The notes beneath the pieces were generated by a model. That model searched no databases, was not told where the DNA came from, and was given only the letters and a program-made list of their open reading frames with translations. From contig JAJTYZ010000008.1 in the NCBI GenBank assembly GCA_021463515.1, positions 1 to 47,765 of the forward strand: a stretch of DNA of 47,765 bases. The letters run 5' to 3'. A program made the translations under genes and the position numbers. Below, in pieces: positions 1-47,765 of the stretch. Every line of letters begins with the position of its first letter. The first letter of the stretch is position 1. This DNA is from Chthoniobacterales bacterium. GTDB taxonomy: Bacteria; Verrucomicrobiota; Verrucomicrobiia; Chthoniobacterales; JACTMZ01.

Positions 1-132
1 ACGCCAACGCTCCGTTTTCCAATCCTTACGAAATACCTTCTTTCAAACCCCAGATTTCTGCTCGAATAGCACCTGAGTAGTTACAAATTCTTAAGAAATG
101 TGCGTTCCGTGCGTTGACTCGTTAGCAACATC

Positions 133-639
133 ATGTCCCCGCAAGAAATTATCACCCATGCATTCGATCGTTTTGAACGGCCGCTGATCAGCTATGCTAG
201 GGAAATCACAGGGGACTTGGAGGCCGCGCGAGACGCCGTGCAGGAAACTTTCCTTCGCCTGAGCCGACAGGATATTGTTCGATTGGAGCCACGCCTCACC
301 CCGTGGCTTTTTTTTGTCTGTCGCAATTGCGCCCTCGATCATGTGCGCAAGGTCGTGCGCTTCGTCGAAGATTCCCCCGAGCATGAACGCCCTTCCGACG
401 AACTTTCGCCCGACGCCAGTGCCGTGGCTACCGAAGACAGCACACGCCTGCGCGAGCTGGTGTCTCGTTTGCCACAGCAGCAGCGGGAATTGATCAAACT
501 GAAATTCGAAAGCGGACTCAGCTACAAGGAAATGGCCGAGGTTCTGAAAACCAGTGTCTCCACCGTCGGCGTTCAACTGCACGGCGCCCTGCAGACCCTC
601 CGCCAGCACTGGAACCGCCCAACACACGTCACGCCATGA
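133..639 (+). CDS. ECF-type RNA polymerase sigma factor
   Basis: The 168-residue protein is an extracytoplasmic-function sigma-70 factor, which would direct RNA polymerase to a small set of promoters. A region 2 segment lies at about residues 12-55 (AREITGDLEAARDAVQETF, then LTPWLFFVCRN). A region 4 helix-turn-helix lies at about residues 112-160 (LPQQQRELIKLKFESG, then LSYKEMAEVLKTSVSTV). Regions 1 and 3 are absent, as is usual for ECF factors. The ATG at 133 has no obvious Shine-Dalgarno sequence. The stop overlaps the next start in an ATGA arrangement, so it is probably coupled to the anti-sigma/vWA protein, the natural candidate for its regulator. Sigma class is secure from sequence; target genes are unknown. 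Confidence 0.92.
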   Translation: MSPQEIITHAFDRFERPLISYAREITGDLEAARDAVQETFLRLSRQDIVRLEPRLTPWLFFVCRNCALDHVRKVVRFVEDSPEHERPSDELSPDASAVATEDSTRLRELVSRLPQQQRELIKLKFESGLSYKEMAEVLKTSVSTVGVQLHGALQTLRQHWNRPTHVTP

Positions 640-2825
640 ACGATCCACGTATCACATCCTATGCCCTCGGCGAACTCGAAGGGCCGACCTGCGAGGCTTT
701 CGAACGCGAGCTGGCCGCCAGCGATGACTTGCAAAAGCATCTCAACGAAACCATCAACCTCGCCAAGGCTCTTGGCACTCTTCCTATGCCTAACGAACAA
801 CTCGAAAATCGCGACGCCTTGCTCGAACAATGCGCCAAAAATCAATCACGCAGCCGCAAAAGAAACATTCTGCGACTGGTCATGCCAATCAGCCTCGCGG
901 CCGCAGCAAGCCTTGTGGCCGTCGCCGTACTCAATCAGGCGGAAAGGCCCGAGTCCGCGAGCCTCGCGGTTTCCGCGCCTGCCGAAAAATCCGCGAACGA
1001 AATCGCCAGACACGCGCCGCCAAGCCCGGTCATGGGCCCGCCGCCTCGCGCCGCCGCCCCGGTGGAAGCTCCGCTCTCAGTCGCCGCTGCCACCGCTGCG
1101 CCGCAGCACCTTTCGCGCACGCGGCAGGTGGAGCAGCCCGTTGACGTACGCGCTGCTCCTGTAGCGGGAAATGTAGAAATCGCTGAAGCTTCACAAATAC
1201 GAGATTTCACCGGCAGCTGGCGCGCAGGCCGCGGCACAGGTACAGGCGTCGCCCGTGCAGCGGCAGACTTTGAAGGATTTATTCACTATGGCTCTCCGAT
1301 AGCCGTCGTCTCCGGAGCGGACGCCAACATCCGCACCCGCTCCGACGAGTGGAACACCGAGGGCTACAATGCCATCCGGGAAAACGCCTTCCTCGACGCG
1401 AAACAGAATCCGCTCTCGACGTTCTCGATTGACGTGGACACGGCGAGCTACGCGAACGTGCGCCGCTTCCTGCGCGACGGGACGTTGCCGCCCACCGGAG
1501 CCATTCGCACCGAGGAACTGCTGAATTATTTTCCCTACAACGACCCACAGCCCAAGGACGCCGCCCCGTTCTCGGTGAATCTCGAAGTCGCCACCGCGCC
1601 GTGGGATGCGGAGCGTCTGCTGGTTCGCATCGGGCTGAAAGGAAAAGAAATCCCCGCCTCCGAACGCGCCCCGGCCAACCTCGTTTTCCTCGTGGACGTG
1701 TCGGGTTCGATGGAGATGCCCAACAAGCTCCCGCTCCTGAAACGCAGCCTGCGCGCCCTCGTGGAAAATCTCTCCGACCGCGACCGCGTGGCCCTCGTGG
1801 TCTATGCGGGTTCGTCCGGGCTCGTGCTGCCCTCCACGCCCGGCACGCGGAAACAAGACATCCTTGCCGCACTCGACAACCTCCAGGCTGGTGGCGGCAC
1901 GCACGGCAGCGAGGGCATCAAACTTGCCTACGAAACCGCGCGGGAAAACTTTCTCAAAGAAGGCTCCAACCGCGTCATCCTCTGCACCGACGGCGATTTC
2001 AACGTCGGCGTGACCAGCCAGAGCGAATTGCAAAAGCTCATCGAACGCGAGCGTGCCTCCGGCGTGTTTCTCTCCGTCCTCGGCTTTGGCACGGGCAATG
2101 TGAAGGACTCGACTATGGAGTTGTTGGCCGACAAGGGCAATGGCAACTACGCCTACATTGATACGCCTAACGAAGGCCGCAAGGTACTCGTCGAACAAAT
2201 GGGATCAACGCTCTTCACCATCGCCAAGGACGTAAAAATCCAGGTGGAGTTCAACCCCGCACGCGTGGCGGCCTATCGCCTCATCGGCTACGAGAACCGT
2301 CTGCTCGCCAAGGAGGATTTCAACGACGACACCAAGGACGCAGGTGAAATCGGAGCCGGCCACACCGTGACCGCGCTCTACGAAATTATCCCCGTCGGTA
2401 AAAAAATCCCAGGCGGCCCTTCCGTGGATCCTCTCAAATACCAGCTGCCCGTGCCCGTGGTGTCCGGCTCCGCCGCCCCTGTCTCCGACGATCTCCTCAC
2501 CGTCAAGCTCCGCTTCAAACAGCCCGACGGTGACAAAAGCCAACTTCTCGAAGTGGCACTGCCCTCCCCCGAAAGCGTCTCGTCCTTCGAACAAGCCTCA
2601 TCCGACTTCCGTTTCGCCGCCGCCGTGGCCGCCTTCGGCATGAAACTGCGCAGCTCGCCCAACGCGGGAAACATCACGTGGGACGACATGCTACGCATCG
2701 GCCGTCAGGCCCTCGGCGACGATCCCGGCAGCTACCGCGCCGAATTTCTCACTCTCATCGAAGCCGCAAAAAAGCTCGCTCTCGAACCAAAAGCAGACCA
2801 TGACAAATCACCAACCCAACCATGA
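636..2825 (+). CDS. Membrane anti-sigma-like protein fused to a YfbK-type von Willebrand factor A domain
   Basis: The 729-residue protein has three parts. Residues 1-60 (opening MNDPRITSYALGELEG) resemble the cytoplasmic anti-sigma head of many ECF partners but lack zinc-binding cysteines. One membrane helix follows at about residues 83-102, then a low-complexity Ala/Pro linker. From about residue 265 comes a YfbK-type vWF_A N-terminal segment (FSIDVDTASYANVRRFL), a vWA domain with the metal-site motif DVSGS starting at residue 354, and a C-terminal DUF3520-like segment (around KDVKIQVEFNPARVAAYR). Orientation places the vWA domain outside the cytoplasm. Gene order and the ATGA overlap with the sigma gene suggest it holds the sigma factor and releases it on an outside cue. 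Domain calls are from motifs; the signalling role is inference. Confidence 0.85.
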   Translation: MNDPRITSYALGELEGPTCEAFERELAASDDLQKHLNETINLAKALGTLPMPNEQLENRDALLEQCAKNQSRSRKRNILRLVMPISLAAAASLVAVAVLNQAERPESASLAVSAPAEKSANEIARHAPPSPVMGPPPRAAAPVEAPLSVAAATAAPQHLSRTRQVEQPVDVRAAPVAGNVEIAEASQIRDFTGSWRAGRGTGTGVARAAADFEGFIHYGSPIAVVSGADANIRTRSDEWNTEGYNAIRENAFLDAKQNPLSTFSIDVDTASYANVRRFLRDGTLPPTGAIRTEELLNYFPYNDPQPKDAAPFSVNLEVATAPWDAERLLVRIGLKGKEIPASERAPANLVFLVDVSGSMEMPNKLPLLKRSLRALVENLSDRDRVALVVYAGSSGLVLPSTPGTRKQDILAALDNLQAGGGTHGSEGIKLAYETARENFLKEGSNRVILCTDGDFNVGVTSQSELQKLIERERASGVFLSVLGFGTGNVKDSTMELLADKGNGNYAYIDTPNEGRKVLVEQMGSTLFTIAKDVKIQVEFNPARVAAYRLIGYENRLLAKEDFNDDTKDAGEIGAGHTVTALYEIIPVGKKIPGGPSVDPLKYQLPVPVVSGSAAPVSDDLLTVKLRFKQPDGDKSQLLEVALPSPESVSSFEQASSDFRFAAAVAAFGMKLRSSPNAGNITWDDMLRIGRQALGDDPGSYRAEFLTLIEAAKKLALEPKADHDKSPTQP

Positions 2826-4243
2826 AAACCCTCGCTCTCCTTCTCGCCATTCCCACAATCGCCTTCGCTGCGCCGGGCCTGACCATCTATAATCAAAACT
2901 TCGCCGTAGTGCGCGACACCATCCCGCTCGACCTCAAAGCCGGTGTCAACGACGTAACGTTCGATGGTGCTACCGCCCAGCTTGAGCCGGACTCGGTGAT
3001 CCTTCGTGATCCTCAAGGTCGCCCAATTTCCATTCTCGAACAAAACTATCGCAACGACCCCGTGACACAGTCGCTTCTGCTCTCGCTTTTCGAGGGAAAA
3101 GAGATTGATTTTTTCGTTCGCGAGATCAACAAGCCCGATCGTACCGTACGCGGCAAAGTGATCCGCTCCGGCTACGGACAGCCCGGCGAGGCCAGTCAGC
3201 CCGTGATCGAGATAGATGGAAAAATTCAATTCGGCCTCCCGGGAATGCCGGTATTTCCTTCACTCGGTGATGATACCATCCTCAAACCACGCCTCGCATG
3301 GAAAATCAATGCGTCCCACCCTCTCCAAACGGACGCCGAGCTGGGCTATGTCACCGGCGGATTAAGCTGGAGCGCAAGCTACAACCTCGTAGCACCGGAG
3401 AAAGGCGACATCATTGACTTCGTCGGCTGGATCACCATGCAAAATCAGAGCGGACGTACCTTTGAAGACGCCAAAATCAAACTTCTCGCGGGCGATGTGA
3501 ATAAAATCCAACCCGTCGTGAGCAGGATGAAGATGAGAGGAGGCATGACGATGGCCGCTCCCATAATGGATGAATCTGCCGTCAGCGAAAAAGCCTTCGA
3601 TGAATTTCACCTCTACACCCTAGGGCGTCCAACTACCCTGCGTGATCGCGAAACCAAGCAAGTCGAGTTTGTCCGCGCCTCCGGAGTAAAATCCGAAACG
3701 ATTTACGTCTATGACGGCCTCGGCCTCATGCGCCAAGGATTCGTCAGTGGAACGGTCGGCGATAATCCGAACTTTGGAACCCAAAGCAACACCAAGGTCG
3801 CCGTGCTGCGAGAATTCAAAAACAGCAAAGAAAACAATCTCGGCATCGCCCTACCAAAAGGTCGCGTCCGCTTTTACCGCACGGATGGAACAAACCTCGA
3901 ATTCATCGGAGAAAATGAAATTGATCACACCCCGACCGATGAAATCATCAAGCTCAAAACCGGTGATGCCTTCGACATCGTCGGCGAGCGCAAGCGCACC
4001 GATTTCAAGGTGAACACCTCCAATAAATGGGCGGACGAAAGTTTTGAAATCGAACTACGCAACCGCAAAAAAGAGGCCGCGACCGTCCGCGTTATTGAAC
4101 ATCTGATGCGCTGGGCCAACTGGAGCATCTCAGCCAACAGCGACGATTTCACCAAGCTCAACTCCGACCAGATCGAATTCCGCATCGCCCTCAAACCCGG
4201 CGAAGAACGCAAAATCACCTACACCGTTCACTACACATGGTAG
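2822..4243 (+). CDS. Secreted DUF4139 domain-containing protein
   Basis: The 473-residue protein starts with a signal peptide (MKTLALLLAIPTIAFA, cleavage near residue 16) and so should be exported. The mature part begins LTIYNQNFAVVRDTIPLDL and continues with the beta-rich layout of DUF4139 proteins, ending in a segment with EIELRNRKKEAATVRV and a final KITYTVHYTW strand. The family has no established enzymatic function; members occur as secreted or surface proteins in many bacteria. Its ATG overlaps the stop of the vWA gene (ATGA), making it the third gene of the sigma/anti-sigma operon. An exported partner of the vWA domain is plausible but not shown. Family call is fairly firm, role unknown. 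Confidence 0.83.
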   Translation: MKTLALLLAIPTIAFAAPGLTIYNQNFAVVRDTIPLDLKAGVNDVTFDGATAQLEPDSVILRDPQGRPISILEQNYRNDPVTQSLLLSLFEGKEIDFFVREINKPDRTVRGKVIRSGYGQPGEASQPVIEIDGKIQFGLPGMPVFPSLGDDTILKPRLAWKINASHPLQTDAELGYVTGGLSWSASYNLVAPEKGDIIDFVGWITMQNQSGRTFEDAKIKLLAGDVNKIQPVVSRMKMRGGMTMAAPIMDESAVSEKAFDEFHLYTLGRPTTLRDRETKQVEFVRASGVKSETIYVYDGLGLMRQGFVSGTVGDNPNFGTQSNTKVAVLREFKNSKENNLGIALPKGRVRFYRTDGTNLEFIGENEIDHTPTDEIIKLKTGDAFDIVGERKRTDFKVNTSNKWADESFEIELRNRKKEAATVRVIEHLMRWANWSISANSDDFTKLNSDQIEFRIALKPGEERKITYTVHYTW

Positions 4244-4321
4244 GTGGTTGTGCGGCGTAAATTGCCCCCGTGGGAAAGACTCGGTGATAAATCAGGATTG
4301 CCGCGAGGGTCGTGGCTTTGA

Positions 4322-4993
4322 ATGATGCGGGGAATGCTTGAACTAATGCAAAAAGGTGGACCTGCCATGTGGGTCATTCTTGTCGTGAGTATTCTCGGTG
4401 TCGCCATATTTCTTGAACGCTTGATTTATCTGCATCGGGTGCAACTTAACGTGGGGAAATTTCTTCTAGGCCTCGGAAATCTCGTGCGTGATGAACGCTA
4501 TGAGGAGGCGCGCCAGCAATGTACTTTTGCGGGGGGGCCTGTGGGGCGTGTGGCTTTAAGTGCGATGCAAGCACGTGATCGTTCGCGGGCGGAGCTGCGT
4601 GACATCGTGCAAGAAGCAGGGCAGTTGGAGGTTCCAAATTTAGAGCGTCATATACCCATGCTCACCGCCTTAGCTTACACGGCGCCCTTGCTGGGCTTGT
4701 TGGGAACAGTGTTGGGTTTGTTGGAAGCATTTTATCTCATTTCAACGCAAGGGGGGTATGCCACCGTGGCCGATCTTTCCGGTGCCGTTTTTCAAAGTCT
4801 CATCGCCGCCGCTGCAGGGCTTGCCGTGGCGATTCCGGCGTTTGTCGGCGTGAGTTATTTGTCGGCGCGAGTGCAGGATACCATTCACGACATGGAACGC
4901 GTCGGCATCGAAATGGTAAATCTCCTCAAAAATCGCACCTTGCTCACGGCGGAACTTTTGGCGCCGGAAGGGGAACCCGTAGATAACGCATGA
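4322..4993 (+). CDS. MotA/TolQ/ExbB proton-channel family protein with altered channel residue
   Basis: The 223-residue membrane protein has the ExbB/TolQ layout: a first helix at about residues 15-32 (MWVILVVSILGVAIFLERL), a cytoplasmic loop, then two helices at about 115-138 and 153-180. The GLLGTVLGLLEAF motif is intact with its Thr at residue 129. The usual ALIATAxGL motif of the third helix reads SLIAAAAGLAVAIPA, so the position of the conserved Thr is Ala163. It is the first of four tightly packed genes (ExbB, ExbD, TonB-like, zinc ribbon) joined by ATGA overlaps, so it should form the motor of that unit. A start at 4334 is also possible. Family membership is certain; whether it conducts protons is doubtful. 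Confidence 0.9.
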   Translation: MMRGMLELMQKGGPAMWVILVVSILGVAIFLERLIYLHRVQLNVGKFLLGLGNLVRDERYEEARQQCTFAGGPVGRVALSAMQARDRSRAELRDIVQEAGQLEVPNLERHIPMLTALAYTAPLLGLLGTVLGLLEAFYLISTQGGYATVADLSGAVFQSLIAAAAGLAVAIPAFVGVSYLSARVQDTIHDMERVGIEMVNLLKNRTLLTAELLAPEGEPVDNA

Positions 4994-5388
4994 AGCTGCA
5001 GGGTTCGCTACGAACGTATGGCGTGTTGCCGGTGCTGACCGGAGCGATCACTGTCGTGTTGTTGCTGATTTTTTTTATCCTGCTTTCGACTTCGTTCTTG
5101 TTGCAACCGGGCGTTGCCGTCGAATTGCCTACGTCGCAATTTTTGAAGCCTGCCGCTCAAGACCCACTCGTTGTCGCGATCACCGCAGATCCGGGGGCGG
5201 CGATTTATTTTGAGGATCGCGCAGTTGCTTTTGAGCATCTCGCGGCGCGACTTGAAGCCCGTCGCAAATCTTCCCGCCATGTGGTTATTAAAGCAGACCG
5301 TATGGCACCGCTGTCGCTCGTGACGCGTGTGACCGAGCTAGCACTTTCTCACAGTTTCTCCGTTTCTTTAGCCGCATCGCGTCCATGA
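4990..5388 (+). CDS. ExbD/TolR family protein lacking the transmembrane aspartate
   Basis: The 132-residue protein has a short cytoplasmic tail, one membrane helix at about residues 14-36 and a small periplasmic domain typical of ExbD/TolR (QPGVAVELPTS after the helix; HVVIKADRMAPLSLVTRV near the end). In ExbD and TolR the helix begins P-x-x-D, and that Asp carries protons. Here the segment reads LPVLTGAITVVLLLIFF, with Thr17 at the Asp position. The second ExbD in this window (15140-15553) keeps the Asp. The start overlaps the ExbB stop (ATGA) and the stop overlaps the next start. The family call is firm; loss of the Asp suggests a non-canonical or proton-independent complex. Confidence 0.88.
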   Translation: MKLQGSLRTYGVLPVLTGAITVVLLLIFFILLSTSFLLQPGVAVELPTSQFLKPAAQDPLVVAITADPGAAIYFEDRAVAFEHLAARLEARRKSSRHVVIKADRMAPLSLVTRVTELALSHSFSVSLAASRP

Positions 5389-6110
5389 TAATTCCCGAGC
5401 GCATTCTGCAGGTTTTTCAATGGCCGGAGAAATATCCGATTCGTTTGCTATTGCCGACGATGTTGGCGGTATCTGCCTTCGTTCACGCCGCAGGGTTTTA
5501 TCTCGTACGCACGACGTGGCCGCAGCGCGGAGTTTCCATGCCCCCTCCACCGGTGGCGATCACGCTTTATCCTAGCGGTGATAATTCCCTGTTGCTTGGG
5601 GCGCGTGATCCTTCGTGGTTGGAGCCGGGCCGTTTTCGCGATCGCATGTTGCCGTCGCCTCATATCACACGATCCCACCGCGCACTCGAACCGATTTTGC
5701 CCGAGCTGCTACCTCCTCCGGCTAGGGAAGTACCAACATATTGGATTCCTGCTCTCCCGCCACTTGACGTGCGTCCGCTACTCACCGCATTCGTAGAAAA
5801 ATCCGAGCCTGTACATTTGCAACCCGTGACGGCACGATTTACGGAAGGGCATTGGGGCGTGACGGATGATTTGCTTTCGCGCTTGCGTGTCGTGGCACCG
5901 GCGGAGCCGCCCGGGGCACCGACAGAATTGCTCGTGGTGTTGGATGCCGCCGGTGAAGTTCATAATGTTTGGTTGCTGCGTGGATGTGGTGTTGCGGAGG
6001 TGGACAAGGCGGCGCAGATGGCCGTGCAACGTTCGCGTTTTGATCCGCCCGGGCAAATGCGTCAGGGTATTTTACGAGTGACGTGGGGAGCGACGGAGGT
6101 GAAACCATGA
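5385..6110 (+). CDS. TonB-like energy transducer protein
   Basis: The 241-residue protein has a single N-terminal membrane helix at about residues 20-41 containing S30-AFV-H34, the same S-x3-H spacing as the functionally important Ser/His of the TonB membrane anchor. A proline-rich stretch follows (PPPPVA, then ILPELLPPPAREVP). The C-terminal 70 residues (TELLVVLDAAGEVHNVWLL, then VDKAAQMAVQRSRFDPP) look like a TonB C-terminal domain, which in the family binds TonB-dependent receptors. Gene order after ExbB and ExbD, with ATGA overlaps on both sides, supports a TonB role. The periplasmic linker is shorter than in classical TonB, and no TonB-dependent receptor gene is in the window. The name is inferred from layout plus motif. 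Confidence 0.75.
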   Translation: MIIPERILQVFQWPEKYPIRLLLPTMLAVSAFVHAAGFYLVRTTWPQRGVSMPPPPVAITLYPSGDNSLLLGARDPSWLEPGRFRDRMLPSPHITRSHRALEPILPELLPPPAREVPTYWIPALPPLDVRPLLTAFVEKSEPVHLQPVTARFTEGHWGVTDDLLSRLRVVAPAEPPGAPTELLVVLDAAGEVHNVWLLRGCGVAEVDKAAQMAVQRSRFDPPGQMRQGILRVTWGATEVKP

Positions 6111-6349
6111 TTCGCGCCGGTTTGGCCACACTGCTCTTTGCCTATGCTGGCGTTTTTCTTGCGGCGATTCTTGTGCTTTGGCTAGTCTATGGGCTTGGAC
6201 GTGTTCGGCGACGGCACCGCGACCGCATTGGATTGTTCCAGTGCCGGCTTTGTGCTGAATGGCTCCGGCACCGCGACCAACACAGTCTCGTTCGCTGTCC
6301 GTCCTGCGGCGCAATGAACGAACCAACAATAACAGGCAACGCTATTTAG
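6107..6349 (+). CDS. Small membrane protein with a C-terminal zinc-ribbon motif
   Basis: Starting at the ATG that overlaps the previous stop (ATGA), this encodes 80 residues. One membrane helix covers about residues 4-27 (LATLLFAYAGVFLAAILVLW), a basic stretch follows (GRVRRRHRDR), and then two cysteine pairs, CRLC and CPSC, spaced 18 residues apart as in zinc ribbons. The zinc head would lie on the cytoplasmic side by the positive-inside rule. It is the last gene of the ExbB/ExbD/TonB-like unit. I do not recognise a named family. A longer start at 6083 exists but would bury 28 bases in the TonB-like gene, so the overlap start is preferred. Confidence 0.72.
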   Translation: MIRAGLATLLFAYAGVFLAAILVLWLVYGLGRVRRRHRDRIGLFQCRLCAEWLRHRDQHSLVRCPSCGAMNEPTITGNAI

Positions 6350-6367
6350 AAAGGTATAACGAAAATT

Positions 6368-7543
6368 ATGGGAATGTGGATTGGCAGAAACCGCAAAGCG
6401 CGGGTGACATACGGATTTGATGAAATCGCTCTGGTTCCGGGAGCCGTGACCATTAACCCCAATGAGGTGGATGTCGCGTGGCAAATTCCGCGCCCCGATG
6501 GTAGTGCTCTCAAATTAGCATTACCGATTTTAGCCAGCGCGATGGATGGTGTGGTGGATGCAAAGTTTGCCATCGCGATGGGAAAACTTGGGGGCCTTGC
6601 GGTGCTTAATCTCGAAGGTGTGCAGGTGCGTTATGAAGATGCCGATGCGGTGTTGGCTGAGGTTTTGGCCGAAGATAAGGACAAGGTGACGGGGCTACTG
6701 CAAAAAATTTACCTCGAGCCGGTGAAGGAGGAACTTATTGCAAAACGTATCCGTGAAATTAAAGACGCAGGTGTGATTGCGGCGGTGAGCGCCATTCCGC
6801 AAAAAGCAGAGCGTTGTGGTGCTATCGCCGCGGAGGCAGGCGTGGATGTTTTTGTCGTGCAAAGCACCGTTTCAACAGCGCGTCATATTTCTACGGAATA
6901 CAAAATGCTCGATCTCGCCGCATTTTGCCGTGACATGAAATGTCCCGTGATTGTCGGTAATACGGTGACTTATGGAACGACATTGGAAATCATGGAATGT
7001 GGCGTGTCCGGCGTTCTCGTCGGCGTCGGCCCCGGTGCCGCATGTACGTCGCGTGGCGTTCTCGGCCTCGGCGTTCCGCAGGTGACTGCTACCGTAGATT
7101 GCGCGGCAGCACGCGATGCGTTTTACAAAAAGTCCGGACGTTATGTGCCGATCATTACCGATGGCGGCATGAGTAAGGGCGGGGATGTGTGCAAGGCATT
7201 GGCCTGTGGGTCGGATGCGGTGATGGTTGGTAGTGCCTTCGCCAAAGCCGAAGAAGCGCCGGGCCGCGGTTACCATTGGGGCATGGCCACGCCTCACGCT
7301 AACTTACCGCGCGGCACGCGCATTAAGGTCGGCGTTTCGGGAACGCTTGGACAAATTCTTTTTGGACCCGCGAATGTGGATGATGGCAGTCAAAATTTGG
7401 TAGGTGCGATCACAACCTGCATGGGAAATGTGGGCGCGGCAAATTTGAAAGAGTTTCAAGAAACCGAGATCATTATTGCTCCGTCCATTAAATCGGAGGG
7501 AAAACTTTTCCAAATGGTGCAGCATGTGGGCATGGCGCGGTAA
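6368..7543 (+). CDS. GuaB3 family IMP dehydrogenase-related protein
   Basis: The 391-residue protein is a TIM-barrel IMP dehydrogenase/GMP reductase family member without the CBS pair found in GuaB, matching the shorter GuaB3 group. The start MGMWIGRNRKARVTYGFDEI is typical of that group. The active-site loop is present as GVGPGAACTSR with the nucleophilic Cys at residue 226, and the phosphate-binding segment PIITDGGMSKGGDVCKAL is intact. GuaB converts IMP to XMP; the reaction of GuaB3 has been uncertain and GMP reductase activity is a reasonable alternative. A start three codons later (6374) is possible. It follows the zinc-ribbon gene by 18 bases and precedes fabF. A canonical guaB is not in the window. 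Confidence 0.9.
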   Translation: MGMWIGRNRKARVTYGFDEIALVPGAVTINPNEVDVAWQIPRPDGSALKLALPILASAMDGVVDAKFAIAMGKLGGLAVLNLEGVQVRYEDADAVLAEVLAEDKDKVTGLLQKIYLEPVKEELIAKRIREIKDAGVIAAVSAIPQKAERCGAIAAEAGVDVFVVQSTVSTARHISTEYKMLDLAAFCRDMKCPVIVGNTVTYGTTLEIMECGVSGVLVGVGPGAACTSRGVLGLGVPQVTATVDCAAARDAFYKKSGRYVPIITDGGMSKGGDVCKALACGSDAVMVGSAFAKAEEAPGRGYHWGMATPHANLPRGTRIKVGVSGTLGQILFGPANVDDGSQNLVGAITTCMGNVGAANLKEFQETEIIIAPSIKSEGKLFQMVQHVGMAR

Positions 7544-7600
7544 AATAATTTGTGCCTCGCCAAACCTTCGTGCCTCAAGCTACGAAATAACATTGAAACT

Positions 7601-8845
7601 ATGAACGAACGTCGCGTTGTCATTACAGGGATTGGGGTTATCACGCCGGTGGGCAATGATCTTCAGACTTTTTGGCAGAGTATCAAAGCGGGGCGTAGTG
7701 GTATTCGGCGTTATGAAGCCTTCGACTCGACCCAATTTGCCTGCAAAATTGGCGGCGAGGTTAAAAATTTTGAGCCGACGAAATATTACAAAACGCCCAA
7801 GGATGTGAAGCGTACCGATCGCTACACGCAGTTGGCGGTAGCGTCGGCAAAAATGAGTCTCGAAGACTCCGGCCTTGATCTCGCCGCGACGGATTGTGAT
7901 CGCGTGGGCGTGATGATTGGCAGCGGTGTGGGCGGTTTGGCAACCATGGAAGAGCAAATCGCCAAGACACAGCAACGCAGCCCGGACCGTACGTCGCCGT
8001 TCATGATTCCGATGATGATTAGCAATATGGCCTCGGGGTTTATCTCGATGGAATATGGCTTGCGTGGGCCAAATATGTCCATCGTCACGGCCTGTGCTAC
8101 GGCGAACCATTGCATGGGAGAGGCATGGCGGATCATTAAGTTTGGGGATGCGGATATTATTTTGGCCGGCGGCAGTGAGGCGTGCATTATTCCCGTAGGC
8201 ATGGCGGGGTTTTCTGCTATGCGTGCCGTCAGCTTTCGAAATGACGAGCCGGAAAAGGCGTCGCGTCCTTTTGATAAAGACCGGGATGGTTTTGTGATGG
8301 GAGAAGGAGCAGGTGCCGTGATCCTCGAGGAATACGAGCATGCCAAAAAACGTGGGGCAAAAATTTACTGCGAGCTCGCAGGCTATGGGTTGACAGCGGA
8401 TGCCTATCACATGAGTGCTCCGCAACCCGAGGGTGAAGGTGCGGCGCGTTGTATGCGCATGGCCATGGATCACGCGAAGGTGAATCCCGAAGATGTGGAT
8501 TACATCAACGCTCACGGGACCTCAACGCCGATGGGAGATATTTGCGAAACAAAGGCCGTGAAAGCGGCCTTCGGTGATTACGCGAAAAAAGGTCTTGTGG
8601 TGAGCTCCACGAAATCCATGACCGGCCATTTGCTCGGTGCCGCAGGAGCCGTCGAAATGGCAGCGTGTGTGATGGCCATGCAGGATGGGGTGGTGCCGCC
8701 TACGATCAATCTCGACACGCCAGACCCGGAATGTGATCTCGACTACGTTCCTAATACGGCACGCGAAAAAAAAGTGCGCATCGCCATTAGCAATTCTTTC
8801 GGATTCGGTGGCCATAATTCTTCGGTGCTGATTAAGGCGATATGA
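7601..8845 (+). CDS. fabF: Beta-ketoacyl-ACP synthase II
   Basis: The 414-residue condensing enzyme elongates acyl chains by joining malonyl-ACP to acyl-ACP in fatty acid synthesis. The start MNERRVVITGIGVITPVGND is typical of FabF, so the ATG at 7601 is chosen over an upstream in-frame codon at 7550. The Cys-His-His triad is visible: Cys165 in VTACATANHCMGEA, His in NAHGTSTPMGD, and His in KSMTGHLLGAAGAVE. Length matches the family. No acpP or fabG lies next to it, unlike the usual fab cluster; instead it sits between guaB3 and a purine nucleoside phosphorylase, whose ATG overlaps its stop. Function is secure. Confidence 0.97.
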   Translation: MNERRVVITGIGVITPVGNDLQTFWQSIKAGRSGIRRYEAFDSTQFACKIGGEVKNFEPTKYYKTPKDVKRTDRYTQLAVASAKMSLEDSGLDLAATDCDRVGVMIGSGVGGLATMEEQIAKTQQRSPDRTSPFMIPMMISNMASGFISMEYGLRGPNMSIVTACATANHCMGEAWRIIKFGDADIILAGGSEACIIPVGMAGFSAMRAVSFRNDEPEKASRPFDKDRDGFVMGEGAGAVILEEYEHAKKRGAKIYCELAGYGLTADAYHMSAPQPEGEGAARCMRMAMDHAKVNPEDVDYINAHGTSTPMGDICETKAVKAAFGDYAKKGLVVSSTKSMTGHLLGAAGAVEMAACVMAMQDGVVPPTINLDTPDPECDLDYVPNTAREKKVRIAISNSFGFGGHNSSVLIKAI

Positions 8846-9657
8846 CATCGAGTGCTGCAGCTTTGCCGGAGGAGTTTCCAAAAATTCCGGCTTTGCTCGC
8901 AGAGTTTCGCCCGCGTGTGGCGTTGGTACTTGGCTCGGGATTGGGAGGCTTTGCGGACGCATGTGACCGCCTTTTTGAAGTTCCTTATGCGGACATCCTC
9001 GGATTGCCGTTGTCAAAAGTTCCGGGCCATGCGGGCAAATTCGTTGGCGCGACATTGGGCGGCATTCCCCTGTTATTGGCGATGGGCCGCGTGCATTTTT
9101 ACGAGGGTCATACGGCACGAACAATTGCAGCTTCTGTGCGGCTGATGGCGAAACTCCGGCCGTCCGCTCTCATTTTGACAAATGCCGCAGGTACCTTGAA
9201 CCGCGATTTCGCGCCGGGGGGGTGGTTGATGCTTAAAGACCATCTTAATTTAACCGGTGCTTCGCCTCTCACAGGGGGGGCAAATTTTTTTGATATGACG
9301 GAAGTTTATACGCCGGAATTACGCGGCATATTTCGTCAAGAGGCGTCGGTGCAGGGACTCCATTTGCATGAAGGCGTCTATGCCTGCGTTCCGGGGCCGC
9401 AATATGAAACGCCAGCGGAGGTGCGGATGATGCAAGTTTTAGGGGCGGATGTTGTGGGCATGTCCACTGTTTTTGAAGCCATTCAAGCCCGCGCCCTTGG
9501 CTTACAAGTTGCCGCATTTTCCTGCCTCACAAATTGGGCCGCAGGGGTGTCGTCCGCGCCGCTTTCTCATGCCGAAGTCATGGAAGTAGGCCAACAAGCC
9601 GCCGCACAACTTTGCACATTGCTCCAAGGTGCTTTAGAAAAAATTGAGGAGATATGA
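8842..9657 (+). CDS. punA: Purine-nucleoside phosphorylase
   Basis: The 271-residue protein belongs to the trimeric PNP family, which splits inosine and guanosine with phosphate into base plus ribose-1-phosphate. Family segments are clear: ALVLGSGLGGFAD (phosphate loop), SKVPGHAGKFVGATLGG, GRVHFYEGH, LILTNAAGTLN, and CVPGPQYETPAEVRMMQVLG, whose Glu binds the base, followed by TNWAAG with the base-binding Asn. Length is normal. The start overlaps the fabF stop (ATGA), so translation is probably coupled. It is a salvage counterpart to the upstream guaB3 and the purH and purB genes further on. Confident on family; exact base preference is not readable. Confidence 0.94.
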   Translation: MTSSAAALPEEFPKIPALLAEFRPRVALVLGSGLGGFADACDRLFEVPYADILGLPLSKVPGHAGKFVGATLGGIPLLLAMGRVHFYEGHTARTIAASVRLMAKLRPSALILTNAAGTLNRDFAPGGWLMLKDHLNLTGASPLTGGANFFDMTEVYTPELRGIFRQEASVQGLHLHEGVYACVPGPQYETPAEVRMMQVLGADVVGMSTVFEAIQARALGLQVAAFSCLTNWAAGVSSAPLSHAEVMEVGQQAAAQLCTLLQGALEKIEEI

Positions 9658-9679
9658 GTGCTTGCGAAATTGGAAATAC

Positions 9680-9707
9680 GGCGCACGTTTTCGTTTTGTG
9701 TGCCTTT
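9680..9707 (+). terminator. Possible weak intrinsic terminator after the PNP gene
   Basis: A 7-pair stem with one G-U pair (9680-9686 with 9698-9704) and a T-rich loop is followed by only three T. It lies 23 bases past the PNP stop. The short T tract makes it a weak candidate. Confidence 0.3.
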
Positions 9708-9801
9708 ACCATTCCACGACGATTTCCCCGAATAGTACGAAGATAAGGCGTGGTTGGAAAGGTTCTAGATTGAGAGGGGCACCACACCCGCCTCATGTGT
9801 C

Positions 9802-9894
9802 GCCTCCGGTGCCCTCGCCGGAGGCATTGTGGTTATGAGACCACTCATCTATGTGCCGTGCGAGGGCGCACGGCACAACACCCGTGGCGGGTGT
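9802..9894. repeat. Cluster of three perfect inverted repeats
   Basis: Three perfect stem-loops lie within 93 bases: an 8-bp stem with 8-base loop (9802-9809 with 9818-9825), a 10-bp stem with 4-base loop (9853-9862 with 9867-9876), and a 7-bp stem with 3-base loop (9878-9884 with 9888-9894). None is followed by a T run, so they do not look like terminators. They abut the broken end of the oxidoreductase pseudogene and may be mobile palindromic elements. Confidence 0.75.
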
Positions 9895-9914
9895 GCTACC
9901 CCTCTTGAAATCGA

Positions 9915-10169
9915 GAACATCGAAATCTTTCTTAAACTCTGTTACTCCCTTCCCCCCGGCCTCAACTACACCGTCTGCATCGGACATCAATATCCGCCAC
10001 ATCTGCCGTAGGAATTCCACCCGATGCCACCAAAAGATCGTGAAAGTTCAGTGATGTGGCGTGATCCGCCACACAGATTTTACCGGCTTTTAGTGCTCCC
10101 GGGTCTGGCAGATCACGCTCTTCCAATAAAATTAACACTCCACGGAGACCGAACAACAAGAGGTTTCAT
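9915..10169 (-). pseudogene. N-terminal remnant of an MDR-family quinone oxidoreductase/alcohol dehydrogenase
   Basis: Read on the minus strand, three frames together give the start of a medium-chain dehydrogenase/reductase of the NADPH:quinone oxidoreductase type. From the ATG at 10169: MKPLVVRSP, then after a shift LEERDLPDPG and SLNFHDLLVASGGIPTAD, then after a second shift near 10000 RILMSDADGVVEAGGKGVTE and FKKDFDVLDF. Intact relatives read like MKALVVRSP, LEERDLPDPG, SLNFHDLLVA, RIPMSDGAG, VVEAVGEGVTEFKVGD in the same order. The catalytic and NAD(P)-binding parts are missing: homology ends near 9915 and hairpins begin there. At least two frameshifts plus 3' truncation make this a dead fragment of about 85 codons. 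The call is from remembered family consensus, not a search. Confidence 0.72.
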
Positions 10170-10267
10170 ACTTATAAACTCTTACATAGATACACTCGTA
10201 TTAAGATTTTGAAGTGGCACGGAAGATTATGGGTTGCTAGATTTCTAGTGCGTGGGTTGTGTGCTTT

Positions 10268-11911
10268 ATGTCTTTACAGTCTCCATTATTATCACCCCTT
10301 AAGTTCCAAGATTATCGCCATTTGTTTATTGGGAACACCCTTTCAAGCTTTGGCGGAATCATTCAAATGACGGCCGCCGCGTGGCTTATGACTTCGATTT
10401 CTACTTCTGTGGATAAGGTGGCTTGGGTACAGACCTCGGTGGCGTTGCCAATTATGTTGTTTTCAATGTTGGCCGGTGCCCTCTCTGATAATTTTTCTAA
10501 ACGTAATATCATAATCCTTGCGCAATCCTTTGCCATGGTTGTTTCCCTTATTCTTGCGATTTTTTCCTATTTCCATTGGATCACACCCTGGTTTTTGCTT
10601 TCATTTACATTTCTTGTGGGTTGCAGTGCGGCTTTAACGGGACCTGCGTGGCAAGCCTCTATTGGTGATTTGTTGGATCGAAAGTACGTGCCGTCCGGCG
10701 TGCTACTTAATGGAATCAGTTTTAATATATCACGAAGTCTTGCACCTGCCTTAGGCGGGTTAATTGTTGCCGGGTTTGGGGCGACGATGGCTTTTACTGT
10801 CAATGCGATAAGCTATTTATTTGCCTTATATCCATTATGGCTGTGGAAACCACATTATAGAGAAGAAGTATTACCTCGCGAAAACGTCGTACGTGCCATT
10901 TTTTCCGGCGTCCGCTATGTCGCGATGTCTCCCCATCTTAGTCGAGTTATCTTACGTTCCTTTATCTTTTGTATAGGTTCAATTATAACGCTTACATTAT
11001 TACCCCTTATCGTTCGGGATCGTTTAGGAGGGGATGCACGGACTTATGGAGTTATTTTGGGTGCCTTTGGTGCCGGAGGCATATTGGGTGCGGTCTTAAG
11101 TAATAAATTACGTTCGGCATTTTCAAATGAAACTTTAGCGCGGCTTGCTTTTACGCTTTTTGCTGGTTGTGCTTTTGTTTCGGCATGGAGTACCCATCCT
11201 TGGATTATTGGCGTTGTGACGGCACTAAGCGGTTCTTGTTGGGTCGCTTTTTTGACCCTTATGAATATGACGGTACAACTTTCCACGCCTCGCTGGGTGG
11301 TGGGAAGGGTCTTGTCTATTTATATGACTCTTAATTTTACGGGAATGAGTGTAGGTAGTTGGATTTGGGGAAGCGTGACTCAAGCTCACGGACTCCCTAT
11401 TGCGTTGGTCGCTGCAGGAATTGTCTTATTGATAGGAGCTATCTTAGGGTTCTTCTTTTCATTGCCGAAAGAGGGCTCGGATAATCTGACTCCATGGGAT
11501 CGTTGGCAAGAACCGGAAATTGCCATGAATATACAACCAACCAGTGGGCCAATAACAGTTATCGTCGAATTTCTTATTAGGGAAGAAGACACCCTTGAGT
11601 TTTTAAGTGTTATGCATGAACGTCGTCGGGTACGTGTTCGAGATGGGGCTCACAATTGGAGTCTCACGCGTGATTTGCAATATCCTGAACGTTGGATGAT
11701 GAGCTATCAACTTCCTACATGGATTGAATATGTGAGACACCATCAGCGCATGACCATCGCCGATAAGCCCATCGCCGATCGCCTTGCGGCATTACATCAA
11801 GGGGATAAACCGCCTATTATCCATCGTATGATCGAACGTCAAACGGATCTGCGTGCGATTGAAGCCAGTAATTCCGAGCGCCCGGTCGTGATTCCTCCGA
11901 CTCTAGGTTAA
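10268..11911 (+). CDS. MFS transporter of the MFS_3 (DUF894) type
   Basis: The 547-residue protein has an MFS core of about 400 residues with 10-12 membrane helices, beginning PLKFQDYRHLFIGNTLSSFG, typical of the DHA3/MFS_3 exporters. After about residue 405 comes a soluble tail of about 140 residues (ITVIVEFLIREEDTLEFL, then DLQYPERWMMSYQLPTW) that accompanies this subfamily and resembles a monooxygenase-type ferredoxin-like fold. Substrate is not predictable; relatives export siderophores or drugs. The ATG at 10268 is preferred over GTG at 10259. Codons are visibly T/A-rich compared with the flanking genes, and the gene follows a pseudogene, which hints at acquired DNA. Its stop overlaps the next ATG (TAATG). 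Confidence 0.9.
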   Translation: MSLQSPLLSPLKFQDYRHLFIGNTLSSFGGIIQMTAAAWLMTSISTSVDKVAWVQTSVALPIMLFSMLAGALSDNFSKRNIIILAQSFAMVVSLILAIFSYFHWITPWFLLSFTFLVGCSAALTGPAWQASIGDLLDRKYVPSGVLLNGISFNISRSLAPALGGLIVAGFGATMAFTVNAISYLFALYPLWLWKPHYREEVLPRENVVRAIFSGVRYVAMSPHLSRVILRSFIFCIGSIITLTLLPLIVRDRLGGDARTYGVILGAFGAGGILGAVLSNKLRSAFSNETLARLAFTLFAGCAFVSAWSTHPWIIGVVTALSGSCWVAFLTLMNMTVQLSTPRWVVGRVLSIYMTLNFTGMSVGSWIWGSVTQAHGLPIALVAAGIVLLIGAILGFFFSLPKEGSDNLTPWDRWQEPEIAMNIQPTSGPITVIVEFLIREEDTLEFLSVMHERRRVRVRDGAHNWSLTRDLQYPERWMMSYQLPTWIEYVRHHQRMTIADKPIADRLAALHQGDKPPIIHRMIERQTDLRAIEASNSERPVVIPPTLG

Positions 11912-12681
11912 TGTGTAGGTATAATATCAATACATCTATGAAAAATCGAGGTGATTTAAGGTATCTTTCTAAGTCATCAATAGATACAATTCGCCGGAGA
12001 TTTGAGGGAGACGTCGAGAGGTTTTCTAATATAGAAACAGGACAAACGGCAACGATAGATGCGCCATTAGCGATGGAGCTAATCACAAATGCGGCCATTA
12101 CTTCGACGCCTCATCTTTCACGAGTTCTCGATATCGGATGTGGTGCGGGAAACAATACCATAATGCTGCTGCGTAGTTACCCTAAGACCCTCGATTGTAG
12201 CCTTAATGATTTAAGCCATAATATGCTTTTGCGAGCAAAAGAGAGGGTGTTACAGGAGACAACGGGGCAAGTGGAGATTTTGGAGGGAGATTTCCGAGCG
12301 ATTGATATACCGGAATCATCCTATGATGTCGTTCTTGCCGCAGCGGTTTTGCATCATTTAAGAGGTGATGAGGATTGGGAACGCGCCTTTTCCAAAGTGT
12401 ATAAGTTGCTGCGTCCGGGGGGCTCCTTTTGGATTAGTGACTTGGTGGCTCACGAGACACCTGCCATTCATGCAATGATGTGGTTGCGTTATGGGGATTA
12501 TCTTTGTGAATTACAAGGCGAGGATTATCGGCAAAAAGTTTTCGAATATATAGAGGCTGAGGATTCTCCGCGCTCGGTGACGTATCAAGTGGACCTCTTG
12601 CGGCGCGTGGGATTCTCGCAAGTAGAAATTCTGCATAAAAACTCCTGCTTTGCTGCCTTTGGTGCCATAAAAAGTCAATAG
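11911..12681 (+). CDS. Class I SAM-dependent methyltransferase
   Basis: The 256-residue protein carries a Rossmann-type methyltransferase domain: motif I VLDIGCGAGNNTIML at about residues 71-85, an acidic residue after strand 2 (LDCSLNDLSHNML), motif IV-like YDVVLAAAVLHHL, and the post-motif LLRPGGSFWISDLVAHE. This layout is the Methyltransf_11/25 type acting on small molecules; the substrate is unknown. The start overlaps the MFS stop (TAATG), favouring the first ATG; an alternative ATG lies at 11938. Like the transporter it is AT-richer than its surroundings, so the two probably arrived as a unit. A link such as modification followed by export is only a guess from adjacency. Confidence 0.87.
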   Translation: MCRYNINTSMKNRGDLRYLSKSSIDTIRRRFEGDVERFSNIETGQTATIDAPLAMELITNAAITSTPHLSRVLDIGCGAGNNTIMLLRSYPKTLDCSLNDLSHNMLLRAKERVLQETTGQVEILEGDFRAIDIPESSYDVVLAAAVLHHLRGDEDWERAFSKVYKLLRPGGSFWISDLVAHETPAIHAMMWLRYGDYLCELQGEDYRQKVFEYIEAEDSPRSVTYQVDLLRRVGFSQVEILHKNSCFAAFGAIKSQ

Positions 12682-12760
12682 GCACTCGACAAATGCCCTA
12701 AAAATGGCTATTTCCATGCGCCATGAATGGAGAATTTCCTCTTGTCGGTGGAGGCTCTCT

Positions 12761-13078
12761 ATGAGTCGTCGGCAACGGCATCAACGGGCCTGGCATGGCG
12801 GGTCATTGTTTTGGAACGAACGATTCAGCGAACGTTCCAAGCGCGTTTTACGTCGTAAGGAACGTGATACTTTTCGCTATGTGGTGATGCCTGCCGTCTA
12901 TCTTTTTGGAGGGATGGGATTTTTCGTGCTCATGGGGACGATTATTCATTTTGCGCTCACGGATGAACTCGCGCTGCATTTCCTCGGCATCGCACTTTCC
13001 TTGCTTGCGTTGCCTTGTATCTTTGCACTTTATGGCATCTTGCGCGGCCATCGTAGTACTGCTCTCAATGAACCGTAA
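12761..13078 (+). CDS. Small two-helix membrane protein of unknown function
   Basis: The 105-residue protein begins MSRRQRHQRAWHGG, a basic head, followed by two membrane helices at about residues 44-66 and 74-96 and a short basic tail. The ATG at 12761 is chosen because GGAGG lies 6 bases upstream; an in-frame ATG at 12704 gives a longer, implausible arginine-rich head. I do not recognise a family. It stands alone, about 80 bases after the methyltransferase and convergent with the ThuA-like gene. Confidence 0.6.
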   Translation: MSRRQRHQRAWHGGSLFWNERFSERSKRVLRRKERDTFRYVVMPAVYLFGGMGFFVLMGTIIHFALTDELALHFLGIALSLLALPCIFALYGILRGHRSTALNEP

Positions 13079-13091
13079 CAGGGCACGAAGT

Positions 13092-13862
13092 TTAGCGAAA
13101 TCCTTCTTTGGGTCGTTCTGCAGCTTCGGCGTCGTGTGGTAATGGTTCAAGAGGTTGAGCATTGGGGCAGGTATCGGGAATGCGGACGGTTGGGCGAGCC
13201 CAATGCACGGCGTTGGTGATGACGCGCTGAATTTCGGGCTGATGATACGTGGGGTACGTTTCGTGTCCGGGTCGAAAATAAAACACACGCCCATGCCCTC
13301 GTCGCCATGTGGCACCGCTACGAAAGACTTCGCCGCCGGTGAACCAAGAAATGAAAATGAGTTCTTCGGGTTCAGGAATTCCAAAGGGCTCGCCATACAT
13401 TTCTTCGGTGGGGATTTCGAAATGTTGCGGAAGATGAGCGGCAATGGGATGACTCGGAGCAATTGTCCATAGGCGTTCTTTGTCGGTGGATTCGCGCCAT
13501 TGGAGCGAGCAAGTTGTGCCCATGAGAGCTTTGAAAATTTTGGAATAATGCGCGGAATGGAGGGCAATAAATCCCATACCTTCGAGCACGTGATTTTTAA
13601 TCATTTGCACGGTGCTATCGGCCACCTCGCCATGAGCCTTGTGACCCCACCAAATAAGAACATCAGTTGCCGCAAGAATTTCTTCCGAGAGTCCGTGGTC
13701 GGGTTGGTCTAACCATGCCGTTGCAACTTCCAAATCTTTTTCTTTGCGAAGGAACTGAGCAATTGTTTCATGAATACCTTGGGGATAAATGGCGGCGACC
13801 TTCGGGTTTTCCTTTTCGTGGCGAAATTCGCTCCAAACTAAAACACGGATTTTATGATTCAC
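13092..13862 (-). CDS. ThuA-like domain protein
   Basis: The 256-residue protein belongs to the ThuA family (trehalose-utilisation-like, glutamine amidotransferase fold). Characteristic segments are [16 protein letters not shown] at the start, [44 protein letters not shown], and [20 protein letters not shown] near the end. The family is linked to sugar catabolism, but no specific reaction is firmly known. Homologs start close to [12 protein letters not shown], so I use the GTG at 13862; the frame extends to a TTG at 13910. It is convergent with the small membrane protein and divergent from leuB. No sugar-pathway neighbours are present. Confidence 0.82.
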
Positions 13863-13963
13863 GGCGAAAAACTTACCTGCATTTGTGGTGCGTAGCAAAG
13901 CTTTCGTCAATGAAGCTTCATGGCCCTCGGGCTGTTCTTGTTTGAGGTGCTTATTCTCGTTAG

Positions 13964-15082
<1,119 letters not shown>

Positions 15083-15139
15083 AGATAAAGCTATTGTGAG
15101 GAACGCCATTTCTTCGCAGTATGCACGGGGTTTTTCATC

Positions 15140-15553
15140 GTGAATTTTCGCAAACAATCCACGCTCGAAGCACCGGGGTTTCAGATTGCTCCGATGGTGG
15201 ATATTGTTTTTTTGCTGCTAATTTTCTTTCTTGTGACATGGAATTTTGCACGGCATGAAACGGAGCTTGATGTAAAAGTACCGACCGCCAAGGAGGGCAA
15301 AGAGTCGCGACGTTCGGTGGGTGAGGTTATTATCAATGTGAAAAGTGATGGCACGATCATGATGAATCGGCGGGTGATGACAGGCCAAGAACTCGGGGAT
15401 ACGTTGCGAAAAATTTCCGAGCTTTATCCCGATCAGGCGGTGATTTTGCGCGGCGACGAATCGGCGGATTATCGGCATATCGTAGCGGTGCTGGATATTT
15501 GCCGCACAGCCAACATTTGGAACGTGGCTTTTGCCACGGGGCGTCCGGAATGA
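15140..15553 (+). CDS. ExbD/TolR family protein (canonical, with membrane aspartate)
   Basis: The 137-residue protein starts at a GTG and has a short cytoplasmic tail, one membrane helix reading APMVDIVFLLLIFFLVTW with Asp21 in place, and a periplasmic domain with VKVPTAKEGKESRRS and AVILRGDESADYRHIVAVLD. In ExbB/ExbD and TolQ/TolR motors this Asp carries protons. Unlike the first ExbD in the window it keeps this residue, but no ExbB/TolQ gene lies beside it. Its stop overlaps the start of the TPR gene (ATGA). It probably works with an ExbB-type protein encoded elsewhere and with the secreted TPR protein. Confidence 0.9.
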   Translation: MNFRKQSTLEAPGFQIAPMVDIVFLLLIFFLVTWNFARHETELDVKVPTAKEGKESRRSVGEVIINVKSDGTIMMNRRVMTGQELGDTLRKISELYPDQAVILRGDESADYRHIVAVLDICRTANIWNVAFATGRPE

Positions 15554-18078
15554 AGCATCACGTCGCTGTTATCGTGAGCGTGGTGGGGATTTTTTCTCCG
15601 CTGTTGGCACAGGATATTCCCGTGCGCCGTGCGGAACCGGTGGCGCAAGATGTGGGGACTTCCACGGCACCGCCGCAAGGATGGGACGTTCGCCGTGCTG
15701 AACCGGTGTCGTCGCCGAGCGTTCCGGATGTTCGTCGTGCGGAACCTGTGACACCACGGCAGGTGCCCACATCTTCTCCGTCCGCCCCTTTTAGACCAAG
15801 TGTTTCTCCGGCAGAATCCGATGAAGAAATTCGCGTTGCTCCGGCGGTCTCGAATTTTGATCCCGTAGCTGCAGTCCTTGAGCAAGCCAATGCTTATTAT
15901 GCTCGCAAAATTTACGACATGGCGGCGAAGAAGTATGAAGAATTTTTAGTACTTCGCCCTGTGGGTGCAGAGCGTCAGAGCGTACTTTTTCGCATGGGAG
16001 AAAGCCTGCGAGCCATGGAGCGTAAAACCGAGGCGACCGCAGCGTACCAGCGCGTTTTGACGGAATTTAACACGGGAGATTTTATTGGACCTGCAGCATA
16101 CCGTCTTGGGGAAGCATACTATGCCGCTCGTAATTTTGCGGCGTCCGCAGATGCTTTTGGGAAAGCCGGTCAATATATGCGCGATCCCAAATTGCGCCTT
16201 GCGAGTAAATATTTTGAAGCGCGTTCTTTGGAGGAAATAGGTCGCCGGATGGAGGCACTTTCGGCTTACCGAGAAGTGGTGGCGCAAACGGAGGATAATC
16301 CGTATCGCGACCATGCTTTGTTTCAACTTGCAGAGGGGGATTCTCAGGCGGGGCTCACGGATAGTGCATTCCGGCAATTCCGCAAACTTGCAGAATCTGC
16401 TCAGTCCGAAGCCTTGCGAATAGGTGCAGCGGCAAACGCAGGATTGCTCGCCATTGATGCTAAGGATTATGCGGCAGCACGCCCTCTTCTCCAACAGGCC
16501 GCAGCGAGTCATGGGGAGGATGAGATAAAATGGAAACGCATCGCACAAACGGGCCTTGTTCGATTGGAATACGAGATGGGGAACTTTGAGGCCGCTGCAC
16601 AACTTGCGACGCAGGTGTTGCCACAGTTACCCGCTGAGTCGCGTCCGAAAGTTCTACTTATTGCCGCGAACTCCCAGCGTCAATTAGAACGATACGCCGA
16701 AGCTCTTGCTCTCTATGATCAGCTCGCGACAGAATTCAGCGACTCGCCGCAGGCTCGAGAAGCTGCCTTCTATCGCCTTGTCGCCTTGGTGAGTCAAAAG
16801 GATGAGCGCGCACTGAGCCTCATTGATGAATTTCTGGCCTCATCGGCTAACGCGTCGGAAAAAGCCAAGGCCTATCTTCTCAAAGCGGAGCTATTATTTA
16901 CCCAAAATCGTTTTGCAGAAGCTGCGCCGCTTTACGAAAAGGCTCTTGATGCGGAAGGCATGGATAAATACCGCAGCGGTGCGCTTAGCAAACTCGCATG
17001 GTGTCAATATCATGAAAAGAAATACGACCAAGCGGTCGCCACGCTCACACGATTTCTTACCCAATTTCCGAGGGACCCGCAGGCTTCTACCGCGCTGGCG
17101 CAACGTGCGAAGGCACAAAATGAGACGGGTCAAATGGTGGCTGCTTTGGAGGATTATGCGCGGATCGTCAATAATCATCCCGAGGCTCGCGAGCGCGAAG
17201 ATGCCATGTATCAGCAAGCTATTTTATTGGGAAAGTTGCAACGTCCTGCCGAGATGGCCGCAGCATTTCAGCGGCTCCTTGCAGAATATCCTCAATCGAA
17301 TTTTGCAGCAGAGGCAAATTTCTGGATTGGGCACACGGCTTTTGATGCCAAAAAATATCGCGATGCAATTCCTGCACTCGACGCAGCCCGCAAACTTGAT
17401 CCTAAAACATTTGGCGAACGCGCTTCATTGCGTGTGGTGATGAGTTATTATTATCTCGAAGATCGTGAAAATGCTTCACGCGAAGCACTGGCATGGGGAC
17501 CGGAAAAGGCACCCGTGGAAGTTCGCACATGGCTTGGACGTTCGGCGCTCGCAGCGGGAAATTTCAACCAAGCCGTGCAATTTCTTCGTCCTCTTGCTGA
17601 GGCATCCGATGCGTCCGACGAATTGCGAGCTTCGCTGGTACAAGCCCAAGTGAAGGCGGGTGATTTCGACGGGGCGCGGACAACATTGAAAATGTTATTG
17701 CCGCATTTGCATGAGCCGAGGGCAAAGGCGTCGGCTTACCTGCTCATGGCAGAGGCTCTGCTGGGTCAGGGCGCGGGGGAAGAAGCGAAGGCAGCGGCGG
17801 AGGAAGCTCTCAAACTTCAACCCGAGGGTCGCCTCAATGCGGAGGCCCGCTTGATGAATGGCCGCGCTCTTCTCGCGCAAGGCCGTCAGGAAGATGCCGC
17901 CCGTGCCTTTATGGCGGTGGCTTTGCTTTACGATGAAAAGGATTTATCGCCACAGGCTTTGCTTGGTGCGGAGGACGCTTATCGGAAAGTGGGCAATACG
18001 GTGGATGCCGATCGCGCCCGTGACGAGCGTCAGCGACGGTATCCCGATTTCCAAAAAACGGAGGCGACACAGCCGTGA
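15550..18078 (+). CDS. Secreted tetratricopeptide-repeat protein
   Basis: Starting at the ATG that overlaps the ExbD stop, this encodes 842 residues. A signal peptide (MKHHVAVIVSVVGIFSPLLAQ) is followed by a Pro/Ser-rich stretch holding three copies of VRRAEPV within about 45 residues, then at least a dozen TPR-like helix pairs from about residue 110 to the end (for example YDMAAKKYEEFLVLRP, FAEAAPLYEKALDAEG, YDQAVATLTRFLTQFP). Such proteins act as scaffolds in the periplasm. Coupling to exbD suggests it works with an Exb/Tol motor, as YbgF does for TolQRA, but that is inference. The HAD gene starts within its stop codon. No gene name applies. Confidence 0.87.
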   Translation: MKHHVAVIVSVVGIFSPLLAQDIPVRRAEPVAQDVGTSTAPPQGWDVRRAEPVSSPSVPDVRRAEPVTPRQVPTSSPSAPFRPSVSPAESDEEIRVAPAVSNFDPVAAVLEQANAYYARKIYDMAAKKYEEFLVLRPVGAERQSVLFRMGESLRAMERKTEATAAYQRVLTEFNTGDFIGPAAYRLGEAYYAARNFAASADAFGKAGQYMRDPKLRLASKYFEARSLEEIGRRMEALSAYREVVAQTEDNPYRDHALFQLAEGDSQAGLTDSAFRQFRKLAESAQSEALRIGAAANAGLLAIDAKDYAAARPLLQQAAASHGEDEIKWKRIAQTGLVRLEYEMGNFEAAAQLATQVLPQLPAESRPKVLLIAANSQRQLERYAEALALYDQLATEFSDSPQAREAAFYRLVALVSQKDERALSLIDEFLASSANASEKAKAYLLKAELLFTQNRFAEAAPLYEKALDAEGMDKYRSGALSKLAWCQYHEKKYDQAVATLTRFLTQFPRDPQASTALAQRAKAQNETGQMVAALEDYARIVNNHPEAREREDAMYQQAILLGKLQRPAEMAAAFQRLLAEYPQSNFAAEANFWIGHTAFDAKKYRDAIPALDAARKLDPKTFGERASLRVVMSYYYLEDRENASREALAWGPEKAPVEVRTWLGRSALAAGNFNQAVQFLRPLAEASDASDELRASLVQAQVKAGDFDGARTTLKMLLPHLHEPRAKASAYLLMAEALLGQGAGEEAKAAAEEALKLQPEGRLNAEARLMNGRALLAQGRQEDAARAFMAVALLYDEKDLSPQALLGAEDAYRKVGNTVDADRARDERQRRYPDFQKTEATQP

Positions 18079-18647
18079 TGCTGTCTTTGCCTCAAGGAGA
18101 TTTTCGCGCTTTCATTTTCGATTGTGACGGAACGCTCGCCGACAATATGCATTTGCATTACCGTGCATGGAGTCAAACGTTGCGAGATCATGGCCGCGAG
18201 TTTCCCGAGGAAATTTTCTATCAATGGGGCGGTGTTCCCACGGGAGAAATTGTGCGACGGTTAAATGCGATGTTTGCGCTTTCGCTGGAAGTGGAAGACA
18301 TCACTTTGCGTAAAGAGCACTATTATCGCGAAATGATTCCCGAGGTGATTCCCAAGGCGGAAACCGTGGCTCTTGTTCGTTTTCATCATGGCAAAACTCC
18401 CATGGCGGTTGCTTCCGGCGGACATCTTGATCTCGTCGAGCGCACCCTGCGGGCCGTGGGGGTTTATGAGCTTTTTGACACCGTGGTGGGGGCGGAAGAT
18501 TACAAACATGGGAAGCCGCATCCCGATCCTTTCCTTACCGCTGCAGCACGCCTCGACGTTGCGCCGCAGTATTGCTTGGCTTTTGAAGATACCGAAGTTG
18601 GGGCGCAATCCGCTCGCGCTGCAGGAATGCAATGCCTCTTGGTATGA
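18078..18647 (+). CDS. HAD family hydrolase, beta-phosphoglucomutase-like
   Basis: The 189-residue protein has the HAD motifs in order: motif I FIFDCDGTLADN (nucleophile Asp15, acid Asp17), a helical cap insertion from about residue 23 to 85, motif II MAVASGG, motif III Lys in DYKHGKPHPDPF, and motif IV CLAFEDTEVGAQSARAAGM. This is the beta-phosphoglucomutase/phosphatase subgroup; the substrate, probably a small sugar phosphate, cannot be read. The ATG at 18078 overlaps the TPR stop (TGATG); a GTG at 18075 is the alternative. The protein is slightly short for the family and ends soon after motif IV. Confidence 0.9.
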   Translation: MLSLPQGDFRAFIFDCDGTLADNMHLHYRAWSQTLRDHGREFPEEIFYQWGGVPTGEIVRRLNAMFALSLEVEDITLRKEHYYREMIPEVIPKAETVALVRFHHGKTPMAVASGGHLDLVERTLRAVGVYELFDTVVGAEDYKHGKPHPDPFLTAAARLDVAPQYCLAFEDTEVGAQSARAAGMQCLLV

Positions 18648-18695
18648 GCGCACGCATGTTGGCATCGCGAAGAATCTGCGGTAATCTTTAAGTCT

Positions 18696-19157
18696 ATGAG
18701 TACAAATTCAACCAACGGTGTTACCCCGCTTACCGAAAGTCTTAATCAAGTACTAGCGGATACCTATGCCTTACTTTCACTCACACATCTTGCCCATTGG
18801 AATGTGGAAGGGCCCGGATTCTTTGCCCTGCACACAGCGTTTCAGACCCAATATGAGGAGATGTTTATTGCGGTTGATGACATCGCCGAACGCGTGCGTG
18901 CCCTTGGTGCTTATGCTATTGGCGGACTTCACGCTTTGGCGGCGCGGGCAAAACTCGAAGAGTTTTCTTCGCCGCTTTCGCAAGAAAGCTATGTCAAACA
19001 TCTAATCGCTGGTCAGGAAAAAGTGGTAGCCGATGCAATGAAAGCTCGAAATCTTGCGGATAAGGAAGGGGACAAAGAGAGCGAAGACCTGATGATTCAG
19101 CGCATCACCACGCATGAAAAATCGCTCTGGATGCTGCGCAGTTTTCTAAAATCATAA
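18696..19157 (+). CDS. dps: Dps family DNA-binding ferritin-like protein
   Basis: The 153-residue protein is a Dps/ferritin-like four-helix protein that oxidises and stores iron and protects DNA under starvation or oxidative stress. The ferroxidase ligands fit the family spacing exactly: His34 in HWNVEGPGFFALH, His46, Asp61 and Glu65 in VDDIAERVRALG. The N-terminal tail has few basic residues, so direct DNA binding may be weak. It is 48 bases after the HAD gene and probably transcribed on its own. Length and motifs are normal. Confidence 0.94.
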   Translation: MSTNSTNGVTPLTESLNQVLADTYALLSLTHLAHWNVEGPGFFALHTAFQTQYEEMFIAVDDIAERVRALGAYAIGGLHALAARAKLEEFSSPLSQESYVKHLIAGQEKVVADAMKARNLADKEGDKESEDLMIQRITTHEKSLWMLRSFLKS

Positions 19158-19284
19158 CTTCCCTAGTTGTGGTGGGGGCATCTGTTGCTTCGGGTGCCGC
19201 ACTCGTCTCGGCTACCATTTCCCGCGCCCTCACGGGAAACATCATAAATAAAACTCAGGACGCTCCACGAAGCTCCTTCGGCGC

Positions 19285-19316
19285 AAAAAAAACGCCTGTC
19301 ACCGAAGCAACAGGCG
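19285..19316 (-). terminator. Intrinsic terminator of the Spy/CpxP-like gene
   Basis: A perfect 7-bp stem (19293-19299 with 19310-19316) is followed on the minus strand by eight T (A at 19285-19292). It lies about 20 bases past the stop of the minus-strand gene. Confidence 0.85.
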
Positions 19317-19336
19317 CATGATTTTGCGATTGCAGA

Positions 19337-19996
19337 TTAATTTTCTTCGTCAGGTGCGACTGGCGGTGCTGGTGGCCCCCGTCTTTTTCCTCGAGGTGGC
19401 TCCAACTTTTCCAAGAGCGGTGCGAGAGCCGGGTTTTGTTTAAGGAGTGCGGCCTTACGTGCGGCATGGAGGTCTTGCTCGGCTTGATGCTTCGCTTCCG
19501 GGGTTGAGGCATCTTTCAATTTTGCCCGTGCGGCAGCAACCGTGGGATCATCTTTTATCGCTTGGCGTGCTTTTTTGAAGGCATCCCTTTGCTCGGGAGT
19601 TAGTGAGTTAAAACCATCACGTACGTCTCGAGCGCGTTTGCGGGCGTTTTGGACTTTTTCAAGTACCGGTGCCAACGACGGATCAGCGGCAAGAACCGCC
19701 GCGTTCATGGATTTTACCAATTGTGCATCAATCGCATCACGCTGCTCTCGGAGTGAACGAATGGTAGGATCGGCTGACGCTTTTTCGCGAGCGGCCCTTA
19801 AACGTTGCCCTTCGTCGGGACTGAGAACGTTATCGCGTCCACTAGGGCATTTGCACTTTTTGCCGGGTGGATGGTTATGACCGGGTGCAAAAGCCGGCGG
19901 GCCGCCCGGATGCTCGTCTGCTTGTGCCAGAACGGATGTGCCACCACCAAGTAACGAGGCGGCGCACAGGATGCTGAGTATGTTTATGTGTTTCAT
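19337..19996 (-). CDS. Secreted helical protein with internal duplication (Spy/CpxP-like layout)
   Basis: The 219-residue protein starts at the ATG at 19996 (MKHINILSILCAASLLGGG) with a signal peptide ending near ALA-type residues before QADEHPGG. After a His/Pro-rich patch and a KCKCPSG cysteine pair, the rest is charged helix. Two halves resemble each other: LSPDEGQRLRAAREKASADP with DPSLAPVLEKV, and LTPEQRDAFKKARQAIKDDP with NPALAPLLEKL. The tail is Pro/Arg-rich. Periplasmic helical proteins with LTPEQ motifs include Spy and CpxP chaperones and metal sensors, but no LTxxQ pair typical of those is complete here. The role is unknown. It ends in a strong terminator and has a notable hairpin in its leader. 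Confidence 0.75.
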   Translation of the reverse strand: MKHINILSILCAASLLGGGTSVLAQADEHPGGPPAFAPGHNHPPGKKCKCPSGRDNVLSPDEGQRLRAAREKASADPTIRSLREQRDAIDAQLVKSMNAAVLAADPSLAPVLEKVQNARKRARDVRDGFNSLTPEQRDAFKKARQAIKDDPTVAAARAKLKDASTPEAKHQAEQDLHAARKAALLKQNPALAPLLEKLEPPRGKRRGPPAPPVAPDEEN

Positions 19997-20053
19997 AGCA
20001 ACAAGTGAAACACCACTCATGGGGAAAAGTTGCGGAACTTTTTCTCACGCATT

Positions 20054-20116
20054 TAAAAAAGTGAGCCGCCGGTTGTATCTGATCGGAAAACAAAAAAACC
20101 GATCACCCGACGGCTC
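20054..20116 (-). promoter_or_regulatory. Terminator-like hairpin in the leader of the Spy/CpxP-like gene
   Basis: A two-part hairpin spans 20063-20116: outer arms 20063-20074 and 20105-20116 pair at 10 of 12 positions, inner arms 20081-20086 and 20099-20104 pair perfectly, with an A-rich loop (T-rich on the minus strand). On the minus strand it is followed by a run of T (A at 20055-20060), and lies about 60 bases before the ATG at 19996. This could be an attenuator or a terminator for antisense transcription. Confidence 0.5.
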
Positions 20117-20260
20117 TTGGTACAAACCAAACCACTACTTTCGACATCCCTCGGGGTGGTATGTTCATTATTATTTTTCCGCAGGCTCTGACCACACGCG
20201 GGATGCGGGCACGTTCCGCCTTTCGTTAAGCAATTTTCGTGGTAGATTGATGCCGATTTT

Positions 20261-20896
20261 ATGAAACGATGTTTTTGGGTCGCCCCTCTTGCGACTCTCG
20301 TAATTTTATCGGGATGTGCTCAATTGGACACGCGCCATGCAATGTATATCAGCGTGGCTGATCAGAAAATGTTGGTGACAGATCGTGGTGTTCCCGTGGC
20401 GTCCTATCCCATTTCCACCTCGAAATTTGGTATTAGCGCGAAGCCTAATAGCAATGGAACGCCCCTCGGAATACATCGCGTCGCTAAAAAAATTGGCAGC
20501 GGATTACCGGAGGGCGCGGTGTTGAAATCGCGGCAATTTACAGGCGAAGTTTTGGCCATTGATGCGCCCGGTCGTGATCCCATCGTCACGCGTATTCTTT
20601 GGCTCCAAGGCCGTGAGGCTCGTAATCGCAATAGTTATGCTCGCATGATTTATATTCACGGTACGCCGGAAGAACGGAATATTGGGTGCCCTTCCAGCTA
20701 TGGCTGTATTCGTATGCGTTCGCATGATGTTGTGTCGCTCTTCGATCGCGTGGGGTTAGGCGCGAAGGTAGATATTTTTGAGGAGTCGTTAGCACATCGC
20801 TTTCCAAAGCTCGCCGGTTCGGAAGTCGCAACTCCGGCGACGCCACCACCGGCCGTAATGGCAGGGCATCTTTCGCCCGGGCCTCGCCAATTATAA
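20261..20896 (+). CDS. L,D-transpeptidase (YkuD) lipoprotein
   Basis: The 211-residue protein begins with a lipoprotein signal (LVILSGC, lipidated Cys19). A YkuD catalytic domain follows from about residue 27 (MYISVADQKMLVTDRGVPV) to 175. The active-site stretch has His133 (YIHGTPEERNIGCPSSYGC) and the catalytic Cys149 in SYGCIRM, where most relatives have SHGC. Such enzymes cross-link peptidoglycan or attach lipoproteins to it in the periplasm. The C-terminal 35 residues are Pro/Ala-rich and probably disordered. It is followed two bases later by a VanZ-like gene, so the two probably share a transcript. The family is secure. Confidence 0.9.
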   Translation: MKRCFWVAPLATLVILSGCAQLDTRHAMYISVADQKMLVTDRGVPVASYPISTSKFGISAKPNSNGTPLGIHRVAKKIGSGLPEGAVLKSRQFTGEVLAIDAPGRDPIVTRILWLQGREARNRNSYARMIYIHGTPEERNIGCPSSYGCIRMRSHDVVSLFDRVGLGAKVDIFEESLAHRFPKLAGSEVATPATPPPAVMAGHLSPGPRQL

Positions 20897-20898
20897 GT

Positions 20899-23350
<2,452 letters not shown>

Positions 23351-23401
23351 AAGCTCTACGCCCTCCTTGCGCTTCTTTGTTTAGGGATTATTAGTGAAAG
23401 T

Positions 23402-23875
23402 ATGATGCTAACGTTCTCCTCCGTCCCCGTTGTTATCGCCTTGTTTTTGGCGGCTTCATGTTCTTGGGCATGCATGTCGGAAACATTGGAGCAATGTATC
23501 CAACGCTATGGGCCGCCTTTACGAGTAAGCGCGGACCAACATGTTTATGTTTTCGAAATAGAGGGGCTTCGTGTTTTTGCGAGCATTCATGAGGGAAAGG
23601 TGAAGGAAATAGTTTATAAAAAATTAGCACCATCCTCCGATTACACCGGACCGACGCCCCAGATGAGCACCAACGAGATTCATGCGATTTTGGGAAAAAA
23701 TGCCCGTGATGCAACCTGGGAAAAATCGCATCCGGACCTTTATACGGTAAATTACAGTTGTCGCGATAGAAACCTCGCAGCTGCCTATTCAACGCTCACG
23801 GGATTACTCACGATTGCAGAGCAAGGCTCCTCTCAAAAATTGGCCGAGCGTATTCCAGAATTGGATGCGCCTTAA
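23402..23875 (+). CDS. Small secreted protein of unknown function
   Basis: The 157-residue protein begins with a signal peptide (VVIALFLAASCSWA, cleavage near residue 24). The mature part opens MSETLEQCIQRYGPPLRV, a motif common in small secreted proteins that begin with a helix and glycine-proline turn, then a beta-rich stretch (HVYVFEIEGLRVFASIHEGKV). No catalytic motif is seen and I do not recognise a family. It starts about 50 bases after ligA and could be co-transcribed. Confidence 0.68.
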   Translation: MMLTFSSVPVVIALFLAASCSWACMSETLEQCIQRYGPPLRVSADQHVYVFEIEGLRVFASIHEGKVKEIVYKKLAPSSDYTGPTPQMSTNEIHAILGKNARDATWEKSHPDLYTVNYSCRDRNLAAAYSTLTGLLTIAEQGSSQKLAERIPELDAP

Positions 23876-23959
23876 AAAATCATCCATCTTTCGCACCCTT
23901 TCTCCGTGGAAATCACCGCAGTGATTGCACCGCCGCCGTGCGTCAGCTATAACCACGGG

Positions 23960-25738
23960 ATGAGTAAATCATCCGCAACAACCCGTAAACCGACTTCACC
24001 AAAGCAGGAAGCCAAACTGATGAACGGGGCGGAAATTTTGGTCAAGTGTTTAGAGCTGGAAGGTGCGGATACAATTTTTGCCTATCCTGGCGGTGCCAGT
24101 ATGCCGATTCACCAGGCTTTAACGCGCTCGAAAAAAATTCGCACGATCCTTCCGCGACATGAGCAAGGCGGGGTGTTTGCCGCTGAGGGTTACGCACGCG
24201 CCACGGGACGCCCCGGCATTTGCATGACCACGTCGGGACCGGGGGCGACCAACCTTGTCACGGGAATTGCGGATGCCTACATGGATTCCGTTCCGCTCAT
24301 CGCCATCACCGGACAAGTGCCGCAGGATATGATTGGTCGCGGGGCGTTTCAGGAAACCGATGTGTTTGGAATGACACTTCCCGTCGTGAAGCACAGCTAC
24401 CTTATTTGGGATATCAACGACATCCCGCGCATCGTTAAAGAGGCGTTTTACATTGCCACCTCGGGGCGCCCGGGACCGGTGGTGATTGACCTTCCGAAAA
24501 ACATTCAAAATCAGAAAGCCATTCCGGTGTTTCCCGAGACGATTACGTTGCGGGGTTACGATGTGGACAAGCGTGCTTCGGATAAAGATTTGCTCGAGGT
24601 TGTGCGGCTGATTCAAAAGGCGAAAATGCCCATGCTTTATTGCGGAGGTGGCATTATCACCTCGGAAAGTGCCGATGAATTGTTGGAGTTTGTCGAGCGT
24701 ACGCAGATTCCCGTGGCGACGACGCTCATGGGCATTGGCGGATTTCCCGAGACGCATCCGCTGTCGCTGAAATGGCTGGGGATGCACGGCGCGGTGTATG
24801 CCAATAATGCGGTGAACGAAGCAGACTTATTGCTCGCTATCGGCGTGCGCTTTGATGATCGCGTGACCGGCAAAGTCGAAAAATTTGCCGAACACGGAAC
24901 GATTGTTCACATCGAGATTGACGATTCGGAAATTAATAAAAACAAAGTCGTAACGCTTCCGATTCTCAGCGATCTCAAATATGCGTTGCGTTGCCTCAAT
25001 GACCTTCTCGCCAAGGAGGGATTTAAGCGCGTGAAAGGAAATGCCTTTACCCGCTTTACACCCTGGTATGAAAAAATCCAGGCGTGGAAAAAAGATAAGC
25101 CCTTTAGCTACAAAGCCACGGATGATGCGATTCAGCCTCAATATGTGGTGGAGCAAATTTACAAGCTCACCGAAGGCAAAGCCATTATGACCACGGGGGT
25201 GGGCCAGCATCAAATGTGGGCAGCGCAGTTTTACAATTTCGACAAACCTCGCACCTACATCACATCCGCCGGGTTGGGCACGATGGGCTTCGGCTATCCT
25301 GCGGCGATTGGCGCGAAAGTCGCATGTCCCGATCGTGAAGTGATTGATATTGATGGCGACGGTTCTTTTCTGATGAATATCCAAGAGCTGGCATGCGCTC
25401 ACATTGAAAAAATTCCAGTCAAAGCCGTCATTCTCAACAACCAACATCTTGGGATGGTGGTGCAGTGGGAAGACCGCTTTTACGAGGGCAATCGCGGCCA
25501 TACGTTCCTTGGAGACCCCGAGGATAACGATCGCATTTATCCCGACTACACGGCGATTTGCAAAGGCTTTGGCGTCGCTTGCGAGCGCGTAATTCATAAA
25601 AAGGATCTCATCCCCGCTCTCAAGCGCATGCTCGCATCTAAGGAAACATACGTTCTCGATGTTAAGGTTCCTTATACCGAGCACGTACTGCCCATGATCC
25701 CGGCTAACATGACGTATAAGGACGTCATTACCGAATAA
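23960..25738 (+). CDS. ilvB: Acetolactate synthase large subunit
   Basis: The 592-residue thiamine-diphosphate enzyme joins two pyruvates (or pyruvate and 2-ketobutyrate) in valine, leucine and isoleucine synthesis. The catalytic Glu is in [20 protein letters not shown], the FAD region is typical, and the ThDP motif reads [15 protein letters not shown] followed by [18 protein letters not shown] choose the ATG at 23960 ([11 protein letters not shown]); the frame stays open to a GTG at 23906. No regulatory small subunit (ilvN) follows, which is unusual since ilvB-ilvN pairs are the rule; the next gene is an unknown protein. Function is secure. Confidence 0.96.
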
Positions 25739-25764
25739 CGCCACCGCACCAACGTGGCGTCGCT

Positions 25765-27135
25765 ATGTCAGAAAAACCACCGCTGCTTGATCTCAGCACC
25801 TTAGACTTCCGCCCGAAATGGGCGAAAGAATCTGTGGGCCATACGTCGCAGGAACGCGCACCCTTACCTCGCGAGTTTCGCGAAGACGTACCGCGTCCGC
25901 ACGAACGTCACGGAAAGAAAAAGTTCCAACGCGGTGGTTTTGGTGGTCGGAAGGGGCCGCGTGAAGACCGACGGGAGCCGCCGAGAGAAAAACGCCCCCT
26001 ACCGCCTGCCAACCCGCTCCCATGGCTGCGCTTCGCGTTCACAGCGACGCCCCCTGCTGTCGAAACGGTCGTGCAACAAATTCGTCATACGGGTAAAACC
26101 TTTAGTCTTTTCGATATTGCCAGAATCCTTTTAAGGAATCCGGCGTCATACATCATCGAATTGTCCGCGCGGCCACCTGCGGCAGAGAGTCCGTTTTACA
26201 AGGCACGAGTGGATGGAAGTGTTTGGCTGTCGCGTACCGCCGCTGTGCAGCATTTGCTGCGCACAAAACTTGATCAATTTTACAGCGCAACAACTGTAGA
26301 TATTGAGCCGCCCAAAGGAAACTTTACCGTCGTGGCAGTTTGTGGGATGTCGGGCACTTTGCTCGGTCCGCCGAATTTGCATGATTACGAGCGACGCCTG
26401 CGTGAATTACATCGTCAGAAATTTGCCCACATGGATTTCGAAAAATTTCGTGCGCGTTTAACGATGGATCGCTCGCCGGAGACAATTGAAAAATGGCGAC
26501 TCAGTGCGTCAAAGGTCGTGGAGTTTTATCCCAAAGAATGTGAGTCACCCGAAAAGCTGCAGGGACTGGAGGCCGTGGAAAAGCATTTCTTGGCGCATTA
26601 TGCCGAGGCGGGAATTGAGGCACTGACGACCTGCGACATTCCGGGTGATGTAACCGCCACCGCCGTGGACTCGGTTTTGGTTCCGCTTTTAGCGCGAGCT
26701 CGTGAGGAAGAGGAGCGATTTCCTTTGCGCCTCGCTCAAAGCCTCAGCCGGGCGCTGACGCAAGCCGGTCTTCGCTTTCGTAAAAGTCCCAACCGTACCA
26801 CCTGGGTTTCCGCCGCACGCCCACGACATCTTGATGCCACACAGGTTGCCGTGCGGGATTCCATTCGTAGAATTCTTGAGGTCATTGGTGAGAATAAAGG
26901 AATACGCCGAGGCGAACTTCTCGATCTTCTCGCTCCGCCACCAACATCTGCACCGGAAGCCGTGACTGCTGCCGGCTCCATGGTTGCTTTACCTGCGGAC
27001 CCTGCACGTCAGGCTGTGATGGAAGAGCTTCTCTGGCTCACGCACGAAGGTTATGTGATTGAGTTTTCCGATGGACGTTTGGAAGTTGTTCCGCCCCCTC
27101 AACAACACCCGCACTCGGCAAAGTCTGCGGAGTAA
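25765..27135 (+). CDS. Uncharacterised 456-residue protein with a basic disordered head
   Basis: I do not recognise a family. The first 85 residues are very rich in Arg, Lys, Pro and Gly (KKKFQRGGFGG, then RREPPREKRPLPP), a pattern seen in RNA-binding or ribosome-associated tails. The remaining 370 residues look folded, with alternating helices (VETVVQQIRHTGKTFSLFDIA, YERRLRELHRQKFAHMDFEKF) and winged-helix-like ends (RRILEVIGENKGIRRGELLDL, EELLWLTHEGYVIEF). That last part could be a DNA- or RNA-binding wing. It follows ilvB by 26 bases and precedes the zinc-ribbon gene. No signal peptide or membrane helix. Coding is well supported by length and codon use. Confidence 0.78.
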   Translation: MSEKPPLLDLSTLDFRPKWAKESVGHTSQERAPLPREFREDVPRPHERHGKKKFQRGGFGGRKGPREDRREPPREKRPLPPANPLPWLRFAFTATPPAVETVVQQIRHTGKTFSLFDIARILLRNPASYIIELSARPPAAESPFYKARVDGSVWLSRTAAVQHLLRTKLDQFYSATTVDIEPPKGNFTVVAVCGMSGTLLGPPNLHDYERRLRELHRQKFAHMDFEKFRARLTMDRSPETIEKWRLSASKVVEFYPKECESPEKLQGLEAVEKHFLAHYAEAGIEALTTCDIPGDVTATAVDSVLVPLLARAREEEERFPLRLAQSLSRALTQAGLRFRKSPNRTTWVSAARPRHLDATQVAVRDSIRRILEVIGENKGIRRGELLDLLAPPPTSAPEAVTAAGSMVALPADPARQAVMEELLWLTHEGYVIEFSDGRLEVVPPPQQHPHSAKSAE

Positions 27136-27197
27136 ATAATAACGAGGGGTAATTCTTTCTCGCTCACTTCCGTAGGGATGCCTACAAAGGCAGGGAC

Positions 27198-27914
27198 ATG
27201 ATAGAAACTTTGGAGAAACTTCTCCTTTTGCAGGAGCGCGATCAACGGCTTCAGACTTTCCTCCGAGAGATTGAGGGGGTGCCAGCGGAAAAGGCGGCTT
27301 TTGAGCGCGAGTTGCAAGCAGCGCAGCAAACACTCGCCACCGCGAAGGAACGGGCCTCGCAAATTGAGATCGAACGTAAACGCCTTGAGGTGGAGGCGGA
27401 GGGCAAACGTTCGCAAATCGCCAAATACCGTACGCAGCAATTTGAAACGCGTAAAAATGAGGAATATGCGGCACTTAAAAATGAGATTGAGCGTGCCGAA
27501 AAGGACATCATTGGCATTGAAGACCGCGTGTTGGAACTGATGGAAGAAGCGGAAAATCTGAAACCTGCTATTGCGGATGCAGAGCAAAAATTTTCTGCGG
27601 AAAAAACACGTGTGACTGCCTTGTTGAAGTCGACGGATGATAAAGTTGGGATTCTCCAAGGCCGTTCCGAAGCACTCAACGTCGAACGTACAGCTTTGGC
27701 AAGTGAAGTGCAGACACTGGATGAAAATCTCTTTGAGCTTTACGAAAATCTTTTTCGAACGAAGGACGGTCGCGCGGTTGTGGCATTAGAAGGCGAGCAT
27801 TGTTCAGGATGTCACACCACCGTCACCCGCTCGACGGTTCTGGAGGTGGAGGCGAGAAAATCCATCGTTTCTTGCGAGCAGTGTGGGCGCATTCTTTACG
27901 CGCTTGAGGAATAG
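27198..27914 (+). CDS. Coiled-coil protein with C4-type zinc ribbon (CdsZ-like)
   Basis: The 238-residue protein is a long antiparallel coiled coil (about residues 1-180) followed by a zinc ribbon with CSGCH and CEQCGR cysteine pairs at about residues 202-228. This is the zf-RING_7/C4-type zinc ribbon family, with chlamydial CdsZ as the best known member and many uncharacterised bacterial relatives; proposed roles include nucleic acid or chaperone-like binding. The start at 27198 follows a GGGA sequence closely. It lies 62 bases after the unknown 456-residue protein and may share its transcript. Confidence 0.87.
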   Translation: MIETLEKLLLLQERDQRLQTFLREIEGVPAEKAAFERELQAAQQTLATAKERASQIEIERKRLEVEAEGKRSQIAKYRTQQFETRKNEEYAALKNEIERAEKDIIGIEDRVLELMEEAENLKPAIADAEQKFSAEKTRVTALLKSTDDKVGILQGRSEALNVERTALASEVQTLDENLFELYENLFRTKDGRAVVALEGEHCSGCHTTVTRSTVLEVEARKSIVSCEQCGRILYALEE

Positions 27915-28086
27915 TTGGAGTTGTCCCAAGCATTTACTTTGGCCGAGCCTCTACGCAAGTGTTTGGCCAAGGGGGAGTGAGGTCTTCTAATTTTCAGCGG
28001 GTATAAAATCGGACACGGAGGTGTGATTTTGCAAAAACGCGGTGCGGGTGTATGCTGAAGTAGAGCTTTGTAGAGAGGAGCATTGT

Positions 28087-28443
28087 ATGACACATGTGCA
28101 AATTAAGAGGGCTTACGAGCCGGCATCTTCAAAAGACGGAACGCGATTGCTGGTGGATAGACTATGGCCGCGCGGGGTGAAAAAGGAGGCTCTCGCCATC
28201 GCCGGATGGTTTAAGGATGTTGCGCCAAGCAAGGAATTGCGAAAGTGGTTTGGTCATGATCCCGAACGCTGGATGGAGTTTCGCCGGCGTTATCGTGCGG
28301 AGTTGAAGGCAAACGCAGCGGCTCTCAAACCGCTGCATGAAGCGATGAAAAAGGACGGTCTTATCACCCTCGTGTATTCCGCGCATGACGAAGAACACAA
28401 TCAGGCCGTGGTGTTGCGTGAGTGGCTCTTGGAGGGACGATGA
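28087..28443 (+). CDS. DUF488 family protein
   Basis: The 118-residue protein matches the YeaO/DUF488 family: VQIKRAYEPASSKDGTRLLVDRLWPRGV at the start (cut here into overlapping motifs KRAYEP, DGTRLLVDRLWPRG), AGWFKDVAPSKELRKWFGHD in the middle and LITLVYSAHDEEHNQAVVL at the end. The function of the family is not known. The ATG at 28087 has GAGAGGAG 6 bases upstream, so it is preferred over a longer frame starting at 28042. Its stop overlaps the start of the DUF3088 gene (ATGA). Confidence 0.9.
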   Translation: MTHVQIKRAYEPASSKDGTRLLVDRLWPRGVKKEALAIAGWFKDVAPSKELRKWFGHDPERWMEFRRRYRAELKANAAALKPLHEAMKKDGLITLVYSAHDEEHNQAVVLREWLLEGR

Positions 28444-28784
28444 AACAAGATCAGCTTTTTCTTCTCAAGCCGGGATTCGTGGATGACGGTAAAGTTTATT
28501 ACTGCCCTTACTGCGCCGAAGTGGCCGGTGTGTTGTCGTTTTATCCCGAGTTAAAAAAGCATATCGTGATTCATTGGGTAGATTTTCAGCGCCCGCGTCA
28601 TGAATTGATGGATTTACTGGATGAGAAAAATCAGGGCTGCCCCGTGTTGGTGTTACATTCGGTTCTCGACGATTTACCCAAGTCCATAACGGTACAACAA
28701 GCCAATGGCCATGCGTTCATCACCGACACGCGAGATATGGGTGCTTATTTTGCGGCTAGGTATGGCACCGGTCAGCCTCATTGA
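28440..28784 (+). CDS. DUF3088 family protein
   Basis: The 114-residue protein matches DUF3088, small thioredoxin-fold-like proteins of unknown function: DQLFLLKPGFVDDG, then YYCPYCAEVAGVLSFYPEL with a CPYC pair in the position of a thioredoxin active site, then CPVLVLH. It starts within the DUF488 stop codon (ATGA), so the two are coupled. It ends in a 7-base overlap with the convergent DUF971 gene. A redox role is possible from the CPYC motif but unproven. Confidence 0.82.
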   Translation: MKQDQLFLLKPGFVDDGKVYYCPYCAEVAGVLSFYPELKKHIVIHWVDFQRPRHELMDLLDEKNQGCPVLVLHSVLDDLPKSITVQQANGHAFITDTRDMGAYFAARYGTGQPH

Positions 28785-29086
28785 AGCGCCGGGTCTAAGC
28801 GTCGTAGATAATTGACCGAATATATTCCCGTGCTATGACCATCAGCCCAATGCGGCTGCCACCCGTATCCGCCAACCATTTCATAGGAGGTTAGCTGGAA
28901 GCTCACCGGTGTGTGATGAACGCCGGGCTTTTCACCGCGCCCCATCACATCGGGCTCGCCATTGCAAACAGCACACGGACACGCTTTGCGTAATTCTTCG
29001 AGAGGGAAGAAAGTTTCTTTTCCATCGCTCCATGCAATAGCGAGTTCATGACCGATGATTTGCAACTGGCGAATTTGTGGTCTCAT
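28778..29086 (-). CDS. DUF971 family protein
   Basis: The 102-residue protein matches DUF971: QLQIIGHELAIAWSDGKETFF, then LRKACPCAVCNGE with a CxCxxC cluster, and GYGWQPHWADGHSTGIYSVNYLR. The same domain forms the N-terminus of gamma-butyrobetaine hydroxylases and occurs in ApbC-linked proteins, where it may bind iron-sulfur clusters or zinc. Free-standing members have no firm function. It is convergent with the DUF3088 gene (7-base overlap). Confidence 0.9.
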   Translation of the reverse strand: MRPQIRQLQIIGHELAIAWSDGKETFFPLEELRKACPCAVCNGEPDVMGRGEKPGVHHTPVSFQLTSYEMVGGYGWQPHWADGHSTGIYSVNYLRRLDPALQ

Positions 29087-29414
29087 TCAAAAAGAATGCC
29101 GCGAAATCGCCGATTGATGAAGCTCTGATATTTTGTGAATTGAATCCGAGAAGGAATTGCGAACTCCGTTGAGAAATCCTCAAATCATATTGCGGATGTG
29201 ACGAAAAAATACGCTGCGTCAATTCAAGGTTTTGCCTCGGTTAGGCGCATTGGCTAGGCGTCCGTGTCAGATGGCTTGATCAGATGCCTTGGTCAGGGGG
29301 CACAGGCGTCTCGCCTGTGATTGTATTTTGGATCACGGACGAGGTGCCCATGCACCCTAGGTTTTTTCTACGACTTCCTACGGGAGATCTGGCATCTCTG
29401 CATAACATGCTGCG
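29087..29414. other. 328-base intergenic stretch
   Basis: No gene is seen. It contains a short imperfect tandem (TCAGATG...CTTG units at about 29267-29295) and one copy of a 53-base dispersed repeat described separately, preceded by a perfect 8-bp stem-loop (29301-29308 with 29312-29319). Confidence 0.7.
29313..29365 (+). repeat. Dispersed repeat family C, copy 1
   Basis: This 53-base segment matches 33923-33975 at 46 of 53 positions by eye, with no gaps. Its left end is the right arm of a perfect 8-bp stem-loop starting at 29301. Both copies lie in intergenic space. Confidence 0.8.
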
Positions 29415-30107
29415 TTAAATGATCGCCGGGCGTTCACCAAAGATAGCTGTGCCGACACGCACCAAGGTTGAGCCTTCTTCGATGGCTACCTCAAAGTCAC
29501 CGCTCATGCCCATGGATAGATCGGGGAGAGGATGGTCGTGGGCTTTTTGCATCTCCTCTCGCAGCTCGCGCAGTTGCCAAAATACCGGACGCGCCTCCTC
29601 GGGATTCTCGCTGTAAGGAGCCATTGTCATGAGCCCGATGATGTGGAGAGCAGGCAACGCTATGAGAGATGGAAACTCTGCCCGTAGAGCCTCGGGAGTG
29701 AAGCCGTGCTTGGTCGCCTCACCGGAAATATTGACCTCAATTAAACCGCGAATCTGCTGTCCCGTCTCCTCCGCGACGCGGCTTAGATTACGAGCGAGGG
29801 TGACGCTATCAAGACTATGGAAAACATCAAAAAGGGGGAGTGCTTGCCGTACCTTGTTTTTTTGCAAATGACCAATGAAATGCCACTCCAATCCCTGCGG
29901 GCAGCATGGAATTTTTCCCCGTGCTTCCTGAACACGGCTTTCACCAAAAAGTTGCTGACCTGTCGCCGTCGCCATGGCGACGGCGTCTGCGGGATGTGTC
30001 TTGGAAACCGCCACCAATTTTACCGACGCAGTGTTACGCCCGGCACGTTCAGCAGCAGCGTGGATGCGTTCTAAAATGCCGGATATGCGCGTGGCAATGT
30101 TGCTCAT
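29415..30107 (-). CDS. yggS: YggS family pyridoxal phosphate-binding homeostasis protein
   Basis: The 230-residue protein is a single-domain TIM barrel of the YggS/PLPBP family that binds pyridoxal phosphate without known enzymatic activity and keeps PLP and amino acid pools balanced. The PLP-linked Lys36 lies in VKLVAVSKTHPADAV. Other marks are FGESRVQEARGK, WHFIGHLQKNK and MGMSGDFEVAIEEGSTLVRVGTAIFG with the phosphate-binding residues. It is divergent from the LysR gene with only 45 AT-rich bases between them. The family is secure. Confidence 0.94.
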   Translation of the reverse strand: MSNIATRISGILERIHAAAERAGRNTASVKLVAVSKTHPADAVAMATATGQQLFGESRVQEARGKIPCCPQGLEWHFIGHLQKNKVRQALPLFDVFHSLDSVTLARNLSRVAEETGQQIRGLIEVNISGEATKHGFTPEALRAEFPSLIALPALHIIGLMTMAPYSENPEEARPVFWQLRELREEMQKAHDHPLPDLSMGMSGDFEVAIEEGSTLVRVGTAIFGERPAII

Positions 30108-30152
30108 TAGTGTTGCTTATATTATGACTTTAGACTATTAGGGGGGCGTATC

Positions 30153-31076
30153 ATGCTTGGTGCGCCCTCTATGCAGATTTCGCTTTTCAAAGTATTTAGC
30201 GATTTGGCGGAAACTGCGAGTTTTTCGCAAGCGGCCCGACGCAATGACATCACGCAAAGTGCGGTAAGTCAGCAAATCAAATCGTTGGAATCGCGCTTTA
30301 ATATCCGCCTTATTGAACGTGGGAAAAAAAACTTTGCACTGACACCTGCGGGGCAGGTTTTTCTTGGGGCTGCGCGTGAAATTCTGGCTGTTGCGGAAAG
30401 TATTGACGTGCGTTTGCGCGAGCTGCGCGAGGTGGTAAGTGGGAATTTGCATCTGGCGGCGATTTTGAGTGTTGGCCTTCACGATTTACCGCCTTACATG
30501 CGGCAGTTTTTGCGTTTGCATCCGCAGGTAAAAATTCACACGGATTATCTCCGATCGTCCGAAGTTTACTCCTCTGTTCTCGAAGGGCGTGCCGATGCGG
30601 GCTTTGTGGCTTATCCGGTGGTGCGGCGCGGGCTCAAGGCGGAAGTTCTTTGGCGTGATCGTCTCGTTTTAATTTGCAGTCCTTCGCATCATTTAGCGCG
30701 TCGCGTTCGTGTTCCCCTTTCGGAGTTAAACGGAGAAAAGTTTATTGCCTTTGCAGCCGACTTGCCTACACGTCGGGCCTTGGATCGCGCTTTACGTGCG
30801 GCGAAAATTCGCCTGTGGCCGGAGCAGGAATTTGACAATATTGAAACGGTAAAGCGAACGGTTGAAATTGGTGAGGCGATTTCCATTTTGCCGGAAACGA
30901 CTTTGGTGAATGAACAACGCGCCGGATCGTTGATTACCATTGAAATTGATTCGGAAGATATGTGGCGACCTGTGGGTGTGATCACCCGCCGAAATCGTGC
31001 GGGAACGCCGGCTCTCCATCGGTTTTTAGACGGTTTACGCAAGCCAAGTTTCAACGCCAAACTTGCCAAGTCGTGA
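30153..31076 (+). CDS. LysR family transcriptional regulator
   Basis: The 307-residue protein has an N-terminal winged helix-turn-helix (about residues 7-66: FSQAARRNDITQSAVSQQIKSL) and a C-terminal effector-binding fold of the LysR type (NLHLAAILSVGLHDLPPYMRQFL, then DAGFVAYPVV). CysB- or CbbR-like regulation is typical but the inducer is unknown. The start at 30153 has GGGGGG 6 bases upstream. It is divergent from yggS; LysR regulators often control the divergent neighbour, so yggS is a candidate target by position only. The deacetylase gene follows 44 bases after its stop. Confidence 0.93.
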   Translation: MLGAPSMQISLFKVFSDLAETASFSQAARRNDITQSAVSQQIKSLESRFNIRLIERGKKNFALTPAGQVFLGAAREILAVAESIDVRLRELREVVSGNLHLAAILSVGLHDLPPYMRQFLRLHPQVKIHTDYLRSSEVYSSVLEGRADAGFVAYPVVRRGLKAEVLWRDRLVLICSPSHHLARRVRVPLSELNGEKFIAFAADLPTRRALDRALRAAKIRLWPEQEFDNIETVKRTVEIGEAISILPETTLVNEQRAGSLITIEIDSEDMWRPVGVITRRNRAGTPALHRFLDGLRKPSFNAKLAKS

Positions 31077-31120
31077 CACATGGCGGATTAGTAAAGTTCG
31101 CCGTGCCCACATCGCTTTTC

Positions 31121-31948
31121 ATGAAACTGTTTTATCCCGTGCTTGGTGCCGCTGCATTGATGGTTGCGGCGTGCGCTCAAGATGGAACATCATCTGCTCG
31201 TCCGTCCATTAGCGTTACGCCTCCGACGGAAGAAATTCTCCCTGCTCCAGTTCCTACAAAGTTTAATTCTATCAAAACTTCCCGTCCCGTTCTCGCTCTC
31301 ACTTTTGATGATGGCCCGCATCCGGAGCTGACGCCCAAACTCCTTGATATTCTGCGGCAACAAGGCGTGCGGGCGACCTTTTTTGTCCTTGGCAGCAATG
31401 TTGCAAAATACCCCGAGATTGCACGTCGCATCGTTGCGGAGGGGCATGAAATTGCGAACCATTCTTACAGTCATCCGGCACTCACCAAACTCGGCGCGGC
31501 TCGGATGAATGATGAAGTTGGCAAAACATGCGATATTATTGAGCAAGCGACAGGGCGGCGCCCGCTGAGTATTCGTCCGCCCTATGGTGCCTTAAATGCT
31601 TCGGTGGAACATGCATTGTTGCAAAATTATGGACTTAATGTGGTCTTATGGTCGGTAGACCCGCTCGATTGGAAACGTCCGGGCTCTGCGGAAGTCGCAC
31701 GACGTCTTGTGGCTGGGGCGCAACCGGGTGCAATTTTGCTGGCGCATGATATTCATCCGGGAACGGTTGAGGCGATTCCGGAAGTCATCGCCCAATTAAA
31801 GTCCCAAGGTTACACATTTGCCACCGTAGGGCAGCTGCGAGCGTTGCAAGATGTCGTCGTGCCAAGCACCAGCATCGCTAAGGCACGGGCAAGCGTCTCC
31901 CGGGCGACTTATCTCTCACCAAGCCACGGAGGCACGGCGAGGAAATAA
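31121..31948 (+). CDS. Polysaccharide deacetylase lipoprotein (NodB fold)
   Basis: The 275-residue protein begins with a lipoprotein signal (ALMVAAC, lipidated Cys18) and a disordered Pro-rich linker. From about residue 55 it has the NodB homology domain of carbohydrate esterase family 4: TFDDGPH (Asp63, Asp64), HSYSHP (metal ligands His114 and His118), RPPYG (from Arg152) and LLAHDIHPGT with the catalytic His. Such enzymes remove acetyl groups from peptidoglycan or chitin-like sugars. All catalytic motifs are intact, and the lipid anchor puts it on the periplasmic side of a membrane. It follows the LysR gene in the same direction. Confidence 0.93.
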   Translation: MKLFYPVLGAAALMVAACAQDGTSSARPSISVTPPTEEILPAPVPTKFNSIKTSRPVLALTFDDGPHPELTPKLLDILRQQGVRATFFVLGSNVAKYPEIARRIVAEGHEIANHSYSHPALTKLGAARMNDEVGKTCDIIEQATGRRPLSIRPPYGALNASVEHALLQNYGLNVVLWSVDPLDWKRPGSAEVARRLVAGAQPGAILLAHDIHPGTVEAIPEVIAQLKSQGYTFATVGQLRALQDVVVPSTSIAKARASVSRATYLSPSHGGTARK

Positions 31949-31984
31949 GAAAAGAGAGAGAGAAGTCGTTAGAGAACAGTTGCC

Positions 31985-32014
31985 AGTTGTAGCAGCGTCA
32001 GTCCCCTGACGCTT
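31985..32014 (+). repeat. Palindromic repeat family A, copy 1
   Basis: A 30-base unit containing a perfect 8-bp stem (31994-32001 with 32006-32013) and a TCCC loop. Three other copies lie at 44422, 47031 and 47126. Confidence 0.85.
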
Positions 32015-32143
32015 TCTTTATCGGAGAAAGAACCCAGGGGGAACAGGCGTTTGCCTAGAGGCCATCTCCGCCTTCGGCTACGGTTCGCCCGTTTTCGGTG
32101 AAAAAAACTCACGCCAAGGCGCAAAGGGCGCAAAAGAGGGAGG

Positions 32144-32169
32144 CGTAGAATGAGTTTTCTACCTCATTT
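32144..32169 (+). repeat. Palindromic repeat family B, copy 1, overlapping a gene end
   Basis: A 26-base unit with a 6-bp stem (32149-32154 with 32163-32168). It overlaps the last 11 bases of the aminotransferase gene, including its stop codon. It is preceded by a CGCAAAGG-type sequence (32106-32136) seen also near 46222 and, inverted, in the 47379 tandem. Confidence 0.75.
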
Positions 32170-33322
32170 CTTCCACAAACTCCTTCATACGTTGCATCGC
32201 GATCTTAATTTGATCCAGTCCCGTCGCATAGCTGCAGCGCACAAAGCCTTCCCCACACGCGCCGAAAGCGGGTCCGGGAACAACGGCGACTTTTTTCTCT
32301 TGCAACAAACGCAGCGAAAATTCCCGACTGCTTAGTCCCGTAGATCGAATATCGGGAAAAACGTAAAATGCGCCTCGTGGCAACGGGCAAGGCAGGCCCA
32401 TTGCATTCAACGCCGCCGTAATGTAATTACGACGTAATCCATATTCATCCCGCATGTGCCGCATGGCTGCCTCTCCATGGTCCAGTGCCTCAATAGCGGC
32501 ATCTTGCGATGTCGTCGGCGCACACAGAATAGCATATTGATGAATTTTCATCATGGCCTCAATAAGCACACGCGGCGCACACGCATAGCCAATGCGAAAT
32601 CCCGTCATCGCCCAAGCTTTCGAGACGCCATGAAAAAACACCGTGCGCTCCCGCATCCCGGGTAACGTGGCGATGGAAACATGGTCTGCACCATCGTACG
32701 TCAGCTCGGCATAAATTTCGTCGGAGAGGACAATGAGATCATGCCTTCGGCACACATCGGCGATTTGCTCCAACGCCTCTCGCGGCATCGTTGCGCCCGT
32801 GGGATTGGTGGGAAAATTCAAGAGCAGCACCTTCGAGCGCGGCGTGATGCGTTTTTCTAAATCCTCCGCACGAAGTTGAAAGTGATCTTTTTCATGCACG
32901 GGAACTGCCACGGGAACGCCATGGGCGAGGATAGCACTGGGACTGTAACTCACATAGCAAGGCTCGTGATAAAGGACTTCGTCTCCCGGATTAAGCAAGG
33001 CTCGCAATGCCACATCCAAAGCCTCCGAAACGCCGACCGAAACAAGCACCTCCGTAGGCGCATCGTAGGTGATGTGAAAATTCCTTGCGACATAAGCGGC
33101 GATGGATTCACGCAGACGTGGCAGCCCGAGATTGGATGTGTAGCCGGTGCGTCCTTTTTCCAACGAAAACAAAGCCGCCTCACGAATGTGCCAAGGCGTT
33201 GTAAAATCGGGTTCGCCAATACCCAGCGAAATCACGTCGCGCATGGTTTGCACGACTTCAAAAAAATCACGAATACCCGAGCGGGGTATATCGCGAACAT
33301 GGGTCGCAATTTTATCCTCCAT
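32159..33322 (-). CDS. Pyridoxal phosphate-dependent class I/II aminotransferase
   Basis: The 387-residue protein is a fold-type I aminotransferase, probably with aromatic or aspartate-like substrates. Cofactor residues are in place: Asn173 in NFPTNPTGA, Asp201 and Tyr204 in LSDEIYAEL, Lys235 in HGVSKAWAMTGFRIGY, and the substrate Arg in GEGFVRCSYA. It lies 8 bases downstream of an Lrp/AsnC-type gene, so both are in one operon and the regulator probably senses amino acids. The C-terminus (EFVEEMR) and stop are formed by a family B palindromic repeat. Confidence 0.92.
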   Translation of the reverse strand: MEDKIATHVRDIPRSGIRDFFEVVQTMRDVISLGIGEPDFTTPWHIREAALFSLEKGRTGYTSNLGLPRLRESIAAYVARNFHITYDAPTEVLVSVGVSEALDVALRALLNPGDEVLYHEPCYVSYSPSAILAHGVPVAVPVHEKDHFQLRAEDLEKRITPRSKVLLLNFPTNPTGATMPREALEQIADVCRRHDLIVLSDEIYAELTYDGADHVSIATLPGMRERTVFFHGVSKAWAMTGFRIGYACAPRVLIEAMMKIHQYAILCAPTTSQDAAIEALDHGEAAMRHMRDEYGLRRNYITAALNAMGLPCPLPRGAFYVFPDIRSTGLSSREFSLRLLQEKKVAVVPGPAFGACGEGFVRCSYATGLDQIKIAMQRMKEFVEEMR

Positions 33323-33330
33323 AATGTGAA

Positions 33331-33810
33331 TTAGGGGCTAACAGGCAGACGTTCATCCGGCGTGTCGCTCACAAGGAGGGCACCGTTTACTTTATAAGCT
33401 TTGAGGCGAAAATGTGTGGCGGTGGAAATTACCGATTCTAAAGTGCTAAGTTTTTCCGTCACAAAACTGGCCACCTCACGCAAGCTTCCGCCCTCCACCA
33501 CAACCATCAAATCGTAGCCGCCGCTCATTAAATAGCAGCTTGCCACCTGATCAAATTTTGCAATCCGCTCGGCAATGCGGTCAAATCCACCTCCACGTTC
33601 CGGAGTAATACGCACTTCGATAAGGGCGGTGACGGTGTTACGATCCAAGCGTTCTTTATCCACGATAGCTTGATACCCGCGAATGACCCCCTCCTTCTCC
33701 AACGTGGCAATCTGCGTGTGTAGCTCATCAGGAGAGAGGTTCAACAACTGCGCCAATTCCTCACGAGGTGTGGTACAGTCCTGTTGCAAAAGTCGGAGCA
33801 ATGTTTCCAT
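33331..33810 (-). CDS. Lrp/AsnC family transcriptional regulator
   Basis: The 159-residue protein has an N-terminal winged helix (METLLRLLQQDCTTPREELAQLL, used here as LLRLLQQD and TPREELAQLLNLSPDEL) and a C-terminal RAM domain (TALIEVRITPERGGGFDRIAE, VASCYLMSGGYDLMVVVEG) that binds amino acids and drives oligomer formation. It is the first gene of the operon with the aminotransferase. Feedback on its own operon is likely from family habit. The helix-turn-helix head is slightly short for Lrp. Confidence 0.88.
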   Translation of the reverse strand: METLLRLLQQDCTTPREELAQLLNLSPDELHTQIATLEKEGVIRGYQAIVDKERLDRNTVTALIEVRITPERGGGFDRIAERIAKFDQVASCYLMSGGYDLMVVVEGGSLREVASFVTEKLSTLESVISTATHFRLKAYKVNGALLVSDTPDERLPVSP

Positions 33811-33851
33811 AAAAAATCGAATCGAAAGCGCAGTATGCGTGGGGACCCGCT

Positions 33852-33871
33852 CGCAAGCAAGGCAGCTTGCG
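33852..33871. repeat. Inverted repeat in the 274-base gap before tRNA-Thr
   Basis: A perfect 7-bp stem (33852-33858 with 33865-33871) and 6-base loop. A similar GCAAGC...GCTTGCGG hairpin occurs at 47297-47320. No gene is seen in 33811-34084. Confidence 0.55.
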
Positions 33872-33922
33872 GTTGGAAGTCGGTTTTAGAAGCGGGGTTT
33901 CCCGCGAGGCGCGGCACCCAAA

Positions 33923-33975
33923 GCCTGTGATTGTATTATGGATCACGGTCGAGACGACCATGCCCCCTGGGTTTT
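33923..33975 (+). repeat. Dispersed repeat family C, copy 2
   Basis: Matches 29313-29365 at 46 of 53 positions without gaps. This copy lacks the perfect left stem arm seen in copy 1. Confidence 0.8.
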
Positions 33976-34084
33976 CCATGCGGGTGCGGTACCTCAAGGC
34001 AATTTTGTGAGAAGCTAAAGTTCTTCGCTTGCGCAATGGCTCGCGTTTCCATAATTTGTCCTCCTTACGCCACGCCGTTTTTTT

Positions 34085-34157
34085 GCCGACGTAGCTCAGT
34101 TGGTAGAGCAGCTGATTCGTAATCAGCAGGTCACGGGTTCGAGTCCCGTCGTCGGCT
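34085..34157 (+). tRNA. tRNA-Thr (anticodon CGT)
   Basis: A full cloverleaf is visible: a 7-bp acceptor stem (34085-34091 with 34150-34156), D arm with AGCTCAGTTGGTAGAGC, anticodon stem 34111-34115 with 34123-34127, loop 34116-34122 with anticodon CGT at 34118-34120 reading ACG, and a T arm with the GGTTCGAGTCCC consensus. The discriminator base is T and CCA is not encoded. Confidence 0.96.
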
Positions 34158-34255
34158 CCCTTGGTAATCAGGAGCTTACAATAAAGTGAGCGTAGCTTTA
34201 CAAATCTGGCGTGCTACTTTAGAGGCGCATTTTGCTTTTCTGAGCGATGGAACTT

Positions 34256-34744
34256 CTAGGAACCGCCGACGATTTCCTCAATCTTTTGGAGGACTGTTGT
34301 CGGGCTTTGCCATTCATTGCCGGGTTGCCCCGTGAGGTCTTTACCATCCTCGTTGATCAAGACAAGGTAGGGAATACCGTCGGAGCTAAACTTCTGAAAG
34401 GTGTCGCTGCCTGCTTTCTCAAATTTTACAGCGGGCCAAGGCATGTTGGCCGATTTGATATATTTTTCCATATCACCGGCACTACGGTCGGAGCTAACAA
34501 ACACGAGTTCAAAATTGGGATGCTTGAGTTGGAAATTTTTATACCATTCGACCAATTTTGGCGTGAATTGCCGGCAGGGTGGACACCAATGGGCAGAAAA
34601 GTAGAGCGCGGTGTACTTAGGAGCGGCTTTTACTTCGGGGTTGGTAAGATCGCTTCGAATGTCGTCAAAAAAACTAGCTTGAGCAGAAGTGATTCCCAAG
34701 GAACATAGGGCTGTAATGATCGCCAAGAGAGACAAATGTTTCAT
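34256..34744 (-). CDS. Secreted thioredoxin-like protein
   Basis: The 162-residue protein has a signal peptide (LSLLAIITALCSLGITSAQA, cleavage near residue 23) and a thioredoxin fold with the active site FSAHWCPPCRQF (Cys54 and Cys57). The WCPPC motif and the PKLVEWYKNF stretch resemble the nucleoredoxin/tryparedoxin branch. It probably reduces or shuffles disulfides in the periplasm. It stands alone, downstream of the tRNA on the opposite strand. Confidence 0.9.
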   Translation of the reverse strand: MKHLSLLAIITALCSLGITSAQASFFDDIRSDLTNPEVKAAPKYTALYFSAHWCPPCRQFTPKLVEWYKNFQLKHPNFELVFVSSDRSAGDMEKYIKSANMPWPAVKFEKAGSDTFQKFSSDGIPYLVLINEDGKDLTGQPGNEWQSPTTVLQKIEEIVGGS

Positions 34745-34872
34745 AGAACATCATCATGGAGCCGTTTGCGACAATTAGCAACCCGTGTTAAAAAATAAGA
34801 GCACCCAAAAATTCCAGACTATTTCAATTTTGTTCTTGCCTTAAAAGTCGTTTCTTGGTAAGGTCTCTTGTT

Positions 34873-35181
34873 ATGCCGATTCAGAGAAAGAGTGCGTTTT
34901 CCCGGCGCCTTCCGGATTTAGTCACGGAGGAGTTGGTGAGCGTATTGTCCAAAAAAAAGTCGTTCGAGTTCAAGCAACTCTTTGATATAGTTCACGAAAA
35001 TCTTCGCAAGCGTAATGCGGCCAGTGGTGGAGAAGAAATGTTGCGGTTGCGGACGTATGAAAAATTATCAGGCCTTGTGGAGAACCAGATGGTAGAAAAG
35101 ACGGGCCCGATAAATGCCAAAAAGTATCGGGGTTTGTCCACACTCGCCAATGCGTTAAAACCGGTTGACGCTGTTCGTTAA
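34873..35181 (+). CDS. Uncharacterised 102-residue protein
   Basis: I do not recognise a family. The protein is basic and mostly helical: RLPDLVTEELVSVLSKKKSF, FKQLFDIVHENLRKRN, then LRLRTYEKLSGLVENQMV and KKYRGLSTLANAL. The pattern of an N-terminal helix bundle followed by a wing-like segment could be a DNA- or RNA-binding domain, but this is weak. The ATG at 34873 is chosen since it has AAGGT about 10 bases upstream. It precedes the nuoA gene by 15 bases and is likely co-transcribed with it. Confidence 0.65.
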   Translation: MPIQRKSAFSRRLPDLVTEELVSVLSKKKSFEFKQLFDIVHENLRKRNAASGGEEMLRLRTYEKLSGLVENQMVEKTGPINAKKYRGLSTLANALKPVDAVR

Positions 35182-35196
35182 CACGGTTTTCGGGTC

Positions 35197-35568
35197 ATGG
35201 AGCAATACCTTCCGTTAAGCCTGCACATTGTGGTGGCCATTGGGTTTGCCGCTGCGGTGTTTATGGTCAGCTTCCTTGCAGGGCGTATTGGTAAGCGAAC
35301 GGAATCCAAGGACATGGCGTATGAATGTGGGGTGCCGGTCAAGGACACCACGAGTCCACGTTTCAGCGTAAAGTTTTACCTCGTGGCGATGTTGTTTGTC
35401 CTTTTTGATATTGAGGTTGTCTTTATGTACCCGTGGGCCGTGATTTATCGCGATTTTATTGCGAAACATGAGGCGATGATTTTTTGGAGTATGGGTGGCT
35501 TTGTGGCGGTATTGACGATTGGGTATATTTACGCACTGAAAAAAGGTGCGTTAGACTGGAAAAATTAA
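35197..35568 (+). CDS. nuoA: NADH-quinone oxidoreductase subunit A
   Basis: The 123-residue protein has three membrane helices and the NuoA/NdhC signature: AYECGVPV (usually YECG), TTSPRFSVKFYLVAMLFVLFDIEVVFMYPWAV. It is a membrane subunit of respiratory complex I. It is alone: the usual nuoB and nuoC do not follow; an ABC exporter does. That implies the rest of complex I is encoded elsewhere. The family is secure. Confidence 0.94.
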   Translation: MEQYLPLSLHIVVAIGFAAAVFMVSFLAGRIGKRTESKDMAYECGVPVKDTTSPRFSVKFYLVAMLFVLFDIEVVFMYPWAVIYRDFIAKHEAMIFWSMGGFVAVLTIGYIYALKKGALDWKN

Positions 35569-35735
35569 GGCGTTGTGCTGGTGTGTTAGAAAAGCCGCTG
35601 CTTCCCCTCGTGGTCGGCTATCCTTTGAACTTGCAAGGTTTTTTCTTCGGGATTCTTTCTTACACGTGTTATTGGCCTTGAGAGGTGTTTATTGGTAGTG
35701 TCGTTCTTTCCGCGCGGTATGGCGCGGTTATCCGC

Positions 35736-37568
35736 ATGACAGAACCGCGTCCATCCTTTGCCGTAAGATTCCGAGAACAATGGCGACCTTACGCTGATTT
35801 ACTTTCTTACCTTAAACCCTATCGCGCCCGCTTTTTTCGCGGCGTAGCCATGGGTGTGCTCTTTGCGCTGCTTAACGGGTGCATTCCGCTCATTGTCAAA
35901 TTTGTGGGCGACCAGGTATTCCCCGGCGGTGCGGATCAGGATGCCATTCGTGCAGCGGCAGAAGCGGGGACAGGCGGCAAAGTGGATGCGGTACTTTGGG
36001 CGTGTTTGTTGGTGCCCATCGTGATGATTTTGCGCGGCATTTTTTCCTACATCAATTCCTATGAGATGTCGTGGGTGAGTTTGCGCGTTCTCAACGATAT
36101 CCGAACTCAACTTTTTGCCAGTATTGTGAGTCAAAGCATGGAGTTTTTTGACAAGGCGCGAACGGGGCGGCTGATGTCGCGGGTGATGAACGACACATCG
36201 GTCGCGCAAAGTACCCTCTCGCAATTGAGCGTTAATATATTTAAGCAACCGATCTCCCTTGTCGCCGGTATCGCTGCGGTTCTATGGATTGATTGGAAAT
36301 TCAGCCTGATCACATTGGTACTGTTTCCGATTTGCATTGTGCCCGTGGCGATTTACGGACGCAAAGTCCGTAAGGCGGGAAAGGCGGAGGAGCAGCTGGC
36401 TGGGGAAATGAATGTGATCCTCCAGGAAACATTCTCCGGTATTCGCGTTATCAAATCCTTTGCTCGTGAAAAGCTCATGGTGACATTATTTGGTGACGCC
36501 ACGATGCGGCAGTTTCGCAATTCCTTGCGCGTGCGTAAAAGCACGGAAATTTCCTCGCCACTTGTCGAGGTGGTGGCGGCCATCGGCGTTGGAATGGCTT
36601 TGTTTTACGTCTATGCAGCAGGGCTGACAGCCGCCAAATTCCTTGCGCTTATGGCGGGTATTTTTCTGCTTTATGAGCCTGTAAAATCGCTCAGCCGTAT
36701 TCACATGCAGCTTCAAAAATGCCTTTCCGCTACGACGAATATTTTTGAGCTTATGCGGCGCCCGCCCGCAATTGTGGATGCCCCCGAGGCACGGGTACTC
36801 GAAAAATGCCATGGGGAAATTGCTTTTGATTCCGTGGGCTTTTCCTATGGGCCTCATGCTCCCGCATTACGTGGCGTGAGTCTGCGCATTGCACCCGGGC
36901 AACGCGTGGCGCTCGTGGGAACAAGTGGTTCGGGAAAAAGCACCATGCTCTCGCTCATTCTGCGGTTTTATGATCCGCAAAGCGGAAGCATTAGCATGGA
37001 TGGCCACGATCTGCGTGCGTTGCAAATGGATTCCTTGCGAAATCATGTTGGCATCGTAACGCAAGACACCTTTCTTTTTCACGACACCATTTTCAACAAC
37101 ATCCGCTTTGGCCGTCCTGATGCTACGAAGGAAGAAGTTGAGCATGCGGCACGCCAGGCTTTTGCGCATGACTTTATTTTAGCACAGCCCGAGGGCTACG
37201 ACTCGATTGTGGGCGACAAGGGCTGCATGTTGTCCGGCGGCCAACAGCAGCGCCTCGCCATTGCGCGGGCGTTGCTTAAAAATGCTCCCATCCTTCTTCT
37301 TGATGAAGCCACCTCGGCTTTGGATTCGGAGAGCGAACACATGATTCAAGAGGCACTGGAAAAACTTTCCGCAGGGAAAACGGTCGTGGCGATTGCGCAC
37401 CGTTTGTCCACAGTACTTACTTCCGATCTTATTGCGGTGATGAGCGGCGGCCTTATTGTGGCCACGGGAACTCATGCGGAATTGCTGAAGGTTTCTCCCG
37501 AATACCGCAGCCTTTATGAAATGCAATTTCATCACACAACAACTCCTGACTTAACGACGACCTCATGA
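35736..37568 (+). CDS. ABC transporter, fused permease and ATPase (MsbA-like)
   Basis: The 610-residue half-transporter has six membrane helices (residues about 30-330) and a C-terminal ATPase: Walker [10 protein letters not shown] at 395-403, Q-loop [12 protein letters not shown], signature LSGGQQQR at 499-506, Walker [13 protein letters not shown] and the switch His in VAIAHRLS. The layout matches MsbA-type lipid exporters, but drug exporters look the same. The start [12 protein letters not shown] at 35736 is preferred over an upstream codon at 35685. Its stop overlaps the purH start (ATGA), an odd coupling of transport and purine synthesis. Confidence 0.93.
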
Positions 37569-39088
37569 AAATTCAACGCGCACTTATCTCTGTTTCCGAT
37601 AAAACCGGTCTTGTGGACTTTGCCCGAGGACTGGCTGCTGTCGGAGTAGAAATTTTATCCACGGGAGGAACCGCAGCGGCTTTGCGTGCGGCGGGGCTGA
37701 CAATCAAGGATGTGTCGGAGCACACAGGATTTCCCGAGATGCTTGATGGGCGTGTAAAAACTTTGCATCCCATGATTCATGGTGGGCTCCTCTTTCGTCG
37801 CGACAATCCCGAGCATATGAAACAGGCCGCCGCGCACGGAATTGCTCCCATTGATCTCGTTGTGGTGAATCTTTATCCTTTCGAACGTACCGTGGCCCGT
37901 GAGGATGTGACGCTCGAGGAGGCAATTGAAAACATAGACATCGGCGGCCCTTCGATGCTGCGTAGTGCGGCCAAAAATTATGCTTCCGTGACGGTAATAT
38001 GCGATCCAACGGATTATCCGGAAGTGCTGCGTGAAATGGATGAGCATGATGGTGAAACAACCCTCAAATTACGCGAACGTCTTGCGGTGCGCGTTTTTGA
38101 TCGCACGGCACGTTATGATCAAGGCATTGCGCATTACCTGCAAAGTCGCCAGCAAACCGAAGCCTCTTTCACATGCTCACAGCCCCTGGTGGCGCATCTT
38201 CGCTATGGCGAAAATCCCCACCAAAAGGCAGAGCTTTACGGTCGCTTTGATGACTATCTTGAGCAACTCCACGGCAAGGAACTTTCCTATAATAACATTC
38301 TCGATATCACCGCTGCCGTGGATCTTATCGGAGAGTTTTCTGACGCGACCGTGGCTATTCTTAAACACACCAATCCTTGTGGAGTCGGAAGTGATGACGA
38401 TCTCAGCCTCGCGTGGGACAAGGCCTTTGCGACAGACCGTCAGGCACCGTTTGGCGGCATCATTATTTGTAACCGTCCGTTAACAGGTGCTCTCGCGAAA
38501 GACATCGCGGAAATTTTTAGCGAGGTCATCATTGCACCGGAGTTTGAACCGGAAGCGCGGGGGGTTTTGCAGAAGAAAAAGAATCTACGTCTCATTCGTT
38601 TGCGTGGCCTGCCCGCTCCCGCCCCGCGCGACATGCGTTCCGTGATTGGTGGAATGCTCGTGCAAGATCACGACATATCGAACGAACGGCCCGCCGATAG
38701 CCGTATTGTAACGCATCGTCCGCCGACGCAAACCGAGCTGCGTGCGATGGAGTTTGGGTGGAAAGTTGTGAAGCATGTAAAATCCAATGCCATTGTTTTT
38801 GCAGGTTCTGATCGTACTTTGGGGATTGGCGCGGGGCAAATGTCACGTGTGGATTCCGTGCGTATCGCCGTATGGAAAGCGGGTGAAGCCGGTCTTTCTC
38901 TTGCCGGAAGTGCCGTGGCGAGTGATGCGTTTTTCCCATTTTCGGATGGCTTAATTGCCGCAGCGGAAGCGGGGGCGACATCGGCTATTGAGCCGGGGGG
39001 TTCCGTGCGGGATGAAGATGTGATTGCGGCGGCTGACGAACGGAAAATGGCGATGATTTTTACCGGCAAACGACATTTCCGGCATTAA
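37565..39088 (+). CDS. purH: Bifunctional AICAR transformylase/IMP cyclohydrolase
   Basis: The 507-residue enzyme catalyses the last two steps to IMP. The cyclohydrolase half (to about residue 195) begins [19 protein letters not shown] and has [12 protein letters not shown] and [15 protein letters not shown]; the transformylase half has [26 protein letters not shown] with the catalytic Lys-His, and a C-terminal [15 protein letters not shown]. Length is normal. It starts within the stop of the ABC exporter gene. Function is secure. Confidence 0.97.
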
Positions 39089-39130
39089 AGTTCTCCGCAT
39101 AACCCCGGTTGATTGTCTAGACTGACCATT

Positions 39131-40807
39131 GTGAGTTACCAAGTTTTCGCCCGAAAATATCGTCCGCAACTCTTCGAAGAGGTGCTGGGGCAGGACGCTG
39201 TGGTGCGAACGCTGCGCAATGCCATTCGTAGCGAACGCCTCGCTCATGCCTACCTTTTTGTCGGTCCCCGTGGCGTGGGGAAAACTTCCACAGCTCGCAT
39301 TTTTGCCAAAGCTCTTAATTGCGTGAATGGCCCGACGGAAACGCCCTGTGGTACCTGCGACTCATGCCGTGAAATTGCGTCGGGCATTAGCCTTGATGTG
39401 CTGGAGATTGATGGTGCTAGCAATAATGGGGTCGAGCAAATACGCGACCTTCGGGAAAATGTTCGCTTTTTACCCACACGGGGGAAGTTTCGTATTTACC
39501 TTATTGACGAAGTTCACATGCTGAGCGGTGCGGCTTTTAATGCGTTGCTCAAGACATTGGAAGAGCCTCCGCCTCACGTGAAATTCTTTTTTGCCACGAC
39601 GGAAGCCCATAAATTGCCGGCCACAATCATCAGTCGTTGTCAGCGTTTTGATCTTCGCCCTATCCGCGATGAAGTGGCGGCCAAACATCTTTTGGCTATT
39701 GCAGAGATAGAAAAAGTTTCACTCAATTCTGCAGCGGCTGAGGTTATTGCCCGTGCTGCCGAGGGTGGAATGCGTGATGCGGAATCCATGCTCGATCAGG
39801 TTGTCTCATTTTGCGGAGATTCCATTTCCGAAAAGGATGTGCTGGCAATTTTTGGATTTACCTCCGTGGAGGATGTGGCGGCTCTCGCCGAGCACATTCT
39901 CGAAGGGGACACGGCGGCGGCATTGGATTTAGTGGCGGCGCAATTCGAAGAGGGAAAAGATTTGGGACGATTGCTTGCGGACCTTGTTTCGTTGGCGCGG
40001 GATTTGCTGGTAAGTGAGGCCACCGAACGTGACTTACCCGGACGTCGAGGTGAACTTCTCGTTTCTTTGCGCGGAAAATTTCCTGCACGCAAACTTACGG
40101 AATTGTTGGAAATTTTATCAGCCGCCGAAGCAGGGCTACGATTTTCTCCCGATAAGAAACTTCCGCTAGAAATTGCCGTGGTAAAAAGCATTCAGCTTTT
40201 ACAAACCGCCGATTTGGATGAAGTGCTCTACGCTCTCACGGCTGCACAAACCGGAGAAAAATTACCTCCTGTTTCTCCTCTGCCACGACGGCCTGCCGCG
40301 CCACGCCCGCCACCATCGGCCTCCGTCGCTCCTGCTCGCCCAATTTCTACGCCGCAAGTTGCAGAGCAAGCGGAGCCTGCGGCCTCTCCAAAGCACGAAG
40401 AACCGCTCGTGCCCGTGATGGTGAATGAGGCTGTTGCAAAAGTCTGGGCGGAGGTTGTGGTCGAGATTTCAAAACGTCAGAAAATTCGCAGCGAATGGCT
40501 CGAGCAGGCGACCGATGTGAGCGAGGAAGGAAATTCGTTACGAGTGATTTTCCCAGAAACATTAGTCAAACAATTGCGAACGCCTGTGGCGAAAGATCAA
40601 GGGAAATTAATTCAAGAACTTTGGCTTAAACTCACCGGACGTCACATAACCTTCCTGCCCGAAGCTACCGCGCCGGTACCGATTGTCGAAAAACCTTCGG
40701 GGCCGGTATTGCCAACGTCCGACGATTTTGAAAATGATCCCGGTATTGAAGCTGCCGTGGAATTATTTGGAGCCACTTTGGAATCAGAAAAAAATCAAAA
40801 ACAATGA
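39131..40807 (+). CDS. dnaX: DNA polymerase III subunit gamma/tau
   Basis: The 558-residue clamp-loader subunit has the AAA+ domain at the N-terminus: VFARKYRPQLFEEVLGQD, Walker A GPRGVGKTS at residues 45-53, a zinc site with ALNCVNG, CGTCDSC, Walker B YLIDEVHMLSG and sensor ATTEAHKLPATIISRCQRF. Beyond about residue 370 is a Pro-rich linker and a C-terminal tau-like part. The GTG at 39131 matches family starts; a TTG at 39113 is the alternative. No clear slippery site for a short form was seen. Its stop overlaps the next start (ATGA), the usual dnaX-ybaB order. Confidence 0.95.
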   Translation: MSYQVFARKYRPQLFEEVLGQDAVVRTLRNAIRSERLAHAYLFVGPRGVGKTSTARIFAKALNCVNGPTETPCGTCDSCREIASGISLDVLEIDGASNNGVEQIRDLRENVRFLPTRGKFRIYLIDEVHMLSGAAFNALLKTLEEPPPHVKFFFATTEAHKLPATIISRCQRFDLRPIRDEVAAKHLLAIAEIEKVSLNSAAAEVIARAAEGGMRDAESMLDQVVSFCGDSISEKDVLAIFGFTSVEDVAALAEHILEGDTAAALDLVAAQFEEGKDLGRLLADLVSLARDLLVSEATERDLPGRRGELLVSLRGKFPARKLTELLEILSAAEAGLRFSPDKKLPLEIAVVKSIQLLQTADLDEVLYALTAAQTGEKLPPVSPLPRRPAAPRPPPSASVAPARPISTPQVAEQAEPAASPKHEEPLVPVMVNEAVAKVWAEVVVEISKRQKIRSEWLEQATDVSEEGNSLRVIFPETLVKQLRTPVAKDQGKLIQELWLKLTGRHITFLPEATAPVPIVEKPSGPVLPTSDDFENDPGIEAAVELFGATLESEKNQKQ

Positions 40808-41118
40808 ACATTCAAAAAATGATGAAGGAGGCGCAAAAAATGCAAGAGCGCCTCGCCAAAGCTCAAAGTGATCTCGCAGAACAGACGGTTGAAGCCACGG
40901 TAGGAGGTGGAAAAATTACCGTTACCGCCAGCGGATCGGGTGATATTATCGCCATTAAAATTGCACCCGATGTTGTGGACCCGCAGGACGTCGAGTTTCT
41001 GGAAGACCTCATTCTTTCCGGCGTACGTGAAGCTCAGGAAGCCTCTCGAAAATTACAAGCGGACTCCATGGGCAAAATCACCGGTGGCTTCGGAGGATTA
41101 CCAGGATTGGGTTTCTAA
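40804..41118 (+). CDS. ebfC: YbaB/EbfC family nucleoid-associated protein
   Basis: The 104-residue protein is a YbaB/EbfC DNA-binding protein: MNIQKMMKEAQKMQERLAKA at the start, VEATVGGGKITVTASGSGDI and LEDLILSGVREAQEASRKL. It binds DNA as a dimer and is linked to nucleoid structure and recombination repair. It starts within the dnaX stop (ATGA), as in many bacteria. Function and family are secure. Confidence 0.95.
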   Translation: MNIQKMMKEAQKMQERLAKAQSDLAEQTVEATVGGGKITVTASGSGDIIAIKIAPDVVDPQDVEFLEDLILSGVREAQEASRKLQADSMGKITGGFGGLPGLGF

Positions 41119-41153
41119 GTTCAAGAATCTAAAGTCGGCGCGGAGGAGGGGAA

Positions 41154-41179
41154 CGTAGAACGAGTTTTCCAACTCGTTT
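41154..41179 (+). repeat. Palindromic repeat family B, copy 2
   Basis: Perfect 8-bp stem (41159-41166 with 41171-41178) and TTCC loop, 35 bases after the ybaB stop. It may also act as the end of the dnaX-ybaB transcript. Confidence 0.87.
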
Positions 41180-41269
41180 GCCTTGAGCGGTGCTGTAGCA
41201 TTGCCAGCCTCCTGAGAAGGCGATAACAGTAGCACATTAACAAAGCGACGCGGCTTCAAGGCGTCGGAA

Positions 41270-41902
41270 CTACTTTTCGCAGATGAACAATTCGAGCGTG
41301 ATCGGCGTGTCGAGATTAAGACTCGAAGGGAGCATCGATGCTGCAGGTGCAGGGAGTGGTTCGTGAACAACTTTGACTGTTTCCTGCGGAATTGGTGGTG
41401 GGGTTTCGGGCTCGGGAGAAAGAAGAACAGCGGCTGGCTCGGGGATATTTTCTTCAAAATGCAGCCGCGAAATTTTGGCGTTGAGGGACCAAAGACCTAC
41501 GCCTAAGACGACGACCACAGCGACGCTGGCTGCTTTGGCAATCGTTAAGAGATGATCGCGTTTTGCCGGATCAAATTTGGAAAGTTTTGGGAGTCTGCCC
41601 ATCCGTCGCCAATAAACACGCATGGGAGCAATACGTGGAAAGGTGCTACTTGCGGATGACGCCGGCGTTGCGCGACGTGTCATTTCACATTCCATTCCCA
41701 AATAACGGGCATACATGCGCAATGCCAATTTTCGATAAACCGAAGGCAATAAATCATCGTCCGGGGCGTCCTCAAGTGATTGCAACAACCCGCGCCGAAG
41801 ACAGGTGTCCTGCGACGCTTGTTCCAAAGTAATGCCTTTGGATTCGCGCAGGAGTTTTAGCTTTTGGCCCGGATGCTCGCTCATGGTGTACTCGCTATTC
41901 AT
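41270..41902 (-). CDS. RodZ-like helix-turn-helix membrane protein
   Basis: The 210-residue protein has a Cro/C1-type helix-turn-helix at about residues 10-70 (GQKLKLLRESKGITLEQASQ, then YRKLALRMYARYLGM), a basic linker, one membrane helix at about residues 122-143 (AASVAVVVVLGVGLWSL) and a short Pro-rich outer tail. This order is that of RodZ, which links MreB to cell-wall synthesis; the tail here is short and lacks a clear C-terminal beta domain. The start overlaps the ftsK stop (ATGA). Division or shape function is inferred from layout and neighbour. Confidence 0.8.
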   Translation of the reverse strand: MNSEYTMSEHPGQKLKLLRESKGITLEQASQDTCLRRGLLQSLEDAPDDDLLPSVYRKLALRMYARYLGMECEMTRRATPASSASSTFPRIAPMRVYWRRMGRLPKLSKFDPAKRDHLLTIAKAASVAVVVVLGVGLWSLNAKISRLHFEENIPEPAAVLLSPEPETPPPIPQETVKVVHEPLPAPAASMLPSSLNLDTPITLELFICEK

Positions 41903-44334
41903 TCGTCAGAAATGCTATCCAAGTCCACTAAAATCTCGCGGTCTTTGGCGCCATCTTTCGGGCCAAGAACTCCGCGTTGTTCGAGAATGTCTACCACGCG
42001 GGCAGCGCGGGTATAGCCGAGACGCAAGCGACGTTGCAACATAGAGGTGGAGGCTTTTTGTTCCTGTTTGATAATGGCAAGACATCGCGTCACCAATTCT
42101 TCGTCTTCCTCGGTGACATCGTTTTCGCCTTCGGAAGCGGGAGCCGACATGATTTCGTGGAATCCGGGATCGAAGCTGGGTTGCGCTTGCGCCGAAACGT
42201 TATCCACCACACGATGAATTTCATCGTCGGTGACGAGCACTCCCTGCGCACGCACCAAGGTGGATGTGCCCGGCGGTAGATAAAGCATGTCACCCTGACC
42301 AAGAAGTTTATCGGCACCATTGGCGTCGAGAATCACGCGGCTATCAATTTTCGACGCCACTTGAAAAGCGATACGACTGGGGATATTGGCTTTAATAATT
42401 CCGGTGACAACATCCGCCCGTGGCGTCTGTGTGGCGACGATCATGTGAATGCCCGCCGCACGTGCCATCTGCGTGATTCGTGCAATGGCATTTTCTACTT
42501 CGGCAGGTGCGGTCTGCATGAGGTCTGCAAGCTCATCAATGATGACGACGATGAAAGGCAGGCGGTCGGGAACGGGGAGATCGTCCTCTTGTTTGGGCGC
42601 GGATGATGAAACATTCTCGCTTTCGTCGTTCACGTTTTCTGTCTCGAGGTTTTCGCTTTCCGCAGGAGTGTCATCTTCGGGGAGCGCGGGTTCTTCGTCC
42701 TTCTTTTTTTCTATCGGGCGTGCATTGAAACCGTGGATATTCCGCAACCCACATTTCGCAAAGAGGCGATAGCGGCGTTCCATTTCGTCAATGACGTAAC
42801 GAAGAGCGAGAATCACTTTTTTAGGCTCCGTGACCACATTGACGGCAAGGTGTGGGAGTTTGTTGTAGTGCTGCATCTCGACGACCTTGGGGTCAATCAT
42901 GATGAAACGCAGTTCCTCCGGCGTGAAACGGTAAAGCATGCTGGCGATGATCGCATTGACGCAGACGCTTTTGCCGCTGCCTGTGGTTCCGGCGATGAGC
43001 AGATGCGGCATCTGCGCGAGGTCGGCAATAATCGTGCGGCCATAAACATCCTTGCCAAGTGCAAGCGGAATTTTGGCTTTGGTATTGATCCATTCCTCGC
43101 TGTCGAGAAGCTCGCGAAAGACAACTTTGATTTTTTTGCTATTGGCAATTTCGATGCCCACGGTGTCTTTGCCAGGAATGGGTGCGAGGATGTTGATTTT
43201 TTCTGCACGCGTGGCGCGAGCAATGTCACGCTCGAGGCTGGTGATGCGATCTACGCGAACGCCGCGGGCAGGATAGACTTCAAAGCGTGTGACAGTCGGG
43301 CCTCGTGTGATGTCCCCCGGACTTGCTTCGAGGCCAAACTGTTTGAGGGTTTCAATGATGGTATTTTGCTTCGCTAAAAGTTCGTTGGGGTCGGCACTTT
43401 GTCGTGTACTCAGATCGGCAGAATCCAAAAGGTCAAGCGGTGGCAATTCATAATTTTCGAGATGAAGATCGGGCAGTGCGCCCAGCGGTTCAGGCTTTTT
43501 CGGCGGCTTAAGAGGTGGCTTTTTCGTGGGAGGTGGAAGGGCGCCGGTGTCAATGATGCGTGGCTCTGGCAAAGGCGGTTCGGGTTTTTCTTCCGTGCTC
43601 TCGGGAGTTTCGCTTTTCATGTCGAGCGCGTCTTGTTTGCGCTTGCGCTTATTTCGCGGTGTGGCGGTTAAAGCTTCTTCCACGCGAGCGTCCTGTTCGG
43701 CGAGCTTTTGTTCCTGCTGCTTTTCACGACGTGCTCGCCATAACGCAGGAAGACCGATAGTGAGCATTTTGAAAATTTTGATCGGGTGCATCCCTGTCAT
43801 GAGGATGAGACTCCCGATGTAAATGACGGTGAGGAGAATAGTGGCACCCACCATACCGAGGAGCCCGACCAAAATTGTTTGACCGAGAAAATCTCCAAGC
43901 ACACCTCCGGTTCCCGGAAGGTTTAATTGACGGTTAGTTTCCGGCCCCCACAGTTGCAAGACATGCAGCACGCTCGGTTGAATTCCCACTAAACAAGTAC
44001 CCGAAGCGATAAACGCGACAATCCACCAAATCCGTGATCGAACGCTAATATGACCTGCGAGAAATTTTGCGCCGCCAAAACCAAGGAGTGTTACGGCGAG
44101 TAAATAGGAGGCCGCGCCGAAGATGAAATAGCTAGTGCCGGCAACGATGGCACCGACGGGACCGATGAAATTTTCGGACTGTGGCGAAGTAGCACCCTGT
44201 TTGCTAATTAGGGGAACCCACGACGGAACATCCGCCGGGGCGTAGGACACCAATGCTAAGAACAGGAGGGTGCCGGTGCCTAACAAAAGGAGACCGAGAA
44301 CCTCGCCCCATGCTTTGTTGCTGCCTTCTGACAT
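41899..44334 (-). CDS. ftsK: DNA translocase FtsK
   Basis: The 811-residue motor moves DNA at the division septum and helps chromosome dimer resolution. It has four or five N-terminal membrane helices (to about residue 205), a charged Pro-rich linker (about 215-310), the motor domain with Walker A GTTGSGKS at 449-456 and Walker B FIVVIIDELADLM, and a C-terminal gamma winged helix (ASTSMLQRRLRLGYTRAARVV) for recognising polarity sequences. An acidic insertion with repeated Glu/Asn residues sits between the Walker motifs. The ATG at 44334 is preferred over TTG at 44346. The family is secure. Confidence 0.95.
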   Translation of the reverse strand: MSEGSNKAWGEVLGLLLLGTGTLLFLALVSYAPADVPSWVPLISKQGATSPQSENFIGPVGAIVAGTSYFIFGAASYLLAVTLLGFGGAKFLAGHISVRSRIWWIVAFIASGTCLVGIQPSVLHVLQLWGPETNRQLNLPGTGGVLGDFLGQTILVGLLGMVGATILLTVIYIGSLILMTGMHPIKIFKMLTIGLPALWRARREKQQEQKLAEQDARVEEALTATPRNKRKRKQDALDMKSETPESTEEKPEPPLPEPRIIDTGALPPPTKKPPLKPPKKPEPLGALPDLHLENYELPPLDLLDSADLSTRQSADPNELLAKQNTIIETLKQFGLEASPGDITRGPTVTRFEVYPARGVRVDRITSLERDIARATRAEKINILAPIPGKDTVGIEIANSKKIKVVFRELLDSEEWINTKAKIPLALGKDVYGRTIIADLAQMPHLLIAGTTGSGKSVCVNAIIASMLYRFTPEELRFIMIDPKVVEMQHYNKLPHLAVNVVTEPKKVILALRYVIDEMERRYRLFAKCGLRNIHGFNARPIEKKKDEEPALPEDDTPAESENLETENVNDESENVSSSAPKQEDDLPVPDRLPFIVVIIDELADLMQTAPAEVENAIARITQMARAAGIHMIVATQTPRADVVTGIIKANIPSRIAFQVASKIDSRVILDANGADKLLGQGDMLYLPPGTSTLVRAQGVLVTDDEIHRVVDNVSAQAQPSFDPGFHEIMSAPASEGENDVTEEDEELVTRCLAIIKQEQKASTSMLQRRLRLGYTRAARVVDILEQRGVLGPKDGAKDREILVDLDSISDE

Positions 44335-44421
44335 TTCTCGGGACAAGCCTTCCTTTTAGCAGAGTTGAACATTCATGGACAAGACGCAGGTTTATTTTGG
44401 AGTTGGCAGTCGGTAGTCAGC

Positions 44422-44451
44422 AGTTGTAGCAGCGTCAGTCCCATGACGCTT
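44422..44451 (+). repeat. Palindromic repeat family A, copy 2
   Basis: A 30-base unit with a 7-bp stem (44431-44437 with 44444-44450). It lies 83 bases from family B copy 3. Confidence 0.83.
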
Positions 44452-44533
44452 TTCTGAGTGCCGGAGCGTACCTTGTAAAAAGAAGCGCGTCAGCAGAGTG
44501 ATGCGGCTACAATGAATGGTGCGGATGAGAAAA

Positions 44534-44559
44534 CGTAGAACGAGTTTTCCAACTCGTTT
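44534..44559 (+). repeat. Palindromic repeat family B, copy 3
   Basis: Perfect 8-bp stem (44539-44546 with 44551-44558) and TTCC loop; identical to copy 2 over its 26 bases. Confidence 0.87.
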
Positions 44560-44611
44560 GCCTTCTTGAGATTTATTTGAACGCGTGCCGGAACTTTCAG
44601 TCAAAAGTTCT

Positions 44612-44803
44612 ATGAAAAAGCATTCACAACCGACACGCAAAGTCAGACGTTCGCGTCATTCCCTCGGAGAATTAGTTTCCGCTCTTAGTTCCTGCACCCG
44701 CAATAGCCGCGAAGCAACGGTCGCGCTGCTAGACCTATTTAAAACCAATCGCATTCTTATCAACGATCATGGACGGCTTAAACGCGTGCGTGTTTATGCC
44801 TAA
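44612..44803 (+). CDS. Small basic protein of unknown function
   Basis: A 63-residue frame starting MKKHSQPTRKVRRSRHSLGE. The N-terminal third is very basic; the rest forms a helix-turn pattern (LVSALSSCTRNSREATVALL, then DLFKTNRILINDHGRL) that could bind nucleic acid. I do not recognise a family. A perfect intrinsic terminator begins 25 bases past the stop, which supports a real transcribed gene. An in-frame codon at 44585 is less likely as a start. It sits between ftsK (divergent) and purB. Confidence 0.6.
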   Translation: MKKHSQPTRKVRRSRHSLGELVSALSSCTRNSREATVALLDLFKTNRILINDHGRLKRVRVYA

Positions 44804-44827
44804 CGCTATTTTTTCATGGTAAAACAA

Positions 44828-44864
44828 AGGGCCGCAGTTGAGGAGCTGCGGCCCTTGTTGTTTT
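44828..44864 (+). terminator. Strong intrinsic terminator
   Basis: An 11-bp perfect GC-rich stem (44828-44838 with 44847-44857), 8-base loop, then a T-rich tail. It would end transcription of the small basic protein gene before purB. Confidence 0.92.
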
Positions 44865-44904
44865 CCGGGCTGGTGGAGGCCTGTCAAATGACTATTCTTG
44901 CAGT

Positions 44905-46203
44905 GTGATAGAACGTTATTCCCGACCTGAGATGCGGGCCTTATGGTCCGACCAACGCAAGTACGAAATTTGGCTCGAGATCGAAACGCTCGCCTGTGAA
45001 GCCATGGCACGCCTCGGGCAAATCCCGACGGAAGATGCAGACGCCATTCGCGCCCGCGCAAAATTTTCCATCCCCGAAATTTTGGAAATTGAAAAGCGCA
45101 CCAATCATGATGTCATTGCATTTCTCGAAAACGTCGCAAACTCCGTGGGCCCTGCAGCGCGATGGATGCACCAAGGGCTGACTTCCTCCGACGTTCTTGA
45201 CACGACGCTTGCCGTTCAAATGACCGCCGCCTGCGATTTGCTTCTTCGCGGCGTGGATGACGTTCGCGTTGCCGTGGCGGAGCAGGCGCGAGCGCATAAA
45301 CTCACGCCGATGATGGGGCGCAGCCACGGCATTCATGCGGAGCCCATTACTTTTGGGCTCAAGATGGCGCTTATGTATGATGAGCTCGGTCGAGCACGAG
45401 AACGTCTTGAGCAAATGCGTGCGCGGGTTGCCGTGGGGAAATTAAGCGGAGCCGTAGGAACGCGGGCTCACCTCGACCCGAAGGTTGAGGAAGAAGTTTG
45501 TGCAAAGCTGGGACTTCGCCCGGCGACGCTTTCCACGCAGATTGTGCAACGTGATCGCCATGCAGAGTTCATGACTGTCCTCGCGCTCGTAGCGAGCACG
45601 ATTGACCGCTGGGCCACGGAGTTTCGTCATTTGCAACGCACGGAAGTGCTCGAAGTGGAGGAATTTTTTGCCAAGGGGCAGAAGGGGAGTTCTGCGATGC
45701 CACACAAACGCAACCCCATTACCGGCGAACGCCTCAGCGGATTAGCCCGCGTGATTCGCGGCTTTGCCGTGACCGCGATGGAAAACGTGGCTCTTTGGCA
45801 CGAGCGCGACATTAGTCATAGCAGTGCGGAGCGAATCATCATGCCCGATGGCTGCATCCTGCTCGATTACATGCTGGCGTTGCTCACCAAGCTGGTGCGC
45901 GGCTTGCAGGTTTATCCCGAAAACATGCGGGCCAACATGGATAAATCACGCGGCCTTTTTGCCAGTCAGTCCGTCTTGCTTAAACTTACGGAAAAAGGTT
46001 TTGAGCGGCAAAAAGCCTATGAAGCCGTACAACGAGCGGCACTTAAAACATGGGCGGGCGATGGAGAGTTTCTTACCAATTTGTCCGCCGAGCCCGAAAT
46101 CGCCCAAGCTCTCAGCCGCGAAGAACTCCGTGATGCCTGCGGTTTAGACCGTCACTTTCGTTACGTAGAAAAAGTTTTTCGCGACCTCGGTTTGGAAAAA
46201 TAG
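44905..46203 (+). CDS. purB: Adenylosuccinate lyase
   Basis: The 432-residue enzyme releases fumarate in two steps of purine synthesis: from SAICAR and from adenylosuccinate. It starts at a GTG (IERYSRPEMRALWSDQRKY). Family marks are TNHDVIAFLE, the HQGLTSSDVLDT loop, GRSHGIHAEPITFG with the catalytic His, and the signature GSSAMPHKRNPITGE. Length is normal for the short PurB type. It lies about 40 bases after a terminator, so it has its own promoter. With purH it accounts for three late purine steps. Confidence 0.97.
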   Translation: MIERYSRPEMRALWSDQRKYEIWLEIETLACEAMARLGQIPTEDADAIRARAKFSIPEILEIEKRTNHDVIAFLENVANSVGPAARWMHQGLTSSDVLDTTLAVQMTAACDLLLRGVDDVRVAVAEQARAHKLTPMMGRSHGIHAEPITFGLKMALMYDELGRARERLEQMRARVAVGKLSGAVGTRAHLDPKVEEEVCAKLGLRPATLSTQIVQRDRHAEFMTVLALVASTIDRWATEFRHLQRTEVLEVEEFFAKGQKGSSAMPHKRNPITGERLSGLARVIRGFAVTAMENVALWHERDISHSSAERIIMPDGCILLDYMLALLTKLVRGLQVYPENMRANMDKSRGLFASQSVLLKLTEKGFERQKAYEAVQRAALKTWAGDGEFLTNLSAEPEIAQALSREELRDACGLDRHFRYVEKVFRDLGLEK

Positions 46204-46254
46204 GGCGTATAACGGATTTTTCTCGCGCAGAGACGCTGAGGCGCGAAGGAAAAG

Positions 46255-46280
46255 CGTAGAATGAGTTTTCCAACTCGTTT
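46255..46280 (+). repeat. Palindromic repeat family B, copy 4
   Basis: An 8-bp stem with one G-U pair (46260-46267 with 46272-46279) and TTCC loop, about 50 bases after purB. A CGCGCAGAGACGC sequence precedes it as in copy 1. Confidence 0.83.
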
Positions 46281-46315
46281 TCCCGGACGAAGGGATGAAG
46301 ATACGAAGAAGAGAG

Positions 46316-46714
46316 TCAAAAAATTTTTACGGATTTTGATCTGCGAATTCCTTTATCCTCGGTCATCAACGTGAGGGAATGTGCTCGGGCTGTGGCAACG
46401 ATGATTCTGTCAGCAGGATCGCCATGGAAGTTTCCGGGCAGTTCGTTTAAGGCAATGACAACGGAAGAATCGAGGGGAACCAATCGAATGACCTCCGGGT
46501 CTGCTGCTTGAGAAAGCCATGATGCAAAATCGATAGATAAGGTGAGTCGCCCTTTGCAAAAGAGCATTTGAGATTCCCATAAGCTGATGGCTGAAAGGGA
46601 CGGTGGATGACCTGCTTGGGCTAGTGAATCTAAATACTCGTGCTTTTTGCTCGAAAGTTCCCTTTGTCCGGTAAGCCACCAAATCCAGATATGGGTATCA
46701 ATGAGAACGCTCAT
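46316..46714 (-). CDS. vapC: PIN domain toxin (VapC-type ribonuclease)
   Basis: The 132-residue protein has a PIN domain: LIDTHIWIWWLTG with the first acidic residue (Asp6), an acidic residue in AISLWESQML, and HGDPADRIIVATARAHSLTLMTEDKGI with further metal-binding aspartates. PIN toxins of this kind cut RNA, often tRNA or rRNA. It starts within the antitoxin stop (ATGA), the standard order with antitoxin first. The active-site residues are complete, so it should be functional. Confidence 0.9.
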   Translation of the reverse strand: MSVLIDTHIWIWWLTGQRELSSKKHEYLDSLAQAGHPPSLSAISLWESQMLFCKGRLTLSIDFASWLSQAADPEVIRLVPLDSSVVIALNELPGNFHGDPADRIIVATARAHSLTLMTEDKGIRRSKSVKIF

Positions 46715-46941
46715 TGCTGCGCTTCAAAATCTTGTTCCGAGAGAACAGATTCCTCTGCTTTGGCATGAAGTATCCCGCTCTGACGCAATCGCGTCCAAGG
46801 AGTCTTTTCGGCATCGTTAAGGGGAATAACACGAAAGCGGATTTTCCCTTGCTTGGATATCTCAAGCGGAGTTTGGGATTGCTCGATATCGCGTAAAATA
46901 CGAAGGCAATGCGTTTTAAATTCCGTGATAGAAATGGTCAT
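46711..46941 (-). CDS. Phd/YefM-type antitoxin
   Basis: The 76-residue protein starts MTISITEFKTHCLRILRDIE and has the Phd/YefM dimerisation fold (LEISKQGKIRFRVIPLND) followed by a tail that would block the PIN toxin (ESVLSEQDFEAQQ). Such proteins neutralise the toxin and repress their own promoter. It is coupled to the toxin by an ATGA overlap. A sigma-70-like promoter lies almost on top of its start codon. Confidence 0.87.
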   Translation of the reverse strand: MTISITEFKTHCLRILRDIEQSQTPLEISKQGKIRFRVIPLNDAEKTPWTRLRQSGILHAKAEESVLSEQDFEAQQ

Positions 46942-46950
46942 TATGAAAGA

Positions 46951-46978
46951 AAAATAGTCATTTCCGGATTGCTGTCAA
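46951..46978 (-). promoter_or_regulatory. Sigma-70-like promoter of the toxin-antitoxin operon
   Basis: On the minus strand a perfect TTGACA (46978-46973) is followed after 16 bases by TATTTT (46956-46951). The antitoxin ATG is only 9 bases further (46941-46939), which suggests a leaderless or near-leaderless mRNA. Two TRGTCATT copies at 46935-46942 and 46955-46962, exactly 20 bases apart, may be an operator. Confidence 0.55.
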
Positions 46979-47030
46979 CTCAGAAAAGCGGAGACTTGAG
47001 GAAAAAAGTTGAAAGGGGGGAAGAGTCGTC

Positions 47031-47060
47031 AGTGGTAGAAGCGTCAATCCCCTGACGCTT
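47031..47060 (+). repeat. Palindromic repeat family A, copy 3
   Basis: A 30-base unit with a 7-bp stem (47040-47046 with 47053-47059) followed by TTTT, 95 bases from copy 4. Confidence 0.8.
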
Positions 47061-47125
47061 TTGGGGAAGGATGAAACTTGAAATCTGAAACTTGAGTGAA
47101 AAGGTGGAAAATGAAAAAATCCGCC

Positions 47126-47155
47126 AGTTGTAGCAACATCAGTCCCCTGACGCTT
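47126..47155 (+). repeat. Palindromic repeat family A, copy 4 (degenerate stem)
   Basis: A 30-base unit matching copy 1 except for two changes in the left arm, which weaken the stem; the right arm and the TTTT tail are kept. Confidence 0.78.
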
Positions 47156-47378
47156 TTGGGAGAATTTAAACCACTAACGGAACACTAATGGGTTTCCGGC
47201 CAATGGCCCTGAAAGATACGCTGCGCATGGTAAGTTTAGTGGGAACGGGAGGCGCATGGTTACAAGGTCACCGTGCGGGGCACGTGGGGCTTTCGTCCTC
47301 GCAAGCGAGCTTGCGGAGGCGAAATCCCCACGCGCCCAGACCGCCACAAGCGTCGCTCACCTTCCGATCTGTTGCCTT

Positions 47379-47548
47379 CCCTTTTGTGCTTTTTGCGCCT
47401 CTTTGTGACAAATTCCCTTCCTCTCCCTTCGCGTCTTGGCGTCTTCGTGTGAGACCCTTCAAACCCTTTGTGCATTTTGCGCCTCTTTGTGGTAAATTCC
47501 CTTCCTCCCCTCTTCGCGTCTTGGTGCCTTCGTGTGAGCCTTTTCTTA
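47379..47548. repeat. Two tandem 85-base repeats
   Basis: Copies run 47379-47463 and 47464-47548 and share TTTTGCGCCTCTTTGTG, AAATTCCCTTCCT, CTTCGCGTCTTGG and CTTCGTGTGAG in order. Read on the minus strand they contain CACAAAGAGGCGCAAAA, similar to sequence at 32106-32136. Confidence 0.85.
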
Positions 47549-47621
47549 CAGATCGGGCCATTGGTCGTCTATCTCGTTACACTTGGTTGTGGTTAAATTC
47601 TTTCTTTGTGGCTTTGTGTGG

Positions 47622-47647
47622 GATACGAGTTGGGAAAATCAACTACA
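47622..47647 (-). repeat. Degenerate palindromic repeat family B, copy 5, inverted
   Basis: On the minus strand this reads GTAGTTGATTTTCCCAACTC, a decayed version of the family B core, and lies beside a CACAAAGCCACAAAG-like stretch. Confidence 0.5.
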
Positions 47648-47765
47648 ACGGCCGCGGCATTGTTTCATTCCTTAGGGATTCAAATGTCAAAATAAAGCCA
47701 AGCCTTCTCGTTGTGCCAAGTCCGCACATTTCGAGTCAAAAGTCCACAGAGTGTCGCATCCGAGG

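Follow-up and report, generated by a model that had tools for sequence, protein, structure and literature searches.

The membrane aspartate of ExbD, TolR, and MotB is regarded as an essential residue of this motor family, and laboratory mutants in which it is changed to asparagine (ExbD D25N and MotB D22N) are either inactive or used as mimics of the protonated state. In ExbD/TolR, this aspartate faces a polar ring of threonines (PMC12215075), and the E. coli ExbD(D25N) mutant is inactive and fails to crosslink (PMC11658791). Here we describe an operon in a 47,765-nucleotide stretch of a Chthoniobacterales genome (GenBank assembly GCA_021463515.1, contig JAJTYZ010000008.1; "the window," to which all positions refer) that encodes a member of the ExbD/TolR family (PF02472) whose transmembrane (TM) helix carries no acidic residue. 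The parts of the operon belong to known families; what appears to be new is the repeated natural loss of an essential residue in a conserved operon that includes a zinc-ribbon gene. No description of a natural Asp-less ExbD or of the Verrucomicrobiota operon was found in the open-access literature searched, outside which most subscription papers and preprints fall.

Layout of the four-gene operon

Four coupled genes lie on the forward strand at positions 4322 to 6349 of the window, in the order exbB, exbD, tonB-like gene, and a gene for a small membrane zinc-ribbon protein, and they are joined by ATGA stop/start overlaps at 4990, 5385, and 6107. The exbB-like gene (4322 to 4993) encodes a 223-residue protein of the MotA/TolQ/ExbB family, which scored 89.2 bits against PF01618 (MotA_ExbB; curated cutoff, 22.9; E = 2.3e-25). 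The exbD-like gene (4990 to 5388), which overlaps exbB by 4 bases, encodes 132 residues comprising one TM helix (residues 12 to 37) and an ExbD periplasmic fold and scored 49.5 bits against PF02472 (curated cutoff, 25.4; E = 5.8e-13). The model of this protein (pLDDT, 79.7) was matched by Foldseek to the periplasmic domain of ExbD (8vgc; E = 8.9e-5; probability, 1.00), and the matches included structures with a bound TonB D-box peptide.

The third gene (5385 to 6110; 241 residues) was assigned as tonB-like by profile and fold. Its product consists of a TM helix (residues 19 to 40) containing S30-x3-H34, a D-box-like strand (PPPPVAITLYP), a linker, and a TonB C-terminal domain (approximately residues 149 to 233); the Ser-x3-His motif of the N-terminal TM helix is present in 11/11 members of the genus. 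As a single sequence, the protein scored 26.8 bits against TIGR01352, for which the cutoff is 27.1, and it also fell just under the Pfam cutoff. A profile built from its orthologs matched solved TonB C-terminal domains (PDB TonB 9ddz; E = 8.8e-7), and the C-terminal domain was confidently predicted in the AlphaFold model, with TonB and TolA domains as the best Foldseek matches (TonB C-terminal domain 9dc4; E = 6.9e-4; probability, 1.00). The fourth gene (6107 to 6349) encodes 80 residues that include a single predicted TM helix and a zinc ribbon of the form CxxC...CxxC; the only Pfam match of this protein was a weak one to DUF7577. Its place in the operon is indicated by its class-wide adjacency, since it adjoins the other genes in most or nearly all class loci with enough flanking sequence and in 17/20 loci at the phylum level. 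Upstream of exbB, six relatives in the genus carry rpmA, encoding ribosomal protein L27 (loci L009, L010, L012, L013, L015, and L016); the window has a different gene, encoding 473 residues, in its place (2822 to 4243), and the upstream side has therefore been rearranged.

Residues at the proton-site columns

A sequence-only reading of the window had proposed that the membrane aspartate of ExbD is replaced by Thr17 (5038 to 5040) within the motif P-V-L-T. Alignment of the orthologs corrected the position of this site. From the start methionine through LxSTSFLLQPG, the ExbD orthologs are collinear and almost gap-free, such that the P-x-x-D motif of Asp-bearing relatives (e.g., PAVDILFLLIFFVLLSSNFILQPG) pairs with G18-A-I-T21 of the window ExbD, and the D column of the profile aligns with TPFIDVMLVLL of the solved ExbD. 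The collinear alignment thus rules out P-V-L-T as the Asp site and places Thr21 (5050 to 5052), four residues downstream, in the column of E. coli ExbD Asp25; Thr17 lies one helical turn upstream. Within the genus, the Asp column is occupied by T in 10 members and by N in 1, and position 17 varies between T and A. The broader proposal, that this ExbD has no membrane Asp, was upheld: the TM helix is free of Asp and Glu in 11/11 genus genomes, no compensating acidic residue was found in that helix anywhere in the genus, and an error confined to a single genome is excluded.

The residues of ExbB had been placed correctly. Thr129 (4706 to 4708, forward strand), the TM2 threonine that corresponds to E. 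coli ExbB Thr148 and TolQ Thr145, is indeed retained, and this position is T in 196/199 orthologs. Alignment to TolQ Thr178 (E. coli ExbB Thr181) confirmed that Ala163 (4808 to 4810, forward strand) occupies the TM3 threonine site, so that this element of the polar ring is missing; Ala is found there in the operon ExbB of 11/11 genus members. The paralogous ExbBs that were read from the genus retain the TM3 Thr.

From these two changes, the sequence-only reading had proposed a matched loss in both partners. Both sites are changed in the window, and among 199 distinct ExbB-ExbD pairs collected from the class, Ala at the ExbB TM3 site was found in 28/101 Asp-less pairs versus 1/98 Asp/Glu-bearing pairs. 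However, most of the Asp-less pairs keep Thr or Ser at this site, and the association was not significant once corrected for descent, with phylogenetically independent contrasts on the 199-pair tree giving 4.3 in the same direction versus 0 in the opposite direction (median P = 0.125) and a 75-row tree giving no signal for co-change of the ExbD Asp and the ExbB TM3 Thr. The comparison of sequences therefore suggests a weak trend rather than a demonstrated co-loss. A search of the 199 pairs for an acidic ExbB site specific to Asp-less members found none. The acidic residue that follows TM2 (E135 of full-length ExbB; position 133 of the trimmed alignment) is D/E in 66/101 Asp-less and in 63/98 acid-bearing orthologs and is not conserved.

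Distribution, repeated change, and selection

The genomes searched comprised 57 relatives and sets of 180 from the order (Chthoniobacterales), 237 from the class, and 145 from the phylum (Verrucomicrobiota). The operon-type ExbB was found almost everywhere in these sets, including 169/180 genomes of the order at an E value of ≤1e-40, and the operon is phylum-wide and vertically inherited. In the 199 orthologs from the class, the Asp column contained 94 D, 4 E, 67 N, 12 T, 7 G, 7 S, 3 Q, 3 A, 1 C, and 1 V. A carboxylate is thus present in 98 and absent in 101 of them, with Asn as the commonest replacement. The column differs between families, being N in 31/31 distinct loci of family f6, to which Chthoniobacter flavus Ellin428 (NZ_ABVL01000002) belongs, and D in 40/45 loci of family f9. 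In 20 further loci from outside the class, D prevailed, and N, G, or S occurred in some; the rows at this depth are more divergent, and their orthology and alignment are less certain. In one subclade of family f5 (L048, L049, and L199), Glu stands in place of Asp, a natural carboxylate swap. As a control, paralogous ExbDs were read in the genus of the window and in eight other genomes of the order, and Asp was present in 57/57 of those that were readable.

On a FastTree tree inferred from the 199 pairs after removal of the two key columns, parsimony required at least 20 changes between acid and nonacid, 13 of which were inside the order. An IQ-TREE subset of 75 rows required at least 11 such changes, and an approximately unbiased (AU) test on this subset rejected a single clade of acid-bearing rows (P = 1.6e-55). 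Parsimony counts have no direction; however, because the outgroup rows of the tree carry Asp, loss is more likely than gain to have been the commoner event, with single reversals possible.

The Asp-less copies remain under strong purifying selection. In close Asp-less pairs, dN/dS was approximately 0.015 to 0.06 for exbB, 0.03 to 0.16 for exbD, and 0.04 to 0.26 for the tonB-like gene (Nei-Gojobori method, with several pairs near saturation), values similar to those of the one Asp-bearing pair tested. By these ratios, all three genes are selectively maintained in the Asp-less copies, most of which also retain the zinc-ribbon gene. Contact elements of the TonB-like protein that are known from E. 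coli are also kept: the TM His is present in 75/83 Asp-less versus 90/92 acid-bearing members, and the proline-flanked D-box-like strand, compared by using a published D-box pattern (PMC10907165), occurs in both groups. Several Asp-less members are also without the TM His (L051 and L054 of family f13; L261 to L263 and L269 of family f33), which may represent a further step away from coupling.

A second ExbD in the window (15140 to 15553), flanked on one side by a leuB-like gene and on the other by a TPR gene, reads APMVDIVF at this site (APMVDIVFLLLIFF) and hence retains the Asp, as the sequence-only reading had stated. Orthologs of this ExbD were found in 11/11 genus genomes, with no neighboring exbB within the stretch read. 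Contig C96 of the window's own genome, G000, carries an orphan ExbB (L004) that keeps the TM3 Thr and has no ExbD beside it within the stretch read; it is a possible partner for the orphan ExbD at 15140. Two genomes of 0.9 Mb, G017 and G027, come from one genus, and the operon of G017 (L039) has Ser at the Asp site. Sole reliance of G017 on an Asp-less complex is ruled out, since one canonical ExbD is also encoded.

With regard to outer-membrane partners, several of the 11 genus assemblies are incomplete and six are at least 90% complete; within this set, the PF00593 receptor barrel was found in 0/11 genomes and the PF07715 plug domain was found in 1/11. The TonB-dependent outer-membrane receptors of a Ton system are thus essentially missing from the genus. 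Because almost none were found, a classical TonB-dependent receptor is an unlikely outer-membrane partner, and the TonB-like arm of the genus probably does not serve such receptors. Judged by eye, receptor number did not clearly track Asp loss over the order as a whole; receptor plugs are many in the Asp-less family f4 and in the mostly Asp-bearing family f9 and almost absent from the Asp-less family f1.

Possible function and comparison with known systems

We favor the interpretation, to which we assign a probability of roughly 0.5, that the operon encodes a Ton complex of known type for which the Asp-based proton cycle is dispensable, most likely one that anchors the TonB-like protein passively, without rotation, or tethers it in a regulated way. 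The ExbB/ExbD complex would presumably still assemble and hold the TonB-like protein, and the membrane carboxylate of ExbD would no longer be required. Because the aspartate faces the threonine ring and D25N is inactive in E. coli, complexes of the Asp-less lineages should be unable to run the protonation/deprotonation cycle of ExbD. Such a complex could serve as a nonrotating inner-membrane anchor by which the TonB-like arm is held in place across the periplasm or, alternatively, as an anchor held in a protonated-like state, which is proposed because Asn is the commonest replacement; the zinc-ribbon protein would perhaps regulate it. The earlier suggestion of a motor that no longer uses protons is therefore sustained in part, in that an unusable ExbD-Asp cycle is well supported and extends beyond the window genome, whereas complete proton independence is something that we infer. 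With slightly less assurance than for the favored interpretation, we suggest that the Verrucomicrobiota possess a distinct four-gene Ton-type system that functions independently of the ExbD proton cycle, a natural family of de-energized 5:2 complexes by which a TonB arm would be held or regulated but which are not proton motors.

Several observations count against an anchor. Approximately half of the orthologs keep D/E, and those of family f9 mostly have D; in some lineages, then, the carboxylate could still be of use. The TM His of TonB and the D-box-like strand are usually read as force-transmission parts, and the genus genomes encode other, Asp-bearing ExbDs, including the orphan that could pair in trans. 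The last of these observations underlies an alternative in which the operon ExbB pentamer or the TonB-like protein is energized by an Asp-bearing ExbD encoded elsewhere, with the Asp-less ExbD as a heterodimer partner whose part is structural or regulatory. Such complementation would be consistent with the presence of the orphan ExbD (15140 to 15553 and its orthologs) in every genus genome, with as many as 9 ExbD matches per genome, and with the heterologous TolR pairs reported for the PVC group (PMC12204202). We nevertheless consider it unlikely, given that the operon retains an exbD of its own, which shares 4 bases with exbB and is under strong selection, that the ExbB site is not visibly kept for an Asp, the TM3 Thr having been lost in the genus, and that the orphan ExbD could pair with the orphan ExbB (L004), which has the TM3 Thr and lies in its own genome. 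It is still less likely that proton drive persists by another route, with Asn, Thr, or Ser plus water, or another polar residue of ExbB, replacing the Asp. Many of the replacements are polar (67 N, 12 T, 7 S, and 3 Q), the TM2 Thr of ExbB is nearly invariant, and the E135 position is frequently acidic in Asp-less orthologs; however, the Asp site is also filled by G, A, C, or V in some orthologs, E135 is neither conserved nor specific to Asp-less members, the genus ExbDs have gained no new conserved acid in the TM helix, and the D25N substitution inactivates E. coli ExbD.

Two further explanations were weighed. The operon might be a degenerating relic in this lineage, as could be argued from G027, one of the two 0.9-Mb genomes, in which neither the operon ExbB nor the operon ExbD was matched, and from the two f13 members that are also without the TonB His. 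Decay is at odds with the intact open frames, with gene overlaps of 4 bases, and with the low dN/dS of Asp-less pairs, as well as with retention of the operon in 169/180 genomes of the order, including that of G017 at 0.9 Mb; we regard decay as very improbable and, to judge from the purifying selection, already largely refuted. An artefact of alignment or assembly, with the Asp lying elsewhere or the window genome being in error, could appeal to the four-residue misplacement at Thr17, but the TM helix is without D or E throughout the genus and the alignment is collinear with both the Asp-bearing relatives and the solved ExbD, and we count this explanation as already refuted.

An ortholog group in which approximately half of the members are Asp-less and the rest of the machine is conserved separates what is needed for assembly and for holding TonB from what is needed to run on protons. 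The natural Asp/Asn sister pairs and a cultured carrier, C. flavus Ellin428, provide material for testing a nonmotor role.

Compared with the E. coli Ton system (TonB-ExbB-ExbD), the operon shares the ExbB/ExbD families, the SxxxH motif of the TonB TM helix, a D-box-like strand, the TonB C-terminal fold, and the periplasmic fold of ExbD. It differs in that the genus ExbD is without the proton Asp and the genus ExbB is without the TM3 Thr, in its fourth, zinc-ribbon membrane gene, in its neighbors, which are housekeeping genes (rpmA, an IMPDH-like gene, and fabF) and not receptor genes, and in the near absence of TonB-dependent receptors from the genus. With Tol-Pal (TolQ-TolR-TolA), it shares the 5:2 motor family, and TolQ is the closest of the solved structures to the operon ExbB; however, the operon contains neither tolB nor pal, the C-terminal domain of the TonB-like protein resembles that of TonB more closely than that of TolA, and the operon proteins fall below the TolQ and TolR equivalog cutoffs. 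The commonest natural replacement is the same Asp-to-Asn change that was made in the ExbD D25N and MotB D22N laboratory mutants, but in the operon it has arisen naturally and repeatedly and has been kept by selection. Finally, the tolQ-tolR clusters with vWA transducers from Verrucomicrobiota and the wider PVC group (PMC12204202) are likewise lineage-specific motors of the TolQ/TolR type; their transducer is a vWA protein, whereas the operon described here combines a TonB-type protein with a zinc ribbon and an ExbD that has often lost its Asp.
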